Assembly: GCA_944376125.1 (NCBI GenBank) | Contig: CALWBQ010000008.1 | Span: 62,001 to 126,000 of the forward strand | From: an uncultured Lachnospiraceae bacterium | GTDB taxonomy: Bacteria; Bacillota; Clostridia; Lachnospirales; Lachnospiraceae | DNA: 64,000 nt | Direction: 5' to 3' | In this document: positions 1-64,000 of the stretch, piece after piece | Layout: each line of letters begins with the position of its first letter | Numbering within the stretch: the stretch's first letter is position 1 | Program-made: the position numbers and the translations under genes | Notes under the pieces: generated by a model | Databases searched by the model: none | Told to the model about the DNA's origin: nothing | What the model saw: only the letters and a program-made list of their open reading frames with translations

Positions 1-533
1 TTTCCTATGGAGAACGGCCCGAAAGTACCGCCGAGCTCTACTATGGCATTCTGTGCGATTGAGTTGACTGTGGCGTCGCCGATCAGGGTCAGGCGGCCGC
101 CGCACATAACTCCCAGGAAACCGGCCATCATCAGTTTCGATGCGCTGAATCCCACCGACGCCTGAATCCCCAGAAACAGCGGAATCAGCATGGCCATAAC
201 GCTGGTATTGTTCAGCAGAGCCGACAGTGCAGTTCCGATCAGGAAAGAAACCATGATCATCTGCCGCTCTGTCTTTGCCACTTTCATCGCCGAGCGGGCG
301 ATCTTTTCTGTGATTCCTGTCTCAAACAGTGCTCCGCCTACCAATACCATGGCAACCAGCAGGATGACCGTTGAGTTGGAAAACCCGGCGATAGCCTGCG
401 TCGGTGTCACGATCCCTGTCAGAACCAGCGCCGCCAGGCACAGCATTGCGGTCAGCGGCACCGGCAATTTCTCAGTAATAAACAAAACCGCTGCTGCTAC
501 AAGAATGATTAATGTAATAATTGCTGGATTCAT
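1..533 (-). CDS. SLC13/ArsB-type anion permease, partial
   Basis: This is the N-terminal part (about 177 residues) of an integral membrane transporter; the rest lies beyond the left edge. The ATG at 533 follows AGGGGG at a spacing of 7. The visible part is a run of hydrophobic helices with the motif GFSNSTVILLVAM near residue 45 and LNNTSVMAMLIPL near residue 100. These NST and NTS loops are typical of the SLC13 / ion-transporter superfamily, whose members import di- or tricarboxylates or other anions, often with sodium. It follows the 2-hydroxyacid dehydrogenase gene by 45 bases, so the pair probably forms one transcript for uptake and oxidation or reduction of a hydroxyacid. The substrate is inferred only from that neighbour. 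Confidence 0.8.
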   Translation of the reverse strand, partial: MNPAIITLIILVAAAVLFITEKLPVPLTAMLCLAALVLTGIVTPTQAIAGFSNSTVILLVAMVLVGGALFETGITEKIARSAMKVAKTERQMIMVSFLIGTALSALLNNTSVMAMLIPLFLGIQASVGFSASKLMMAGFLGVMCGGRLTLIGDATVNSIAQNAIVELGGTFGPFSIG

Positions 534-578
534 TTGTTATCCCCCTTTACTCTTTACGTTCTCCTAGTTCCTTTCCCC

Positions 579-1520
579 CTATGCGCTGACAATATTTTTG
601 ACGGTTCCTTCTGCCTTCAGCATCCGAATCTGTCCTGCCATGTACGCCGCCATGCCCGCAGACAGGTCTTTGGACGTTCCCCCAATATGCGGCGTTATGA
701 TCACATTGTCCAGTGTGCACAATTTATTTTCCTTTACGTTTTCATTTTCCAGGCAATCCAGCCCTGCCCCGCTCAGTTTTCCTTTGCACAGGGCCTCATA
801 GAGCGCCTCATCATCCACCAGGCCGCCTCTCGCTGTATTGATCAGCACGCTCCCCGGCTTCATCATATCCAGCTCCTTTTCGCCGATCAAATGGCGGGTT
901 TCGCCGGTCAGCGGCACATGCAGAGAAATAATATCGGACTGTTTTAACAATTCCTCCAATCCTAAAAATGTCAGCCCCAGTTCCTTCTCATCCGCCTCTG
1001 AAAGTCTGTATGCATCCCAGTAGCACACATCGGATCCGAAGCTGCGAACCTGTCTCGCCACCCTTCTGCCGATGTTCCCTGCTCCGATGATCCCCACAGT
1101 CTTCCAGTTCAGAGTCTCTGTCGCGGCGGCGAACAGTTTGCCATCCCACTGTCCCTGCCTGACGCTCTCCCAGTAGCGGAAGATATTTCTCTTCAGTGCC
1201 ATCATCATAGCCACGGCCAGTTCCGAGACCGCATAGGCGTTGATCCCAGGGGCGTTTGCCACGATTACGCCTCTGCTGGCAGCCGCCCTGATGTCAACCG
1301 AGTCATATCCGGCTCCCCAGCGCAGGACAGCTTTCAGATTCGGATTGTTTTGAAATACTTTCTCCGGCGTCTTAAACGTTCTGACAACGATACAGTCTGC
1401 CCCGGAATATTCATGGTACTTTTCCTCCGTGTCCATCCATTCTACCCGATCCTCTGGAAACTGTTTCTGGAAATAATTGGCGATATCGTCTGACAAATTT
1501 CCCGATAATACAATATTCAC
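579..1520 (-). CDS. D-isomer-specific 2-hydroxyacid dehydrogenase
   Basis: A 313-residue NAD-dependent enzyme of the D-3-phosphoglycerate dehydrogenase / D-lactate dehydrogenase family, which interconverts 2-hydroxyacids and 2-oxoacids. The Rossmann motif GIIGAGNIGRRVA lies near residue 145. The catalytic arginine is in NTARGGLVD (near 230) and the catalytic histidine in ITPHIGG (near 275). The usual glutamate segment reads CLENENVKEN. Length is normal for the short family without an ACT domain, so a role in serine synthesis is less likely than a catabolic or fermentative one. It is transcribed first in a leftward pair with the anion permease and diverges from a LysR gene, which probably controls it through the dyad in the shared intergenic region. 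Confidence 0.85.
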   Translation of the reverse strand: MNIVLSGNLSDDIANYFQKQFPEDRVEWMDTEEKYHEYSGADCIVVRTFKTPEKVFQNNPNLKAVLRWGAGYDSVDIRAAASRGVIVANAPGINAYAVSELAVAMMMALKRNIFRYWESVRQGQWDGKLFAAATETLNWKTVGIIGAGNIGRRVARQVRSFGSDVCYWDAYRLSEADEKELGLTFLGLEELLKQSDIISLHVPLTGETRHLIGEKELDMMKPGSVLINTARGGLVDDEALYEALCKGKLSGAGLDCLENENVKENKLCTLDNVIITPHIGGTSKDLSAGMAAYMAGQIRMLKAEGTVKNIVSA

Positions 1521-1577
1521 TCATTTCACCTCCTTTTTACGATCTGGCGTCTTTACTTTACTCTATTTTTTTAAATT

Positions 1578-1605
1578 TATCTAACAGTATTATTTTGACG
1601 GTCAA
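1578..1605 (-). promoter_or_regulatory. Probable promoter of the hydroxyacid dehydrogenase-permease pair
   Basis: Reading leftward there is a -35-like TTGACC (1600-1605) and a -10-like TAGATA (1578-1583) separated by 16 bases. The -35 box overlaps the left arm of the perfect dyad at 1602-1622, which fits control by a DNA-bound regulator. Confidence 0.45.
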
Positions 1606-1641
1606 CAAATAAAATTTGTTGATTTTCTATTTTTGTCAAAA
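1593..1641. promoter_or_regulatory. Nested dyad, candidate LysR operator
   Basis: TCAACAAA (1602-1609) and TTTGTTGA (1615-1622) form a perfect 8-base inverted repeat around a 5-base spacer. A second pair, TTTTGAC (1593-1599) and GTCAAAA (1635-1641), encloses it. Both lie between the divergent dehydrogenase and LysR genes. LysR regulators typically bind such A/T-rich dyads beside the promoter of a divergent target; assignment to this regulator is inferred. Confidence 0.5.
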
Positions 1642-1793
1642 ATTTATTGTTATTTTTTTAGCAAGCCTGTCATAAAAAAATCACTCCCCCAGCCGCACAA
1701 ATGGATTGACAACCGGTATGCTGAACGGGTAAACTGCATTATAACACCAGCGTTCGCCGCCGTATTTCTTTGCATCAATGGGAGGCACTATAT

Positions 1794-2771
1794 ATGAATA
1801 CAACCAGCTTATCTTACTTTATCGCGGCCGCGGAGGACTTGAATTTTACCAAGACGGCTGCCCGGCTCTTTATTTCTCAGCAGACCCTGAGCAATCATAT
1901 TCTCCGCCTGGAGGAGGACTGCGACACTATCCTTTTTAACCGGAAACCCCATCTCTCCCTGACTTTTGCCGGGGAGATCCTCCTGGATCACGCCAAAGAG
2001 ATCCTCCTGTGCGAATCCAACCTGCGCCAGGCCCTTCTGGACGCAAAAAACGAGCAGTGCGGAAACCTGAAAATCGGCTCCAGCACCACCCGCGCTGTGA
2101 TTTTTATGCCCCATGTTCTCCCTGTATTTCGGGGAAAATACCCTGGCGTGACCATTGACCTAGTTGACCAGCCCTCCCCCATGCTGAAAAATCTGGTTCT
2201 CTCCGGAAAACTGGACTTTGCACTGGGGACCTTTGACTCCTTCTCCCCCGAGCTGAAGGTAATGCCCATCCTGACAGACCGCCTGTTTTTTGTCGTCTCC
2301 AAAGTTCTGCTGGAGCAGGTCTTCGGCTCCGACAGCAGCCGGGTCATCCAGCGCTCCTGCCAGAGGGCCAACTTCGAGGATCTGGCAGACCTGCCCATCA
2401 TCATGCCAAACAGCGATACCCGGCTCCACAGGCTGATCCTTCAGTGCTATGAGGAGGTCTCCAGAGAACCTTACGTCTATCTGTCGACAACCTACATCCA
2501 GTTTTTCCTGCCCCTCTGCCTTCAGGGGCTTGTGGCCTGCATTGTGTCAGAAATGACTCTGTCCAACATTCTCCCCGAACTCTCCCAGGACATGCTGGTC
2601 TTTCCTGTCAGGCTGACTCAGGTTCCGGCATCTATGCAGCTTTCTGTCATCATGTACAAGAAACGCCACCTTCCGGCTTACGGCTACGAATTCATCCGCT
2701 GTCTGTCAGATTATTGTCAATTTGCGCGGTCCTATGACCCGGCCGGCCATGCCGCAAGATCCGCTGATTAA
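1794..2771 (+). CDS. LysR-family transcriptional regulator
   Basis: A 325-residue LysR regulator. The N-terminal winged helix-turn-helix (residues 1-60) has the family pattern: SYFIAAAEDLNFTKTA, then LFISQQTLSNHILRLEED. The C-terminal part (about 90-300) is a periplasmic-binding-protein-like effector domain. The ATG at 1794 is chosen over a TTG at 1770 because GGGAGG sits at 1780-1785. It diverges from the hydroxyacid dehydrogenase-permease pair, the classical arrangement for a local activator responding to the substrate of the neighbouring pathway. The P-loop kinase gene follows 32 bases downstream and shares a terminator with it. The effector is unknown. Confidence 0.88.
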   Translation: MNTTSLSYFIAAAEDLNFTKTAARLFISQQTLSNHILRLEEDCDTILFNRKPHLSLTFAGEILLDHAKEILLCESNLRQALLDAKNEQCGNLKIGSSTTRAVIFMPHVLPVFRGKYPGVTIDLVDQPSPMLKNLVLSGKLDFALGTFDSFSPELKVMPILTDRLFFVVSKVLLEQVFGSDSSRVIQRSCQRANFEDLADLPIIMPNSDTRLHRLILQCYEEVSREPYVYLSTTYIQFFLPLCLQGLVACIVSEMTLSNILPELSQDMLVFPVRLTQVPASMQLSVIMYKKRHLPAYGYEFIRCLSDYCQFARSYDPAGHAARSAD

Positions 2772-2803
2772 CTTGCCAAACTCTTTGCATTCGGAGGTAT
2801 TGT

Positions 2804-3475
2804 ATGATCGTTATCGACATTGACGGCCCCAGCGCCGTTGGAAAGAGCAGTCTGATCCGCAGTCTGCAGAAAGACCTGCCTGAAGCCTTCCCTATTGATG
2901 AGCTTCTGGCAAAGAAATCAAATCCCTTCTGCAATTGGAAAACTTATGACGATTTTCTGCAAAAGCAGCTGTGGTTCTTTGACAATACGCTCCGGCGGTA
3001 CACAGACAATGTTTCCGCCTCCGGCCCTCACGCCCTGCAGCTCAACGATATCGGCGTCATCGATGTCATTGTCCACACAGCCGTTTTCCCGCTTGCAAAT
3101 CATCTGCCCTGGAGCGTTTTTTCTGCATTCAGAGAACAGGTTCGATGTCATTACCGTGATCTCCCTTTCGCCAGCCTCGTGCTGTTCCTATATGCTTCTG
3201 AGGAGGCACTTCGCCTTCGCAGGGAGCAGGATCCCTTGCGTGTGCGAAATGCATTTGACTCCAATCTGAGGCTTTACCCGCTGCAGAAGGATTTTTACTT
3301 TATGCTGGCCAAAGCCTTTCCCCGGCAAGTATTCTGCCTGGATGCAGAGCGGTCCCCCTCAGTCCTGGCGGAGAATGTGAAAAGCGTAATTCTGAAAAAT
3401 CGGAATGAGCCCTCGCTCCGGCTGTATGATATTTTAGATGCAGCCAGTTCCTGGCTTTCCAACATAACTTCATAG
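2804..3475 (+). CDS. P-loop nucleoside/nucleotide kinase-like protein
   Basis: A 223-residue protein opening with a Walker A loop, DGPSAVGKSSL (residues 7-17), after a good ribosome site (GGAGG, 7 bases before the ATG). The fold suggests a small nucleoside, nucleotide or metabolite kinase. An arginine-rich segment, RLRREQDPLRVR (near 138-150), could be the lid over the phosphates. No diagnostic substrate motif is recognised, and the sequence is too far from the standard cytidylate or guanylate kinases to name it. It follows the LysR gene closely and both end at the terminator at 3478-3529, so they are likely co-expressed. Confidence 0.6.
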   Translation: MIVIDIDGPSAVGKSSLIRSLQKDLPEAFPIDELLAKKSNPFCNWKTYDDFLQKQLWFFDNTLRRYTDNVSASGPHALQLNDIGVIDVIVHTAVFPLANHLPWSVFSAFREQVRCHYRDLPFASLVLFLYASEEALRLRREQDPLRVRNAFDSNLRLYPLQKDFYFMLAKAFPRQVFCLDAERSPSVLAENVKSVILKNRNEPSLRLYDILDAASSWLSNITS

Positions 3476-3477
3476 AC

Positions 3478-3529
3478 AGCAAAGCCCGGGAAAGCACTTC
3501 TCTCTGCGCTCTCCCGGGCTTTGCTTTTC
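3478..3529 (+). terminator. Rho-independent terminator of the LysR-kinase unit
   Basis: AGCAAAGCCCGGGA (3478-3491) pairs perfectly with TCCCGGGCTTTGCT (3512-3525), a 14-bp stem, followed by a short T tract on the plus strand. It begins two bases after the kinase stop codon. Confidence 0.85.
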
Positions 3530-3563
3530 TAATTTTCTTCAGCGGCCTGGAGTTTCATGTCTA

Positions 3564-3845
3564 TCAGTACCACTTATTTTTTTCTCTCAATACCTCTTTT
3601 GTAATGTCCAGCTCTTCGTTGTCGATCTCATCCTGACTGTGCTTCAAATACCGCTGCTTTTTCCCTGACAGCGTCCACAGACAGACCAAAATCAAAACAA
3701 AAATGATATACAGAAGCCAGAAATAAAACTCATATCTCAGCGGCTCCATGGCGGGAACCGTGTAAAGCCCAATCAGATAAAGAACCGCCAAAAGCGTAAG
3801 CGCTGCAAGTACAGCTCTGAATCGCGGGAGTCTCACTCTTCTCAT
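3564..3845 (-). CDS. Small membrane protein with two predicted helices
   Basis: A 93-residue protein of unknown function. I start it at the ATG at 3845, which has GGAGG about 7 bases upstream; a longer reading from 3881 has no such site. A basic N-terminus (MRRVRLPRFR) leads into two hydrophobic stretches, about residues 10-30 and 40-58, joined by a short loop. An acidic, charged tail (SQDEIDNEELDI) follows, presumably cytoplasmic. It lies 51 bases downstream of leuA in the same orientation and may share its transcript by readthrough, though nothing links it to leucine synthesis. I do not recognise the family. Confidence 0.55.
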   Translation of the reverse strand: MRRVRLPRFRAVLAALTLLAVLYLIGLYTVPAMEPLRYEFYFWLLYIIFVLILVCLWTLSGKKQRYLKHSQDEIDNEELDITKEVLREKNKWY

Positions 3846-3896
3846 CCGGCGTCCTCCTCTCTCCAGCCTGGGACATAACACAAGTTCGCACCTCGA

Positions 3897-5564
3897 TTAA
3901 TAGAACAGCCTGTTCACCGCACTGAAAATGCCTCGGATAGATGCTCTGGTAATATTGGAGCTGACACCGACGCCATACGTCGCCTTTCCAGTCGCCTGAT
4001 CCACCAGATGAATGTAGGACGCTGCCTGTGCTCCAGAACCGATAGACAAAGCGTGCTCGCTGTAATCCATGACTCTGATCTGAATTCCCAGTGCATCTTC
4101 CAGCCCTCTCTGCACAGCATCAATAGGACCATTTCCAACGCCTTCAAACGTCTTTTCAATGCCATGATCCGTATATGTAACTTTAGCTAAAGTCGCAAAC
4201 TCGCCGTTTCCGGTGTCAGCATCACTGATCCGGCACTTGCGGAAATGCATGGGTTCTTTCCGCTCCAGGTAATTCTTGCGGAACTCTTCCATAATTTGCT
4301 CAGGAGCCACTTCACCCTGCTGCTCAGAAATCTTCTGGATAATATCCGCAAATTCTTTGTGCATCCCCTTCGGCAGCTTGAATCCATAGAACGTATCCAT
4401 GACAAAGGCTACGCCGCCTTTTCCGGACTGGCTGTTGATACGGACAATGGGCTCGTATTTCCGGCCGATATCTGCAGGATCGATCGGCAGATAGGGCACC
4501 TCCCAGTACTGGCTTTTTCTCTCCTTGAGAGCCTGCATTCCTTTGTTGATCGCATCCTGATGAGAACCGGAAAATGCAGTAAATACCAGCTTGCCGGCAT
4601 AAGGATGTCTGGGATGGATATCCATTTTTGTACATCTCTCATAGACATCGATGATCTCATTGATATTCTCAATATTCAGCTCCGGATTGATCCCCTGGGA
4701 AAACATATTGTAGGCAAGATTCAGGATATCTACATTGCCGGTGCGCTCACCATTTCCGAAAAGCGTTCCCTCCACTCTCTCCGCTCCTGCCAAAAGAGCC
4801 AGCTCGGTAGCTGCGATTCCGGTCCCCCGGTCGTTGTGCGGATGGACGCTCAGGATAATGCTCTCGCGGTTCTTGAAATGGGTATTCATCCATTCAATCT
4901 GGTCTGCGTACACATTAGGCGTATTCATCTCCACTGTAGCCGGCAGATTGATGATAACTTTTTTCTCCTTCGTAGCACCCCAGGTCTCCTGGACAGCCGT
5001 GCAGATATCCAAAGCAAAGTCCAATTCTGTCCCAGTAAAACTTTCTGGAGAGTATTCCAGCAAAATCTCACCCGGAAAATCTGCGGCGTATTTCTGCACC
5101 AGTTTTGTCCCGATGATGGCGATCTCTTTGATTTCCTCTTTATCTTTATGGAATACCACATCTCTCTGAAGAGTGGATGTGGAATTGTAAATATGCACAA
5201 TTACCTTTTTAATTCCCTGAATCGCCTCAAATGTCCTCTTGATCAGGTGTTCGCGGCACTGAACCAAAACCTGGATCACCACATCGTCCGGGATCAGTTT
5301 CCGCTCCACCAGCTGGCGAAGGAAATCATACTCTATCTGGGATGCCGCCGGGAAACCAACTTCGATTTCTTTAAAGCCCAGCTTGAGCAGAAGATTAAAC
5401 ATCTCGATTTTTTCTTCCACCACCATCGGCTCCACCAGCGCCTGATTTCCGTCTCTCAGATCAACGCTACACCATGCCGGAGCCTTCTCGATCTCTTTGT
5501 CCGGCCAGGTTCTCTCAGGGAAATGCACAACAGGTACTCTTTTATATCTCTGATAATTTAACAT
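3897..5564 (-). CDS. leuA: 2-isopropylmalate synthase
   Basis: A 555-residue enzyme that condenses acetyl-CoA with 2-oxoisovalerate, the committed step of leucine synthesis. The N-terminal TIM barrel carries DLRDGNQALVEPM (near 40) and the metal-binding HxH in SVHPHNDRGTG (near 240). The C-terminal 110 residues are the leucine-responsive regulatory domain, ending in the GVGVSSNITRASIRGIF region. Length and motifs match the long LeuA form found in Actinobacteria and many Clostridia. The ATG at 5564 is preferred: the ATG at 5579 overlaps its ribosome site GGAGGAAG. A long leader with a possible small ORF and an unusual promoter dyad lies upstream. leuBCD are not in the window. Confidence 0.93.
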   Translation of the reverse strand: MLNYQRYKRVPVVHFPERTWPDKEIEKAPAWCSVDLRDGNQALVEPMVVEEKIEMFNLLLKLGFKEIEVGFPAASQIEYDFLRQLVERKLIPDDVVIQVLVQCREHLIKRTFEAIQGIKKVIVHIYNSTSTLQRDVVFHKDKEEIKEIAIIGTKLVQKYAADFPGEILLEYSPESFTGTELDFALDICTAVQETWGATKEKKVIINLPATVEMNTPNVYADQIEWMNTHFKNRESIILSVHPHNDRGTGIAATELALLAGAERVEGTLFGNGERTGNVDILNLAYNMFSQGINPELNIENINEIIDVYERCTKMDIHPRHPYAGKLVFTAFSGSHQDAINKGMQALKERKSQYWEVPYLPIDPADIGRKYEPIVRINSQSGKGGVAFVMDTFYGFKLPKGMHKEFADIIQKISEQQGEVAPEQIMEEFRKNYLERKEPMHFRKCRISDADTGNGEFATLAKVTYTDHGIEKTFEGVGNGPIDAVQRGLEDALGIQIRVMDYSEHALSIGSGAQAASYIHLVDQATGKATYGVGVSSNITRASIRGIFSAVNRLFY

Positions 5565-5611
5565 GATCTCTTCCTCCATTACTCATCTTCTTTTTGTTTT
5601 TGACTGCCTTC

Positions 5612-5695
5612 TCAGCCCTGGAGTCGGTAGATCACGCCGTATCTCTTGACAATGAAGAGAGTCGATCTTACAGGTCTAATCCCAACTTTCATCAT
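5612..5695 (-). CDS. Possible 27-codon leader peptide upstream of leuA
   Basis: A short ORF beginning ATGATGAAA follows AAGGA by two bases and ends at TGA 47 bases before the leuA start. Its 27-residue product contains three Ile, four Val and two Leu (9 of 27 branched-chain residues), including TLFIV and YGVIY. Leader peptides rich in the end-product amino acids regulate many branched-chain operons, but the residues here are not clustered and no clear downstream terminator is seen. It may be a regulatory leader peptide or chance. Confidence 0.35.
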   Translation of the reverse strand: MMKVGIRPVRSTLFIVKRYGVIYRLQG

Positions 5696-5714
5696 TCCTT
5701 TTCTCATAAATTTA

Positions 5715-5772
5715 GCCAGAAAAAACGGCTATGATATTTTTGTATTATATCACAACCGTTTTTATCTGGCAA
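5715..5772 (-). promoter_or_regulatory. leuA promoter embedded in a large dyad
   Basis: Leftward, TTGCCA (5767-5772) and TATAAT (5744-5749) are separated by exactly 17 bases, a near-consensus vegetative promoter. An extended, imperfect inverted repeat spans 5715-5770, with outer arms GCCAGA/TCTGGC and inner ones AAACGG/CCGTTT and TGATAT/ATATCA, centred on the -10 box. The dyad could bind a repressor or, in RNA from upstream, fold as a hairpin after glmM. Confidence 0.65.
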
Positions 5773-5814
5773 TCTATTTCATTTATGCCGCCCTGTCCGG
5801 GCGAAAAAACACGT

Positions 5815-7167
5815 TTAAATAAAATGGCCCTTGTCGCCCATCACCTTAATCACCTGATCCACATATTTCTCGCAGGTTTCTGTGTCCTGGGCCTCTACCA
5901 TGACTCTCACCACCGGCTCTGTCCCACTCTGGCGCAGCAAAATCCGTCCGGTATCTCCCAGGGCCTGGGTAACCCTCTCCACCTCAGCCTTTACATCTGG
6001 ATCATCCTGGGCGGCTTTTTTATCTTTTACCCGAACATTCTTCAGAACCTGGGGATAAATCTTGATCTCGGAAGCCAGCTTTTCCAGAGGCTGCTTTTTC
6101 TCCAATATAACCTCCATGACCTTCAGAGAAGTCAGGATTCCGTCTCCAGTAGTCGCGTGCTTGCTGAAGATAATATGGCCGGACTGTTCCCCGCCAAGGC
6201 AGTGGCCGTTAGCCGCCATATTTTCATATACGTATTTGTCTCCCACCGCTGTCTTCTCGTAGCGGATCCCTTCTCTGTCCAGAGCCTTATACAGGCCGAA
6301 GTTGGACATAATGGTGGTAACAATGGTATTGTTTACCAGGGTTCCCTGCTCCTTCATATATTTTCCGCAGATAAACATGATCTTGTCACCGTCTACCAGC
6401 TCGCCATTTCTGTCTACAGCCAGGCACCGGTCAGCATCGCCGTCATAGGCAAAGCCCACATCGCAACCCTCGCTTTTTACAAATGCCTGAAGGTTTTCAA
6501 TATGGGTGGATCCACACCCATTATTGATATTGGTGCCGTTAGGGTCATTGGCAATCACGTGGGTCTCCGCCCCAAGGGCGTCAAATACGTTCTTTGCAAT
6601 AGCAGAAGCGCTTCCATTGGCGCAGTCCAAGGCTACCTTCATATTCTTGAAGGAACGGGTCGCAATGGAGATCAGGTAGCCAATATAACGGTTGCGGCCT
6701 GCTGAAAAGTCCACAGTTCTTCCAATCTCTTCCCCGGTAGCAAAGGGAATCTCCTCGGCCTCCCCGTCCAGATATTTTTCAATCTCTGTGATAACGCTCT
6801 CCTCCAGCTTTTCTCCCTTTTCGTTAATCACCTTGATTCCATTGTCATAAAACGGATTGTGGCTGGCTGAGATCATAATTCCGCAGTCAAACTCTTCTGT
6901 GCGAACCACATAGGAAACGCTGGGGGTCGTCGTGACATGGAGCAGATAGACATCTGCCCCGGAGGCCGTCAGTCCTGCCACCAGAGAGTACTCAAACATG
7001 TAGCTGCTCCTCCTGGTATCTTTTCCAATCACAACTCTGGTGCGCTCATCCGGATTTCTCCTCCCATAGTACCATCCCAGGAAGCGCCCGACCTTATACG
7101 CGTGCTCCACTGTTAAATCTACGTTAGCCTCCCCCCGGAAACCGTCCGTTCCAAAATATTTTCCCAT
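5815..7167 (-). CDS. glmM: Phosphoglucosamine mutase
   Basis: A 450-residue hexose-phosphate mutase converting glucosamine-6-phosphate to glucosamine-1-phosphate for UDP-GlcNAc and peptidoglycan synthesis. GTDGFRG opens the protein. The active-site serine is in ISASHNPFYDNGIK (near residue 100), the magnesium loop is AYDGDADRC (near 240), the sugar loop is LGGEQSGH, and the phosphate loop RQSGTEPVVRVM is near the end. These are the GlmM subgroup signatures rather than those of phosphoglucomutase. Its ATG lies 12 bases after the rfbD stop, so it is the last gene of the rfbA-rfbB-rfbD-glmM transcript and links rhamnose and cell-wall precursor supply. Length is normal. Confidence 0.93.
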   Translation of the reverse strand: MGKYFGTDGFRGEANVDLTVEHAYKVGRFLGWYYGRRNPDERTRVVIGKDTRRSSYMFEYSLVAGLTASGADVYLLHVTTTPSVSYVVRTEEFDCGIMISASHNPFYDNGIKVINEKGEKLEESVITEIEKYLDGEAEEIPFATGEEIGRTVDFSAGRNRYIGYLISIATRSFKNMKVALDCANGSASAIAKNVFDALGAETHVIANDPNGTNINNGCGSTHIENLQAFVKSEGCDVGFAYDGDADRCLAVDRNGELVDGDKIMFICGKYMKEQGTLVNNTIVTTIMSNFGLYKALDREGIRYEKTAVGDKYVYENMAANGHCLGGEQSGHIIFSKHATTGDGILTSLKVMEVILEKKQPLEKLASEIKIYPQVLKNVRVKDKKAAQDDPDVKAEVERVTQALGDTGRILLRQSGTEPVVRVMVEAQDTETCEKYVDQVIKVMGDKGHFI

Positions 7168-7179
7168 CTTATTCTCCTC

Positions 7180-8043
7180 CTAATTTTTTATTTCGTTCTC
7201 TCCGATCTCCACCAGATAGCGTCCCAGCGCATCCTGCCACGAAGGGAGCGGCTTAAATCCATTTTGAATCAGCTTGCTCTGGTCCATCCGGCTGTTTTTA
7301 GGCCGCTTGGCCTTGGCTGGAAAACTGGCGGAATCCACCGGGGTTACTTTCACATTGTCCATTCCAGCCTGGCGGAAAATTTCACAGGCAAATTCATACC
7401 AGCTGCACAGACCGGTGTTAGTTGCATGGTAGCGGCCGTATTTTTCGGTCTGGATCATGTCTGCCAAAAGCCGTGCCAGATCATAGGTATACGTGGGAGA
7501 TCCCACCTGATCATTAACTACGCTGACAGCCCCCTTTTCCTTTCCCAGACGGAGCATAGTCTTTATAAAGTTCTTCCCATTGGCCCCAAATACCCAGGCA
7601 ATCCGGACCGTAAAAAATTTCTTTACCAGCTTCTCTACGTACATCTCCCCCTCGTACTTGGTCAGGCCATAAATATTCAGCGGCTCTCTGTGGTCATCCG
7701 GCTCCCAGGGACGGGTTCCCTCACCGTTAAACACATAGTCTGTACTGATATACATCATTTTAATATCCAGATCTCTGCAGACTTCTGCCACATTTTTTGT
7801 CCCTTCCCCATTGATTTTCCGGCAGAGTTCCACATTATCTTCCGCTGCATCTACTGCAGTATATGCAGCACAGTGGATAACCGCATCTGCCCCGGAAGCT
7901 GTAATGACTCTGCGGCATGCCTCTGCATCCGTAATATCCATCTCAGCCACATCTACTCCGATATGCTCAATTCCTCTTTTTTCAAATTCATTCATCAGGT
8001 CGTGGCCCAGCTGGCCGCCGGCTCCGGTAATCAAAACTTTCAT
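7180..8043 (-). CDS. rfbD: dTDP-4-dehydrorhamnose reductase
   Basis: A 287-residue NAD(P)H-dependent short-chain reductase that makes dTDP-L-rhamnose, the last step of the pathway. TGAGGQLGHD at the N-terminus is the nucleotide-binding loop. YISTDYVFNG (near residue 100) and NIYGLTKYEGE (near 125) carry the catalytic Thr/Tyr/Lys. I start at the ATG at 8043, with AGAAGGGATGG just upstream; a longer open frame to 8313 has no ribosome site or homologous sequence. It follows rfbB after about 120 non-coding bases and precedes glmM by 12. Its GC content is near that of the rest of the window, unlike rfbA and rfbB. Confidence 0.92.
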   Translation of the reverse strand: MKVLITGAGGQLGHDLMNEFEKRGIEHIGVDVAEMDITDAEACRRVITASGADAVIHCAAYTAVDAAEDNVELCRKINGEGTKNVAEVCRDLDIKMMYISTDYVFNGEGTRPWEPDDHREPLNIYGLTKYEGEMYVEKLVKKFFTVRIAWVFGANGKNFIKTMLRLGKEKGAVSVVNDQVGSPTYTYDLARLLADMIQTEKYGRYHATNTGLCSWYEFACEIFRQAGMDNVKVTPVDSASFPAKAKRPKNSRMDQSKLIQNGFKPLPSWQDALGRYLVEIGENEIKN

Positions 8044-8164
8044 AAATAACCATCCCTTCTTGCGGAAAGCGCCCGAAAACGCAAAGTTTCCCAGGGGGAC
8101 CTGCATCTCTCCTCTCCCCTTCGGCATCCTTCGCTGTTTCCAGGCGCCCCATCGCGCAATTGCT

Positions 8165-9193
8165 CTATTTTTCCAGGCGTTCGCCGTACATCTTGTCAAA
8201 ATACTGGGTGTACTCCCCGCTGATGATGTGCTTCCACCAGTCCTCATTGTCCAGATACCACTGGATCGTCTGCTGGATCCCGGTATCAAAGGTATACTTC
8301 GGCTTCCACCCAAGCTCTGTCTCCAGCTTCGTCGGGTCGATGGCGTATCTCCTGTCGTGGCCGGGACGGTCTGTTACAAACCGGATCAGGCTCTCCGGCT
8401 TATTCAATGCCTTCAGGATCGTCTTCACAACTTCCAGGTTCGTCCTCTCATTGTGGCCTCCCACATTGTACACTTCCCCGTCGCGCCCTTTGTGCAGGAT
8501 CAGGTCAATGGCCTCGCAGTGGTCTGACACGTGCAGCCAGTCCCTCACATTCTCTCCCTTTCCGTATACCGGCAGCTCCTCGTCTGCCAGCGCACGGCTG
8601 ATGATCAGCGGGATCAGCTTCTCCGGGAAATGGTACGGGCCGTAATTGTTGGAGCACCGGGAGATCGTCACCGGCAGCCCAAAGGTCCTGTGGTACGCCA
8701 ACACAAACAGGTCAGCGCTGGCCTTGGAGGATGAATACGGGCTGGATGTGTGCAGCGGCGTCTCCTCTGTAAAGAACAGATCCGGCCGGTCCAGGGGCAG
8801 ATCCCCATATACCTCGTCCGTCGATACCTGGTGGAACCTCTTGATCCCGTATTCCTTGCACGCATCCAGCAGCGTCGTCGTCCCCATCACGTTGGTCCTG
8901 ACAAAGATCTCCGGGTCCGTGATGGAGCGGTCCACGTGGCTCTCCGCCGCAAAGTTCACCACCATGTCCGGCTTCTCTTTCTCAAACAGCTCAAATATGA
9001 ACTTCCGGTCTGCGATATCCCCTCTCACAAACCGGTAGTTGGGCTTTCCCTCCACCGGCTTTAAGGTCTCCAGGTTCCCTGCATAGGTTAACAGATCCAG
9101 GTTTACGATCTGATAGTCCGGGTATTTATTTACCATATGGTGCACAAAGTTGCCGCCGATAAAGCCGGCTCCTCCTGTTACAATGATCTTCAT
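8165..9193 (-). CDS. rfbB: dTDP-glucose 4,6-dehydratase
   Basis: A 342-residue extended short-chain dehydratase converting dTDP-glucose to dTDP-4-keto-6-deoxyglucose. The NAD loop is TGGAGFIGGNF (residues 6-16), the catalytic Asp/Glu pair lies in STDEVYGD (near 125) and the YxxxK motif in YSSSKAS (near 155). The ATG at 9193 is preferred because GGAGG ends 5 bases upstream. It sits between rfbA and rfbD in one leftward transcript. The gene is GC-rich compared with its flanks (37 of 60 bases G or C at 8881-8940), hinting at transfer or a different expression-driven codon choice. Confidence 0.93.
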   Translation of the reverse strand: MKIIVTGGAGFIGGNFVHHMVNKYPDYQIVNLDLLTYAGNLETLKPVEGKPNYRFVRGDIADRKFIFELFEKEKPDMVVNFAAESHVDRSITDPEIFVRTNVMGTTTLLDACKEYGIKRFHQVSTDEVYGDLPLDRPDLFFTEETPLHTSSPYSSSKASADLFVLAYHRTFGLPVTISRCSNNYGPYHFPEKLIPLIISRALADEELPVYGKGENVRDWLHVSDHCEAIDLILHKGRDGEVYNVGGHNERTNLEVVKTILKALNKPESLIRFVTDRPGHDRRYAIDPTKLETELGWKPKYTFDTGIQQTIQWYLDNEDWWKHIISGEYTQYFDKMYGERLEK

Positions 9194-9256
9194 AGCGTCC
9201 TCCATTGTCTCTTTTTCTTGGATTCTGGGCTGCACCGCCTCCTGCAGTGTCAGGGA

Positions 9257-10147
9257 TTAATTGTACAGCTTGTCCACATATTTTCCATCCAGTACGTCCT
9301 TTAAATACTTCCCGTACTGGTTCTTCTTTAAGATCTCATAGGCCTCCATCACCTGCTCCCGGCTGATCCAGCCGTTCAGATAGGCAATCTCCTCCAGGCA
9401 GGCGATCTTCCGGTGCTGGTGAGTCTCCACCGTCTTGACGAAATTGGTGGCGTCCACCAGGGACTCGTGGGTCCCGGTGTCCAGCCAGGTAAAGCCCTGG
9501 CCCATCAGGGTCACATCCAGTTCCCCGCTCTCCAGGTAGATCCGGTTCAAATCCGTGATCTCCAGCTCCCCCCTGGCGGATGGTTTTAAGCTCTTGGCGT
9601 ATTCTACCACCCGGTTGTCATAAAAATACAGGCCGGTGACACAGTAGTTGGACTTGGGGTGCTCCGGCTTCTCCTCGATGGAGACGGCCCTCCCCTGGTC
9701 ATCGAATTCCACGATGCCGAACCGCTCTGGGTCGTCCACATAGTAGCCGAACACAGTGGCGCCCTTCTCCTTTTCAGCGGCGGCCCGAAGGCGCTTCTTT
9801 AAGCCGTGGCCGTGGAAGATGTTGTCCCCCAGGATCATGGCAACGGAATCGGAGCCGATGAACTCTGCCCCTATGATAAATGCCTGGGCCAGCCCGTCGG
9901 GGCTTGGCTGGACGGCATAGGACAGGTTGATGCCGAACTGGCTTCCGTCCCCCAGAAGGGCCTGGAACCTGGGCGTATCGTCCGGGGTGGAGATCAGAAG
10001 AATATCCCGGATCCCGGCATCCATCAGCACCGAGAGGGGATAATAGATCATGGGTTTATCGTAGATCGGGAGCAACTGCTTTGATGTCACTTTGGTCAGC
10101 GGGTAAAGCCGAGTTCCGCTTCCCCCTGCAAGAATAATTCCTTTCAT
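9257..10147 (-). CDS. rfbA: Glucose-1-phosphate thymidylyltransferase
   Basis: A 296-residue nucleotidyltransferase making dTDP-glucose from glucose-1-phosphate and dTTP, the first step of dTDP-rhamnose synthesis. The nucleotide-binding signature [13 protein letters not shown] starts at residue 5. [10 protein letters not shown] (near 110) supplies the metal-binding aspartate and FVEKP-like [11 protein letters not shown] (near 160) the sugar site. The ATG at 10147 has AGGAGGAAA directly upstream, so the longer reading from 10168 is rejected. It is the first gene of rfbA-rfbB-rfbD-glmM; rfbC, the epimerase, is absent from this window. Sampled rows are about 60 percent GC, above the neighbouring prfA. 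Confidence 0.93.
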
Positions 10148-10186
10148 TGCTTTCCTCCTGGCCGGCAATCCGGCACACTTATACTC

Positions 10187-10192
10187 ATTATA
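10187..10192 (-). promoter_or_regulatory. -10 box of the rfbABD-glmM operon
   Basis: Leftward TATAAT about 40 bases before the rfbA start. No good -35 box is present at 16-18 bases; the closest, ACTTGT, is weak. Position and perfect consensus make it the likely operon promoter. Confidence 0.45.
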
Positions 10193-10283
10193 CTATCGGT
10201 TATGATACCACAAGTTATAGGATTTTGCAAATTGAACGGTCAAAAGAATCTCTGAAGATTTTATGAAGGTGCTTCTTTCCTGG

Positions 10284-10324
10284 CAAAAAATATGGCGGCA
10301 CAAGCTCTCTTAACTTGTACCGCC
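10284..10324 (-). terminator. Terminator after prfA
   Basis: Leftward, GGCGGTACAAG pairs with CTTGTGCCGCC (11 bp, one G-U) around a 9-base loop and is followed by ATATTTTTTG. It starts 6 bases after the prfA stop. Confidence 0.85.
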
Positions 10325-10329
10325 GTCTT

Positions 10330-11403
10330 TCATTCTTCGTTTAATTTTGCCAGCTTTGCCGCCTGGTCAGCCGTGATCAGTGCATCCAAAAGCTCCTGCA
10401 GATCGCCATTCATAATAGAATCGATCTTATACAAAGTCAATTTGATCCTATGGTCCGTGACCCGCCCCTGAGGGAAATTGTAGGTGCGGATCTTCTCAGA
10501 GCGATCTCCGGTGCCGATCTGGCTCCTTCTGGCATCCGCCTCCTCGTTCTGGCGGCGCTCCATCTCCAGATCATACAGTTTAGAGCGCAGAAGGCGGAAA
10601 GCCTTCTCCTTGTTCTGAAGCTGAGACTTCTCCGTCTGGCTATAAATCACAATTCCGGTAGGGATGTGGGTCAGCCGCACTGCCGAATCAGTAGTGTTGA
10701 CGCACTGGCCGCCGTTTCCGGATGCACGCATTACATCGATCCGGATATCCTTATCATCGATGACAACATCAAAGTCCTCCGCTTCCGGCATAACCGCTAC
10801 CGTAGCGGTAGAAGTATGGATCCGGCCGCCGGATTCTGTCTCAGGGACACGCTGTACCCGGTGTACGCCGGATTCATATTTAAATTTCGAATATGCGCCT
10901 TTCCCTATAATCATGGCCTGGACTTCTTTAAATCCGCCAATCCCGTTCTCATTGACACTGACCAGCTCGATCTTCCAGTGCTGGCTTTCCGCATAGTTTA
11001 CGTACATCCGGTAGAGTTCGGCAGCAAACAGCGCCGCCTCATCCCCTCCTGCTCCAGCGCGGATCTCTAAAACAATGTTTTTTTCGTCATTTGGGTCTTT
11101 AGGAAGCAGAAGAATCTTGATTTTTTGTTCCAGCTCCGCCACTTTCTTCTTTCCATCGGAAAGCTCCATCTTAGCCAGCTCCCGGAGTTCTTCGTCTGAC
11201 TCTTCCTCCAGGATCTGAAGACTGTCCTCAATCGACTGTTTTGCCGCCTTGTATTCCTTATATGCTTCCACAATAGGAGCCAGATCTGCCTGCTCCTTCA
11301 TCAGTTTCTGGAACTTTTTCGGATCAGATGTGACATCCGGACTGCTCAGCTCCAGCATTAATTCTTCATAATGAACTAATAAATCATCTAATTTATCAAA
11401 CAT
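10330..11403 (-). CDS. prfA: Peptide chain release factor 1
   Basis: A 357-residue class I release factor that recognises UAA and UAG stop codons and triggers peptide release. The GGQ motif, in [15 protein letters not shown] (near residue 230), is the peptidyl-tRNA hydrolysis loop whose glutamine is the substrate of PrmC. The basic segment [17 protein letters not shown] lies in the usual position after it. An acidic coiled-coil N-terminal domain occupies residues 1-100. It overlaps the end of prmC, its modifying enzyme, by 8 bases, the arrangement seen in many Firmicutes. Length is normal and a strong terminator follows. Confidence 0.95.
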
Positions 11404-12301
11404 GGGTACCCTCCTGCGGCAGCCTGGCCGCCACTACCCGGTCATGGCCGGGGATATCCTTAATTACCTTAACTTCTGTAAAACCTGCATCCTTCAGGAG
11501 GCAGCCGACAGCCTCCCCCTGGTCATAGCCAATCTCAAGATACAGGCGGCCGCCCGGCTTTAAAAAGCGACCGCTCTCACTGGCTATTTTCCGGTAAAAT
11601 TTCAGCCCGTCTGCCTCACCGTCCAGCGCCAGCCTCGGCTCATAGTCCCGAACCTCCGGCTCCAGTTCCCCGATCACCGCACTGGGAATATACGGCGGGT
11701 TGGAGACAATGACATCGAATGTTTCCCCTGAAAGCCCCTCAAAAAGATCGCTCTTAATCAGCCGGAAGTCCATCCTTCTCTCTTTCAGCTCAGAGTCCGG
11801 AAGAAGGCGGCAGCGGTTTTTCTCTGCCACTTTCAGGGCCTCCTCGGAGATATCCGTACCTGTGACATCTCCAAAATGTCCCAGCACACCCAGGCTGATG
11901 GCAATGCAGCCCGATCCGGTGCACAGATCCAGAAGCCTTGGGCGGCTCTCCCCTGCATCCTGGACTTTTGGAGGGAACACCTCTCCAAGAACCTGTTCCA
12001 CCAGCGTCTCCGTATCCTGCCTGGGGATCAAAACCTTGGGGCTGACATAAAATTCCAGCCCCATAAATTCCTGAGTTCCTAAAATGTACTGGAGGGGGAT
12101 CCGCTGCGCCCGCTTCCGGATCTGTTCTAAATACCGCTCCTGTGCGGCTCCATCCGCCTCCTGTCCTTTCTTTGCCAGCAGCATCGCGGCGCTGATGCCG
12201 GCCGCATCCATCAGCAGATACCTGGCATCCAGCTCTGCCTCACTGACACCAGCCTCTGAAAGCCGTTTTGCTCCCTCTTCCAAAAGCTGCCCCAGTGTCA
12301 T
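11396..12301 (-). CDS. prmC: Release factor glutamine methyltransferase
   Basis: A 301-residue SAM-dependent methyltransferase that methylates the GGQ glutamine of release factors. The helical N-terminal domain covers about residues 1-85. The Rossmann fold starts at [15 protein letters not shown] (near 125), and the catalytic NPPY lies in [11 protein letters not shown] (near 205). It overlaps the DUF1385 gene upstream by 4 bases (ATGA) and prfA downstream by 8, so translation of the three is probably coupled. Confidence 0.93.
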
Positions 12302-13293
12302 GCCCCGGCCTCCGCTGTCTCAGCGGCAGCAGCCGTCTCCAGATTTATGCCTGTCAGATCCGTCTCTGGAAAATTTTCTTTCAAATACTCTCTCCAATCA
12401 AAGACCTGCTCTACCGCGGCAATCGCCACCTGAATCATGGAATCATCCGGCTCTTTGGTGGTCAGGCCCTGCATCCACATGCCGGGACGGCTCAGGGCAT
12501 TGACAACGCAGGAATCGCTTCTCCCAGCCAGCCTGAGAAACTCGTAGGAAACCCCTGCAATTACAGGGATCAGAATAATTCTGCTGAGCGCCCGCAGCCA
12601 GACATTGTCAACCCGGATTACCATAAAAAACAAGATACTGATCACCATAACGATCAAAATAAAGCTGGTTCCGCAGCGCTTGTGCTCCTTGGAGCTCTTT
12701 CTGACGTTCTCCACCGTCAAAGGCATGCCGTGCTCCACACAGTTGATGCATTTATGCTCTGCGCCGTGGTACATGAAGGTTCTTCTGATGTCCTCCATCC
12801 TGGAAATCAGCTTAATATAGCCAATGAAGATCAGGATCCGGATAACGCCCTCTAAAATCGCCATGACTGTATCTGATGAGATAAAAATCTCAAACACATT
12901 GGACAAGAACATGGGGAGGACCATAAAAATCGCCGCTGCCATCACCACGGAGAAGACCATAACAAACCCCATCAGCACTTTCTCCAGTTTTTCTCCAAAC
13001 ACCCGGTCCAGAAATAATTCAAACCGGCCGGGCTCGCTGTCCTCGTCATCCTCAAAGAAACCTGCCGACCAGGTCAGCGCCCTCATCCCCAAAATCATAG
13101 AATCTGCAAAGTTGAATATCCCACGGATAAAGGGAAGAGACAAAAATTTAACTTTTTCCGTCACACTGACGTAAGAGTCCTTCTTTACTTCAATCTCCCC
13201 GTCAGGTCTCCGGACAGCCACTGCATAGTCATCTTTATTCTTCATCATAATGCCCTCGATGACAGCCTGGCCTCCGATACCAGAATACTTCAA
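12298..13293 (-). CDS. DUF1385 multi-pass membrane protein
   Basis: A 331-residue membrane protein of the DUF1385 family, found beside prmC and prfA in many Firmicutes; its function is not established. The N-terminus GIGGQAVIEGIMMKN and the HGAEHKCINCVEHG segment (near residue 150) are the conserved family signatures. Several hydrophobic helices lie between about residues 95 and 255. The start is TTG at 13293, supported by AAGGAGG 7 bases upstream, with no better ATG. It is first in the DUF1385-prmC-prfA transcript, directly downstream of a hairpin with a T tract that could act as an attenuator. A metal or thiol role for the conserved His/Cys segment is a guess. Confidence 0.85.
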   Translation of the reverse strand: MKYSGIGGQAVIEGIMMKNKDDYAVAVRRPDGEIEVKKDSYVSVTEKVKFLSLPFIRGIFNFADSMILGMRALTWSAGFFEDDEDSEPGRFELFLDRVFGEKLEKVLMGFVMVFSVVMAAAIFMVLPMFLSNVFEIFISSDTVMAILEGVIRILIFIGYIKLISRMEDIRRTFMYHGAEHKCINCVEHGMPLTVENVRKSSKEHKRCGTSFILIVMVISILFFMVIRVDNVWLRALSRIILIPVIAGVSYEFLRLAGRSDSCVVNALSRPGMWMQGLTTKEPDDSMIQVAIAAVEQVFDWREYLKENFPETDLTGINLETAAAAETAEAGA

Positions 13294-13310
13294 TAGAGTT
13301 CCTCCTTCTC

Positions 13311-13346
13311 AAAAAAGGATCCTGAAGGGCAGTCCCTGTGATCCTT
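13311..13346 (-). terminator. Terminator-like hairpin just before the DUF1385 gene
   Basis: Leftward AAGGATC pairs with GATCCTT, with an inner AGGG/CCCT pair, followed by six T. It ends about 18 bases before the TTG start and just before the ribosome site, so it may attenuate readthrough from rpmE rather than end a gene. Confidence 0.5.
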
Positions 13347-13390
13347 GCAGAACCTTTTTGCCTCATCAGAATCGGATCTTCCTATAAGAC

Positions 13391-13430
13391 AAAAAAGGGC
13401 TGAGCAAGTGTCTCCACCAAGCTCAACCCT
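13391..13430 (-). terminator. Terminator after rpmE
   Basis: Leftward AGGGTTGAGC pairs with GCTCAGCCCT (10 bp, one G-U) and is followed by TTTTTTG. It begins 11 bases after the rpmE stop. Confidence 0.85.
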
Positions 13431-13441
13431 ATGTGCTCTCA

Positions 13442-13651
13442 TTATTTGCCAGCGTTTACGCCGTACTTACGATTGAACTTATCAATACGTCCACGAGCAG
13501 CGGCAGCCTTCTGCTGACCTGTATAGAATGAATGGCATTTGGAACAAACTTCTACGTGAATGTCCTTTTTGGTAGAACCAGTTACAAACTCATTGCCACA
13601 GTTGCAAACTACCTTAGCCTGATAATAAGCTGGATGGATTCCCTCTTTCAT
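13442..13651 (-). CDS. rpmE: Ribosomal protein bL31
   Basis: A 69-residue large-subunit ribosomal protein. The two pairs CNC and CSKC (near residues 16 and 37) make it the zinc-binding form of L31, whose zinc-free paralog usually replaces it under zinc shortage. The ATG at 13651 is preferred, with AGAGGTG upstream; a GTG three codons earlier overlaps that site. It lies downstream of rho but has its own near-consensus promoter and a leader with two tight hairpins, so it is probably independently expressed and possibly autoregulated. A terminator follows. Confidence 0.93.
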
Positions 13652-13676
13652 GATTTTCACCTCTCTATTCTTATTG

Positions 13677-13711
13677 TGCGGTTTCCGACCGCAAAACGCA
13701 TCTCTGCGTTT
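13677..13711 (-). promoter_or_regulatory. Paired hairpins in the rpmE leader
   Basis: Two perfect stem-loops stand side by side in the 5' untranslated region: AAACGCA/TGCGTTT (13694-13711, GAGA loop) and TGCGGT/ACCGCA (13677-13693). They lie between the promoter and the ribosome site. Leaders bound by L31 have been proposed in several phyla, so this is a candidate autoregulatory leader; membership of a named family was not tested. Confidence 0.45.
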
Positions 13712-13744
13712 CTAATCCTGTTATGCCAAATAAACAGCTTAGTT

Positions 13745-13773
13745 AGTATAGCATAAAACAATAGGATTTGCAA
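13745..13773 (-). promoter_or_regulatory. rpmE promoter
   Basis: Leftward TTGCAA (13768-13773) and TATACT (13745-13750), spaced 17 bases, about 95 bases before the rpmE start. Confidence 0.65.
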
Positions 13774-13800
13774 GCATTTTTCTTGAAAACCCCTCCTGCA

Positions 13801-15312
13801 TCAAAAACGGATCTTTTTGGCCATTTCTACAAACTCCCGGTTCGATCTGGTTCTTGCAAACAAATCCAATATTTTTTCCACAGCCTCCTCGGGCTTCAGC
13901 GTGTTGGTTGCTTTCCGGACAATGTCCACTGCCTCTGCCTCCTCTTTCGTAAGCAGCAGGTCATCTCTCCTGGTTCCAGATTTCAAGATGTCGATCGCTG
14001 GGAAAATTCTCTTTTCTGACAATTTCCGGTCTAATACCAGTTCCATATTGCCAGTTCCCTTGAATTCTTCGTAGATCACATCATCCATACGGCTCCCTGT
14101 ATCGATCAGCGCTGTGGCCAAGATCGTAAGACTTCCGCCCTCCCGCATATTGCGGGCCGCACCGAAAAATCTCTTGGGCATATGGAGCGCCGCTGGGTCC
14201 AGACCGCCGGACAGAGTTCGCCCGGAGGGAGGAACCACCAGATTGTAGGCCCTGGCCAGCCGGGTGATGCTGTCCAGCAGAATCACCACATCTCTCCCAT
14301 GCTCCACCAGGCGCTTTGCCCTCTCTACCACCATCTCTGATACTCTCTTGTGGCGCTCCGGCAGTTCATCAAAAGTTGAATAGATTACTTCTACATTGGG
14401 GCCCACAATAGCCTCTTTAATGTCCGTGACCTCCTCGGGGCGCTCATCAATAAGAAGAATGATCAAATGCATATCCGGGTGGTTGGTCGTGATAGCCCGG
14501 GCAACTTGTTTCAGCAAGGTAGTCTTTCCTGCTTTCGGCGGTGATACGATCATGCCTCTCTGCCCTTTTCCAATCGGCGCCAAAAGGTCCAGGATACGCA
14601 TCGCCACTGTATTCTTCCCCCCCGGCATCTCCATGTGGAGTCTCTCATTTGGGAAAATGGGAGTCAGATTTTCAAAATTAGGCCGGTGCTCCGCAACACT
14701 GGCTGGGTACCCATTAATTGAGGTGACGTAAAGCAGGGCAGCAAACTTTTCTGTAGGTGTCTTCACCCTCCGGTTTCCCCGCACGATATCGCCGGTCTTC
14801 ATATTAAAACGCCTGATCTGTGACGGCGCTACATAGACATCATTGTCTCCCGGAAGAAAATTTTCACATCGGATAAAGCCAAAGCCATCCGGCATTACCT
14901 CCAGAATACCATTTGCCTCCATGCCGCTGTCCAGCTCCGCCAACTCTTCTGCATTAATTGAATCCGGCCTGCCTGTCCCGTTTCCTTCCTTCTGGCTGGG
15001 GACCGCTCGTTTTCCCTGATGGTTCCGGTCACTGCTCTGACTCCGATCCTGCTGCTGACGCTCGCCCTGCTGATTTCTTTCATTCTGCTGGCTCCGCTCC
15101 ATGTGCTGAGTCCTCTCGCTTTTTCCAGACGGCCGCACGGCTGTTTTATCACTCGCCTGCTTCTCGCCGGACGCTTTCTCATTTTTTTCCGCTGCTTCGC
15201 ACAATAAATCTACCAGCTCCGCCTTGCGCAGGCTGCTGGCTCCTTTTATTCCCTGAGTCTTTGCCAGTTCCCTCAGCTGTGTCAGCGGCAACGTAATTAA
15301 CTTTTCACGCAT
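13801..15312 (-). CDS. rho: Transcription termination factor Rho with disordered insert
   Basis: A 503-residue hexameric RNA helicase that ends transcription. Residues 1-40 form the Rho N-terminal helical domain. Residues about 41-125 are a low-complexity insert; ten of 32 positions in 69-100 are glutamine, mixed with Asn, Ser, Arg and Glu. The RNA-binding cold-shock fold follows ([14 protein letters not shown] near 135). The ATPase has Walker [11 protein letters not shown] (near 270), Walker [17 protein letters not shown] (near 345) and the Q/R-loop region SGGLDPAAL. Inserted disordered regions in Rho of gut bacteria have been linked to phase separation; whether this one behaves so is inference. 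comF lies upstream, rpmE downstream. Confidence 0.95.
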
Positions 15313-15509
15313 AATAGTCTCCTTGTCTCTTATTCTGCTGCATATTGTTTATAAATATTGGGGATTTCTGATTAGAATAAATTTCGGATGTGCCTAGAGA
15401 AGGGCTTATGCCGTCCTTCAGCTTCTCTAAATATTATAAATGAACTTTCCAGAAAATGCAATGACGAGTCGCCGAAAGATTTCTCTCCGGTCTGTTTTCC
15501 CCGCGGTGC

Positions 15510-16253
15510 CTACTGCCCGCCGATGCATGCCACTGCCGCATATACGCTTCGCACGCCTGCTTTTTTTAGAACCTTTGTGCACGCCTGAACCGTACTTCCT
15601 GTCGTATAGATGTCATCGATCAGTACAACCGACTTCACGCCGCTGGGGAGAGACCGTGCTACAAATGCCTGCTCCAGATTTTTTCTTCTTTCTCCCGGCG
15701 ACAGTTCTTTCTGCGGAAGAGTCTTTTTCGTCCGGACAAGCCAGTTCGGTTCTACCGGCACAGTGATGCCGAAAAATTCCTCCAGCCCTTCTGACAGGCG
15801 GCAGGCTAAAATCTCCGCCTGATTAAACCCTCGCCTTCGCTGTCTCGCAGGATGAACCGGCACCGGCACCAGCGCATCCGGCTGCATTGCCAGGATCCGC
15901 TCCCCCAGGCGGGCTGCCATTGCTGCGCCGTAGAAATCCAGATACTCTCTTCTTCCCTGATATTTTATTTTTGCCATAGAGGCTCTCGTTACATCATCAT
16001 ATCTGCACAATGCAATGCCGTACTCAAAACTGCCTGGTCTCCGAAGACAGTCGGGGCAATATTCTGTCTGCTGTGAAATGACAGGTTTTCCGCATTTCTT
16101 GCAGACAGGCCCTGCAATCCAGGACAATTTTCCAGCACAGCCCGGGCAGATCAGCCTGCCTGCAGGCGCCGCTATCTTTCCGCACACCGGGCAGCGCCGC
16201 GGATACATGCAGTCAACCAGCAAATTCGCTATCCTTCTAATTCCAGACCGCAT
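15510..16253 (-). CDS. comF: ComF-family phosphoribosyltransferase-like protein
   Basis: A 247-residue protein of the ComF family, needed for DNA uptake in competent bacteria and of unclear role elsewhere. The N-terminus carries four CxxC pairs (CPVCG, CPGC, CKKCG, CPDC; residues 17-70), a zinc-ribbon-like domain. The C-terminus has the phosphoribosyltransferase signature VVLIDDIYTTGST (near 210). The ATG at 16253 is preferred, with AAAGGAGAGG upstream; it overlaps the end of recD2 by 25 bases. Other competence genes are not in the window. The pairing with a recD2 helicase is compatible with a DNA-processing role, but that is inference. Confidence 0.85.
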   Translation of the reverse strand: MRSGIRRIANLLVDCMYPRRCPVCGKIAAPAGRLICPGCAGKLSWIAGPVCKKCGKPVISQQTEYCPDCLRRPGSFEYGIALCRYDDVTRASMAKIKYQGRREYLDFYGAAMAARLGERILAMQPDALVPVPVHPARQRRRGFNQAEILACRLSEGLEEFFGITVPVEPNWLVRTKKTLPQKELSPGERRKNLEQAFVARSLPSGVKSVVLIDDIYTTGSTVQACTKVLKKAGVRSVYAAVACIGGQ

Positions 16254-18481
16254 ATTTCTTTTATCCTCTCCTTTAATCCAGAATACCGCTTCTGCTCCAT
16301 CACATTCTCTGCCATAGACTGAAAAGTTTCTGGAAGCCCCACCAGGCACACGCAGGCCCGCGCTCTGGTCACCCCGGTATACAGGAGATTTCTGTTCATC
16401 AAAAGGCGCGGCCCGCTGTAAAGCGGAATTACCACCGCAGGGTACTCGCTTCCCTGAGATTTGTGGATCGTAATCGCATAGGCCAGCTCCAGCTCTTCCG
16501 CCTGTTTAAACGCATATTCAGCCATCCGGCCCTCATCGAATTCTACAGTCAGGGTCTCCGCAAACAGGTTGATCTCGCGGATAATCCCGATATCCCCATT
16601 AAAGATTCCCATTCCTTTGTCCACCGGGATCCCATAGCGGTTGCGAACCTCCCACTCCATCTGGTAATTGTTTTTTGTTTGCATAACCTTGTCCCCAAGC
16701 CTCCACAGGACACCCCCTGCCTCCTTCTCCGTTTTTTCCGGAGACGGCGGGTTCATGTAAGCCTGAAAGATCTGATTCAGCCGTTCCACACCCAACGGTC
16801 CCTTTCTCATAGGCGTCATAATCTGGATATCCATGGGCTCTGCATGGACATAGCCAGGCAGCTTTTTCTGAACCAGTGTGATCATGGCACTGATGATTGC
16901 GTCCGGCGAGTCCCTCCGGATAAACAGAAAATCTTTACTTGGCTTTCCCAGCGGTACAGGCTCCCCTGCATGAATCCTGTGGGCGTTGACAATAATGTCA
17001 CTCTCGGCTGCCTGCCGGAAGATCTTGGTCAGCTGCACCACATTAAACGCTTCCGAAGCAATGATATCCCGCAGCACATTTCCCGGTCCGACACTGGGAA
17101 GCTGATTCACATCCCCCACCAAAATCAGACGTGTCCCGATGCTGACTGCTTTCAGGAGGGAGTGCATCAGGCTGATATCCACCATAGACATCTCGTCAAT
17201 AATCACCACATCCGCATCCAGAGGATTCTCCTCATTCCGGTCAAAGTGCATGCCGACAGCGTCATTCTCTCCCGGCAGTCCTGTAAGCTCCAGCATCCGG
17301 TGAATGGTCCTTGCCTCCCATCCTGTGGCCTCCGTCATCCGCTTCGCCGCCCGCCCTGTGGGGGCTGCCAGCAAGATCTCCATGCCTTCCATGGCAAAAT
17401 AGCGGATAATCGTATTAATCGTGGTGGTTTTTCCTGTGCCAGGACCTCCGGTAATAATCAAAAGGCCGCTGTTGACAGCTTCCATGACGGCTTTCTGCTG
17501 CAGCTCATCCAGCTCAATCTGCTCCTGCTTCTGGATCTCATACAGCCTGGTCTTAATTTCAATTTCCGGTATATTTCCCTTAACATCCAGGTCGTGAAGC
17601 ATCTTCGCTGTATTCAGCTCCATGTAGTAATACTGGGCAGAAAAAACCAGGCGTTCCGGATCTCCGCCCTCCCTGCCCAAGCGCTGCTTGACAACAATCT
17701 TCTTTTCCATCTGAAGATCCATCAGATGCTTATCCACGCTTTCAGGATGAATATTCAGAAGGGCAGCGGCGCTGGCCGTCAGCTCCGGCTCCGGCAGATA
17801 GGTGTGGCCATTCCCCAGTGCCTGGAGAAGGGCGTACAGGATTCCGCTTTTGATCCGATAATCAGAATCTGTAAAAAGCCCTATCTTCTGGGCAATCTCA
17901 TCAGCCATCTTAAACCCTACGCCCGGTATATCATCTGCCAGCCGATACGGATTTTCTTTTAGGATGCCATACATTCTCGGACCGTATTCCTGATAGATCT
18001 TAACAGCAAGATTCATGGAAATCCCATAGCCCTGGAGGAACATCATCGCCTGACGCATATCTTTCTTTTCCTCCACCTGCTCACCGATAGCCATAGCCAT
18101 TTTTTCACTGATCCCTTTAACCTCAGCCAGGCGTTCCGGCTCCTCCTCCATGATTCTCAGGGTATCCGCTTTGAACCGCTTGACAATGCGGGCAGCCAAA
18201 GCAGCTCCCACGCCTTTTATGGCGCCGGAGCCGAGATACCGTTCCACTGCAGCCGTGTCTTCAGGCTGCTTAATCTCGTAACGTTCCACCTGAAGCTGTT
18301 CTCCATAAACAGGATGCTCTGTCATCGTTCCGGCAGCCTCCACCAGCTCCCCTTCACTAATATAGTGAAAGGTTCCCACCAGAATCGTCTCATTTTCTCC
18401 ATCATTCAGGCTCAATACGGTATATCCGTTGTCATCATTTCGGAATTTTATTTTTTCTACAAATCCTCTTACTGTAGTCAT
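16229..18481 (-). CDS. recD2: RecD2-family ATP-dependent DNA helicase
   Basis: A 750-residue superfamily 1B 5'-3' DNA helicase, the RecBC-independent form. The N-terminal OB-like region and tandem helix-hairpin-helix segment (IKGVGAALAARIVKRF and VKGISEKMAMAIG) span about residues 10-190. Walker A is TGGPGTGKTTTIN (near 345), Walker B VVIIDEMSMVD (near 425), and motif VI-like AITIHKSQGSEYPAVV is near 690. The first ATG in line with the family is at 18481, but no ribosome site precedes it: the mreB terminator T tract ends 3 bases before the start. Roles in DNA repair and replication-fork handling are known for the family. Confidence 0.9.
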   Translation of the reverse strand: MTTVRGFVEKIKFRNDDNGYTVLSLNDGENETILVGTFHYISEGELVEAAGTMTEHPVYGEQLQVERYEIKQPEDTAAVERYLGSGAIKGVGAALAARIVKRFKADTLRIMEEEPERLAEVKGISEKMAMAIGEQVEEKKDMRQAMMFLQGYGISMNLAVKIYQEYGPRMYGILKENPYRLADDIPGVGFKMADEIAQKIGLFTDSDYRIKSGILYALLQALGNGHTYLPEPELTASAAALLNIHPESVDKHLMDLQMEKKIVVKQRLGREGGDPERLVFSAQYYYMELNTAKMLHDLDVKGNIPEIEIKTRLYEIQKQEQIELDELQQKAVMEAVNSGLLIITGGPGTGKTTTINTIIRYFAMEGMEILLAAPTGRAAKRMTEATGWEARTIHRMLELTGLPGENDAVGMHFDRNEENPLDADVVIIDEMSMVDISLMHSLLKAVSIGTRLILVGDVNQLPSVGPGNVLRDIIASEAFNVVQLTKIFRQAAESDIIVNAHRIHAGEPVPLGKPSKDFLFIRRDSPDAIISAMITLVQKKLPGYVHAEPMDIQIMTPMRKGPLGVERLNQIFQAYMNPPSPEKTEKEAGGVLWRLGDKVMQTKNNYQMEWEVRNRYGIPVDKGMGIFNGDIGIIREINLFAETLTVEFDEGRMAEYAFKQAEELELAYAITIHKSQGSEYPAVVIPLYSGPRLLMNRNLLYTGVTRARACVCLVGLPETFQSMAENVMEQKRYSGLKERIKEICGLELEG

Positions 18482-18483
18482 AG

Positions 18484-18532
18484 ATAAAAACAGACGCGCC
18501 CGGTCCGGCCCCTTAAAGGCCCCCGGGCGTCT
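18484..18532 (-). terminator. Terminator after mreB, abutting recD2
   Basis: Leftward AGACGCCCGG pairs with the later CCGGGCGCGTCT with a two-base bulge, an inner GGCC/GGCC adding to the stem, followed by TTTTT. It lies 15 bases past the mreB stop and its T tract almost touches the recD2 start codon. Confidence 0.8.
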
Positions 18533-18546
18533 CAAAGAATTGGTGA

Positions 18547-19557
18547 TCAGTTATAGTCTTCTTTCCCTTCGCCGTGAGCAAATTCGATGAATTTGCCGGT
18601 TCCGATAGCAACCGCCGTCAGCGGATCCTCGGCAACCATGGTATTGATTCCCGTCTTCTCTTCAATCAGGGCATCCAGGCCGCTCAGAAGGGAACCGCCG
18701 CCCGTCAGGACAATGCCGCGCTCAAAAATATCTGCAGCCAGCTCCGGCGGTGTGCGTTCCAAGACACTGTGGACGGCATCTACGATCTGCATTGCCGGTT
18801 CTCTCAGTGCCTCCAGAGTCTCATCCGAGGTCACAACGATGGTTTTGGGAAGCCCAGTCACAAGGTTGCGCCCTCTCACCTCCATCGTCAAAACCTCCGG
18901 TCTGCGGTAAGCAGCACCGATATTGATCTTGATCTCCTCAGCCGTTCTCTCACCGATCAGCAAGTTATGTTTTTTTCTCATATAACGCACCAGGGCTTCA
19001 TCGAAATCGTCTCCTGCCACCTTGATAGATGTGCTGACTACCGTTCCGCCCAGAGAAATTACCGCGATATCCGCCGTACCGCCTCCGATATCAACGATCA
19101 TATTGCCGCAGGCTTTGGAAATATCAATGCCTGCCCCGATGGCCGCCGCTACCGGTTCCTCGATAATCGAGACCTCTCTGGCTCCTGCCTGATAAGTGGC
19201 GTCTTCTACGGCTTTCTTCTCCACTTCCGTCGCACCGCTGGGAATGCATACGCTGATGCGGGGTTTCCTGAGAGTCTTCTTCCCAACCGCTTTATTGATA
19301 AAATACTTCAGCATTTTTTCCGTAACCGTATAATCAGAGATCACACCCTGGCGCAGGGGGCGCACTGCCACAATATTTCCAGGTGTACGGCCGATCATCA
19401 GACGCGCCTCCTCGCCGATGGCCATGATCTTATTGCTGTCACGGTCAATGGCTACAACAGACGGCTCCTTGAGGACAACGCCTTTCCCCTTAATATAAAC
19501 TAAAATACTGGCTGTGCCCAGATCGATTCCAATATCATTGGACATCATGGTAAACAT
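18547..19557 (-). CDS. mreB: Rod-shape actin homolog MreB/Mbl
   Basis: A 336-residue bacterial actin that forms membrane-associated filaments and guides lateral wall synthesis. GIDLGTASILVYIKGKG (residues 9-25) is the phosphate-1 loop, VDIGGGTADIAVISLGG (near 160) the phosphate-2 loop and LTGGGSLLSG (near 285) the adenosine loop. GGAGG precedes the ATG by 10 bases. No mreC, mreD or rodA is adjacent, as with the solo Mbl/MreBH paralogs of Firmicutes, so it may be the second or third mreB copy. It has a good promoter of its own and a strong terminator. Confidence 0.92.
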   Translation of the reverse strand: MFTMMSNDIGIDLGTASILVYIKGKGVVLKEPSVVAIDRDSNKIMAIGEEARLMIGRTPGNIVAVRPLRQGVISDYTVTEKMLKYFINKAVGKKTLRKPRISVCIPSGATEVEKKAVEDATYQAGAREVSIIEEPVAAAIGAGIDISKACGNMIVDIGGGTADIAVISLGGTVVSTSIKVAGDDFDEALVRYMRKKHNLLIGERTAEEIKINIGAAYRRPEVLTMEVRGRNLVTGLPKTIVVTSDETLEALREPAMQIVDAVHSVLERTPPELAADIFERGIVLTGGGSLLSGLDALIEEKTGINTMVAEDPLTAVAIGTGKFIEFAHGEGKEDYN

Positions 19558-19668
19558 ATATTTATTTCCTCCAACAAAATGTGTAACAGTTCAGTTATTC
19601 CATTTACAATCTTAAATCATGCTGCAAATCAGGCGCTCATCTCTTTGCTGCCCAAACTATCATATCTT

Positions 19669-19696
19669 ATTATATACAATCTCGAAGAGTTTTCAA
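19669..19696 (-). promoter_or_regulatory. mreB promoter
   Basis: Leftward TTGAAA (19691-19696) and TATAAT (19669-19674) at 16 bases. The transcript would carry an approximately 105-base leader before mreB, in which no strong structure is seen. Confidence 0.65.
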
Positions 19697-19782
19697 AGGG
19701 TTTTTTTATTTTTTATAGAGTTTATTCTTTTTTTATTGTACCGTCATATTTAGGACACAATTTCCTTATATACTCTAAGTAA

Positions 19783-19904
19783 GTTATCCGAAAGGATAAC
19801 GAGCCTTTGTTTCAAGTGGTTACTTGAAATCACAAAGCTTTTTCATACTCATACCGGACGGTGCAAACCGTCCGGCCCCCCTAAACATTTTCTTATTTAT
19901 TATA
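19783..19904 (-). ncRNA. Candidate structured RNA between the ABC-F gene and mreB
   Basis: The 420-base gap between mreB and the ABC-F gene holds no credible ORF but a block of consecutive hairpins. They are CCGGACGG/CCGTCCGG (19854-19875), a longer stem with arms near AGCTTTGTG-TTCAAGT (19802-19839), and GTTATCC/GGATAAC with a four-base loop (19783-19800). Leftward, a TATAAT (19899-19904) sits just upstream without a clear -35. The hairpins are too many and too evenly spaced for a simple terminator. The orientation is inferred from the -10 box. I do not recognise the family. Confidence 0.42.
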
Positions 19905-19920
19905 CCTACCATTCCCGGAA

Positions 19921-19945
19921 ATACCGCAGGCAGTGCCTGCGGTAT
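19921..19945. terminator. Hairpin after the ABC-F gene
   Basis: ATACCGCAGGC and GCCTGCGGTAT form a perfect 11-bp stem with a 3-base loop, 35 bases past the ABC-F stop. The T tract is short on both strands (TTTC leftward context, TTTTC rightward), so it could end the ABC-F transcript or insulate the RNA block. Confidence 0.6.
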
Positions 19946-19979
19946 TTTCGTTGGTGCTGGTGTTTCTATCTGCTTATCA

Positions 19980-21533
19980 TCATATTCTCAGAGACCATTG
20001 GCTGCAATCCAGAACTTTTGTGGCAATTCCCTCATAAAATTCCGGCTCATGGCAGATCAAAAGAATACTCCCTTTGTAAACCGAAAGAGCCCGCCGCAGC
20101 TCGTCCTTGGCATCCACGTCCAGATGGTTGGTAGGCTCATCCAGCAAAAGCACATTAGTTTCCCGGTTAATCAGCTTGCACAGCCTCACCTTTGCCTGCT
20201 CTCCTCCTGAGAGGACCCGCACTTGGCTCTCAATATTTTTTGTCGTCAGTCCACATTTTGCCAGAGCCGCTCGCACCTGATACTGGGTGTAGGACGGAAA
20301 TTCTTTCCAAATTTCCTCAATGCAGGTAGTCGTATTTCCTGGGGCCATCTCCTGTTCAAAATACCCTAAATATAAGTAGTCCCCCAGCTCAACAGAACCG
20401 GACAGAGGTGGCACCTCTCCCAGAATACTCCTCAAAAGGGTGGTCTTGCCGATTCCATTTGCCCCTTTTAACACGATCTTTTCTCCCCGCTCCATGGTCA
20501 GATTTAACGGCCGTGAAAGAGGTTCATCGTATCCGATCACCAAATCGTGAGTCTCAAAAATATATTTTCCTGCCGCTCTTGCCTCTAAAAAATGGAATTC
20601 CGGCTTTGGCTTCTCCTTTGCCAGCTCAATGATCTCCATCTTGTCCAGCTTCTTCTGGCGCGACATGGCCATATTCCGGGTAGACACCCTGGCTTTATTG
20701 CGGGCCACAAAATCCTCAAGCTGGGCGATTTCCTGCTGCTGCCGCTTATAAGCTGCCTCAAGCTGCGCCTTCTTTGCAGCAGAAACTTCCAAAAATTTGT
20801 CATAATCTCCCACATAGCGATCCAGCCTCTGGTTCTCCATATGGTAAATCAAATTAACCACGCTGTTGAGGAAAGGAATATCGTGAGATATCAGAATAAA
20901 CGCATTTTCGTATTCCTGGAGATAGCGTTTCAGCCACTCAATATGCTGGACATCCAGATAATTGGTCGGCTCGTCCAGCAGCAGGATATCAGGTTTTTCC
21001 AGAAGCAGCTTTGCCAGAAGTACCTTTGTCCTCTGCCCGCCTGACAGCTCCGCTACATTCTTGTCCAAGCCAAGCTCTGTCAGTTCAAAAGCCCTGGCAA
21101 TCTCTTCCACCTTAGCATCAATCACATAAAAATCATGGGCCATTAGAAGATCCTGGATCGTCCCCAGCTCCTCCATCATAGCGGCCATTTCCGTTTCTGA
21201 CGCTTCTCCCATTTTGTCGCATATTTCATTCATCTCTTCTTCCATCTCAAACAGAAAGGCAAATGCACTTTTCAGCACATCGCGGATGGTCATCCCCGGC
21301 TCCAGCGCCGTATGCTGATCCAGATACCCGACCCGGACATTTTTTGCCCACTCAACCTTGCCCTCATCCGGCATCAGGTTATTGGTAATAATATTCATAA
21401 AAGTGGACTTTCCCTCGCCATTGGCTCCTACCAGCCCGATGTGCTCTCCCTTCAGCAGGCGAAAAGAGACATCAGAAAAGATTGCCCGATCCCCAAATCC
21501 ATGGCTCAAGTGTTCAACATTTAGAATGCTCAT
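19980..21533 (-). CDS. ABC-F family ATPase (ribosome-associated type)
   Basis: A 517-residue protein with two ATPase domains and no membrane part, the ABC-F layout. Walker A motifs are GANGEGKST (near 37) and GANGIGKTT (near 345); signature motifs are LSGGQRTKV (near 150) and LSGGEQAKV (near 425); each Walker B ends LLDEPTN. The inter-domain linker (about 220-310) is helical and charged, as in factors that reach into the ribosomal E site. ABC-F proteins either tune translation or protect ribosomes from antibiotics; no feature here identifies a resistance subtype. It ends 12 bases after the start of nothing else and follows the CmpB-like gene by 12 bases, so the two are probably co-transcribed. 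Confidence 0.88.
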   Translation of the reverse strand: MSILNVEHLSHGFGDRAIFSDVSFRLLKGEHIGLVGANGEGKSTFMNIITNNLMPDEGKVEWAKNVRVGYLDQHTALEPGMTIRDVLKSAFAFLFEMEEEMNEICDKMGEASETEMAAMMEELGTIQDLLMAHDFYVIDAKVEEIARAFELTELGLDKNVAELSGGQRTKVLLAKLLLEKPDILLLDEPTNYLDVQHIEWLKRYLQEYENAFILISHDIPFLNSVVNLIYHMENQRLDRYVGDYDKFLEVSAAKKAQLEAAYKRQQQEIAQLEDFVARNKARVSTRNMAMSRQKKLDKMEIIELAKEKPKPEFHFLEARAAGKYIFETHDLVIGYDEPLSRPLNLTMERGEKIVLKGANGIGKTTLLRSILGEVPPLSGSVELGDYLYLGYFEQEMAPGNTTTCIEEIWKEFPSYTQYQVRAALAKCGLTTKNIESQVRVLSGGEQAKVRLCKLINRETNVLLLDEPTNHLDVDAKDELRRALSVYKGSILLICHEPEFYEGIATKVLDCSQWSLRI

Positions 21534-21545
21534 AAAAGAACTCCT

Positions 21546-22502
21546 TTATTCCAAATTTTTCCTTAATTCCTTCAGCGCATCCCCAAACCGCCTGGAAAAT
21601 GCTGTGGGGTTGCCCCGCAGCAGACGCTTCCGATAAAATGTCATGTGATGTGCCAGTTGGTTCCGCTTATCATAAAGGGCGCTGAGCTGCTTGGCCAGAG
21701 CCGTCAAATCTCCAGCCGTTCCCTTGGGAACAAAGGCTGCAGCCCGGTTGATCACATCATCCCTCAAGGCTGCAGCCCGGTCAACTGCCTCGCTCCGAAA
21801 TGCCTCTGCCCGGTCGGCCGCCACATTCCGGAAAGCCTCCGCCTCGTCTCTGATCGCCGCAGCCCGGTCAACAGCTTCGCTCCGAAACGCCTCTGCCCGG
21901 TCGGCCGCCTCTGCCTTCAGCAGAGCCATCTGAACCTGCATATCCTCCAACTCCGCCTTCATCTTGGTCATTGCTTCCAATGCACGGCCAAGATCCAGGG
22001 CAGTCTTCACAGACTGGATCACATCTGCAACAAAAAGCACGGTCACAACAGCCAGAACACACAGCTCAGCAGCAGTATTGGCGCCCAGCACAAACCGTTC
22101 CAGAGGTTTGTGAATAACTTCTGTCAAAAGGATCGTCAGAGCCCCCCAGGCAAGCGAAGAGCTCAGACACACATACCCATTAATATTAAATGGCTGATTG
22201 CTGTAATCCCAGTAGCGCATTTTAAACAGACGCTCCATCGCCCATCCTGTTACATACTCCAGAGCTGTCGCTGCCAGAAAGCCAGACAGATAGACCAGCA
22301 CCAGATTATCCTGCACAGGAATGGAAACCCACAGCATCATAATAGCCCCGGTTCCATAAAGCGGAAGCATCGGGAGCCGCAGGAACCCTCTGTTTACCAA
22401 GCGCCGGCTTTTCAGCGAGACATAAGCTGACTCAAATATCCATCCAAAAAAGCAGTAGATATAAAAAAATGAGAGCCACTGATACCAAGAATACGTATAC
22501 AT
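21546..22502 (-). CDS. CmpB-like membrane protein with repeat-containing coiled coil
   Basis: A 318-residue protein. Residues 1-165 hold about five hydrophobic helices and resemble the putative ABC-transporter type IV / CmpB family (PF06541), with WIFESAYVSLKSRRLVNRGFL-type sequence near residue 21 split across a loop. From about 165 the protein is a highly charged, alanine-rich coiled coil. Residues 200-218 and 229-247 are the same 19-residue block (ADRAEAFRSEAVDRAAA then I or L, then R), spaced 29 residues apart and also near-identical in DNA. Function is unknown. It is followed 12 bases later by the ABC-F gene. Confidence 0.7.
   Translation of the reverse strand: MYTYSWYQWLSFFYIYCFFGWIFESAYVSLKSRRLVNRGFLRLPMLPLYGTGAIMMLWVSIPVQDNLVLVYLSGFLAATALEYVTGWAMERLFKMRYWDYSNQPFNINGYVCLSSSLAWGALTILLTEVIHKPLERFVLGANTAAELCVLAVVTVLFVADVIQSVKTALDLGRALEAMTKMKAELEDMQVQMALLKAEAADRAEAFRSEAVDRAAAIRDEAEAFRNVAADRAEAFRSEAVDRAAALRDDVINRAAAFVPKGTAGDLTALAKQLSALYDKRNQLAHHMTFYRKRLLRGNPTAFSRRFGDALKELRKNLE
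21762..21905 (-). repeat. In-frame 87-bp-spaced duplication inside the CmpB-like gene
   Basis: Two 57-base blocks, 21849-21905 and 21762-21818, encode the same 19 residues with one I/L change and only a few base differences. The intervening 30 bases are related but diverged. The duplication preserves the reading frame and coiled-coil character. Confidence 0.8.
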
Positions 22503-22621
22503 AGCAAAATCCTTTCTGTTTTTCTTTTATCTAAAGGCAAAGATGTTTCTATCATACTGATAAAACCGAAAAATTTCAATCAACATTTTGCAAAAAATGT
22601 ATAAGGACTCTGCTGCTTCCA

Positions 22622-22658
22622 AAAATGGCGCTGGAGAAATCCCTTCCAGCGCCATTTT
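22622..22658 (-). terminator. Terminator after the ABC exporter operon
   Basis: Leftward AAAATGGCGCTGG pairs with CCAGCGCCATTTT (13 bp), then TTGG. It lies about 20 bases after the stop of the second exporter gene. The arms end in A and T runs, so it could work in both directions. Confidence 0.82.
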
Positions 22659-22679
22659 CCGATATATATCTCTGTTTGT

Positions 22680-24605
22680 TTATGCCCCGATCGAGTTGCC
22701 TGTATAGAGCTGATAGTAACGCCCTTTCGCTGCGATCAGCTGATCGTGGGTTCCTCGTTCAATGATCCGCCCTTGCTCCAAAACCATAATGCAGTCGGAG
22801 TTCCGGACTGTCGATAGCCTGTGAGCAATGACGAAGGTGGTTCTTCCTGCCATCAGCCGGTCCATGCCCTCCTGCACCAGAGCTTCCGTTCTGGTATCGA
22901 TGGAGGAGGTTGCCTCATCCAGGATCAGCACTGGCGGGTCAGCCACTGCCGCTCTGGCGATTGCCAGAAGCTGCCGCTGCCCTTGGCTCAAATTTGCCCC
23001 GTCCCCGGTCAGCATCGTCTGGTAGCCTTCTGGCAGCCGCTTAATGAAATCATGGGCATTGGCAAGTTTTGCCGCTGCAATACATTCTTCATCCGATGCA
23101 TCCAGACGGCCATAGCGAATATTGTCCATAACAGTTCCCGTAAAGAGGTGCGTATCCTGCAGCACCATCCCCAGAGAACGGCGAAGATCTGCTTTTTTAA
23201 TCTTATTGATATTAATATTGTCATATCGGATCTTGCCGTCCTGGATATCATAAAAACGATTGATCAAGTTGGTGATGGTCGTCTTTCCTGCCCCGGTGCT
23301 TCCTACAAAGGCAATCTTCTGTCCCGGTGTTGCATACAGCTTGATGTTGTGAAGAACCAGCTTGTCATCTGTATAACCGAAATCCACATCGTTGAATGTC
23401 ACATCTCCTTGCAGCTTGGTATAAGTAACGGTCCCATCTGCCTTATGAGGATGCTTCCATGCCCAGGTGCCTGTGCGCTGTGCCGTTTCTGTCAGCGTAC
23501 CATCTTTGCCCTCCTTGGCGTTGACCAGCTCTACGTAGCCATTGTCCTCCTCCGGCTCTTCATCCATCATCTGGAACACTCTCTCTGCGCCGGCAATAGC
23601 CATTACAATGCTGTTCATCTGCTGGCTGATCTGGGTCACCGGCTGAGTAAAATTCTTATTCAGTGTAAGGAAGGACACCAGGGTTCCCAGAGTCAGCCCG
23701 GAAAAGCCGCTCAGCGCCAGCATTGCACCGATCACCGCACACAGAACGTAGCTGATGTTTCCGATGTTAGCGTTGACAGGCATCATCATGTTGGCAAATT
23801 TGTTTGCTTGGTCAGCACTCTCCCTGAGTTCCTGATTCAGCTTCCTGAATTGTTCGATGCTCTTCTCCTCGTGGCAGAAAACCTTGACAACCTTCTGGCC
23901 TTCCATCATTTCTTCAATGTACCCGTTGACTTTGCCCAGATTGCTCTGCTGTCTTGTAAAGTATTTTGCCGACTGGCCGCCCAACTTGGAAGCTGTAATA
24001 AGCATAACACCGATCATCAGCAGAGTAATCACTGTCAGCGGAATGTCCAGCACCAACATACTTACAAACGTAATCAAGATGGTGACAGACGAGTTGATCA
24101 CCTGGGGAATGCTCTGGCTGATCAGCTGCCTCAGAGTATCTACGTCGTTGGTATAGACAGACATGATATCGCCGTGGGCATGGGTGTCAAAATACCGAAT
24201 AGGAAGAGATTCCATGTGGGTGAACAGTTCCACCCTCAGGTTCCGCATAGTCCCCTGGCTGATATTGACCATCAGCCGGTTGTAAGCGAATGAGCATATA
24301 ATACCGACAGCATAAGTCGCTGCCAGCATCATCAGAGCGTGAGCCAGCCCGGAAAAATCCGGATCTGCCGCCTGAGTTAAGGGAATAATATAGTCATCAA
24401 TCAAGCTCTGCGTAAACAGTGTTCCTCTAAGAGTCATCAGCGCTGATCCTATAATGCAGAGAACCACCAGAACAAAGGAAATCTTATAGTCCTTCAGCAT
24501 ATAGCCCAGGATTCTTTTTACGACCTTCATAGGATTTTCCACGTGGGGTCTCGGGCCGACACCCCGCATGCCAGGGTTCCGCATTTGTCTCACCTGTCCT
24601 GCCAT
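22680..24605 (-). CDS. ABC exporter half-transporter, canonical ATPase site
   Basis: A 641-residue type IV ABC exporter subunit: six transmembrane helices (about residues 35-340) then an ATPase. Walker A is GSTGAGKTT (near 430), the signature NLSQGQRQLLAIARA (near 535) and Walker B LILDEATSSID with the catalytic glutamate. About 45 residues between the membrane and ATPase domains (GKDGTLTETAQRTGTWAW and onward) are an insertion typical of this subfamily. It overlaps the partner gene by one base (TAATG). The partner has Asp in place of the catalytic Glu, so together they should form a heterodimer with one degenerate site, like TM287/288. The substrate, drug or peptide, is unknown. Confidence 0.9.
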   Translation of the reverse strand: MAGQVRQMRNPGMRGVGPRPHVENPMKVVKRILGYMLKDYKISFVLVVLCIIGSALMTLRGTLFTQSLIDDYIIPLTQAADPDFSGLAHALMMLAATYAVGIICSFAYNRLMVNISQGTMRNLRVELFTHMESLPIRYFDTHAHGDIMSVYTNDVDTLRQLISQSIPQVINSSVTILITFVSMLVLDIPLTVITLLMIGVMLITASKLGGQSAKYFTRQQSNLGKVNGYIEEMMEGQKVVKVFCHEEKSIEQFRKLNQELRESADQANKFANMMMPVNANIGNISYVLCAVIGAMLALSGFSGLTLGTLVSFLTLNKNFTQPVTQISQQMNSIVMAIAGAERVFQMMDEEPEEDNGYVELVNAKEGKDGTLTETAQRTGTWAWKHPHKADGTVTYTKLQGDVTFNDVDFGYTDDKLVLHNIKLYATPGQKIAFVGSTGAGKTTITNLINRFYDIQDGKIRYDNININKIKKADLRRSLGMVLQDTHLFTGTVMDNIRYGRLDASDEECIAAAKLANAHDFIKRLPEGYQTMLTGDGANLSQGQRQLLAIARAAVADPPVLILDEATSSIDTRTEALVQEGMDRLMAGRTTFVIAHRLSTVRNSDCIMVLEQGRIIERGTHDQLIAAKGRYYQLYTGNSIGA

Positions 24606-26383
24606 TACCGCTCGCCCTCCTTTTCTGTCTGCTGTACCGGAGCTGACGGATGGTCAAAATCTCCGCCGCCTTTCATCTGAGTATCGTAAATTTCTTGATA
24701 GATTTGATTGGTCTTTAACAGATTTTCGTGAGTGTCAAACCCGTTAATTTTTCCGCTGTCCAGCACCAGGATTCGGTCAGCACCTTCTACACTGGAAATC
24801 CGCTGTGCAATAATCAGCTTGGTCGTCCCTGGGATTTTTTTTGCAAATGCTTCCCTGATCTTTGCATCTGTAGCAGTATCTACAGCGCTGGTGGAATCAT
24901 CCAGGATCAGAACCTTCGGCTTCTTTAACAGTGCTCTGGCAATACACAGACGCTGTTTCTGGCCGCCCGACACATTGGTACCGCCCTGTTCAATCCAAGT
25001 CTGATATTTATCGGGAAATCTCTCAATAAATTCGTCTGCGCAGGCTTGCTGACATACCTCCCGGCACTCTTCTTCTGTAGCATCATCCTTTCCCCATCTC
25101 AAGTTGTCCAAAATGGTTCCAGAAAACAGTACGTTCTTCTGCAGAACCACTGCTACCTGATTTCTAAGTGCCTCCATATCGTAACTGCGAACATCCTTGC
25201 CGCCGACACACACGGATCCTTTATCCACATCATACAGACGGCTGATCAAGTTTACCAGGCTGGACTTGCCGCAGCCAGTTCCGCCGATAATGCCAATAGT
25301 CTCCCCAGATTTAATATGGAGATCAATATCGGTCAGTGTTTCTTCTCCGCTTCCGTGTTTATAGGAAAAATCAACATGGTTAAAATCAATGCTGCCATCT
25401 TCCACAACAGTCTCAGGGTTCTCCGGGTTGGTCAGATCAGCCTTTTCCTCCAGAACCTCCGCAATACGCCGGCCGCTGGCCGCACTCATAGTCAGCATAA
25501 CAAAAATCATGGACAGCATCATAAGAGACATCAGCACACTCATAACGTAACTGAAAAGCGAAGTCAATTCCCCGGTAGTCAGGCTTCCAGCTACAATATA
25601 CTTTGCCCCCAGCCACGACAGAGAAATCATGCAGCCATAAACTACCAGCATCATAACCGGGCTGTTTAAAGTCAAGATGCTCTCCGCCTTTACAAACAGC
25701 TTTCTCAGATTATCTGCCGCTTTGGTAAACTTCTCATCCTCATGCTCTTCCCTGACATAAGCCTTGACTACACGGATCGCAGAAACATTTTCCTGAATGC
25801 TCGCATTTAAGTCATCGTATCTGCGGAAAACCTGGTCAAACAGCTTTGTAACGCTTCCCATAATAGCAAACAGGGCAACGCCCAGAACCCCGATGGCTAC
25901 CAGAAAGATGGAACTCAGCTTAGCATTAATAAAAAAGCACATAGCCATACTGCAGATCAGCATCAAAGGCGCCCGGACCGTAATCCTCAGGATCATCTGA
26001 TAAGCATTCTGCACATTGGTCACATCGGTCGTCATCCTGGTGACAAGACCTGCCGTACTGTACTTATCAATATTAGAAAATGAAAATGTCTGGATATTTT
26101 CATACATCCCCTGCCTCAGATTGCAGGCAAATCCAGACGATGCAGCAGCAGCGAACCTTCCGGCCAGCGCTCCAAATGCCAGGCTCAAAAATGCCAGTAC
26201 CAGCATGATTGCACCGTAGAAATAGATCTGCCTGATATTGCCGGCCTGAATTCCCTTATCAATAATAGACGCGGTAATAAAAGGGATCAGCACTTCCATC
26301 AGCACTTCCAGCGCCGTAAATAGCGGCGTCAGCAGGGAAACTGCTTTATATTCCCCCACCTGCTTCAGCAATGTTTTTAGCAT
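24605..26383 (-). CDS. ABC exporter half-transporter, degenerate ATPase site
   Basis: A 592-residue membrane-ATPase fusion with six predicted helices (about 15-300). Walker A is GGTGCGKSS (near 365) and the signature NVSGGQKQRLCIARAL (near 470). Walker B reads LILDDSTSAVD: the residue after the conserved Asp is Asp, not the catalytic Glu. That is the mark of the non-hydrolysing half in heterodimeric exporters. It overlaps the MarR gene upstream by 7 bases and the second half-transporter downstream by one, so the three are co-translated. Export of a toxic compound sensed by MarR is the usual job of such cassettes; the ligand is not indicated. Confidence 0.9.
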   Translation of the reverse strand: MLKTLLKQVGEYKAVSLLTPLFTALEVLMEVLIPFITASIIDKGIQAGNIRQIYFYGAIMLVLAFLSLAFGALAGRFAAAASSGFACNLRQGMYENIQTFSFSNIDKYSTAGLVTRMTTDVTNVQNAYQMILRITVRAPLMLICSMAMCFFINAKLSSIFLVAIGVLGVALFAIMGSVTKLFDQVFRRYDDLNASIQENVSAIRVVKAYVREEHEDEKFTKAADNLRKLFVKAESILTLNSPVMMLVVYGCMISLSWLGAKYIVAGSLTTGELTSLFSYVMSVLMSLMMLSMIFVMLTMSAASGRRIAEVLEEKADLTNPENPETVVEDGSIDFNHVDFSYKHGSGEETLTDIDLHIKSGETIGIIGGTGCGKSSLVNLISRLYDVDKGSVCVGGKDVRSYDMEALRNQVAVVLQKNVLFSGTILDNLRWGKDDATEEECREVCQQACADEFIERFPDKYQTWIEQGGTNVSGGQKQRLCIARALLKKPKVLILDDSTSAVDTATDAKIREAFAKKIPGTTKLIIAQRISSVEGADRILVLDSGKINGFDTHENLLKTNQIYQEIYDTQMKGGGDFDHPSAPVQQTEKEGER

Positions 26384-26844
26384 GTTCTGTTCCTCCTTGA
26401 ATCTTCAAGCATTTCTTTTTCTGATTTCATATTCAAAAGCATCATCTTCAGCCCATGATCCAGAGCTTCCAACTCCTGCTTTGTCATCCCCCTGCACAAC
26501 CGTGCATTTTCTTGTTGAAGGGCCTCACGGATCCGGCGCTCTTCCAAATATGCTTTCTCTGTCAGGATGATCTTCTTTCTCCGGTCGTCCTTCTTATCTG
26601 CGCTCATCTCCAGGTAGCCTTTTTCTTTCAACTTTTTTAAAATTGCTGAGATGGACGCTTTTGATATTCCAAACATCCCATGGATATCCGTAGCGTACAG
26701 CTCATCACCTTTTCTTTCAAGCAGATAGCCCAGCAGATAGCCCTGAGTAGGTGTGATATCGGCCTCTCCCAGTCTCATTCTCCTGCATTGCTCCAGAAAA
26801 ATATCCAACTGTTTCAGTTCCAAAATAATATCGTTCTTTATCAT
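26377..26844 (-). CDS. MarR-family regulator of the ABC exporter
   Basis: A 155-residue winged-helix repressor. The recognition region GMFGISKASISAILKKLKEKGYLEM lies near residues 60-85, split by the usual turn, followed by the wing DKKDDRRKKIILTEK (near 88-102). It is the first gene of the exporter operon and overlaps it by 7 bases, so it very probably represses its own operon until a substrate binds. AAGGAG precedes the ATG. The divergent LysR gene shares the intergenic region, where a GTAT-TCG-ATAC dyad lies. Confidence 0.88.
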   Translation of the reverse strand: MIKNDIILELKQLDIFLEQCRRMRLGEADITPTQGYLLGYLLERKGDELYATDIHGMFGISKASISAILKKLKEKGYLEMSADKKDDRRKKIILTEKAYLEERRIREALQQENARLCRGMTKQELEALDHGLKMMLLNMKSEKEMLEDSRRNRTC

Positions 26845-26866
26845 TTCATTCTGTCTCCTTTCTGTG

Positions 26867-26877
26867 GTATTCGATAC
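26867..26877. promoter_or_regulatory. Dyad before the MarR gene, candidate operator
   Basis: GTATTCGATAC is a short perfect dyad (4-base arms) about 23 bases before the MarR start, extended imperfectly on both sides. MarR proteins bind such sites at their own promoters. The arms are short, so chance is possible. Confidence 0.35.
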
Positions 26878-26929
26878 GAACTGTTCGGAGTCTAACTATC
26901 TACCATTGAACTATTGTACTCATTTTCCA

Positions 26930-26958
26930 TTGAAAGTGAATTCAAAAAGTGTTATCAT
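26930..26958 (+). promoter_or_regulatory. Promoter of the second LysR gene
   Basis: TTGAAA (26930-26935) and TATCAT (26953-26958), spaced 17 bases, about 47 bases before the LysR start. Confidence 0.6.
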
Positions 26959-27004
26959 TAATAATGCTTTTTTATTAATACTGACCAGGAGGGCCGTCAC
27001 CGCC

Positions 27005-27889
27005 ATGAACACCTTTCAATTATCCTGCTTTCTCGCTGTGGCTGACACGCTGAATTTTGCCCGAGCTGCAGAACAGTTAAACGTCACCCAGCCAGCTGTT
27101 ACCCATCAGATTCGTTCTCTTGAAACTGAGCTGAATACTAAATTGTTCCGGCGAACCACTCGAATCGTAGAGCTGACTTCCTCAGGAATTCTCTTTCAAG
27201 ATGACGCACGAAGCATTCTGGCCACCGCCCTCCGGGCAAAGGGCCGGTTTCAAAATCCATCTTCTCAGAAATTTCAAGAATTTTCTATTGGATGCCACAG
27301 TTACACTCAGCTTTTTCTTCTTCCCCAGGTTTTAAAAGAGATGCGCCAGACCTACCCCCAGATTTTCCCCCGGCTGAGAGTTGTCCCTTTTCAGCACCTG
27401 CACCGCCTTTTGGAAGAGGAAGAGGTGGACGCAATCATTGGCTTTCAGGAGCCTGACTATAAAAAACTTCCAGGCACCTATAAAGAGATGGCAAAAGTCC
27501 CTGTTGTATGTGTCTGTCCCTCAGACAGTCCTCTGGCTGTCCTTCCATCCGTATCCCTCTCGGATTTGGAGCAGGAAAAGCTGATCCTGAACGCCCCCTT
27601 AAAATCCCCTTCCACCATAGTTCAGCTCCAACAGCACCTTATCGGGAACCGCTCTCTATCGGATTTTTATTTCTGCGAATCCGGCGAAGCCGCCCTGGTA
27701 TTGATCCGTGCAGGCTTCGGTGTGACAATCCTTCCGGATCTCTTCCTTCCCCGCTATCCGGATCTGACCTACCTCCCGGTGTCAGAGGCTGACGCTATCT
27801 CCTTCGGAATCTACTATAAAACTCTGAAGGATAACGAAATGCTGAAAACCTTTTTCCAATTTATGCAGCAGCATTTTCATTCACACTAG
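27005..27889 (+). CDS. LysR-family transcriptional regulator
   Basis: A 294-residue LysR regulator. The helix-turn-helix has the canonical pattern: FLAVADTLNFARAAEQLNV, then TQPAVTHQIRSLETEL. An effector-binding domain follows from about residue 90. The ATG at 27005 (CCAGGAGGG upstream, spacing 11) begins the conserved domain; an upstream frame to 26753 is not needed. Its promoter faces that of the MarR-exporter operon. The membrane-protein gene starts 12 bases after its stop and may be co-transcribed. The targets are unknown; control of the divergent exporter is possible but MarR is the likelier regulator. Confidence 0.88.
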   Translation: MNTFQLSCFLAVADTLNFARAAEQLNVTQPAVTHQIRSLETELNTKLFRRTTRIVELTSSGILFQDDARSILATALRAKGRFQNPSSQKFQEFSIGCHSYTQLFLLPQVLKEMRQTYPQIFPRLRVVPFQHLHRLLEEEEVDAIIGFQEPDYKKLPGTYKEMAKVPVVCVCPSDSPLAVLPSVSLSDLEQEKLILNAPLKSPSTIVQLQQHLIGNRSLSDFYFCESGEAALVLIRAGFGVTILPDLFLPRYPDLTYLPVSEADAISFGIYYKTLKDNEMLKTFFQFMQQHFHSH

Positions 27890-27901
27890 AAAGGACTGAC
27901 C

Positions 27902-28762
27902 ATGAAAAAGAAAAAAGAGCGGCCTGCCCGCAGGCTTGGAAAAGCATTGGCAATGGAACCGAGAGAACACAAGGCGTCTTTCTGCGTCTATTTTACGCTG
28001 CGCCTCCTGGTCATCATCACCGCCATCCTCCAATTAACCAACCGGAACTATGAAAATGTCTTCCTATGTATTTTGACTCTGTTTCTCCTGGTGATTCCCA
28101 GCATCGTACAGCTAACCTTTAAAGTAGAGCTGCCTACAGTCCTGGAAATTATCATTCTGATCTTTATTTTTGCCGCAGAAATCCTGGGAGAAATACAGGA
28201 ATTTTACCTGATTTTCCCCTTCTGGGACACAGTCCTCCATACACTGAATGGATTCCTGGCGGCAGCGATCGGCTTCTCCCTGGTGGATCTTCTGAACCGG
28301 AGCAAGCGGGTAACATTCGAATTATCCCCTCTTTTCACTGCCATCGTTGCATTGTCCTTTTCTATGACCATCGGAGTTATGTGGGAATTTTTTGAATTCG
28401 GAATGGATCAGATATTAGGATACGATATGCAGAAAGATACCATTATCCAGACAATCCGTTCGGTCACTCTGGATCCGGAGGGCAAGAACGTGCCTTTTGT
28501 CATAAGCGGCATCCGCGATGTCACAGTCAACGGCACTTCTCTAAATCTCGGCGGGTATCTGGATATCGGGCTGATCGACACAATGCAGGATCTGATTGTC
28601 AACTTTATCGGCGCTGCTATTTTTTCCTTTTTTGGTTTTTTCTATGTAAAAAAACGCGGCGGCAATTTTGTCATTTCCCAGTTCATCCCCCGAAAAAAGC
28701 GGGCCGATCGAGATTTTCTGCGGATTGTAGCGGAGGAAGAAGACGAACATCCAAAACTGTGA
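27902..28762 (+). CDS. Multi-pass membrane protein, DUF2238/YjdF-like
   Basis: A 286-residue protein with about six hydrophobic helices between residues 28 and 255. The conserved-looking core includes FPFWDTVLHTLNGFLAA (near 108) and GVMWEFFEFGMDQILG (near 165), with acidic residues inside or next to membrane segments. These resemble the DUF2238 / YjdF family, whose function is unknown. The tail after residue 260 is basic then acidic and probably cytoplasmic. It follows the LysR gene by 12 bases, suggesting joint expression. Nothing in the sequence points to a substrate. Confidence 0.65.
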   Translation: MKKKKERPARRLGKALAMEPREHKASFCVYFTLRLLVIITAILQLTNRNYENVFLCILTLFLLVIPSIVQLTFKVELPTVLEIIILIFIFAAEILGEIQEFYLIFPFWDTVLHTLNGFLAAAIGFSLVDLLNRSKRVTFELSPLFTAIVALSFSMTIGVMWEFFEFGMDQILGYDMQKDTIIQTIRSVTLDPEGKNVPFVISGIRDVTVNGTSLNLGGYLDIGLIDTMQDLIVNFIGAAIFSFFGFFYVKKRGGNFVISQFIPRKKRADRDFLRIVAEEEDEHPKL

Positions 28763-28840
28763 GAGTCCTGACAGGGGATCATTTCTGTCCCTTAAAGCTC
28801 CCATCCTCTCAGCATCTCTTCACTTTGATGCTCAGGGACA

Positions 28841-28889
28841 GAAAAGGGGTGCCGCAGACTCATTCGTAACAATGAGTCTGCGGCACCCC
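28841..28889 (-). terminator. Strong terminator after phosphoglucomutase
   Basis: Leftward, a perfect 19-bp stem (28871-28889 with 28846-28864) surrounds a 6-base loop and is followed by TTTTC. It lies 16 bases past the pgcA stop. A second inverted pair, TTTCTGTCCC (28782-28791) and GGGACAGAAA (28835-28844), is adjacent and may serve the convergent membrane-protein gene. Confidence 0.85.
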
Positions 28890-28904
28890 CAAAAATCTGC
28901 ATAT

Positions 28905-30641
28905 TTACATCATTGCGTCAACCATGGCCTGGACAGCAGCTCCCAGATCTGCAGCTTTCTTTTCTGCATCTTCCAGGGATGCCCCCTTTACGCCATAGTA
29001 GAATTTGATCTTAGGCTCCGTTCCGGACGGCCTTACGCACATCCATGCCCCGTCCTCCATATCATAGTAAAGCACGTTGGATGCCGGGAGTCCTGTAGGC
29101 TTCACTTCGCCAGTGGCCATATCCTTGATAGTATCCATCTTGTAATCCCTTGCAGACAGAACCTTGTATCCGCCCACCTCTGACGGGGTATGGTTTCTCA
29201 GGTTCTCCATAATAGACTGGATCTTTGCCAATCCCTCGATTCCGGAAAGCCCGATGGATTTTACAGCATCCTTGTAATAGCCGTACTTTTCATACATAGC
29301 AATCATGGCATCCCACAGAGTCATGCCTTTCATCTTATAATAAGCGGCTGCCTCGCAGAGTGCGGCGGTCGCAGAGATAGCATCTTTATCTCTCGCATAG
29401 GTTCCGATCAGACAGCCGTAGCTCTCCTCCATTCCGAAAAGATAAGTGCCCTTTCCTGTCTTCTCATTCTTTAAAATCTGCTGGCCAATCCATTTGAATC
29501 CGGTGAGAACCTCAATTAACTCCACCCCGTACGCCTTCGCAACTGCGTCGATCAGATTGGTAGATACGATTGATTTTACAACTTGTCCGTCTGCCGGAAT
29601 CTTGCCTGCTGCCTTTTTCTGGCTCAGAACATACTCGCAGAGCAGAGAGCCTGACATGTTTCCTGTCAGCGGGATATAGTTTCCTGATTTTGTATCTTTT
29701 ACATAAACGCCAAGGCGGTCTGCATCAGGGTCTGTGGCCAAAACCAGATCCGCGTTCTTTTCTTTCGCCAGCTTTAACCCCAGCGCAAAGGCTTCTGGAG
29801 CCTCCGGATTCGGATAACTTACAGTGGGGAAATCGCCGTCCGGCAGTTCCTGCTCCGGCACCACATAAACATGTTCAAAGCCCAGCTCCCTCATCACTCT
29901 CCTGGCCGGAATATTTCCAGTTCCGTGGAGAGGTGTATAAACGATTGTGATCTGGTCCTGCATCTCATCAATTGCCTTCTGATTGACCACCTGGGCCTTC
30001 ACCTGGGCAATGTATTTATCATCGATCTCTTTTCCGATCACCTGATATTTTCCTGCCGCAACAGCGGATGCTTCGTCCGTTGTCTTTACAGTAGACAAAT
30101 CTTCTATAGCAAGAACTTCTTCTGTGACGCCCTTGTCATGGGGCGGTGTAAACTGAGCGCCGTCCTCCCAGTATACTTTATATCCATTGTACTCCGGCGG
30201 ATTGTGGCTGGCCGTGATATTAATTCCGGCGATGCATCCCAGCTCTCTGACTGCAAAAGAAAGCTCCGGCGTCGGCCGCAGAGATTCAAATTTATAGGCT
30301 TTAATCCCGTTTGCCGCCAGAGTCATAGCGGCTTCCATGGCAAATTCAGGAGACATATGGCGGGAATCGTAGGCGATGGCTACGCCCTTATCTGCTCCGC
30401 CCTGTTTAATGATATAATTTGCCAGACCCTGGGTGGCCCGACGCACTACATATATATTCATCCGGTTAATACCAGCGCCGATAATTCCTCTCAACCCGGC
30501 TGTGCCGAACTCCAGATCCATATAAAAGCGTTCTTTGATCTCATTTTCATTTCCCTCGATCGCTCTCAGCTCGGCTTTCGTGGCCTCGTCAAAATAGGGA
30601 TTTGACAGCCACTCATTATAAATTTTCATGTAGTCTTTCAT
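28905..30641 (-). CDS. pgcA: Alpha-phosphoglucomutase / phosphomannomutase
   Basis: A 578-residue alpha-D-phosphohexomutase, the long form that interconverts glucose-1- and glucose-6-phosphate and often mannose phosphates. The active-site serine is in TASHNPPEYNGYK (near residue 142), the magnesium loop in ATDPDADRLG (near 305), the sugar loop in GMEESYGCL (near 400) and the phosphate-binding RPSGTEPKIKFY near 535. It supplies glucose-1-phosphate to the rfbA-type and UDP-glucose pathways. It stands alone, with a terminator after it; a -10-like TATAAT lies about 100 bases upstream without a good -35. Length is normal. Confidence 0.92.
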   Translation of the reverse strand: MKDYMKIYNEWLSNPYFDEATKAELRAIEGNENEIKERFYMDLEFGTAGLRGIIGAGINRMNIYVVRRATQGLANYIIKQGGADKGVAIAYDSRHMSPEFAMEAAMTLAANGIKAYKFESLRPTPELSFAVRELGCIAGINITASHNPPEYNGYKVYWEDGAQFTPPHDKGVTEEVLAIEDLSTVKTTDEASAVAAGKYQVIGKEIDDKYIAQVKAQVVNQKAIDEMQDQITIVYTPLHGTGNIPARRVMRELGFEHVYVVPEQELPDGDFPTVSYPNPEAPEAFALGLKLAKEKNADLVLATDPDADRLGVYVKDTKSGNYIPLTGNMSGSLLCEYVLSQKKAAGKIPADGQVVKSIVSTNLIDAVAKAYGVELIEVLTGFKWIGQQILKNEKTGKGTYLFGMEESYGCLIGTYARDKDAISATAALCEAAAYYKMKGMTLWDAMIAMYEKYGYYKDAVKSIGLSGIEGLAKIQSIMENLRNHTPSEVGGYKVLSARDYKMDTIKDMATGEVKPTGLPASNVLYYDMEDGAWMCVRPSGTEPKIKFYYGVKGASLEDAEKKAADLGAAVQAMVDAMM

Positions 30642-30784
30642 AAAACTCTTTGCTCCTTTCCTTCTGCCGGCGGCAGAATGCCTTGGATCCTCTCTTTACA
30701 AGATTTGTCAAAAGAACCCTTCGGCTTCCTTTTAAACCTATGCAAATTATACTATATGCCAGTCAAAAAGGAAAGTGGTTTTCA

Positions 30785-31759
30785 TCATTTTATCTCGCGC
30801 AAAAACGCCTGTCTGGCGGCCTCCTGCTCCTTCAGCCCCTTCAGCTTATCAATATTTCTGGCAGGCAGCCATGCCTTATTTGCATTATAGTAATAGTTGA
30901 TCTGTTTCCAGTACTTTTCCGGGTACAAAAACAGATAATACAGCGTTTTTCTTTCCTCCTTCGTCATGGGCAAAATCCGCTCGTAGGCATCCAGCATCAT
31001 GCTGCCCAGGCGAAGATTCCAATTATGCTTTTCCATGACCTTCCGCATAAACCGGTACAGGTCCTCCGCCTGCAGCCCCAGGTGCATCCGGTTATATTCT
31101 ACAATTGCCACGTAATGGCTGCCCATGAGGACATGATGCTGATCCATATCTCCATGGCAGAGAAATCTGGGCAGACTGCCCTCCTCTTCCATTTCTTTTA
31201 AGCCCCTGGCCGCTTCCAACGCCTGTTCAAAAAATGCAGAATGGCCTTCGATCACCCACAGCTCAAATTCTGTCTTTCCCCGCTTTTCACTGATAAAGGT
31301 CCTGGCCCGCTTCAATTCCCGATTATGGCGCGCCATCTCCTCTGCCATGGTGCGCCCGATGATCGACCCCATATTCCACTCCGGTCTCATCTCCACTCTC
31401 CGCAGAAGCTGATGGAGCATTCCTATCCTAGTCACTGCACTGCGAATCTCAGAGTATTCTTTTAAATTACATTCACGGTCTCCAAACCACTCTTTTAAAA
31501 CAAAGCGGGTTCCGTCCCCAGCACTGGTAAACAGCTCCTCCTCACGGCTCCTTATGTACTGATCTGCTTTCAGGCCGCTGCTCCCCCTCAGGACTCTCAG
31601 AACCTCTGACTCAAACTCCAGCCGGCGGGCAGTTCCGCGGTATTCCTTCAGCAGCCGGCATCCCCGATCCGTATCCAGGATCCATGCACCTCTGCCCCGG
31701 CGGATCCCAAGGACTTCCATATCATACATTTCCAGCACATCTGTATACCGCTCTGTCAT
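30785..31759 (-). CDS. CotS-family spore-coat-type kinase-like protein
   Basis: A 324-residue protein of the CotS / aminoglycoside-phosphotransferase-like fold, found in spore coats of Bacilli and Clostridia. The catalytic-loop equivalent is CHGDMDQHHVLM (near residue 200) and the metal-loop equivalent IVEYNRMHLG (near 218). The usual catalytic-loop Asn is His and the metal-binding Asp is replaced, so it is probably not an active kinase. Tyrosine-rich stretches near the C-terminus (INYYYNANKAW) are typical of the family. GGAGG precedes the ATG. Its presence implies that the organism can make endospores; expression would be mother-cell specific, which the sequence does not show directly. Confidence 0.75.
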   Translation of the reverse strand: MTERYTDVLEMYDMEVLGIRRGRGAWILDTDRGCRLLKEYRGTARRLEFESEVLRVLRGSSGLKADQYIRSREEELFTSAGDGTRFVLKEWFGDRECNLKEYSEIRSAVTRIGMLHQLLRRVEMRPEWNMGSIIGRTMAEEMARHNRELKRARTFISEKRGKTEFELWVIEGHSAFFEQALEAARGLKEMEEEGSLPRFLCHGDMDQHHVLMGSHYVAIVEYNRMHLGLQAEDLYRFMRKVMEKHNWNLRLGSMMLDAYERILPMTKEERKTLYYLFLYPEKYWKQINYYYNANKAWLPARNIDKLKGLKEQEAARQAFLREIK

Positions 31760-31840
31760 CTCTACCCCTCCAACTATATCTCACAGCTTTTTCCCATAGG
31801 CTATTTCTAGGGTATGTGAAGGGAAATCGGATTATGACTG

Positions 31841-31884
31841 GAAAAGCGCCGTCCGGACATTGAATCTGATGTCCGGGCAGCGCC
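31841..31884 (-). terminator. Terminator after cca
   Basis: Leftward GGCGCT-GCCCGGACAT pairs with ATGTCCGGACGGCGCT (one internal mismatch region) and is followed by TTTTCC. It begins 25 bases past the cca stop. Confidence 0.8.
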
Positions 31885-31908
31885 CCTTATTTCTAAATAC
31901 GTCGATAT

Positions 31909-33114
31909 TTATCCAGTTCTCAGCATCTCCAACAAAGCCTCTCTGGTATTTTTCTCTGGTTCTTCCAGTACCTGTTCCAAAAGTCTTTCCAGAGTATCTC
32001 CCACAGCTTTTCCAGGTGCCACGCCTGCTTCCATCAGGTCCCGTCCATTAAGTGCCAGATCTCTCAGATACAGGCAGTCCCCGCTCTCCCGGATTTCCGC
32101 TGTCAGCCGTTTCACCTGCTTTAACCGCTCTCTTTCAGGCCCTTCCGCCAAAATAGATTCCTTTAATAAAATCAGATCATCATAGAGTTCCGGTGTCATC
32201 CTGCTCATAATCCGGCGAACCGCCGCTTTATCTGGTATTATTTTCATCTTGCACCATCGGGTCAGGATTCTGACCCGATTTATGGTATCGTTGTCTGACT
32301 TCAATTCTTTCAGCACCCCAGCAGCCGCATCTTCCGGCTCATTTTGCAGAAACGCTGCCCAGCGGAGATGTTTTCGTTTCGGCAGAATCGGGCTGATGTG
32401 CGGCAGCGGCTTTGCCACTGCTGCAAACCGGGGTGAGATGTAGGGCGCCATCCCCGCCTCATACACCGCAGTGATGCGCTCTGGATGATCTGACAGCAGC
32501 AGTTTGGTCAGTTCTGCCAGGATTCTCTCCTTGCTGACACGGCCCAGATTGGGCGCAATCTCCCCGATAGCCTTGTAAGTATTTGCCTCAATCTCAAACC
32601 CCAACTGCGCAGAAAAACGAACTGCCCGGAGTATCCTCAGAGCATCCTCTGTAAATCGCTCTATGGGGCTTCCAACACAGCGGATCACACCGGCTTCCAG
32701 GTCTTTCACCCCGCCGAAAATGTCCACAATTCCTTCTTTCTGGCTGTACGCCATTGCATTGATAGTGAAATCCCGCCGCTTCAGGTCTTCCTCAAGGCTA
32801 GGCGTAAAGGTCACCTGCTTAGGGTGGCGGCCGTCCTCATATTTCCCATCAATCCGGTAAGTCGTCACCTCATATCCTGTCTTACCTACCATGACGGTCA
32901 CAGTCCCATGGGCAATACCGGTATCCACCGTTCTCCGGAAAACAGCCTTCACCTCCTCCGGCCTGGCGGAAGTGGTGATATCCCAGTCCTCCGGTGTCCG
33001 GCCCAGCAGACTGTCGCGAACGCAGCCGCCTACGGCGTACGCCTGATATCCATGGACATTTAGTTGTGAAATAATCTGCTCTACAGGAGCCGGCATCTCA
33101 ATCACTTTTGACAT
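31909..33114 (-). CDS. cca: CCA tRNA nucleotidyltransferase
   Basis: A 401-residue class II tRNA nucleotidyltransferase that adds or repairs the 3' CCA end. The N-terminal catalytic domain has GGCVRDSLLG (near residue 29), the metal-binding DWDITT (near 42) and RRDFTINAMAY (near 112). The primer-recognition region FTEDALRILRAVRFSAQLGF follows near 153 and the helical tRNA-binding part runs to the end. No HD phosphohydrolase domain is evident. It could alternatively be restricted to CC or A addition, but the sequence resembles full CCA enzymes. It lies alone between two terminator-like regions. Confidence 0.9.
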   Translation of the reverse strand: MSKVIEMPAPVEQIISQLNVHGYQAYAVGGCVRDSLLGRTPEDWDITTSARPEEVKAVFRRTVDTGIAHGTVTVMVGKTGYEVTTYRIDGKYEDGRHPKQVTFTPSLEEDLKRRDFTINAMAYSQKEGIVDIFGGVKDLEAGVIRCVGSPIERFTEDALRILRAVRFSAQLGFEIEANTYKAIGEIAPNLGRVSKERILAELTKLLLSDHPERITAVYEAGMAPYISPRFAAVAKPLPHISPILPKRKHLRWAAFLQNEPEDAAAGVLKELKSDNDTINRVRILTRWCKMKIIPDKAAVRRIMSRMTPELYDDLILLKESILAEGPERERLKQVKRLTAEIRESGDCLYLRDLALNGRDLMEAGVAPGKAVGDTLERLLEQVLEEPEKNTREALLEMLRTG

Positions 33115-33226
33115 TTCTCTCCGTTTCCAGAATGTTTACTGCGAAAGTTCTGACAAGCGCCAATGCAATCCTCATGCCTGCATGTGGGACTCATCGGCAT
33201 TTGGCAGACAGAAAAGATAAGCAGGC

Positions 33227-33306
33227 AGGGCGTACGCCCTACTTGCGAATACTTTCAGTAATCGCGTTAGCGATTAGCTTTCATATATGATGTCGCTGCA
33301 AGCGAC
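33227..33306. repeat. Cluster of three palindromes between cca and proS
   Basis: AGGGCGTACGCCCT (33227-33240), TAATCGC/GCGATTA (33259-33276, 4-base loop) and GTCGCT/AGCGAC (33292-33306) occur in 80 bases. The last lies 9 bases past the proS stop. None has a classic T tract, though a T-rich stretch follows the first, reading leftward. They may jointly end proS or mark a dispersed element. Confidence 0.55.
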
Positions 33307-33314
33307 TTGTTCAT

Positions 33315-34748
33315 TTAATAGGCTTTTCCCCAGTATACCATCTTTGTGGCGGGTTTTCCGCAGCATACGCAGGTATCGGAAAGTTTTTCCTGAGCAAAGG
33401 GCATGCACCGTGAGGTTACGCCGGCCTCCTCTTTCAGCCGATCCTCACATTCCTGGCAGCCGCACCACATGGCCTTGATAAAGCCCGGCTTATTGTCAGC
33501 GATATCCTTCAATTCATCCAATGTGAGGGCCGTATACGTATGGGAATCCCGATGTTTCTTCGCTCTCTCAAACATATCTTTCTGGATGGCATCCAGCATC
33601 TCGCCCACCTTTGTCTCCAGATCGCTCAGCGCCACCGTAACTTTTTCATGGGTATCTCTGCGAACCAGAACAGCCTGATCTGCTGCGATATCTTTAGGAC
33701 CAATCTCGACTCTCAGCGGAATTCCTCTCATCTCGCACTCGCTGAATTTCCACCCAGGGCTCTTATCCGTGTCGTCCACCTTTACCTTGAATCCGGACAG
33801 ACGGTCTCTCAGCTCCCAGGCTTTCTCCAGCACACCCTCTTTTCTCTGCTGGATCGGTATGATAATCACCTGAACAGGAGCGATTCTGGGCGGAAGAACC
33901 AAACCATCGTTGTCTCCGTGAGCCATAATGATAGCGCCGATCAGACGGGTAGACATCCCCCAGGAAGTCTGATGAACATATTTCAGCTGATTGTCCTTGT
34001 CACTGTACTGAATTCCAAACGCCTTAGCAAAACCATCCCCAAAATTATGGCTGGTTCCTGACTGGAGCGCTTTTCCGTCGTGCATCAGCGCCTCAATGGT
34101 ATAAGTAGATTCTGCCCCGGCAAACTTTTCCTTATCTGTCTTTTTTCCGCGGATAACCGGGAGTGCCAGCACCTCCTCGCAAAAATCAGCGTACAGGTTC
34201 AGCATCTGCTCGGTTCTCTCTTCTGCTTCCTCAGCCGTGGCATGGGCTGTGTGGCCTTCCTGCCAGAGAAATTCCCTGGAACGAAGGAACGGACGGGTAG
34301 TCTTCTCCCAACGGACAACAGAACACCACTGATTATAAACCTTGGGAAGATCACGGTAAGACTGAATATCCCTCTGATAAAAATCGCAGAACAGCGTCTC
34401 CGAAGTAGGCCGTACGCACAGTCTCTCCTGAAGGGGCTCCAGACCTCCATGAGTTACCCAAGCCACTTCCGGAGCGAACCCTTCTACATGATCCTTCTCC
34501 TTTTGGAGCAGGCTCTCCGGTATAAACATAGGCATATAAACGTTCCGGACTCCCACTTTTTTGAATCTGGCATCCAGTTCATGCTGAATATTTTCCCAGA
34601 GGGCATACCCATCCGGTTTGATTACCATACATCCCTTGACACTGGAATAATCGATAAGTTCTGCTTTTTTCACAACATCTGTGTACCACTGGGCGAAATC
34701 TACATCCATAGATGTGATCGCCTCTACCATTTTTTTGTCGTTAGCCAT
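33315..34748 (-). CDS. proS: Prolyl-tRNA synthetase, type 3 (ProS)
   Basis: A 477-residue class II synthetase that charges tRNA-Pro. It is the short eukaryotic/archaeal-like form: no INS editing insertion, and a zinc-type C-terminal domain ([10 protein letters not shown], then [15 protein letters not shown]) ending in tyrosine. Motif 2 is in [18 protein letters not shown] (near 145) and [13 protein letters not shown] (near 110) is the active-site loop. Ribosome site AAGGAGAGAG precedes the ATG. Expression is controlled by a T-box leader with a CCG (proline) specifier, so transcription rises when uncharged tRNA-Pro accumulates. Because this form lacks Ala-editing, a free-standing editing protein would be expected elsewhere. 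Confidence 0.95.
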
Positions 34749-34835
34749 TTTCTCTCTCCTTCTTCTATTACTTTTGAGGGAAGCGGCTTCCTGCCTCCAT
34801 CAGTCCTCCGCCTGCGGCAAACTGTACAGCGGCAG

Positions 34836-35090
34836 AAATAAAAAAGCCACCCGCTCCCTCTCATCTAAGGGACCGAATGACTCGGCGGTACCACCCAAAT
34901 TAGCGCCCTGTCCAGGCCGCTCACTTCATTAAACCGTTAACGCCGGAATACGCCCTGGTTTCCCAGAGAAGCTCCAAGGCCGGTTCAGCACCCAGGGACA
35001 CGAAGGCCTTCCACCAGCGGCCTTCTCTCTGGAGAGTGTGAATGCTTACTAATCCTCTTCACAGCTGCAATCTTTCAGCTAAGTTGTGTA
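34836..35090 (-). promoter_or_regulatory. T-box leader of proS (proline)
   Basis: The antiterminator T-box sequence TGGGTGGTACCGCCG is at 34884-34897 leftward and a terminator hairpin ending in TTTTTT lies at 34838-34860, just before the gene. The long stem I region lies at about 34920-35085. A CCG triplet (34981-34983) follows GAA at the place where the trp leader in this window has TGG, so it is the proline specifier. This region explains the 390-base gap upstream of proS. Confidence 0.9.
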
Positions 35091-35095
35091 GTAAG

Positions 35096-35124
35096 ATTTT
35101 ACGCCAACCCCAGATGTTTGTCAA
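35096..35124 (-). promoter_or_regulatory. proS T-box promoter
   Basis: Leftward TTGACA (35119-35124) and TAAAAT (35096-35101) at 17 bases, immediately before stem I of the T-box. Confidence 0.8.
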
Positions 35125-35140
35125 TCACCTTTCGCTCAAA

Positions 35141-35833
35141 TTACTGCAGATCTATGTCCCAATCCCTCAGCCCTTGATCCAATCTCTTCTGAAACTGGCC
35201 GTAAAAACCTGCTTGGCTTTCATAGTCTTCCAGATAAAACGTTTTCAGGACATACATACTGGCCGCCTTTGCCATTTCTCCATCTTTTCCCTGGATAATT
35301 TTCGTTTGAAGTCCCTTGCAGAAAAAATGCCACTTCCATAAAAATCTTTCGTTTTCCTGCACATCTGGCGTATCAATCCATTTCTGGACTTTGACCTTTG
35401 TGCGGTTTTTCTTCTGACAGCCATTAACCAAGAAAATGTATCGGATTCCATCTTTTTTGTAATCCCTGCCCAGAGGAAAAATCCTGCAGATCCCTGGCCT
35501 GAATCTGTGGATCGAGCATCTTCCCGACTCGTTCAAAAAAGCACATGCGTCGTCTGTCTCTCTCATTTTAAGGTGCGGGAGAATCAGGCCATTCTCCACC
35601 CCCAGTTCAATGTACCCATCTAACAGCATTTCAAAGGTTTTACCCAGATTGCTTGTGATCAGAAAGCTGTCCAGCGGATTCAAAGTTACAGAATTGCCCA
35701 TGCCGCGGCAGCAGGCTGAACAGCCCTCGCAGTCGCCACACCCAGCTTTTACCATATCATTTAAAGAATACAGCCGGCCGTCAGTGACATACCGCCCGGT
35801 CTCTCTGTCCATTTGTTCCATTTTCCTCTCCAT
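35141..35833 (-). CDS. YkgJ-family cysteine-cluster protein
   Basis: A 230-residue protein with the YkgJ (PF03692) pattern: CGDCEGCSACCRG (near residue 32) followed by CSIHRFRPGICRIFPLG (near 107). The cysteines suggest a zinc or Fe-S cluster, and the role is not established for the family. A second pair of cysteines (near 138 and 170) lies further on. Three in-frame ATGs fall within the first eight codons; none has a strong ribosome site, so the exact start is uncertain. It is separately transcribed, between the rubrerythrin terminator and the proS promoter. Confidence 0.8.
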   Translation of the reverse strand: MERKMEQMDRETGRYVTDGRLYSLNDMVKAGCGDCEGCSACCRGMGNSVTLNPLDSFLITSNLGKTFEMLLDGYIELGVENGLILPHLKMRETDDACAFLNESGRCSIHRFRPGICRIFPLGRDYKKDGIRYIFLVNGCQKKNRTKVKVQKWIDTPDVQENERFLWKWHFFCKGLQTKIIQGKDGEMAKAASMYVLKTFYLEDYESQAGFYGQFQKRLDQGLRDWDIDLQ

Positions 35834-35863
35834 TTTCAGATTTTCTTCCGCTCAGCATAAACT

Positions 35864-35894
35864 GGCCCGGTCTGAAATCGCTTCAGGCCGGGCC
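35864..35894 (-). terminator. Terminator after rubrerythrin
   Basis: Leftward GGCCCGGCCTGAA pairs with TTCAGACCGGGCC (13 bp, one mismatch) around a 5-base loop. The T tract is weak (AGTTTATG). It is 15 bases past the rubrerythrin stop. Confidence 0.72.
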
Positions 35895-35908
35895 TACTAC
35901 TATCTTAC

Positions 35909-36445
35909 TTAATAGTTTTCTACTTTTCTTTCAAAGTAAGCTCTCGGATGAGCACAGCACGGGCATACCTCCGGTGCTTCCTCCCCCTCGTGAACATACC
36001 CGCAGTTGCGGCATTTCCAGCCAAGAGGCGCATCTCCCTTGAAGGTGCCATCCTTTTTCATGCTGTCCAGCAGCTTCAGATAGCGCTTCTCATGGGCAGC
36101 CTCTACCTTTGCAACCAGTTCGAACTTGACAGCCAGCTCCTCAAAGCCCTCTTCTCTGGCTTCTCTGGCCATGCGCGCATACATATCAGTCCACTCGTAA
36201 TTTTCACCTGCAGCAGCATCCTCGAGATTTTCTTCCGGTGTACCGATGCCGTGAAACTCTTTAAACCACATCTTTGCGTGTTCTTTTTCCTGATCAGCGG
36301 TCTCCAGATACAGAGCGGCAAGCTGCTCATAACCAGCCTTCTTTGCTGCAGAAGCGTAATAAGTATATTTATTGCGTGCCTCAGATTCCCCTGCAAACGC
36401 GTCTTTTAAATTCTGCTCTGTCTTTGTTCCTGCGTACTTTGACAT
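35909..36445 (-). CDS. rbr: Rubrerythrin
   Basis: A 178-residue peroxide reductase of anaerobes. The N-terminal four-helix bundle holds the diiron site: GESEARNKY (near residue 20), DQEKEHAKM (near 52) and [11 protein letters not shown] (near 115). The C-terminal 40 residues are a rubredoxin-like domain with CRNCG and CPCCAHP. Cytoplasmic; reduces hydrogen peroxide using electrons passed through the rubredoxin domain. It follows the reverse rubrerythrin by 29 bases and shares its PerR-controlled region, so it is the last gene of a peroxide-defence transcript. Confidence 0.95.
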
Positions 36446-36474
36446 GAGTCTCCTCCTTTGTAACCCCGGGCCAA

Positions 36475-37017
36475 TTAACCAAAGTATCTCTTTAACAAAC
36501 CTGCAAATGCTCTTCCATGGCGAGCTTCGTCTCTTGCCATCTCATGTACAGTGTCATGGATTGCGTCAAGGTTTGCAGCTTTCGCTCTCTTAGCAAGATC
36601 GGTCTTGCCTGCGGTAGCGCCATTCTCAGCAGCCACTCTCAGCTCCAGGTTCTTCTTGGTGCTGTCGGTAACAACCTCACCTAAAAGCTCTGCAAATTTT
36701 GCAGCATGCTCTGCCTCTTCCCAAGCGGCCTTCTCATAGTACAGGCCAATCTCCGGATAGCCTTCTCTGTGGGCAACTCTTGCCATAGCCAGATACATAC
36801 CAACCTCGCTGCACTCACCTTCAAAGTTTGCTCTTAAATCTTTGAGAATATCTTCACTGACGCCCTGCGCTACACCTACTACGTGCTCTGCTGCCCAGGT
36901 CATCTCCTCTTCCTGCAGTTTAAACTTGCTGCCGGGAACTTTACATACCGGGCAGAATTCCGGAGGATTCTCCCCCTCATAAACATATCCGCAAACTGTA
37001 CAAACCCATTTCTTCAT
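36475..37017 (-). CDS. Reverse rubrerythrin (rubredoxin domain first)
   Basis: A 180-residue protein with the domains in the opposite order: a rubredoxin domain ([10 protein letters not shown] and CPVCKVPG, residues 6-35), then a diiron helical bundle with [13 protein letters not shown] (near 64) and [13 protein letters not shown] (near 100) and [12 protein letters not shown] (near 160). Reverse rubrerythrins of Clostridium act as NADH-linked reductases for hydrogen peroxide and oxygen. The upstream 87 bases contain a PerR-like dyad. It is transcribed before rubrerythrin. Confidence 0.93.
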
Positions 37018-37072
37018 AGCACTTTTCTCCTTTTCTTTTTATTGAATAAATTGTTAATAGTAGTTCTCTGAT

Positions 37073-37090
37073 TAATAATAAGAATTATTA
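37073..37090. promoter_or_regulatory. PerR-box-like dyad before the reverse rubrerythrin
   Basis: TAATAATAAGAATTATTA matches its own reverse complement at 14 of 18 positions and resembles the PerR consensus (TTATAAT-N-ATTATAA). It lies in the short gap between perR and the reverse rubrerythrin gene. Confidence 0.6.
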
Positions 37091-37103
37091 CTGTTTTAGG
37101 ATA

Positions 37104-37532
37104 TCATACCACAGCACTCTTGTCAACCTCTTTTAAAGAAAGATTTTCCATTTCCAGGCAATCCGGGCACACGCCGTAAAAAAGCATCGCGTGGTTTTCT
37201 ACTCGTCCAGGATAGTACCGCCCAGCCAGGGCATTCAGTTCATCCATGTGATCCATAGGCATATCGATCACCCGGCCGCAGCGGCGGCACAAAAAATGAT
37301 AATGGGGCGCCGTGTCTCCGTCAAAATGATCCGGTCCATTGTCACAGTGAAGTCTCTGGACTTCCCCCAATTCTACCAATAAATTTAGATTTCGATAGAC
37401 TGTTCCCAGGCTGATATTCGGATATTCTTCCCGGATAGCTGCATAAATGGCATCTGCCGTCGGATGATCACTGCGCGCCATCAGGCACGCTTTAATCGAT
37501 TCCCTCTGCCTGCTGAACTTCAATGTCTTCAT
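37104..37532 (-). CDS. perR: PerR-type Fur-family peroxide regulator
   Basis: A 142-residue metalloregulator. The winged helix spans residues 1-75 (NISLGTVYRNLNLLVELGEV). HFDGDTAPHYHFLC (near 73) carries metal-binding His and Asp; CRRC (near 86) and CPDC (near 125) are the structural zinc site. PerR uses iron and histidine oxidation to sense peroxide and derepresses rubrerythrins in Clostridia. The 87-base spacing to the reverse rubrerythrin gene and dyads on both sides of perR support PerR over Fur or Zur. A long dyad overlaps its own promoter region, implying autoregulation. Confidence 0.88.
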   Translation of the reverse strand: MKTLKFSRQRESIKACLMARSDHPTADAIYAAIREEYPNISLGTVYRNLNLLVELGEVQRLHCDNGPDHFDGDTAPHYHFLCRRCGRVIDMPMDHMDELNALAGRYYPGRVENHAMLFYGVCPDCLEMENLSLKEVDKSAVV

Positions 37533-37546
37533 AGCAGCATCCTTTC

Positions 37547-37581
37547 TATAATAAAATAGTAATAGTTACTGTTTTATTATA
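37547..37581. promoter_or_regulatory. Large PerR-box-like dyad upstream of perR
   Basis: The 17-base arms around one central base match in 15 of 17 positions (TATAATAAAA and TTTTATTATA at the ends). It lies 15 bases before the perR start. Its A/T composition and the neighbouring gene suggest autoregulation by PerR. Confidence 0.65.
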
Positions 37582-37619
37582 GAGAAAAATCAGCCTTATG
37601 TCAACATCCAATCCAATTT

Positions 37620-38519
37620 TTATTCTACAGTATTTTTTATCGATCCGACACCTTCTACCCGGCACTCCACTACATCTCCGGCTTTCAAAAACTTAGGCGG
37701 ATCAAATCCCATGCCGACGCCCGCAGGAGTCCCTGTGGAGATAATCGTTCCTGCCTGCAGTGTCATTCCCTTAGAAAGTTCACTGACAATATGATCAATA
37801 TCAAAAATCAGCAGCTCCGTATTGCTGTCCTGCCGCAGCTCTCCGTTAACCCAGGACTGGATTTTCAGCTTAGGCGGGTACGGAAGGGAATCTACCGTAG
37901 CAATGCACGGTCCCATGGGCAGGAATCCATCCAGGCTTTTTCCGAAATACCACTGCTTGTGGCGATTCTGGATATTTCTAGCACTGACATCATTGATCAC
38001 GGTATATCCAAATATATAATCCTTTACCTGTTCCGGAGGGACATTTTTTGCCTCCTTCCGAATAATAACTGCCAGCTCAGCCTCATAATCCAGGCTGTCC
38101 ACAATATCAAAATGGCCCGGGATCGGATCCCCGTCTGCACTGGCCGTGTTGACACGCTTGGAAAAATACACAGCATACTGACGCTTTCCATCAAACTCTT
38201 CCTTTTTAAATCTGGCCGACTCTTCAGCGTGAGCCATATAATTGATTCCCAGGCAGATCACATCCTGCTTTGGTCTGGGGATCGGAGCCAGCAGGTGAAT
38301 CTCCCCCAACGGCGCCGCCCCGGCAATCCCATAGGGTTCCTTTCTGCTGGTATACTCTAATAGCTGCAGCTCTGATTCTCCTATCTCCTCTATCAACATT
38401 TCCATCTCGTCATAGTCCACGCCAATACTCTTGATCGGGTAAACCCAGCTCTCATCTTGGTTCAGGACCCCTATCCTTGATTTTCTCTCCCGTTCCAGTT
38501 GATATGTAACCAGTTTCAT
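37620..38519 (-). CDS. Fumarylacetoacetate hydrolase-family protein
   Basis: A 299-residue FAH-fold enzyme, a family that includes 2-hydroxyhepta-2,4-diene-1,7-dioate isomerases, acylpyruvases and oxaloacetate decarboxylases. CLGINYMAHAEES (near 82), DYEAELAVIIRKEAK (near 135), with the metal-binding EAE, and ISTGTPAGVGM (near 265) are the conserved core. The ATG at 38519 has AAGGAG upstream. The actual substrate cannot be read from sequence. It ends 88 bases upstream of perR's start region, and is separately transcribed behind a long leader. Confidence 0.82.
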   Translation of the reverse strand: MKLVTYQLERERKSRIGVLNQDESWVYPIKSIGVDYDEMEMLIEEIGESELQLLEYTSRKEPYGIAGAAPLGEIHLLAPIPRPKQDVICLGINYMAHAEESARFKKEEFDGKRQYAVYFSKRVNTASADGDPIPGHFDIVDSLDYEAELAVIIRKEAKNVPPEQVKDYIFGYTVINDVSARNIQNRHKQWYFGKSLDGFLPMGPCIATVDSLPYPPKLKIQSWVNGELRQDSNTELLIFDIDHIVSELSKGMTLQAGTIISTGTPAGVGMGFDPPKFLKAGDVVECRVEGVGSIKNTVE

Positions 38520-38780
38520 CTTTTTTCTCCTTATCTCAAGCATGGATTCTTCGCCTGCGTGCCCATCCTCGCAGAGCGTTTCGGCCATACCCCAGGGCGA
38601 AATTCCCCATGATATGACCAAATGCCCCGCAGCAAGCTGACGGGGCACAAAAATTGAAAGCACAGCAAACCGCGGGGCGTTCGTTCTCGTCATCAACTGA
38701 GAATAAACGGATCCGTTTAGCCACCTCGCTTTTTTAATCCTTTTTTCTTAGTTATCATGCTATCACAAAACAGAAAGAAC
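38520..38780 (-). other. Long leader with hairpins and a 62-codon open frame
   Basis: About 260 bases separate a TTGACA promoter from the hydrolase start. They hold a 14-base palindrome AAACGGATCCGTTT (38705-38718) and the hairpin TGCCCCG/CGGGGCA (38623-38647). An open frame from a GTG at 38724 to 38536 would encode 62 residues with a Cys-rich core (AVCCAFNFCAPSACCGAFG), ending 17 bases before the hydrolase ATG; it has no good ribosome site. Coding, RNA leader or neither is undecided. Confidence 0.35.
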
Positions 38781-38786
38781 TGTCAA
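38757..38786 (-). promoter_or_regulatory. Promoter of the hydrolase leader
   Basis: Leftward TTGACA (38781-38786) and TAGCAT (38757-38762) at 18 bases. Confidence 0.5.
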
Positions 38787-38821
38787 TAGTTTTCAGGCAA
38801 TTAAGGTGTCTGTGACATTTT

Positions 38822-40621
38822 TTATGGATTTTTCAGATCTATCGGATCTCCTAAAATATCTACTCCCTCCGCCGTATTCCGATCCACTGTGTACCAGTCA
38901 TATGTAGCCAGATGATCATCCATAGATTCATAGAGATGTATCATAACCAGATCCCCATCCGTTCTGTCCACCTGTATTCCCGGAGGCGCCTCCGAATACC
39001 TGGCTTCATAATAAACTCTGGCCATCTCGCACAGCTCCTCATCGCTGTAGGGCCCCTGATGTGCCTGCTCTGTCTCTTCCGGCTCCGGCTGCGATGTCAG
39101 GCTGTCCGGAGGAGTATACATCCAAAAATCTGCCAGCGGTTCGCCCGTATACGCATCCGCCTCCACTGAAGCCACCGGTTCACCCTGGTAACGGAACTCC
39201 ACATAGATCAGCCAGAGGCCAGCACCTTCCCAGTAATATGCTTCCGACTGATTCGCTTCCACTGGCAGATCATCCGGCACATTCAGAATCTTTTTGATAT
39301 ATTCCAGCTGTTCCGGGCTCAGCGGCCCCAAACCAGACTGCTCCGGGCCGGGCTGTTCTGTCTCAGATTCCGCCTCTTCAGCGGCGCCGCCCCCGGTTAT
39401 CTCCAGGATCCTGTCTTTTATCCCCTCAATGGCATCTGCCTGTTCTTCATACCATTCGTCTGCTGCCCTGGACATCTGTCTGTTGAACCAGGCTACCAGC
39501 CCTGCATCCTCCGCCACAATACTGGAAAGGCAGTATTCTCCCCGCATCCGGCAGCTTATCAGGTACTGGGCCAGCTCAGCATACCGCTTCGCCTGCTCTT
39601 CTTCCGTCTCCGTCCCATAGCAGTCCACAAAGTCAGAGCTTATCTCCAGCAGCTCGTCCTGCAGAATGCGGCTGATATCGTAAAGCGCCATCATTTCCCG
39701 GACCCGGTTGATCAAATCCTCTCCGCCAATCACAGTATTTCCTACCAGCTTGCCAATGTCTTTGCCCAGGGCCCACGAGCTTCCCCCTGCTATCTCTGCG
39801 GCTGTCAGCCCGGCCTCGGCAACCCACTGCAGCGGAGCGCCTTCCTCATACTCTGGCATTTTCATCAAAAACTGCAGAAAATCGCTGGAGAAAACTTCCG
39901 ACCCGAAATTCTTAAAAGTTTCATCCATCAGGTTCTGGTAGGTATCCAGACGAATTTCCATGGCCTCCTTCATGCCGCTTCTCAAAGTGGAAGCTGCTGC
40001 CTTCAGTTCTCCCTCTGACTGCTCAGAAATCAGTTCCAGAAACTCATCATAAGCGGAATAATCGGCTATCATAATTTCCAGGTCTGCCAGGCCCTCCGCC
40101 CAGGCCTCCGAGTCAGCGGCCATCATATTCAGGCTGCCCACAGCGTCAGAGATCTCCTCGCTGAGAGGTCCTGCAGACGAACCGGAACCAGTCATTGTCT
40201 TCAATGCGTCTGCTCCCAGTTCCAGCAAATCACCACCATAGTCCTCCAGAGATTTCAGATTGTCCATTTTTTTCTGCTCTGCAGCGTCAGCCGCGTTTTC
40301 CATGTCGTAGATCGTTATCACATGAGTCAGGATTTCCATATATTCTTCTTTATCCGGCTCCGCTCCTGTCTCCAGCAGCGCATCTGCCAACTCCAGGGCA
40401 TACATGGCATATCCGTTTGTTTTAAAATTTTCGATGAAGTTCATATAGCCGTAATAGCTGCTCTGAATCAGGGGTTTTCCCAGATCAATGCTCAGGTACT
40501 CCTGCAGTTTTTGTCCTTCCGGCGAGTATGCGCCCTCCGCTTTATTTTCTGTGCCAAAGGCATTCACTCCAGAGCCGAGAAGCATCACTCCCGCCAGGAA
40601 TACCGCTGCTGCCCGTCTCAT
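38822..40621 (-). CDS. Secreted protein of unknown function
   Basis: A 599-residue protein with a signal peptide (MRRAAAVFLAGVMLLGSGVNAFG). The mature part is acidic and helical to about residue 410. A Pro/Glu/Gln linker (GAAEEAESETEQPGPEQSG) follows, then two small beta-rich segments: WLIYVEFRYQGEPVASVEAD with a tyrosine/tryptophan pattern near 485, reminiscent of PepSY-like domains, and a C-terminal segment with MIHLYESMDDHLATYDWYTV. I do not recognise the family. Its ATG overlaps the lipoprotein stop (TGATG). It is the last gene of the four-gene unit. The acidic, cell-surface character fits extracellular sensing or scavenging, without direct support. Confidence 0.6.
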   Translation of the reverse strand: MRRAAAVFLAGVMLLGSGVNAFGTENKAEGAYSPEGQKLQEYLSIDLGKPLIQSSYYGYMNFIENFKTNGYAMYALELADALLETGAEPDKEEYMEILTHVITIYDMENAADAAEQKKMDNLKSLEDYGGDLLELGADALKTMTGSGSSAGPLSEEISDAVGSLNMMAADSEAWAEGLADLEIMIADYSAYDEFLELISEQSEGELKAAASTLRSGMKEAMEIRLDTYQNLMDETFKNFGSEVFSSDFLQFLMKMPEYEEGAPLQWVAEAGLTAAEIAGGSSWALGKDIGKLVGNTVIGGEDLINRVREMMALYDISRILQDELLEISSDFVDCYGTETEEEQAKRYAELAQYLISCRMRGEYCLSSIVAEDAGLVAWFNRQMSRAADEWYEEQADAIEGIKDRILEITGGGAAEEAESETEQPGPEQSGLGPLSPEQLEYIKKILNVPDDLPVEANQSEAYYWEGAGLWLIYVEFRYQGEPVASVEADAYTGEPLADFWMYTPPDSLTSQPEPEETEQAHQGPYSDEELCEMARVYYEARYSEAPPGIQVDRTDGDLVMIHLYESMDDHLATYDWYTVDRNTAEGVDILGDPIDLKNP

Positions 40622-41058
40622 CACTCACTTCCCCCTTCTCCTGTACAGTCAATTTTCTGGATCGCGCAAATCATCAGGTCTTTGGCCAGAGTGTCGGCAA
40701 ATCCCTCCCGGATTTCCCCGATGTCGGCCTCTTCTACCAGAAATTCATATTCCCGCTTCCAGTCCGGATGAAGCTCAGCCATCTCTTTCAGGTCTTCTGC
40801 CTGAATCGTTTCCCCGTTCCCTGTCTGGTACAGCTCTTCCATCAGCGCAGGAAAATCCGGAGCAGAAATCCACACCAGGATCTTACCGTCTTCCTCTCCG
40901 ATGACCCTGTACTCCTCCGCGTATTCCCCGCAGTAATCAGAAAAAGTCTGTCCGGAAAGATCTGATTCCTGCGGCTTGTCCACCGAATGAGTTCCGCAGG
41001 AGCTGATCACAGCCGCACAGCCCAGAATCGCCATGACAGCTTGCAGTGTTCTCTTCAT
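40621..41058 (-). CDS. Putative lipoprotein
   Basis: A 145-residue protein starting at the ATG at 41058. A basic n-region (MKRTLQ), a hydrophobic stretch and an ISSCGTH lipobox-like end at Cys-20 or so suggest lipid anchoring. The mature part is strongly acidic. No recognised domain. It overlaps the secreted protein gene by one base and follows the small membrane protein gene by 8, so all four genes of the unit appear co-transcribed. Confidence 0.5.
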   Translation of the reverse strand: MKRTLQAVMAILGCAAVISSCGTHSVDKPQESDLSGQTFSDYCGEYAEEYRVIGEEDGKILVWISAPDFPALMEELYQTGNGETIQAEDLKEMAELHPDWKREYEFLVEEADIGEIREGFADTLAKDLMICAIQKIDCTGEGGSE

Positions 41059-41066
41059 TGCTTTTC

Positions 41067-41393
41067 CTATTCCCCTTCCCTGTTCCTCCAAACCATATAT
41101 GTCGTATTCATAGCAGAAATCTGAGCAAAATATTTCGCAGATTCTGCACTCCGCTGATTGCTTTCAGCTATCCTGCGGTTTTCGGCTTTCTTATGTTTGC
41201 ACTCAGAAATACTATTTATTATAATAATGTCACAAATCAGCCCTATCACGGCTCCGCCAATCACAAATGGGAGGAGAGGAACATTTGTCTCGTAAAGTTT
41301 CTGAATCGGCTGGAATGTAGGGCTGCCAGCTCTTTTCAGTTCTGCCCTGAGCTGGTCGATTAATACTCTCTGCTTATAGCATGCCGACTCCAT
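41067..41393 (-). CDS. Small single-span membrane protein
   Basis: A 108-residue protein with one clear transmembrane segment (about residues 42-62, LLPFVIGGAVIGLICDIII) after a charged N-terminus and before a basic tail. No family recognised. It lacks a strong ribosome site (upstream reads TTGGAACCTT), so translation may depend on coupling to the upstream HTH gene, which ends 31 bases before it. Gene order and spacing support it as part of the unit. Confidence 0.45.
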   Translation of the reverse strand: MESACYKQRVLIDQLRAELKRAGSPTFQPIQKLYETNVPLLPFVIGGAVIGLICDIIIINSISECKHKKAENRRIAESNQRSAESAKYFAQISAMNTTYMVWRNREGE

Positions 41394-41424
41394 GTATATA
41401 AGGTTCCAATGTATTCTTTCAGAT

Positions 41425-42897
41425 TCATCTCTCTGCTCCCTTTTCTTCTGTACACTTTTTCTGCAGAACCTTTCTCAGGTACTCTGCCGTCTCTTCTTTT
41501 CCTTCTACCATATCGCTGTCCTTCAGGACTGACATAAAGTCGCCTATGGCGTGGTACAGTGTGCTTTCCCGAATCGTCATCATAGCGTACTCTCCGCTCT
41601 TTTTTCTCAGTACGCAGTTTAGCAGCCCCGGTGTGGCAACGATATAAAAATCCCGATCCATTTTAATTTTGTGTTCCTTCAGGAGGTAAATCTCCATCCG
41701 GTCCTCCTCGATCTCCTTCAGAACTTTCCTCAGGCACTGCAGACGGTCTTCCATCGGCAGGGGATCACAGTAAATGCTGAAGGGATCTACAATGTGGCCA
41801 TTTTCCAGAAAATCCCGAATCCCCTCCCTTGTGAAAAAAGAATATATCTTAATGTGGTGAACCATCGAAGACAGCTTTGCATTGTCCCCCTTTAGAAATG
41901 TTTCCAGCTCTTTCCGGTTGGGAATATCCTTTTTCAGGATCTTCAGCCACATCCCGCTGTCGCAGAGATGGCCGAAATAGACACAGGGACACAGAATATA
42001 CGCTGCTGAAGCCTCCTGGAAGTCCGGATTATTCATCCCCTCATCCGCAATCTCCTTGACGCGCTCCACATCCGCCCCATTGGCCAGAAGCGGCCTGGCA
42101 TTCTTTTTGCACAGTTCAAAGGTCTCCCTCAGCAGGGCCAGGAAAGAGTCTCCCCTGAACAGCAGCCCTCTGGAGCCATCTGCGGAAAAGAGCAGCGCCT
42201 CGCGGCTGCCGAGAATCATACAGGGAAACAGGCTCATCATGCCGTAATGCGCCTGGACTGAATCATAAAAATAATAGGGGATATAGGAAAAATTAGCTTT
42301 CAGAAGCGGAGCTACGCCACAGAGCATCTGAATATTATAGCAGTCATTATTTTCCTGGACATTTTCCAGACACAGAATGTGCTCCGCAGTAAAATCTTTA
42401 TTCTCACCATACATACACAGAAGAGAAAAGAGAAATGTGTAAGTCCCCTGACAGATAATGCGGATCTTTCCCTTTTCATTTGCCTCGTTCATAATAATTT
42501 TGCTCATGGCCCGGTCCAGATTCTCCCTGCCTGTAACAGAGATACAGTCTGCCTCCTCTTCTATGTCAGGCAGCACTGCCTGGTAATTCACAGGAAAGGG
42601 ATCCTGTTCCTGGATATCCAGCTTTTCAATGAATTCCTTCACATACTGTCTGCGGAAATAGGTTTCCTCCCCCATATGCATGATCCGGTATTTTTCCAAA
42701 AGCTGCTCCTGTACATCCGGCGAAAGTTTCAGATATTCTCCAATCTGTTTCACCACTGACTCCGAAGCAGGCAGACGCTTACCATTGATGATCTGATAAA
42801 GGGAGGAATGATCAATCTGACACTTTTTAGCCATATCATAAACTACCGCTTTTTTCTGTTTAACCAGCTTTTTTAACTCTTCTGAAAAAATCGACAT
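41425..42897 (-). CDS. Large HTH regulator with uncharacterised C-terminal region
   Basis: A 490-residue protein. Residues 1-65 form a Cro/XRE-like helix-turn-helix (KCQIDHSSLYQIINGKRLP). The remaining 420 residues have no recognised domain; they are rich in aromatics and Cys (CPCVYFGHLCDSGMW near 320) and contain hydrophobic blocks that look like a folded soluble domain rather than membrane helices. Most XRE regulators are short or end in a TPR or cupin, so the length is unusual. It heads a leftward unit with a membrane protein, a lipoprotein and a secreted protein, and probably regulates them in response to a signal bound by the C-terminus. Confidence 0.7.
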   Translation of the reverse strand: MSIFSEELKKLVKQKKAVVYDMAKKCQIDHSSLYQIINGKRLPASESVVKQIGEYLKLSPDVQEQLLEKYRIMHMGEETYFRRQYVKEFIEKLDIQEQDPFPVNYQAVLPDIEEEADCISVTGRENLDRAMSKIIMNEANEKGKIRIICQGTYTFLFSLLCMYGENKDFTAEHILCLENVQENNDCYNIQMLCGVAPLLKANFSYIPYYFYDSVQAHYGMMSLFPCMILGSREALLFSADGSRGLLFRGDSFLALLRETFELCKKNARPLLANGADVERVKEIADEGMNNPDFQEASAAYILCPCVYFGHLCDSGMWLKILKKDIPNRKELETFLKGDNAKLSSMVHHIKIYSFFTREGIRDFLENGHIVDPFSIYCDPLPMEDRLQCLRKVLKEIEEDRMEIYLLKEHKIKMDRDFYIVATPGLLNCVLRKKSGEYAMMTIRESTLYHAIGDFMSVLKDSDMVEGKEETAEYLRKVLQKKCTEEKGAER

Positions 42898-42941
42898 TTT
42901 CTCTCTCCTCCTATTGAATTTATTCTATAATAAAACAGAAT

Positions 42942-42970
42942 GCCCCACAAGCCACGGCAGCTTGTAGGGC
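42942..42970 (-). terminator. Terminator after the P-type ATPase
   Basis: Leftward GCCCTACAAGC pairs with GCTTGTGGGGC (one G-U or mismatch) around a 7-base loop and is followed by ATTCTGTTTT. It lies between the ATPase stop and the HTH gene start, whose promoter must overlap it. Confidence 0.72.
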
Positions 42971-43024
42971 AAAAACTAATTTTATTTTGCCACAATTTAC
43001 AGAGCACTATTTTTCCTTTTCTGT

Positions 43025-45640
43025 CTATCGAAAACTCTCCCTCGCCAGCTTCCACGCCTGAATAATCAGCGTGGGAACCGCGGCGCAGATTCCCACTGCC
43101 GCCACCTGCATTGCTGAAAGATCCGACGCCGCAAACAGCCGCTGCAGCCACGGCACAAACAGCACGGCCGCCAGCAGGACAACGCCGGCTTCAAAGGCCA
43201 TGATGCTGTACAGATTGCTGAACAGGCCCAGATGAAGAATTGAGTGGTGACTGCGGCAGTTGAACCCGTGAAAGAGCCTGGCGAGGGTCAGCGTTGTAAA
43301 TGCCATTGTGCTGGCCACAGCGGGATTCCCGGCCGCCCGGCCATACAGTCCTGACAGGCCGATATAGTAGGCGGCCATGGTTCCCAGGGCAATAAGTCCC
43401 CCTTGGATCAGGATATCCTTCATAAATGTTTTTGTCAGGATTCCTTTGGATGGATCCCTGGGTTTCTGCCTCAGCAGCCCCTCCTCTGCCGGCTCCATGC
43501 CGATAGCCAGGGCGGGAAGCGAGTCTGTCACCAGATTGATAAACAGCAGATGAACCGGGGCAAAGGGCATTGGGAGGGCTAAAAGGGAGGTATAGAGGAC
43601 GCAGAAGATCCCTGCCATATTGCCGGAGAGCAGAAAATCTATGGCATTCTGGATGTTCCGGTATACGTTCCGCCCGTTTTCTACCGCCGCAATGATGGTG
43701 GCAAAGTTATCATCCGCCAGGATCATGGAAGCGGCGTCCCTGGACACTTCCGTTCCGCCTCTCCCCATGGCCACGCCGATATCCGCCTTCTTCAAGGCTG
43801 GAGCGTCATTGACGCCGTCCCCGGTCATGGCTACTATCTTCCCTCTCCTCTGCCACGCCTCCACGATGCGGATCTTGTGCTCCGGCGAAACTCTGGCATA
43901 GACGGCAATCTCCGGCAGTCTCCGCTCCAGCTCTTCCTCACTCACGCTGTCCAGCTCTCTCCCGGTCATCACTGCTTCCCAGGGCTGAATCAGATGAATC
44001 TTTTCCGCGATCGACAAGGCTGTCACCGGGTGATCCCCCGTGATCATAACGGGTTTTATCCCTGCTTCCCGGGCTTTTTTGACAGCGGATGCAGACTCCG
44101 GCCTGGGCGGATCCATAAATGCCGCCATCCCGATAAAAACAGCATCTGACTTTCTCTTGTTTTCTTCCTGACATGCGAAAGCCAACACCCGGAATCCCTC
44201 CCGGGCCCACCTCTCATTTTGACCCAAGATTCTTTTTTTCTTCAGTGTCGTCAGCTCACAGACCCCCAGTTCATCAGAGACCCATCTGCATCTGTCCAGC
44301 AAGACATCCACCGCCCCTTTAGCAATCCAGAACCGTTCCCCCTTCTGATTTTCGCACTCAACGCTCATCTGCTTTGCCGCGGATTGGAAGGGCTGCTCCC
44401 GAATCCGCCTCCACTGGCTGCGGATTTTCTTTATGTCTGTTCCCGTATCGAAAACCATTCTAAGCAGAGCCGTCTCCACTGGATCCCCAGCTCTGTCTTC
44501 CCAGGACTCTGCATTGTTGGCCAGGACAGCAGCCTCTGCCAGGGAAATCACACCGCTGCGCTTGTGAAATGTATACTTCTCCGCCTTCTCCTCCAGCTTC
44601 CAAAGTTTTTCCCCTTCACACACCGCCTGGACTGTCATTTTATTTTGAGTCAGTGTGCCAGTCTTATCTGTACATATAACTGACACGCATCCCAGGCTTT
44701 CTACCGCCTTCAGATCTTTGATGATCGCATTCTGTTTTGCCATCCTCTGAGTTCCCATTGCCTGGACAATCGTTACGATCGTTCCCAACGCCTCTGGGAT
44801 AGCCGCCACCGCCAGGGCAACAGCAAACATCAGCGCATCCAGAATCCCGCTGCCGCGGTAAAGGCTTAAAAAAAATACTGCCGCTGAAATTGCCATAATA
44901 GCGGCGGCCAGTCTTCCGCTGAAACGGTCCAGGCTGACCTGAAGAGGAGTTTTCTGCTCTCTGGTGCTGTTCATTAACTCTGCAATTCTGCCTATCTCTG
45001 TGTCCATCCCCGTGGCTGTCACCACAGCAATCCCTCGTCCCCCCGTCACCAGTCCACCGGAAAAAACCATATTCGTTCTGTCTGCCAACGGCGCTTCTTT
45101 TGTTATTCGCCCTCTGCTTTTCTCTACGCTGTCAGCTTCCCCGGTCAGAGAGCTCTCATTTATCTTCAAACTGGAGACTTCCAGAAGTCTTCCATCTGCG
45201 GCTGCCAGGTCGCCGCTTTCTAAAGCCAGCAGATCCCCCGGCACGACTTGAGATGCCGGTATTCGTTTCTTCTCTCCATTTCTTATAACGGAAGCAGCAG
45301 GTGCAGACAGAGCCTTCAGGCTTTCCAGAGACTTCTGCGCTTTCTGGTGCTGAACCGTTCCCAAAACAGCATTCAGCAGCAGTACGGCAAAAATCACGAT
45401 CGTGCTCTCACTGTTCCCTGAAACCATAGAGATCAAGGCTGCACCGATCAGAATCTGCACCAAAAGATCCTGAAACTGCTCCAAAAATACCCGGTACCAC
45501 CGTTTTTTCCCAGTCTCTCTCAGCACGTTTCTTCCATACTGGCTGATTCGCCGGGCGGCCTCTTCCTCCGTCAAACCTTTTCTGTCTGTATTCAGTCTGG
45601 ACAGCACTTCCTCTTCCGGTAAACGATACCAGTCCTCCAT
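43025..45640 (-). CDS. Cation-transporting P-type ATPase (calcium-type)
   Basis: An 871-residue P2-type ATPase. The actuator loop is SLTGEADSVEK (near residue 165), the phosphorylation site CTDKTGTLTQNK (near 320), and the hinge TGDGVNDAPALKKADIGVAMG (near 605). M4 has AAIPEALGTIV where calcium pumps usually have PEGLP, a common variant in bacterial calcium ATPases. N-terminal cation-ATPase and C-terminal helices are complete. Calcium export is the best guess; sodium/potassium-type is less likely. It diverges from luxS. Confidence 0.85.
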   Translation of the reverse strand: MEDWYRLPEEEVLSRLNTDRKGLTEEEAARRISQYGRNVLRETGKKRWYRVFLEQFQDLLVQILIGAALISMVSGNSESTIVIFAVLLLNAVLGTVQHQKAQKSLESLKALSAPAASVIRNGEKKRIPASQVVPGDLLALESGDLAAADGRLLEVSSLKINESSLTGEADSVEKSRGRITKEAPLADRTNMVFSGGLVTGGRGIAVVTATGMDTEIGRIAELMNSTREQKTPLQVSLDRFSGRLAAAIMAISAAVFFLSLYRGSGILDALMFAVALAVAAIPEALGTIVTIVQAMGTQRMAKQNAIIKDLKAVESLGCVSVICTDKTGTLTQNKMTVQAVCEGEKLWKLEEKAEKYTFHKRSGVISLAEAAVLANNAESWEDRAGDPVETALLRMVFDTGTDIKKIRSQWRRIREQPFQSAAKQMSVECENQKGERFWIAKGAVDVLLDRCRWVSDELGVCELTTLKKKRILGQNERWAREGFRVLAFACQEENKRKSDAVFIGMAAFMDPPRPESASAVKKAREAGIKPVMITGDHPVTALSIAEKIHLIQPWEAVMTGRELDSVSEEELERRLPEIAVYARVSPEHKIRIVEAWQRRGKIVAMTGDGVNDAPALKKADIGVAMGRGGTEVSRDAASMILADDNFATIIAAVENGRNVYRNIQNAIDFLLSGNMAGIFCVLYTSLLALPMPFAPVHLLFINLVTDSLPALAIGMEPAEEGLLRQKPRDPSKGILTKTFMKDILIQGGLIALGTMAAYYIGLSGLYGRAAGNPAVASTMAFTTLTLARLFHGFNCRSHHSILHLGLFSNLYSIMAFEAGVVLLAAVLFVPWLQRLFAASDLSAMQVAAVGICAAVPTLIIQAWKLARESFR

Positions 45641-45763
45641 ACCCGACGCTCCTTTCTTCCTAAAAATGTATGGGCAACCGGCCGTCTTTATGCTATGATA
45701 AGATCAGTGTACAGGCGGCGATCCGCTTTGTGCAGGTGCAAGGAACAGAAAGGAGCTTTATCA

Positions 45764-46243
45764 ATGGAAAAAATAGCCAGTTTTACTGTCAATCATCTGG
45801 CCCTGCTGCCAGGCGTATACGTTTCCCGAAAAGATCAGGTGGGCGCCGAGACGATTACCACCTTTGACATCCGCATGACCCGTCCAAACTTTGAGCCGGT
45901 GATGAACACAGCGGAGGTTCATACCATAGAGCATCTAGGCGCCACATTTCTCCGCAATCACCCTGTATTCGGAAATAAGATCATCTACTTCGGCCCCATG
46001 GGGTGTCGGACCGGATTCTACCTGGTGATGGCAGGCGATCTGAAATCAGAAGATATTCTGCCTCTCCTGAGAGAGCTGTTTATCTTTATGCGGGATTTTC
46101 GCGGCGAAGTGCCGGGAGCCGCGGCGAAGGACTGCGGCAACTATTTAGATATGAATCTGCCCATGGCAAATTACCTGGCAGAGCGCTTTTACCGGGAAGT
46201 TCTGGAAAATATCTCGCCGGACCGGCTGGTCTACCCGGAATAG
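45764..46243 (+). CDS. luxS: S-ribosylhomocysteine lyase
   Basis: A 159-residue metalloenzyme that splits S-ribosylhomocysteine into homocysteine and 4,5-dihydroxy-2,3-pentanedione, the precursor of autoinducer-2. The metal site HTIEH (near residue 54) and the Cys-containing GPMGCRTGFYL (near 82) and KDCGNY (near 125) are conserved. The ATG at 45764 has AAGGAG upstream. It recycles methionine-cycle waste and may also signal. It is monocistronic with a terminator after it. Confidence 0.95.
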   Translation: MEKIASFTVNHLALLPGVYVSRKDQVGAETITTFDIRMTRPNFEPVMNTAEVHTIEHLGATFLRNHPVFGNKIIYFGPMGCRTGFYLVMAGDLKSEDILPLLRELFIFMRDFRGEVPGAAAKDCGNYLDMNLPMANYLAERFYREVLENISPDRLVYPE

Positions 46244-46299
46244 GCGAACGAGAAACCTGCACAGGCGGCTTCCCGCATTTTCCTAATGAAATGAAAACA

Positions 46300-46336
46300 G
46301 GAGGGCAGCACGATCGGCTGTCCCTCCATATTTTTC
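46300..46336 (+). terminator. Terminator after luxS
   Basis: GGAGGGCAGC pairs with GCTGTCCCTCC (one bulge) and is followed by ATATTTTTCC, about 57 bases past the luxS stop and just before the convergent aroK gene. Confidence 0.82.
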
Positions 46337-46348
46337 CGGCGGGAAGAC

Positions 46349-46879
46349 TTACAGGCGCTCCCCACTCTTCTTGAATTGTTCCTCAATCATTGCCCGCAGG
46401 GCATCCACCGTCTCGCCAGGCGTCTGCCCCGTCTCATCTACAGTAATGTCTGCGTATTTCTCATAATAGGGAACTCTTTCATCATACAGATCTCTCAGCG
46501 TCATTCCATCCCGGAGCGCTACGCCCCGGTCTACAACATTGCCGATGCGGCGTTCTACTTCCTCAAAGCCCAGTTTCAGATAGACGATCTGACTGATCTC
46601 CTTGTAATGTTCCATTGCTTCTTTCCCGTAGATCACGCTGCCGCCGGGGGCAATCACGGAACGGCTGACATCGACTCCGGCATTGATCCGGTTTTCCACT
46701 TCCAGGAAACCGTCCAGGCCTTCCTCCGCAATAATCTCCTTCAGCAGCCGTCCTTCTTTCTCCTGGATCACAATATCCACATCCACAAAAGAATATCCCA
46801 AACGCTTTGCCAGCAGAACGCCGATGGTGCTTTTTCCTGATGAGGGCATTCCGATCAGGGTAATGTTCGTCTTCTCCAT
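46349..46879 (-). CDS. aroK: Shikimate kinase
   Basis: A 176-residue kinase of the chorismate pathway, phosphorylating shikimate at O3. Walker A is GMPSSGKST (near residue 10), the shikimate-binding DxD-type region is FVDVDIVIQ (near 31), APGGSVIYG (near 77) is the GGG-type loop, and RDLYDERVPYYEKYAD (near 130) is the lid. It follows the flavin reductase by 7 bases and is last in a three-gene leftward transcript. Together with the trp operon nearby it feeds tryptophan synthesis. Confidence 0.88.
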   Translation of the reverse strand: MEKTNITLIGMPSSGKSTIGVLLAKRLGYSFVDVDIVIQEKEGRLLKEIIAEEGLDGFLEVENRINAGVDVSRSVIAPGGSVIYGKEAMEHYKEISQIVYLKLGFEEVERRIGNVVDRGVALRDGMTLRDLYDERVPYYEKYADITVDETGQTPGETVDALRAMIEEQFKKSGERL

Positions 46880-46886
46880 AGCTGTT

Positions 46887-47486
46887 CTACTTTCTCCTCC
46901 TCACTGCCGGCTTCTTTCCCGCAGATTTCTTTCTGACAGAAAATCCAAATGTGCCGATCCTCTTTCCCAGCTCCAGGTATTCACCGTGTGCATAGGCCAT
47001 AAGGCCGGAAGCCGTCAGGTCAAATCTTCCGTTTTTGTCCATATACGCCTCATCTACATGGACGGCCAGAACTTTTCCTATAAACATTGTATGGCTTCCC
47101 AGATCAATCTGGCCAGTGATCTGGCACTCAATATTTACCGGGCACTCACGGATAAGGGGCGCCTTCACAAAGTCTGCCGGCTCAGGCGTCAGCCCTGCCG
47201 CTTTCCATTTATCTTCATTTCTTCCAGAGCGAACGCCGCAGTAGTCGGTTGCCCTTGCCAGCTTTTTGGTCGTCAGATTGATCACAAAACACCCTGTCTC
47301 CTCCACCATATGGTAAGAAAAACGCTCTGGGCGAATCGATACGTATGCCATAGGCGGATCTGAACAGATATTGCCTGTCCAAGCCGCTGTAATGATGTTC
47401 GTATTTCCTTCTGCATCCGCCACGCTCACCATGGCCGCAGGAGCCGGATATACCATAGTCCCCGGTTTCCATACCTGTTTTGCCAT
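46887..47486 (-). CDS. Flavin reductase-like (flavoredoxin-type) protein
   Basis: A 199-residue FMN-binding flavin-reductase-fold protein. The family signature includes NIITAAWTGNICSDPPMAYVSI (near residue 28, split), the NLTTKKLARATDYCG region (near 68) and SHTMFIGKVLAVHVDE (near 130). It probably transfers electrons from reduced flavin in the cytoplasm; the partner is unknown. The C-terminus ends in a basic stretch KKSAGKKPAVRRRK. It follows the CBS pyrophosphatase by 30 bases and precedes aroK. Confidence 0.8.
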   Translation of the reverse strand: MAKQVWKPGTMVYPAPAAMVSVADAEGNTNIITAAWTGNICSDPPMAYVSIRPERFSYHMVEETGCFVINLTTKKLARATDYCGVRSGRNEDKWKAAGLTPEPADFVKAPLIRECPVNIECQITGQIDLGSHTMFIGKVLAVHVDEAYMDKNGRFDLTASGLMAYAHGEYLELGKRIGTFGFSVRKKSAGKKPAVRRRK

Positions 47487-47516
47487 TTCTTGTTTCCTCT
47501 TTCTAATGTTCTTTCC

Positions 47517-49181
47517 CTATTCCTGTTCTGCCAGAACGAGAGCTGGCACAAGCTGCTTCTTTCTGGAAACCACCCCTTCCAGAGTGACATAATTCTGCTT
47601 TCCATTTTCTAAATTTTCTAAATGAAAAGCTCTGGCTACTAGCTGGCCTGCTCCCTGGCCTTCATAAATTAAATCTGTAGATTCTGTTATGATATTCGTC
47701 AGCATGAAGAACATCATATCTGTATTTTTGTCCTGCCTTGCCTGTTTGATGTATTCTTCCATGCGGTCCCGCAGCTCTGCCAGTTCTTCCTCATTGAGAG
47801 AGCTGACCTGCCCGACGCCGAAGACCTTCTTGCCTGCCGTAAAGATTTTAAAATCTTGATAAAAGATTTCAACATCGCTCTTTCCTTTTAAGTTGCTGGC
47901 GGCCGCAAACATATTTCCAGCATACTTTTCAATCTCAATTCCGGCTATATCCGCCAGCTTCATAGCCGCAGACCGATCCACTGCCGTGCAGGTCGGAGAA
48001 CGGAACAAAAGAGTGTCGGAAATAATCGCACTGCACAAAAGTCCCGCAATAGTCGGTTCGATCTCAATTCCTGCCTCCTGATACATCTGATAGACAATCG
48101 TAGCTGTACAGCCCAATGGCTGGTTGCGGAAAAATACCGGCGAAATCGTCTCCACAGTCCCCAGCCTGTGATGATCGATAATTTCTCTGATGTCAGCAGA
48201 GCTAATCCCCTCCACCGCCTGGCTTCTCTCATTATGATCTACCAAAATTACCTGTTTGCCCCTGGCACCCAAAAGATTTCTGCGGGAGATCATCCCTTTA
48301 TAGAGGCCATTTTTATCTAAAATCGGGAAATCCCTATGACGCTTGCTGGCCATCACATCCCGAATCTCGTCAATATAGTCGTCTTCCTCAAACGTGATCA
48401 GTTTCTCTGTCTTCATAAAGTAGCTGACCGGCATACTCTGGTTAATCAGGCGGGCGGTAGTGTAGGTATCGTAAGCCGTTGTGATAACCGTGCATCCGTG
48501 CTGTTCCGCCAGTTTCCGGATCGTCAGAGAGGCCCCTGCCCCCTCACAGACAATAATGCAGTCTGCCTCCATCTCAATGGCGCAGAGCTGAGATTCGTAT
48601 CGGTTTCCAAGAATCACCAGATCATGGGGTTCAATATAAAATTCCATCATATCTGGATTTGCTGCCGCAACCAGCACTTTTCCCTGGTTAAAGTATGCCT
48701 CGGGATCCCCCACTACCAGATCTCCCTCCAGAGTATCCAGAATGTTGGAGTACTGGGTATTGGCCTTTGACAGAATACTGCTGTCATAGATGTTCATGTA
48801 GGATTTCGTAATATCTCCCACAGTAATCAAGCCCTCCAGGGCGCCGTTTTCCGTTACAATCGGCAGCGTGACCACGTTACCCGCCTGCATAAGGTTCCAT
48901 GCCTTTTTCAGAGAAATATTCCGGTCCACACCTGCGATAGTTCGGATTTCGATATCTTTTACCTGAGTCCGTACATCCGTGATCAATGTTGGCTCTTCCG
49001 CCTTAAAATAGTCCAGCACGTACCTGGTCTCTGCGTTGATATTGCCTGCCCGTGCCGGCTTATGGTAGGTTCCTGTCGCCTTTGTCTTCAAATTTGCGTA
49101 GCAGATTGCGGAACAGATGGAATCCGTGTCCGGATTTCGATGTCCGATCACAATCGGCACCCTCTGGTTGAGTTCTGCCAT
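47517..49181 (-). CDS. CBS/DRTGG-containing manganese-dependent inorganic pyrophosphatase
   Basis: A 554-residue family II pyrophosphatase with an inserted regulatory module. The catalytic DHH parts are GHRNPDTDSICSA (near residue 13), the DHH motif in IIDHHRLGTVET (near 340) and SDTLLFRSPT (near 395). Between them lie two CBS domains (about 65-125 and 245-300) flanking a DRTGG domain, which bind adenine nucleotides and tune activity in this family. The ATG at 49181 follows AAGGAGGAG. It hydrolyses pyrophosphate from biosynthesis, and leads the transcript with flavin reductase and aroK. Confidence 0.9.
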   Translation of the reverse strand: MAELNQRVPIVIGHRNPDTDSICSAICYANLKTKATGTYHKPARAGNINAETRYVLDYFKAEEPTLITDVRTQVKDIEIRTIAGVDRNISLKKAWNLMQAGNVVTLPIVTENGALEGLITVGDITKSYMNIYDSSILSKANTQYSNILDTLEGDLVVGDPEAYFNQGKVLVAAANPDMMEFYIEPHDLVILGNRYESQLCAIEMEADCIIVCEGAGASLTIRKLAEQHGCTVITTAYDTYTTARLINQSMPVSYFMKTEKLITFEEDDYIDEIRDVMASKRHRDFPILDKNGLYKGMISRRNLLGARGKQVILVDHNERSQAVEGISSADIREIIDHHRLGTVETISPVFFRNQPLGCTATIVYQMYQEAGIEIEPTIAGLLCSAIISDTLLFRSPTCTAVDRSAAMKLADIAGIEIEKYAGNMFAAASNLKGKSDVEIFYQDFKIFTAGKKVFGVGQVSSLNEEELAELRDRMEEYIKQARQDKNTDMMFFMLTNIITESTDLIYEGQGAGQLVARAFHLENLENGKQNYVTLEGVVSRKKQLVPALVLAEQE

Positions 49182-49259
49182 CCTATTTCTCCTCCTTTCA
49201 CAGTTCCCCAAGTGTAACAATCTATTTACATAGTGTTCACAGTCTGTTCATATTTTACT

Positions 49260-49287
49260 TTTATACTAAATGCATATAAATCAATAA
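49260..49287 (-). promoter_or_regulatory. Possible promoter of the pyrophosphatase operon
   Basis: Leftward TTATTG (49282-49287) and TATAAA (49260-49265) at 16 bases, about 80 bases before the start. Both boxes deviate from consensus in an A/T-rich stretch. Confidence 0.4.
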
Positions 49288-49335
49288 GATATTTATCATT
49301 TTATCGTTATTTTGCACATAGATTTTTCATAATTG

Positions 49336-49358
49336 CCCCGGTTGTTTACTCGCCGGGG
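49336..49358 (-). terminator. Hairpin after the nucleotidyltransferase
   Basis: Leftward CCCCGG pairs with CCGGGG around an 11-base loop, 20 bases past the stop. The following sequence (CAATTATG) has no T tract, so termination is uncertain. Confidence 0.4.
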
Positions 49359-49378
49359 TCTCCTCATGTTCAGGCACT

Positions 49379-50299
49379 TCAGGAAAACAATTTTTCCTTA
49401 TAAACTCCCTCTTCCACCAATTTCCGAATAGCATCCACCACAGCCTGCCGGTCTTCCTTGTAAGTTACACCAAACCACTTATCCGGTGTGTTCAAAATTT
49501 TCACCGTTGCCTCCCCGGATTTTACCAGTTTATCAATGATCTGAGGCAGCAAATACTCTTTCTTCAAATCCCCATCAGGTATTGAATCCAGGAATTGCGG
49601 GAATCCCTTTTCCAGCTCATCTACAAAAGCTGCCGGCAGTCCCCACATATTCATCGATACCGGACGTTTGGGATCTAAAGCAACTTTTTTCCCGCTTTCA
49701 TCCTTTCCGTACAGACCTTCTTCGGTCATCTGGATATCGTAGGTCTCATTTACTTCCTTCAACGTGCCGTCATTGTTAGCAGTGCAGACTCCCCGGGTCA
49801 CCGCTCCGTTCTCGCTGAGAGTATTTGCCAAAACGAATCCGCTCATACACATATCGTAAGGTTTTCCTTCTGCTCTCATCTCTTCCGTCATATACCGGTA
49901 CATCTGCCGGAAACATTCTTTTCCATAATAGTCATCTGCATTGATCACGGCAAACGGTCCGTCCACCAGTCCTTTGATGCTGAGAACTGCCTGGCCTGTC
50001 CCCCAGGGCTTGGTCCTCCCCGCCGGGACAGAATACCCTTCAGGCAGATCATTCAGCTCCTGGTAGGCGTAAGCCACCTCTGTCAGCTTTTCAATCCGGT
50101 TTCCAATGATTTCTTTAAAATCCGCTTCCAGATCCCGCCGAATGATAAAAATAATCCTGTCAAAGCCCGCTTCCAGAGCATCATGGATCGAGTAATCCAT
50201 AATAATCTCTCCCCCAGGGCCTACCGGCGCCAGCTGCTTGATCCCGCCGCCAAAGCGGCTTCCGATCCCCGCCGCCATGATCACCAGCGTTGTCTTCAT
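49379..50299 (-). CDS. Sugar-phosphate nucleotidyltransferase-like protein
   Basis: A 306-residue nucleotidyltransferase-fold protein. MAAGIGSRFGGGIKQLAPVG (near residue 7) is the nucleotide-binding signature and INADDYYGKECF (near 117) provides the metal-binding aspartates. The family makes NDP-sugars, but the pattern differs from the RfbA and GalU types, so the sugar is not assigned. The ATG at 50299 has AAGGAGG upstream, at normal spacing. Its 5' region is the triple repeat at 50338-50469. Confidence 0.75.
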   Translation of the reverse strand: MKTTLVIMAAGIGSRFGGGIKQLAPVGPGGEIIMDYSIHDALEAGFDRIIFIIRRDLEADFKEIIGNRIEKLTEVAYAYQELNDLPEGYSVPAGRTKPWGTGQAVLSIKGLVDGPFAVINADDYYGKECFRQMYRYMTEEMRAEGKPYDMCMSGFVLANTLSENGAVTRGVCTANNDGTLKEVNETYDIQMTEEGLYGKDESGKKVALDPKRPVSMNMWGLPAAFVDELEKGFPQFLDSIPDGDLKKEYLLPQIIDKLVKSGEATVKILNTPDKWFGVTYKEDRQAVVDAIRKLVEEGVYKEKLFS

Positions 50300-50337
50300 A
50301 GATTTGTCCTCCTTGAACATCCGTTGTAGTACCTCCC

Positions 50338-50469
50338 AAGCTCGAGAAATACCTCGCTAAGTGCTCATAGTACACCGTGGCCACTAGGCTCGTGAAACAC
50401 CTCCCCAAGGGGCCAGGTATGACTCGCACTAAGCTCGAGAGATACCTCGCTAAGTGCTCATAGTATACC
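50338..50469 (-). repeat. Triple 45-48 bp tandem repeat upstream of the nucleotidyltransferase
   Basis: Units start at 50338, 50386 and 50431. The outer two match at 37 of 39 positions (plus strand AAGCTCGAG, then TACCTCGCTAAGTGCTCATAG). The middle one is clearly related over its first 24 bases. The periods, 48 and 45, keep one reading frame, in which the leftward translation repeats YYEHLARY-SSL-type words. Each unit has an internal imperfect dyad. The leftward first unit begins with a TGGTATACT extended -10 box (TATACT at 50462-50467), and may carry the promoter of the nucleotidyltransferase. Confidence 0.8.
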
Positions 50470-50498
50470 ATACTTCGGGGGAATTGACCAGATTTAAC

Positions 50499-51272
50499 TT
50501 ACCCGTTTGCTGCCGCTTTCATTCGCCTGACGTATTCTTTCACGGCTGGAATACAGTCCTTTCCGTACTGGCCGCACAGCTTGACGATGGCGGATCCCAC
50601 GATCACGCCGTCGGCCTGCCTTGCCATAGAATGGGCCTGCTCTTCGGTGGAGATGCCAAAACCGACCGCACAGGGAATGTTTGATACTTCCTTAGCCATT
50701 TTCACCATCTCCCCCACATCTGTATTGATCTCTGATCTCACCCCAGTCACGCCCAGGGAGGAGACGCAGTACAAAAAGCCCTCTGCCTCAGAAGCGATCA
50801 TGCGAATCCGCTCCCTGGAGGTGGGCGCTACCAGGGAAATCAAGGCCAGGCCATATTTTCGGCAAACCTGTGCAAATTCTTCTTTCTCTTCAAAAGGCAC
50901 ATCCGGAAGAATCAGGCCATCCATGCCGACTCTGGCAGCCTTCTTGATAAACCGCTCTGTCCCGTAGGAGAAGACCACGTTTGCATACGTCATAAAGACC
51001 ATAGGCACTGTGGTGCGGGTGCGGATTCTCTCCGCCATCTGGAAAATTTTGTCTGCAGTAACCCCTCCGGCCAGTGCCCTGATATTGGCGTCCATAATAA
51101 CCGGCCCCTCCGCCGTGGGGTCGGAAAAGGGAATTCCCAGCTCGATCAGATCAGCCCCCGCCTCCTCCATGGCGTATACCAACTGCTCTGTAATCTCCAG
51201 AGACGGATCGCCGCATGTGATAAATGGTATAAATGCTTTGCCTTTCTCAAAGGCGCTCTCAATCCTATTCAT
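50499..51272 (-). CDS. trpA: Tryptophan synthase alpha subunit
   Basis: A 257-residue TIM-barrel lyase that releases indole from indole-3-glycerol phosphate and channels it to Trp[13 protein letters not shown] (near 20), the catalytic glutamate in [16 protein letters not shown] (near 48) and the phosphate-binding [10 protein letters not shown] (near 208) are present. The ATG at 51272 has GGGGAGGATA upstream; the longer frame is rejected. It overlaps trpB by 8 bases and is the last gene of the operon. No hairpin terminator is seen between its stop and the repeat at 50338-50469. Confidence 0.95.
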
Positions 51273-52449
51273 AAATATCCTCCCCTCTGTACCGGGCGAT
51301 GGCTGCGCAGTCTTTATCGCCTCTGCCTGATATGTTGATAACCATAATCTGATCCTTTCCCATCTCGGGAGCCAGTTTTCTGGCGTAAGCCACAGCGTGA
51401 GCACTCTCGATTGCCGGGATGATCCCTTCCATTCTGGCAAGATATTCAAAGGCATCAACCGCCTCATCGTCGGTCACCGCCACGTACTCAGCTCTCCCAG
51501 TATCATGCAGCCATGCGTGCTCCGGCCCAATGCCAGGATAATCCAGTCCCGCCGAGATGGAATAAACCGGAGCGATCTGGCCGTATTCGTCCTGGCAAAA
51601 ATAGGATTTCATTCCATGGAAGATTCCCAGCTTTCCAGTGGCAATGGTAGCCGCCGTCTCCGCTGTGCTGATCCCTCTTCCGGCAGCCTCGCAGCCAACC
51701 AGACGCACCTGCTTATCTTCGATAAAATGGTAAAAGGCACCTATCGCGTTGGAACCTCCCCCCACGCAGGCCAGCACCGCATCCGGCAGACGTCCTTCTT
51801 TTTCCATAAGCTGTTCTTTTATTTCTTTGGAGATGACCGCCTGAAAGTCCCGGACGATGGTGGGAAATGGATGGGGCCCCATGACAGAGCCGAGAATATA
51901 ATGGGTGTCATCGATCCGTTTTGTCCATTCTCTCATCGTCTCCGAAACAGCGTCCTTCAAGGTTCCGGTCCCTGTAGAAACTGGGTGGACATTCGCGCCT
52001 AAAAGCCGCATCCGGTAAACATTTAAAGCCTGCCGCTTTGTATCTTCCTCCCCCATAAAAACGTCACACTCCAGCCCCATCAGGGCGGCCGCTGTCGCCG
52101 TGGCCACACCGTGCTGTCCGGCCCCGGTCTCCGCGATCACCCTGGTCTTCCCCATCTTTTTGGCCAGCAGTGCCTGTCCCAGCACATTATTGATCTTGTG
52201 GGCCCCGGTATGGTTTAAGTCTTCCCTTTTCAGATAGATCTTCGCTCCCCCCAGATCCTCCGTCATGCGCCCTGCATAATACAGCCGCGAGGGGCGGCCC
52301 GCATAATCGTTCAGCAGCCCCTGCAGCTCCCGGTTAAATTCCGGATCGTTCTTATAATAATCATATGCCTTTTCCAGCTCCAGCACCGCGTTCATCAGCG
52401 TCTCTGGTATATACTGGCCTCCGTGTACTCCAAATCTTCCTTCTTTCAT
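51265..52449 (-). CDS. trpB: Tryptophan synthase beta subunit
   Basis: A 394-residue PLP enzyme joining indole and serine. The PLP lysine is in [14 protein letters not shown] (near residue 80), the substrate loop in [13 protein letters not shown] (near 105) and the phosphate cup in [10 protein letters not shown] (near 225). The ATG at 52449 overlaps the trpF stop as ATGA. It forms the alpha2beta2 complex with TrpA, and is closest to the TrpB1 type. Confidence 0.95.
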
Positions 52450-53135
52450 CTCTGATTCCATCTCCTGACTGCGGCTGCCGCCGCAAGAATTTTGTCTCTG
52501 TCCTTCTTTCCTTCTGTCTCCACGCCGCTGCTGATGTCCAGCCCCCATGGCCTGAGTGCCTCCATAGCTTCCTGCAGATTGTCCGGTCCCAGTCCTCCGG
52601 CCAAAATGTAGGGGCGCTCTCCGATACCCGCCCCTTTCAGCAGGCTCCAGTCAAACGCGCGGCCGGTTCCCCCTGCCCCGTTGTCCAGCAGAATCATATC
52701 CGCCCCGGATCCGGCGGCAGACGCCAGGTCTTCCTGGCTGCGGATGGAGAAGGCTTTTATGAGGACAGGCCACGATCGATTCTTGAGCGGAACCCCTTCT
52801 CTCTCAAGAATATTCCGCAGAGCGGCGATATAAGTCTCGTCCTCACAGCCGTGGAGCTGAACCGCATCCACAATTCCTTCTATCAAAAGCTCTGCGGCCT
52901 TCTGCGGGTCGCTGTCTGCCAGAACCCCCACGGCTACAATCCCCGGCCGCAGCCGCCTTTTCAGCTCCCGTGCCGTCTCCTGGCTAATGCTTCTCCTGCT
53001 TTTCGGAATATCTATAATAAACCCGCAGAAGTCCGGGGCAGCTTCGTTAACGTAATCCACATCCTCCGGGCGGCGCAGGCCGCAGATCTTCAGCCGAACC
53101 GGCTGCTTTGATACTCTCTGTCCAGGTTTTTCCAT
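52446..53135 (-). CDS. trpF: Phosphoribosylanthranilate isomerase
   Basis: A 229-residue TIM-barrel isomerase, third step of the pathway. [12 protein letters not shown] (near residue 15) carries the catalytic cysteine, [10 protein letters not shown] (near 93) and the phosphate-binding AGGLGPDNL (near 182) follow. It overlaps trpC by 46 bases if the ATG at 53135 is used; that start has a GGAGAG directly before it, so a shorter start is possible. It ends in the ATGA overlap with trpB. The TrpF barrel is separate, not fused to TrpC. Confidence 0.92.
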
Positions 53136-53899
53136 CTCTCCAACAGCCCTTTCTTATCTGGTTCCTTCATCAGACGCTCCCCGATGAGAACTCCGTCTGC
53201 CCTGCATTTAAGCAGCTTTTTAATATCGTCCTCGTTATGGATCCCGCTCTCGGAGACAAACACCCGGTGAGCGGGGATCATATCCCTCAGTTTTAATCCA
53301 GCCTCCAGATCCACCTGAAACGTTTTCAGATCCCGGTTGTTGACACCGATGACAGGTGCCCCTGACCTTACGGCTCTCTCCACCTCCCTGGCTGTGTGGG
53401 TCTCCACCAAAGCATCCATACCCAGCTCTTCTGCAAGCTGGCTATAAGCAGCAAGCTGCTCATCGTCCAGGATCGCGCAGATCAGCAGGATCGCTGCAGC
53501 TCCCATAGCTTTTGCCTGGTAGACCATATACTCGTCCACAGTAAAATCCTTCCTCAGCACAGGAATTTTCACTATCTTTGCTATTTCCTCCGCAAACTTA
53601 TCTTTCCCCTGAAAATAAAAAGGTTCTGTCAGGCAGGAAATCGCGCTTGCCCCGGCCATTTCGTACTCTCTGGCAATATCCAGATAAGGAAATTCCCGGG
53701 CGATGACTCCCTTGGACGGTGAGGCTTTCTTTACCTCACAGATGAACGACAAGCCCGGGCCTTTCAATGCGTCCCGAAAAGCATGGAGTCTGCCTTCCCT
53801 TTCCTCCGCCTGCCGCCGCAGTTCCCTCAGTGGAAGGCGTCCCTTTTCCGCCTGGATCCGTTCCCTGGTTTTTTCTGCGATTTCTTCCAAAATATTCAT
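53090..53899 (-). CDS. trpC: Indole-3-glycerol phosphate synthase
   Basis: A 269-residue TIM-barrel synthase closing the indole ring. [15 protein letters not shown] (near residue 50) has the catalytic lysine, [12 protein letters not shown] (near 110) the second, and [11 protein letters not shown] (near 185) and [11 protein letters not shown] (near 215) complete the phosphate site. Its ATG overlaps the trpD stop as ATGA. Length is that of the stand-alone enzyme, and the N-terminus has the usual helical extension. Confidence 0.95.
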
Positions 53900-54906
53900 T
53901 GTCTGCTCTCCCTGATAAATGCCTCTAATTTTTCCATTGCCTTCCCGCTGTCGATGAGGTCCTCGGCCATCCTGACGCCTTCTTCCATGGTCTCGGCTTT
54001 TCCTGTTATGTAGAGGGCTGCTCCGGCATTCAGACACACTGCATCGCGTTTTGGTCCTCGCTCAGTCCCAGCCAGGATAGCCCGGGTGATCTCCGCGTTT
54101 TCCTCCGGTGTTCCTCCCTTCAATTCCTCTTTGCTGCACCGAGTATAGCCGAACTGCTCTGGCGTCACCGTGTAGGACTGGAACCATCCATCTCTAATCT
54201 CACACACTGAGGTGGGAGCGCTCATGGAGATCTCATCCAGCTTGTCCTGCCCAAAAACTACCATCCCCCGTCTTACACCCAGATTTGCCATGACCTGGGC
54301 CAGAGGCTCTACCAGAGATTCATCAAAGACTCCCATCAGCTCCATGTTGGCTCCGGCGGGATTGGAGAGGGGCCCTAAAATATTAAACACAGTTCGGATC
54401 CCCAATTCCTTCCTGATGGGCGCCACATACTTCATCGCAATATGGTAATTCTGCGCAAAGAGAAAGCAGATCTGGATGGATTTCAGAAGCTGGCTGCTCT
54501 TCTCCGGCGGAACGGTGATATTGACTCCCAGGGCCTCCAGCACATCCGCCGCCCCGCTTTTGGAAGAAGCCGCCCGGTTTCCATGTTTGGCCACCGGTAC
54601 ACCAGCCGCTGCGATCACCAGGGCTGAAGTGGTAGAAATGTTAAAGGAATTGGCCCCATCTCCACCGGTTCCCACAATCTCCAACACGTCCATGTCATGG
54701 AGAAGTTTGATACAGTGGGCCCTCATCCCGGCTGCTGACGCCGTGATCTCATCAATGGTCTCTCCTTTCAGGGACAGGGCTGTCAGATATGCCGCCATCT
54801 GCACCGGAGTGGCCTCCCCTCCCATGATCTCATTCATCACTGCCTCCGCCTCACTGTAAGTCAAATCTTCTTTTCTGGAAAGTTTTAAAATCGCTTCTTT
54901 AATCAT
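53896..54906 (-). CDS. trpD: Anthranilate phosphoribosyltransferase
   Basis: A 336-residue enzyme adding phosphoribose to anthranilate. [15 protein letters not shown] (near residue 78) is the PRPP-binding loop, [21 protein letters not shown] (near 105, split) the substrate site and [14 protein letters not shown] (near 165) the second PRPP-binding motif. It overlaps trpG by 8 bases and trpC by 4. It is stand-alone, not fused to the glutaminase. Confidence 0.95.
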
Positions 54907-55480
54907 AATCTCTCGCTGCCTCCATAAAATTTTCGATTATTTTTAATCCATCAGGCGTCATCACCGATTCCGGGTGAAACTGAACGCCGAAAACTGGGTA
55001 ATCTCTGTGTTCCACTGCCATGATCTCTCCGTCCCGGTCCCTGGCCGTCACTGCCAGGCAGTCTGGCAGGGATGCTTCCTCCGCCGCCAGGGAATGGTAT
55101 CTCGCCGCTGCCATTGGCTGCCGAATTCCCTTAAAAAGCCTGCTGCCTTTTTCAATCATTAGAGGTGACGCTTTTCCGTGCATCAGTTTTTTCGCATACG
55201 TCACTTTGCCTCCAAACGCCTCGCAGATAGCCTGGTGCCCCAGGCATACGCCCAGAATTGGGACTTTTCCCGCCGCCTCCCGGACCAGAGGTACGCAGAT
55301 CCCAGCATTTTCCGGGCGGCCTGGGCCGGGGGACAGGATGATGGCCTGCGGCCGCATCTCTATGGCCTCCTCCACGCTCACCGCATCATTTCGGAGCACC
55401 CGGATATCTGGCTCCAGAGCTCCGGTCAGCTGATACAAGTTATAAGAAAAACTATCGTAATTATCAATCAGCAGAATCAT
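54899..55480 (-). CDS. trpG: Anthranilate synthase glutaminase subunit
   Basis: A 193-residue class I glutamine amidotransferase supplying ammonia to TrpE. The nucleophile is in [10 protein letters not shown] (near residue 80) and the His/Glu pair in [12 protein letters not shown] (near 170). [12 protein letters not shown] opens the protein. The ATG at 55480 overlaps the trpE stop as ATGA, with GAAGGAGG upstream. It may also serve folate synthesis through PabB, as in many bacteria. Confidence 0.95.
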
Positions 55481-56991
55481 TCCAATCCTCCTTCCGCCGT
55501 CCGGATCGCATTGACCACAGCCTTTGCTTTGTTCATGCACTCTTCATATTCTTTTCCCGGCACGCTGTCTGCCACAATCCCGGCGCCGGAACGGACCGTT
55601 ACTCTGCCGTTCTTTTGGAATGCCAGCCGGATCGCGATGCAAGTGTCCAGGTTTCCAGAAAAGTCCAGGTAACCGATGGCTCCTCCATAGACTCCTCTAG
55701 GTATGCCCTCCAGCTCCTCAATGATCTGGCAGGCCCGCAGCTTAGGGGCTCCCGATAGAGTTCCTGCGGGCAGAATGGCATCCACCGCGTCCACTGCGTC
55801 CCGGTCCTCCCGGATCGTCCCCGTCACAGTAGAGCCAAGATGCATCACATGGGAAAACCTTTGAACAGATAAATACGCCTCCACCTTTACAGAGCCGACC
55901 CGGCTGATCTTCCCAATATCATTGCGCCCCAGATCTACCAGCATATTGTGCTCCGCCAGCTCCTTCTCATCTGCCAGCAGCTCTTCTTCCAGGCGTCTGT
56001 CATCCTCTTGCGTCTTTCCCCGCGGCCGGGTTCCCGCCAGAGGAAAGGTGTACAGCGTTCTCCCCTCCAGCTTTACCAGGGTTTCCGGCGAGGCGCCGAC
56101 CATTTCCAGGTCGTCGCTGGAAAAATAAAACAGATAGGGTGAGGGATTGGTGGTTCTCAGCACCCGGTAAGTATCAAAAAGGCTCCCCTCCGCCTGGGCT
56201 TCTATGGGATTTGATAGAACCACCTGAAAGATATCCCCTTCCCGGATATAGTATTTTGCTTTCTCTGTCATCTCCATATATGCCTCTTTGGAGAAACGGG
56301 GCCTCAGCTCTCCCTTCAGCTTCAGCGGCTGGATCTCTCCAGGTTTTCCCTCCATAAGCAGGCGGGCCATCCCATCCAGCTTTTCCTCCGCCTCCCGGTA
56401 TGAGTCCTCCGGCCTGGCGGCATTTACGCCGCAGATCAGCAGTACCTTCTGGCGGTAGTGATCAAAAGCGATGACCTGATCAAACAACATCAAATCAACG
56501 TCCCGAAAGCCGTCTTTCTCCTCTGCCTTCAGCTGCAGTGACGGCTCGCAGCAGGCCAGGTACTGATAGGAGAAATAGCCTACCAGACCGCCGGCAAACG
56601 GCGGCAGCTCCTTAAATTCAGGGCTTTTGTAATCTCTCAGAATGTTCCGGATAGCTTCCTGAGGTGTTCCCTCAAACGTTTCTTCCGTAACCGCTTTATT
56701 CTCCCCATCCTTTCGAACGTCTTCTCCCCGCCGGATCGTTACCTTTCCGCCAATGCTGGTCAGCTCCAGGCTGGGCGAATATCCCAGAAAGGAAAAGCGG
56801 CCCCATTTCTGATTATCCTCCGCGCTCTCCAGCAGGTAGCAGTGGCGGCTCACATTCTTCAGGATCCGCATGACCTCCACCGGAGTAAAATGATCCGCAA
56901 ACAGTTCCCGCCATACCGGAATTCTCCTGTATTCTCCCGATCCTGCGATAGCCTTCACAGTGTCTAACGATGGTTGCAGCAATGCCTGCAT
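55477..56991 (-). CDS. trpE: Anthranilate synthase large subunit
   Basis: A 504-residue chorismate-utilising enzyme, first step of tryptophan synthesis. The N-terminal part includes the LLESAEDNQKWGRFSFLG motif (near residue 50), whose LLES sequence contributes to feedback binding of tryptophan. The catalytic core has ETLVKLEGRTLYTFPLAGTR (near 325, split), LVDLGRNDIGK (near 372), and FSHVMHLGSTVTG (near 400). The ATG at 56991 has AAGGAGGACA upstream; the longer frame is part of the T-box terminator. It is first in trpEGDCFBA and is controlled by a tryptophan T-box and presumably by feedback. Confidence 0.95.
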   Translation of the reverse strand: MQALLQPSLDTVKAIAGSGEYRRIPVWRELFADHFTPVEVMRILKNVSRHCYLLESAEDNQKWGRFSFLGYSPSLELTSIGGKVTIRRGEDVRKDGENKAVTEETFEGTPQEAIRNILRDYKSPEFKELPPFAGGLVGYFSYQYLACCEPSLQLKAEEKDGFRDVDLMLFDQVIAFDHYRQKVLLICGVNAARPEDSYREAEEKLDGMARLLMEGKPGEIQPLKLKGELRPRFSKEAYMEMTEKAKYYIREGDIFQVVLSNPIEAQAEGSLFDTYRVLRTTNPSPYLFYFSSDDLEMVGASPETLVKLEGRTLYTFPLAGTRPRGKTQEDDRRLEEELLADEKELAEHNMLVDLGRNDIGKISRVGSVKVEAYLSVQRFSHVMHLGSTVTGTIREDRDAVDAVDAILPAGTLSGAPKLRACQIIEELEGIPRGVYGGAIGYLDFSGNLDTCIAIRLAFQKNGRVTVRSGAGIVADSVPGKEYEECMNKAKAVVNAIRTAEGGLE

Positions 56992-57051
56992 ACTGTTGTC
57001 CTCCTTTTCACGGAATCTGCTGTCAGGGAGGCGCAGGTGCGTTTCCTTGGA

Positions 57052-57365
57052 AACAAAAAGCCCCGTCCCTGACAGACTCATAGAAAATAGAATCTGTCAA
57101 GGACGGGGCTATCATATACGCTCCGCGGTGCCACCTTGATTCACAGGTATCATCTCCCTGTGTCCTTAGCGAGATACCAACATATCTCCGGCAACTGACG
57201 TATGCCTTACGTCGCAGAATACTCGGCAGACTCTCCGTCCTGCCTTTGACTGCGCCCTCAGCGGTCCATTTGACAATCTGCATCTCGGCCCGGCTCTCAC
57301 CCTTCCGGACTCTCTGTGCGCGCATAACTGCCGTTATCTCCGCCTCAACGGTTTGAAAAATAAAT
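57052..57365 (-). promoter_or_regulatory. T-box leader of the trp operon (tryptophan)
   Basis: The T-box sequence AAGGTGGCACCGCGG is at 57123-57137 leftward. A terminator follows with a 20-bp stem (57091-57111 pairing 57058-57079), containing GCCCCGTCC and GGACGGGGC, then TTTTTG at 57053-57057. In the specifier region a TGG triplet (57266-57268) follows CAAA. Uncharged tRNA-Trp should favour the antiterminator and readthrough into trpE. This accounts for the 440-base gap. Confidence 0.93.
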
Positions 57366-57372
57366 TTTCTAA

Positions 57373-57401
57373 AATATACTACGCGAAAAACGATTTGTCA
57401 A
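57373..57401 (-). promoter_or_regulatory. trp operon promoter
   Basis: Leftward TTGACA (57396-57401) and TATATT (57373-57378) spaced 17 bases, directly before the T-box stem I. Confidence 0.85.
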
Positions 57402-57432
57402 CCGTTTTTCTTGTTTTTCCAAAAAGTTTACA

Positions 57433-59070
57433 TTAATCGTCTGCCTCTTCGCTCTCTGTCACTGTAAATACCTGTCTCTTTCTTGCCATTTCATCACTCT
57501 CCAGGTACTCATCGTAGGTAGTAATCTTGTCAATCAGCTGTCCGTTTACAATCTCCATAATCCGGTTTGCCGTAGTCTGGACAATCTGATGGTCTCTGGA
57601 GGAGAAGATCAGGACACCCGGGAACTTGATCAGGCCATTGTTTAAGGCCGTTATGGATTCCATATCCAGGTGGTCAGTGGGCTCATCCAGCATCAAGACA
57701 TTGGCCCCTGAAATCATCAGCTTAGACAACATACAGCGCACTTTCTCGCCTCCGGACAGAACCTTCACTTTCTTCACGCCGTCCTCTCCGGCAAACAGCA
57801 TCCTCCCCAGGAATCCACGCACATAGGTGACATCCTTCTCAGGAGAGTACTGGGTCAGCCAGTCTACAATCGTGTCGTCATTGTCGAACTCCGCGCTGTT
57901 GTCTTTCGGGAAATAGGACTGAGTTGTAGTCAGTCCCCATTTGTAGCTGCCCTCATCCGGCTCCATCTCCCCGGCCAGAATCTGGAACAGGACTGTCTTC
58001 GCGTGCTCATTTGGTCCCACCAGAGCCACCTTGTCATCCCGGTTCAGGATAAAGGAGATGTGATCCAGAACCTTCACGCCGTCGATAGTCTTGGTCAGAT
58101 TTTCCACAGTAAGAACTTCATTTCCGATCTCTCTCGCCGGGCGGAAATCAATGTAGGGATACTTTCTGCTGGAGGGCTTGATGTCATCCAGCTCAATCTT
58201 CTCCAGGGCGCGCTTCCTGGAGGTCGCCTGCTTTGACTTGGAGGCATTGGCGGAGAAGCGCTGAATAAATTCCTGCAGCTCTTTGATTTTCTCTTCCTTT
58301 TTCCGGTTGGCTTCCTTCATCTGGCGGATCATCAGCTGGCTGGACTCGTACCAGAAATCATAGTTTCCTGCGTAAAGCTGAATCTTGCTGTAATCGATAT
58401 CTGCAATCATGGTGCAGACTTTGTTCAGGAAATACCGGTCATGGGACACCACAATCACGGTGTTCTCGAAATTAATCAGAAACTCTTCCAGCCATGCGAT
58501 AGCATCCAGATCCAGATGGTTCGTCGGCTCGTCCAAAAGCAGAATATCAGGATTCCCGAACAGCGCCTGAGCCAGCAAGACTTTCACTTTCTGAGCGCCT
58601 GTTAAATCCTTCAGGAGCTGATAATGGAATTCCGGTTCAATTCCCAGTCCGTTCAGCAGATTTGCCGCGTCGGACTCTGCCTCCCAACCATTCATAGAGG
58701 CAAACTCGCCCTCCAGTTCTGCCGCCTTAATGCCGTCCTCGTCGGTAAAATCTTCCTTCATGTAGATGGCTTCTTTTTCCTTCATAATCTCATACAGCCG
58801 GGCATTTCCCATGATAACTGTGTCCAAAACTTGGTCCTCATCGTATTTGATATGATCCTGCTGAAGGAAGGACAGCCTCTGCCATGGCGTAATCACCACA
58901 TCGCCGCTGGTGGGCTCTAACTGTCCGGACAGGATCTTTAAAAATGTAGATTTTCCTGCACCATTGGCACCAATCACACCATAGCAGTTGCCCTCTGTAA
59001 ACTTAATATTTACGTCCTCAAACAACGCTTTCTTTCCCAAACGCAATGTAATATTGTTTGCACTGATCAT
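57433..59070 (-). CDS. ABC-F family ATPase, second copy
   Basis: A 545-residue tandem ATPase without membrane segments. Walker A motifs are GANGAGKST (near residue 36) and GPNEHAKTV (near 350); the second is atypical, with Glu-His-Ala-Lys in place of the glycines. Signature LTGAQKVKV (near 165) lacks the usual SGGQ; the second LSGGEKVRC is normal. Both Walker B ends are LLLDEPTN and LMLDEPTD. The start is ATG at 59070; TTG 9 bases earlier is less likely. It resembles the YbiT/YkpA-type ABC-F factors, thought to act on ribosomes. It is separate from the 19.9-kb ABC-F gene and has its own transcript. No terminator is recognised. Confidence 0.88.
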   Translation of the reverse strand: MISANNITLRLGKKALFEDVNIKFTEGNCYGVIGANGAGKSTFLKILSGQLEPTSGDVVITPWQRLSFLQQDHIKYDEDQVLDTVIMGNARLYEIMKEKEAIYMKEDFTDEDGIKAAELEGEFASMNGWEAESDAANLLNGLGIEPEFHYQLLKDLTGAQKVKVLLAQALFGNPDILLLDEPTNHLDLDAIAWLEEFLINFENTVIVVSHDRYFLNKVCTMIADIDYSKIQLYAGNYDFWYESSQLMIRQMKEANRKKEEKIKELQEFIQRFSANASKSKQATSRKRALEKIELDDIKPSSRKYPYIDFRPAREIGNEVLTVENLTKTIDGVKVLDHISFILNRDDKVALVGPNEHAKTVLFQILAGEMEPDEGSYKWGLTTTQSYFPKDNSAEFDNDDTIVDWLTQYSPEKDVTYVRGFLGRMLFAGEDGVKKVKVLSGGEKVRCMLSKLMISGANVLMLDEPTDHLDMESITALNNGLIKFPGVLIFSSRDHQIVQTTANRIMEIVNGQLIDKITTYDEYLESDEMARKRQVFTVTESEEADD

Positions 59071-59098
59071 CGTGTACAACCCTTTCTTAAAAATCCAT

Positions 59099-59126
59099 GA
59101 AAAGAGGGGTCTCAGCCGGCCCCTCT
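59099..59126 (-). terminator. Terminator after the nitroreductase
   Basis: Leftward AGAGGGGC pairs with CCCCTCT around a 9-base loop and is followed by TTTTCATG. It lies between the nitroreductase stop and the ABC-F start. Confidence 0.78.
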
Positions 59127-59238
59127 CTGTTATTCCTTGTTATCGATTCAGTTATACCTAAAAATCCTGATATTTGCAAGGTTTTTATGAAATTTCCTGT
59201 GATAAAAATGTTTCTTTTTAACCAAAAGCCCCTGAAAG

Positions 59239-60033
59239 CTACTGAAGGTTCTTTCCGCTCCATTCTTTCAGCGCCACTCTGACCGATCGGGCCATCTCTT
59301 TGCTGAATGCCGCTCCCGTCTTTCTGGCATAAAACATCTGGGCATAGTTTTCAGCCCCATAAGGATTGTTTTCTCTGTAAAAAGTTTCCTGATGGGCAAA
59401 CATCTCCCGGTACTCCTCCTCCGTCAGTTCCCGGTACTCTTCGTTGAACACCACAAACTGAGGGGCAAACCGCTGCTGATGCACCCGCTTGTGATCCGCT
59501 TTATAATGACCCATGCACAAGAGCGCTATAGGAAAAACATACTGCGGCAGCCGGAAAAGTTTCTGATGAAATTCAAAGTTTTCCACAATATCGCCGATAT
59601 AGCAGGAACCTATCCCCAAAGACTCCGCTGCAATCACCGCATTTTGGGCAGCGATTATCGCATCCTCACATGCCAGGAGCAAATCCGATTCCTGAGGCGC
59701 CTCAAAAAGGAAGCCCTCTTCTCTGTGATTGCTGCAGAATTCCCGAACCCCATTCTTTTTATAATATTCAAACCATTTATGCTGGTCTGCTGCAAAAAGC
59801 AGCAGCACCGGCGCCTTTGCAATGAAAGGCTGATTGTCGCAGCTTTTGCTGAGCAAATCTTTCTTTTTCTGGTCTTTGATTACAATGATGGAATAAAGCA
59901 TCTGATTTCCGGCAGTGGGCGCCTGCATTGCCGCTTTCAAAATGGTATTCAGCTCCTCCTCCGTGACCGAACGGCTGTCATAAGTTCGCAGGGACACGCG
60001 CCGCCTCAGAACGTCTAAAACCTGATTGTCCAT
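59239..60033 (-). CDS. Nitroreductase-family FMN oxidoreductase
   Basis: A 264-residue flavoenzyme of the nitroreductase superfamily. RRRVSLRTYDSRSVTEEEL (near residue 8) is the FMN-binding start, the APTAGNQMLYSIIVI region (near 45) follows, and AAESLGIGSCYIGDI (near 145) is the second FMN-contact segment. An extended C-terminal tail (SGKNLQ-ended) is usual in the longer type. The substrate is unknown; possible roles are flavin- or quinone-like reduction or nitro detoxification. The ATG at 60033 has AGGAGG upstream. It is single and followed by a terminator. Confidence 0.85.
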   Translation of the reverse strand: MDNQVLDVLRRRVSLRTYDSRSVTEEELNTILKAAMQAPTAGNQMLYSIIVIKDQKKKDLLSKSCDNQPFIAKAPVLLLFAADQHKWFEYYKKNGVREFCSNHREEGFLFEAPQESDLLLACEDAIIAAQNAVIAAESLGIGSCYIGDIVENFEFHQKLFRLPQYVFPIALLCMGHYKADHKRVHQQRFAPQFVVFNEEYRELTEEEYREMFAHQETFYRENNPYGAENYAQMFYARKTGAAFSKEMARSVRVALKEWSGKNLQ

Positions 60034-60130
60034 CTCAACTCCTCCTGACCAAAGATATTTCATCACCCGTATGTGCGGATGCTTCCTTTTTATGGTACCA
60101 TAGCCCTGCTTAAAAATCCAGTCCGTCTGG

Positions 60131-60655
60131 TCAGTTCTGGTCTATCGAGCCTGCTTTTTCCAGTTCATTAGCAATATAATCCTCCACCTGGTTCACAGGG
60201 ATGTCCAGGGCAACGGCCAGCTCTCCATAGAGGAAGGCTTCGGCCACCTTCTGGCTCTCCCGCTCGTTGGCCGACAGGGTCTTTCCGCTCTGCTTCCGCT
60301 TTATCCCGTTTTGAAAGATCCCCTTCATCAGAGCGATCCGCTCCTTCTGGTCCCCCGAATAGAGAACCTCGCGGCAGAACTGGGCCTGCTCCTTGTAATT
60401 GCTGTAGGCCTTCGCCTCTATCTCAGGCATCATCCTGATCAGCTCCAGCGCCTCATCCCTGGTAATGACAGGGCGCAGAGACATTTTCCCCGTGGGCCCT
60501 CCGCTGACCGGGACATAGAGAGTCGTCTCCCTGTCAAAAACCGGTGACAGTTTATAGTACAATTTGTCCTTTTCAGAGAAATCCAGAGCGGCAACGCCCT
60601 CCACCTTACAGACGCCTCTGGTGTCATGCATTACGTAATCATTTTCCTTAAACAT
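60131..60655 (-). CDS. CarD-family transcription regulator
   Basis: A 174-residue protein whose first 60 residues are a CarD/CdnL/TRCF RNA-polymerase interaction domain (KENDYVMHDTRGVCKVEGV). The rest is helical, with basic segments near 115-135 (NGIKRKQSGKTL), as in the DNA-binding part of CarD proteins. CarD stabilises open promoter complexes in other bacteria. ATG at 60655 has AAGGAG upstream; a TTG just before is not needed. A weak hairpin with TTTTT follows the stop. Confidence 0.8.
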   Translation of the reverse strand: MFKENDYVMHDTRGVCKVEGVAALDFSEKDKLYYKLSPVFDRETTLYVPVSGGPTGKMSLRPVITRDEALELIRMMPEIEAKAYSNYKEQAQFCREVLYSGDQKERIALMKGIFQNGIKRKQSGKTLSANERESQKVAEAFLYGELAVALDIPVNQVEDYIANELEKAGSIDQN

Positions 60656-60777
60656 CAAAAAATCCCACTCCTTTCCCTCATTTTATTATACCGCTTCAAA
60701 TTTCCGAAGGTAAGCAAAAAATTTTTTTCATCATTTCTCCCAATAAAACCCTACCTGTTTTTTGTTCAAAACGCCCT

Positions 60778-60806
60778 TTGAACATTTTTGCAGTTTTTCG
60801 TATAAT
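60778..60806 (+). promoter_or_regulatory. Promoter of the 79-residue gene
   Basis: TTGAAC (60778-60783) and TATAAT (60801-60806) spaced 17 bases. The predicted start of transcription (about 60813) is immediately before the first structured hairpin. Confidence 0.75.
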
Positions 60807-60815
60807 AATTATACA

Positions 60816-60928
60816 ACGTGTAGCTTTATGCATAATTCCGGTTGTGTATATGCTGCGCGTTTTTCGTTTATGGAGGCAGGGCGACCGGCCTTCATATTCA
60901 GTGATGTCTGAGAAACAGACATATTTTT
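60816..60928 (+). promoter_or_regulatory. Terminator-like leader, copy 1 of a paired element
   Basis: At the expected 5' end of the transcript, ACGTGTAGC (60816-60824) pairs with GCTGCGCGT (60852-60860), 9 bp with two G-U. Inside it TATGC pairs with GTATA, and the tract TTTTTCG follows. A second hairpin, ATGTCTG/CAGACAT with TTTTT after it, lies at 60904-60928. The first hairpin matches the terminator after the gene (61197-61240) in stem, inner stem position and loop words GC-TAA-TCC-G. It may be an attenuator. Confidence 0.6.
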
Positions 60929-60947
60929 CAGAAAGAGAGGGGTTCAA

Positions 60948-61187
60948 GTGAAACGAGTAAAAGCGGCTTGCATCTGCCAGACACTTCACTTTTTGTTGAA
61001 GGAAGATGTCGGACATGACTACGCAATGACTTTGGTGAAGCAGGAGGTAGAGCAATATAAGAAAGGGCTGGATCGCAACCACACCAAGTACAAGATCCTG
61101 GAAGAAACCCAACAGCCTGATGGTTCCATCATCGTCAAAGTAATCAAACAATACAACTCCAGTCCGGTGGGAGATTATCTGGACTAA
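60948..61187 (+). CDS. Conserved-looking 79-residue protein of unknown function
   Basis: A 79-residue basic protein starting at GTG 60948, with GAGAGGGG 6 bases upstream. It has no signal peptide or membrane span. It begins MKRVKAACICQTLHFLL, has a central acidic/basic helical part (VKQEVEQYKKGLD) and ends in YNSSPVGDYLD. Codon use and the ribosome site support a real gene, but I do not recognise a named family. It is flanked by two copies of one structured terminator-like hairpin, which makes an RNA-controlled role plausible. Confidence 0.7.
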   Translation: MKRVKAACICQTLHFLLKEDVGHDYAMTLVKQEVEQYKKGLDRNHTKYKILEETQQPDGSIIVKVIKQYNSSPVGDYLD

Positions 61188-61196
61188 ATGGAAAAA

Positions 61197-61250
61197 GCGT
61201 GTAGCCTGCGGCGTAAATCCAGCGATGCAGTGCTGCGCGCTTTTATTTTA
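61197..61250 (+). terminator. Terminator after the 79-residue gene, copy 2 of the paired element
   Basis: GCGTGTAGC (61197-61205) pairs with GCTGCGCGC (61232-61240) in the same 9-bp form as copy 1, with CTGCG and TGCAG as the inner stem and a loop sharing GC-TAA-TCC-G. TTTTATTTTA follows directly. Confidence 0.78.
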
Positions 61251-61277
61251 TTCTAAATTAAAAGAAAGGGAAATCCA

Positions 61278-62684
61278 ATGGAACAATCAAATCAATTTCT
61301 GGGGACAGAGCGCATCGGCAAACTGATGACGCAGTATGCTGTTCCCTGCATTATCTCACTTCTGGTGGGCGCTCTTTATAACATTGTGGATCAGCTGTTT
61401 ATCGCAAACGCCAGCTATCTTGGCTCCTACGGCAACGCCGCAAACACGGTCGTATTTCCGCTGACCGTCGTGGCTCTGGCAATCGCCGTAATGGTCGGCG
61501 ACGGCTGCTGCGCCTTCGTCAGCATCTGCCTGGGCAAGGGAGACGGTGCCTCCGCCAAAAAAAGCGTCGGGAACGCTGTAATTCTGAGCGTGGTAAGCAG
61601 TCTGATACTGACTGTAATTTATCTGGTTTTCCAGGATCAGATCATCGCCATGTTCGGCGGCACCGTCAACGAAGAGACCTTCTATTACGCAAAGGAATAT
61701 TTCTTCTACATCACTCTGGGAATCCCGTTTTACATGTTTGGGCAGGCGCTCAACCCGATCATCCGCGCTGATGGAAACCCCAAATTTGCAATGGCTGCCA
61801 CCCTGGTCGGCGCTATCGCCAATATTATTCTTGACCCGGTTTTTATTTTCATTTTCGGATGGGGCATGATGGGGGCCGCTGTCGCCACCGTAATCGGGCA
61901 GATTCTGACTGCTGTTCTCTCCATCTGGTATATCCTGCACATGAAAATCATCAAGCCGTCTAAAAAGGACTTCGGCCTGGACGGTCATATCTGCAGCAGA
62001 ACACTGTTCCTCGGCATCACCAGTTTTCTGTCCCAGATCTCTCTGGTGGCGGCAATGGCAGCCATCAACAATATGCTGCGAAAATACGGAGCAGCAGATG
62101 AAATCTTCGGGCAGGCCCAGTACGCCCAGATTCCCATGGCCGTTGTGGGAATCGTCATGAAATTCTTCCAGATTGTCATCTCCATTGTTGTGGGAATGGC
62201 CGCCGGATGCATCCCCATCGTGGGCTTCAATATGGGCGCCGGCAAGAAATCCCGGGTCAGAGAGCTGTTTACAAAACTGCTGGCAGCGGAAGCGGCTGTG
62301 GGGGCAGTTGCCTTCATACTGGCAGAATTCTTCCCCCAGCAGCTGATCTCCATCTTTGGTGCAGCCAACGAGAGCAGCTACTACACGGAATTTGCCATCC
62401 GCGCATTCCGCATCTATCTGTGCATGATTATACTTGCCTGCATCAACAAAGCCTGCTTTATCTTCCTGCAGGCCATGGGCAAGGCAGCAGCCTCCACAGC
62501 TCTCTCCATGATCCGCGAAGTGGTGTTCGGCGTCGGATTTGCCCTCCTTCTCCCGGTTTTCCTGGGTCTGGACGGCGTCCTGTTTTCTATGCCGGTCTCT
62601 GATATTTTGACCTTTATCGTAGCAATTTTCCTTATTTATCGCACTTACAAAGAATTAAATACGAAAGGAGTGCAGGTATCATGA
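61278..62684 (+). CDS. MATE-family efflux transporter
   Basis: A 468-residue exporter with twelve hydrophobic helices in two halves. The N-terminal part has LLVGALYNIVDQLFIANA (near 30) and the second half repeats the same topology from about 245 on. It resembles the MepA-like branch (sodium/drug antiport). The ATG has AAAGGGAAA upstream, and the gene is overlapped by the following kinase-like gene by 4 bases (ATGA). The substrate cannot be told from sequence. Confidence 0.9.
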   Translation: MEQSNQFLGTERIGKLMTQYAVPCIISLLVGALYNIVDQLFIANASYLGSYGNAANTVVFPLTVVALAIAVMVGDGCCAFVSICLGKGDGASAKKSVGNAVILSVVSSLILTVIYLVFQDQIIAMFGGTVNEETFYYAKEYFFYITLGIPFYMFGQALNPIIRADGNPKFAMAATLVGAIANIILDPVFIFIFGWGMMGAAVATVIGQILTAVLSIWYILHMKIIKPSKKDFGLDGHICSRTLFLGITSFLSQISLVAAMAAINNMLRKYGAADEIFGQAQYAQIPMAVVGIVMKFFQIVISIVVGMAAGCIPIVGFNMGAGKKSRVRELFTKLLAAEAAVGAVAFILAEFFPQQLISIFGAANESSYYTEFAIRAFRIYLCMIILACINKACFIFLQAMGKAAASTALSMIREVVFGVGFALLLPVFLGLDGVLFSMPVSDILTFIVAIFLIYRTYKELNTKGVQVS

Positions 62685-63259
62685 AAAACCGAATCATCAC
62701 CATCAGCCGTGAATTTGGGAGCGGCGGCCGTACCATCGGGAAAAAGACGGCTGAAAATCTCGGCATCCCCTGTTATGACAGCGAACTGATCCAGAAGATT
62801 GTGCAGGAAAGCGGCTTTACAGAGAGCTACGTCAAAAATGCCGACGAATCCGCATCCTCCGGTTTTCTGGGAGCTGCCTTTTCGTCCCGCACCTTTGGCC
62901 CTACAAACGAAGATTATCTGTGGAGCATCCAGCAGAAGGTCATCCTTGACCTCGCTGAAAAAGGCCCCTGTGTGATCGTGGGAAGGTGCGCCGACTACAT
63001 TCTCAGAGACAAAGCCGGCTGCCTTACCGCGTTTATCCATGCCAGCCTGGAATACCGCGCAGAGCGGATCGTAAATGTGTACGGGGAACGCGAAGAATCC
63101 CCCGAGCAGCGAATCAGAGAGAAAGACAAGCGCCGGGCGGCCTACCACCGCTTTTATACAAACATGAAATGGGGCTACGCGAAAAACTATCACATCTCCC
63201 TGGACAGCGGCGTCCTGGGCATCGAAAAATGTGTGGAGCTCCTGCAGGCGCTGTACTGA
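62681..63259 (+). CDS. Cytidylate-kinase-like family protein
   Basis: A 192-residue P-loop kinase-like protein. ITISREFGSGGRTIGKKTAE (residues 6-25) has the Walker-type start of the cytidylate kinase-like family, with GRTIGKK as the phosphate loop. VIVGRCADYILRD (near 93) and REKDKRRAAYHRFY (near 145) are the substrate and lid motifs. Such proteins often sit with transporters in Lachnospiraceae, and their substrate is unknown. Its ATG overlaps the MATE stop, so it is translationally coupled. Confidence 0.82.
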   Translation: MKNRIITISREFGSGGRTIGKKTAENLGIPCYDSELIQKIVQESGFTESYVKNADESASSGFLGAAFSSRTFGPTNEDYLWSIQQKVILDLAEKGPCVIVGRCADYILRDKAGCLTAFIHASLEYRAERIVNVYGEREESPEQRIREKDKRRAAYHRFYTNMKWGYAKNYHISLDSGVLGIEKCVELLQALY

Positions 63260-63278
63260 TCTGTGAATTTCCGGCTTT

Positions 63279-63304
63279 CCCGCTCTTTTCAGAGCGGGAT
63301 TTTT
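63279..63304. terminator. Terminator shared by the convergent kinase-like and histidine kinase genes
   Basis: CCCGCTC (63279-63285) pairs with GAGCGGG (63292-63298) and is followed by ATTTTT on the plus strand, 19 bases past the kinase-like stop. The histidine kinase stop (TCA at 63289-63291, plus) lies inside the hairpin loop, so the same stem is also at the histidine kinase 3' end. Confidence 0.82.
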
Positions 63305-64000
63305 AATTCTATGCCGTCAGTTCTGGCCGAGATCTCTCCGCCATGGGCCAGTATAATCTGCTTTACAATCCTGAGCCCCATGATGTGCGTCCCGCTGTCC
63401 GGCTCTGCGCCTCTGTTGATAAATTCTTCTATCTCCCCAGGCAGCCCATTCCCTGAATTATAAAATTCCAAATCTGCCCAAACCATCTGCTCTCCATTTT
63501 CCCTTTTTTCCTTCTCTGCCGCTGCCCGCACAGATACTGCGCAGCCGTCCGGGTTATGTTTCACCGCATTATTGAGAAGATTCCGAAATGCCCTGAGCAG
63601 AAGCTGGCCGTCTGCCTGAACTGTTTTCCCTTCTAGTTCTTGCGCTATCTCCAACTGAATCGGATAGGCAGCGCCTTCCTCCTCAGCCCTGTTCATGGCC
63701 TCCGCCACCGCCTTTCTGAGGAGTGCTGACAGGCAGACCGTTTCCTTTCTGAGGGGCTGCATATTGTACTCCAGTTTCGAAGTCAAATTCAGATCTTCGA
63801 TCAATTCCTTGATCTGCAGGCTCTGTTCCTTAATAATTCCCGCCTTTTTCCGGCTGTCCTCATCCAGCGACGGCCTCTGCTCCAGGATTTCCCCATATCC
63901 CATGATCAGGGACAGGGGGGTCCGAATATCATGGGAGACAGCGCTGATCCAGCTCGTCCTTGCCTCATCCCTGCGCTGCAGCGTTTCCCTCTGCCGCGCA
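63289..64000 (-). CDS. Sensor histidine kinase, C-terminal part
   Basis: About 237 residues of a membrane-bound-type histidine kinase; the 5' end lies beyond the window. The H-box is SHDIRTPLSLIMGYG (about 20 residues from the visible start), the N-box AFRNLLNNAVKHNPDG (near 145) and the ATP-lid motifs LEFYNSGNGLP and GLRIVKQIILAHGGEI follow. It autophosphorylates on the H-box histidine and passes the phosphate to a response regulator that is not in view. The downstream direction of the gene ends at the shared terminator. Confidence 0.9.
   Translation of the reverse strand, partial: ARQRETLQRRDEARTSWISAVSHDIRTPLSLIMGYGEILEQRPSLDEDSRKKAGIIKEQSLQIKELIEDLNLTSKLEYNMQPLRKETVCLSALLRKAVAEAMNRAEEEGAAYPIQLEIAQELEGKTVQADGQLLLRAFRNLLNNAVKHNPDGCAVSVRAAAEKEKRENGEQMVWADLEFYNSGNGLPGEIEEFINRGAEPDSGTHIMGLRIVKQIILAHGGEISARTDGIELKIPL

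Follow-up and report, generated by a model that had tools for sequence, protein, structure and literature searches.

Two hairpins in a 64,000-nt stretch of an uncultured Lachnospiraceae genome (contig CALWBQ010000008.1; herein, the window) represent the same putative RNA switch, which has apparently not been described before, spans about 32 nt, and overlaps a transcription terminator. We consider it likely that each hairpin is a cis-acting transcriptional switch, that is, an orphan riboswitch candidate. With rather less assurance, we favor a new riboswitch class (~32 nt) of gut Clostridia that would sense a toxic compound and switch on MATE, ABC, and MFS exporters as well as a CarD-like protein and a new family of 79-residue proteins, with tandem U and D copies acting as serial gates around a gene. 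The proposal is based on the sequences themselves: conservation of the element, two competing predicted folds, T tracts, the position relative to promoters, and the nature of the target genes.

The locus contains, in this order on the forward strand, a promoter, the U hairpin, the 79-residue protein gene, the D hairpin, a MATE exporter gene, and an overlapping cytidylate-kinase-like gene. The promoter reported in the original prediction is present at 60778-60806, with the sigma-70-type sequence TTGAAC-17-TATAAT. Its -35 is overlapped by an upstream box, TTTTGTTCAAAACGCCCTTTG (60762-60782, forward strand; regular-expression match at 60762). Boxes of the type TTtTnnAAAn2-6CTTTG were found over the -35 in 25 of 50 U copies vs. 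0 of 27 D copies, with a background of 0.003 per 75 nt; the box may add a second control layer, either as an operator or as a promoter extension. The U-type full element (60815-60867; 53.2 bits with the covariance model R1) includes the terminator hairpin at 60815-60861 and a short T tract, whereas the aptamer-like fold, with pair support from relatives, occupies 60815-60845 (R2, 36.8 bits). The latter is formed by P1 (60815-60818/60839-60843, with 60840 bulged), the pair 60820-60838, P2 (60823-60824/60830-60831), and an internal loop with UAA at 60833-60835 and CC at 60838-60839. In this element the terminator hairpin excludes the aptamer fold, and vice versa. The gene for the 79-residue protein (60948-61187, GTG start) is supported by homologues, alignment, and an AlphaFold2 model. 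A terminator-like hairpin, ATGTCTGAGAAACAGACAT followed by ATTTTT, is located at 60904-60922, between the U copy and this gene, and the leader is longer in the window than in most of the relatives whose upstream regions were listed.

The D-type full element (61193-61248; R1, 56.9 bits), located 5' of the MATE gene, is composed of the terminator hairpin at 61193-61244 and a T-rich tail. Its aptamer-like fold (61196-61226; R2, 38.6 bits) contains P1 (61197-61199/61220-61223, with 61221 bulged), the pair 61201-61219, and P2 (61204-61206/61210-61212). The MATE-family exporter of the subfamily MATE_A (61278-62684; PF01554, 7e-33; TIGR00797 above the cut-off) is the main target of the element. The cytidylate-kinase-like gene (62681-63259; PF13189, 3e-50) overlaps the MATE stop and is probably co-transcribed with it; of the loci long enough to show it, roughly half have a kinase-like gene 3' of the MATE gene. 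The divergent neighbor, a CarD-like gene (60131-60658, minus strand; PF02559, 1.9e-11), has no element in front of it in the window, while CarD-like genes of other genomes do carry the element. The sole Rfam match in the window is a T-box leader (RF00230, 106.6 bits) at 34865-35071 on the minus strand.

Both hairpins of the original prediction were found where it had placed them. The U hairpin folds with -23.6 kcal/mol (z -5.1) and the D hairpin with -30.4 kcal/mol (z -5.6), values equaled by 0 of 200 shuffles in either case; on the opposite strands, one fold is not significant and the other is much weaker. The window contains the pattern GTGTAGC-N18-34-GCTGCGC at two places (0.02 expected), and a slightly looser pattern has no other occurrence in the whole genome. 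The covariance-model search for further copies, proposed earlier, likewise returned only these two in this genome. The outer stems do exist; they are predicted to have 10 bp (60815-60824/60852-60861) and 13 bp rather than 9 bp each, the longer one beginning at 61193 and including the A/T flanks. The earlier claim of selection on RNA structure holds among the relatives, with 39 double-change cells vs. 12.7 in shuffles (0/500), and this covariation far exceeds that within the single pair of copies in the window. The second hairpin is not merely the terminator of the 79-residue gene, being a second copy of the element that precedes the MATE gene.

The whole hairpin was rejected as the conserved unit. 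The hairpin is present, as drawn earlier; conservation is far higher in the 5' half than in the 3' strand with which it pairs (position 14 has 1.78 bits and its terminator partner, position 57, 0.60 bits), and the conserved part is an alternative fold of the 5' half. This second fold consists of P1 (ARY/RYU), P2 (GCN/N'GC), and a near-invariant internal loop between them. The consensus reads A-R-Y-G with C-(R)-G-Y-U for P1, G-C-N with N'-G-C for P2, and UGUR/GUAANUC for the internal loop. Among 196 distinct copies, pairs incompatible with the terminator score high in addition to the terminator pairs. Pair 9-42 of P1 is formed in 192/192 copies (AU, GC, GU, UA), pair 10-41 of P1 in 193/193 (CG, UG, UA), and pair 16-31 of P2 in 196/196 (GC, AU, GU), whereas the terminator pairs 16-55 (169/195) and 17-54 (169/194) are kept less well and the third pair of P2 is formed in just 138 of 191 cells. 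The key P1 and P2 pairs are formed, with compensatory changes, in all 133 distinct sequences of a non-redundant aptamer set, for which 109 double-change cells were counted vs. 47 in shuffled data (0/500); sliding the pairing partners abolishes this signal.

A tree-aware null, in which the observed changes were re-placed on the tree (our own test, not R-scape), was also applied. By G-test at 0/400, it supports the aptamer pairs 9-42 and 18-29 and the terminator pairs 12-59, 15-56, and 9-62. Pairs 10-41 and 16-31 are less well supported, with modest p-values (pairing, 0.0025; G-test, 0.065 and 0.02, respectively). Nearly invariant pairs are uninformative under this null, and pair 8-43 showed no covariation in the test. 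The inner pair 14-36 (UA, UG, CG), formed in 14 of 14 copies with re-wired terminators (see below), was omitted from the model because it is not significant in the large set. Since terminator pairs covary as well, both folds appear to be selected, as judged from the alignments. Across the copies, the stable terminator hairpin is followed by a U-rich tract, as in intrinsic terminators; the terminator would be the OFF state rather than the whole element.

The strongest single argument is the re-wiring of terminators. In 186 copies the terminator takes the 5' strand of the aptamer. In 14 loci, chosen by predicted fold (11 scanned loci as well as L246, L265, and L272, the last in a genome of another class), it takes the 3' side of the aptamer (NGCGUAAGUCC) and no longer constrains the 5' strand. 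P1 and P2 are nevertheless retained in these loci with changed pairs; UA is found three times at 9-42 and three times at 10-41. The same predicted fold kept with a re-wired terminator is, at the sequence level, the build of a transcriptional ON riboswitch, in which a putative expression platform competes with the aptamer fold. Terminators that pair with either side of one aptamer provide a clean natural experiment in switch evolution.

In total, 31 tandem loci were found, with two copies 9-280 nt apart. Copies of type U have a closing G-U and A or G at position 2, and those of type D a closing G-C. By this division, which is partly phylogenetic, the typed first copies are U in 30 of 31 loci and the typed second copies are D in 29 of 29; the window has the same order, U then D, with the 79-residue gene between them. 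In 25 of the 31 tandem loci the first copy lies 6-10 nt downstream of the end of a -10, vs. 2 of 31 second copies, and the U copy therefore begins at about the first transcribed base, in agreement with the earlier placement of the element at the RNA 5' end. The D copy would act as a second gate.

The attenuator suggested in the original prediction is supported, in the following form. About 32 nt of the nascent leader could fold as a small aptamer, with P1 and P2 around the internal loop. By default, the later 3' strand would capture the 5' strand, forming the intrinsic terminator and keeping the downstream gene off. Stabilization of the aptamer by a signal would block the terminator, so that the gene is transcribed; the signal is most likely a toxic small molecule that the MATE pump exports. 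In the window, the U copy, located where the transcript starts, would gate the 79-residue gene and the D copy would gate the MATE and kinase-like genes, placing the exporter behind two serial gates. The element probably turns exporters on in response to the signal compound. We infer the ON polarity and the signal, a small-molecule ligand linked to the exported substrate, from the exporter targets and from the embedded-aptamer precedents of HMP-PP (PMC6478431) and guanidine-IV (PMC7736828). We prefer a small molecule because conservation flanks both sides of the internal loop and diverse exporters share the element.

The distribution of the element was analyzed with R1, a covariance model built from 59 copies. 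Matches were found in 28 of 145 relatives, in 102 of 397 sampled Lachnospiraceae genomes, that is, in about a quarter of them, and in 27 of 291 genomes of the class. Target counts are based on 173 copies retrieved with their surroundings. Genes for MATE exporters of two subfamilies are located downstream of 109 of these copies and CarD-like genes downstream of 20, the remaining targets including genes for ABC exporters, MFS exporters, kinase-like proteins, and 79-residue proteins. As in known riboswitches, a covarying aptamer-like structure is found in the 5' leaders of functionally related genes. The element immediately precedes the gene in 14 of 14 orthologues that are at least 66% identical to the window MATE protein, one being a diverged copy detected by the second model alone; among homologues with 41-53% identity, the element was found in 2 of 11 (E below about 0.003). 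Transfer on plasmids was also considered and rejected, as PLSDB contains no match to the MATE protein at E 1e-100. One locus (L240, G691:C65:48200-54800) is a compact regulon cluster, in which a CarD-like gene, an ABC exporter gene, and a MATE gene within 6.6 kb are preceded by one copy each. In four loci (L206, L224, L231, and L239), the element is followed by a small ORF of one membrane-protein-like family (MPKTKxQGxIFGxIMSYAM...); one of these ORFs, run against Pfam, had no match at 0.001. Additionally, three IMG/VR contigs (L278, L280, and L281) carry a clear U copy with a promoter before a 64-residue ORF, and at least L280 contains long ORFs resembling tail proteins; the switch may also be present on phages or prophages.

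A regulon that includes CarD-like and TetR genes, together with a short conserved loop flanked by stems, which is typical of protein-binding sites too, would also suit an attenuator in which some RNA-binding protein, distinct from the 79-residue protein, reads the internal loop and sets the terminator or antiterminator. We regard this as unlikely, though the least improbable of the alternatives: no protein tracking the element was found, and conservation on both sides of the internal loop is aptamer-like. The CarD-like protein was rejected as an obligatory partner, since it does not track the element; CarD homologues, mostly 25-40% identical, occur in 70 of the 145 relatives vs. 28 for the element.

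The 79-residue protein, which had been proposed to bind the element, is a conserved beta-alpha-beta-beta protein (AlphaFold2 pLDDT 94). The window protein had no match in Pfam, and structure searches yielded common beta-alpha-beta-beta matches only (best Foldseek E 0.05; VIA Z below 6), so no function was inferred for it. Homologues were retrieved in 80 loci, mostly from Lachnospiraceae, Ruminococcaceae, and other Clostridia. Loss of the upstream hairpin from such loci, or 5' ends downstream of it, had been named in advance as evidence against the prediction; about 55 of the 80 retain an upstream copy, and the promoter positions put transcript starts at the element. About 29 have a copy after the gene, such copies being found where a MATE gene comes next. 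Homologues lacking the element share another structured leader, CUCURUUCAGGCUC-GCCGYAAYAGG...GGAGG (L027-L035, L043, L048-L055, L066, and L067), for which no Rfam match was found in the two loci examined.

Attenuation of the pyr operon by PyrR involves repeated copies of a leader, which precede a gene of regulator size and a transporter gene. The window has a similar layout of leader, putative regulator, second copy, and transporter, and would fit autoregulation in which the 79-residue protein binds both copies and controls its own gene and the MATE gene. The 79-residue genes and the element do co-occur above chance (p 0.003). Unlike in the PyrR system, however, the presumed regulator gene is absent from most element-bearing genomes: among the 145 relatives, the element occurs in 28 and the gene in 7, with both in 5 of the 28 and the gene missing from the other 23, and many 79-residue genes have the other leader instead of the element. 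This distribution nearly refutes PyrR-like autoregulation, which we hold to be very improbable, and the 79-residue protein was rejected as the sensor on this basis; the protein is therefore a regulon member and target. It is equally improbable that the elements, for all their resemblance to terminators, are plain intrinsic terminators kept alike by recent transfer with the MATE gene, as they have an invariant loop that terminators do not require and a 5' strand conserved far above its partner, lie before genes with a promoter directly upstream, and are shared by unrelated gene families.

The riboswitch candidate is preferred, and the earlier suggestion of a candidate new system is supported. 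Rfam 15 yielded no match on the element, either at the gathering score in the window and 20 loci or up to E 5 in a set of five loci that includes three with the element. No description of the motif was found in the literature, where it may have been listed earlier without a name, e.g., in the supplementary alignments of a human-microbiome structured-RNA survey (PMC8040213). The element is apparently an undescribed orphan riboswitch candidate embedded in a terminator.

Among known systems, guanidine-IV (mepA/GGAM-1) and the gut-enriched Gd4v are also leaders before MATE genes of Firmicutes, with two hairpins and a pseudoknot in about 95 nt, the 3' hairpin being the terminator (PMC7736828, PMC9788692, PMC12186494). 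The element resembles guanidine-IV as a pre-MATE leader with an intrinsic terminator overlapping the sensor. It differs in that one hairpin of ~50 nt suffices, with a single stem-internal loop-stem as the core; judged from the published descriptions rather than with a guanidine-IV model, it lacks the two-hairpin pseudoknot. Many single copies have just one hairpin, beginning at the promoter, and the two copies in the window are separated by a gene. The commonest targets of guanidine-IV are SMR (sugE) genes, and Gd4v has transaminase genes as targets; neither was recognized when the genes downstream of the 173 copies were classified or listed, with family-library runs covering part of them.

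In the HMP-PP (thiS) riboswitch, an ON switch also found in tandems, the aptamer lies inside the terminator hairpin and the two folds are mutually exclusive (PMC6478431). The element shares the terminator-embedded aptamer, the exclusive folds, the proposed ON polarity, and the tandem arrangements. Its sequence is different, HMP-PP genes are those for thiamin, and HMP-PP tandems are formed with TPP riboswitches rather than by U and D copies of one motif. For the yjdF azaaromatic riboswitch, the candidate ligands are toxic compounds that are exported (PMC4793209, PMC7266159). A similar role is possible for the element, which has no Rfam match and differs from yjdF in both motif and target gene.

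Orphan riboswitches have repeatedly exposed unsuspected metabolites and detoxification systems, such as those for fluoride and guanidine. The element described here is very small, occurs commonly among Lachnospiraceae, and draws attention to a group of multidrug exporters. Identification of its ligand would name the exporter substrate, assign functions to the CarD-like protein and the 79-residue protein, and reveal the way in which gut commensals detect the compound.
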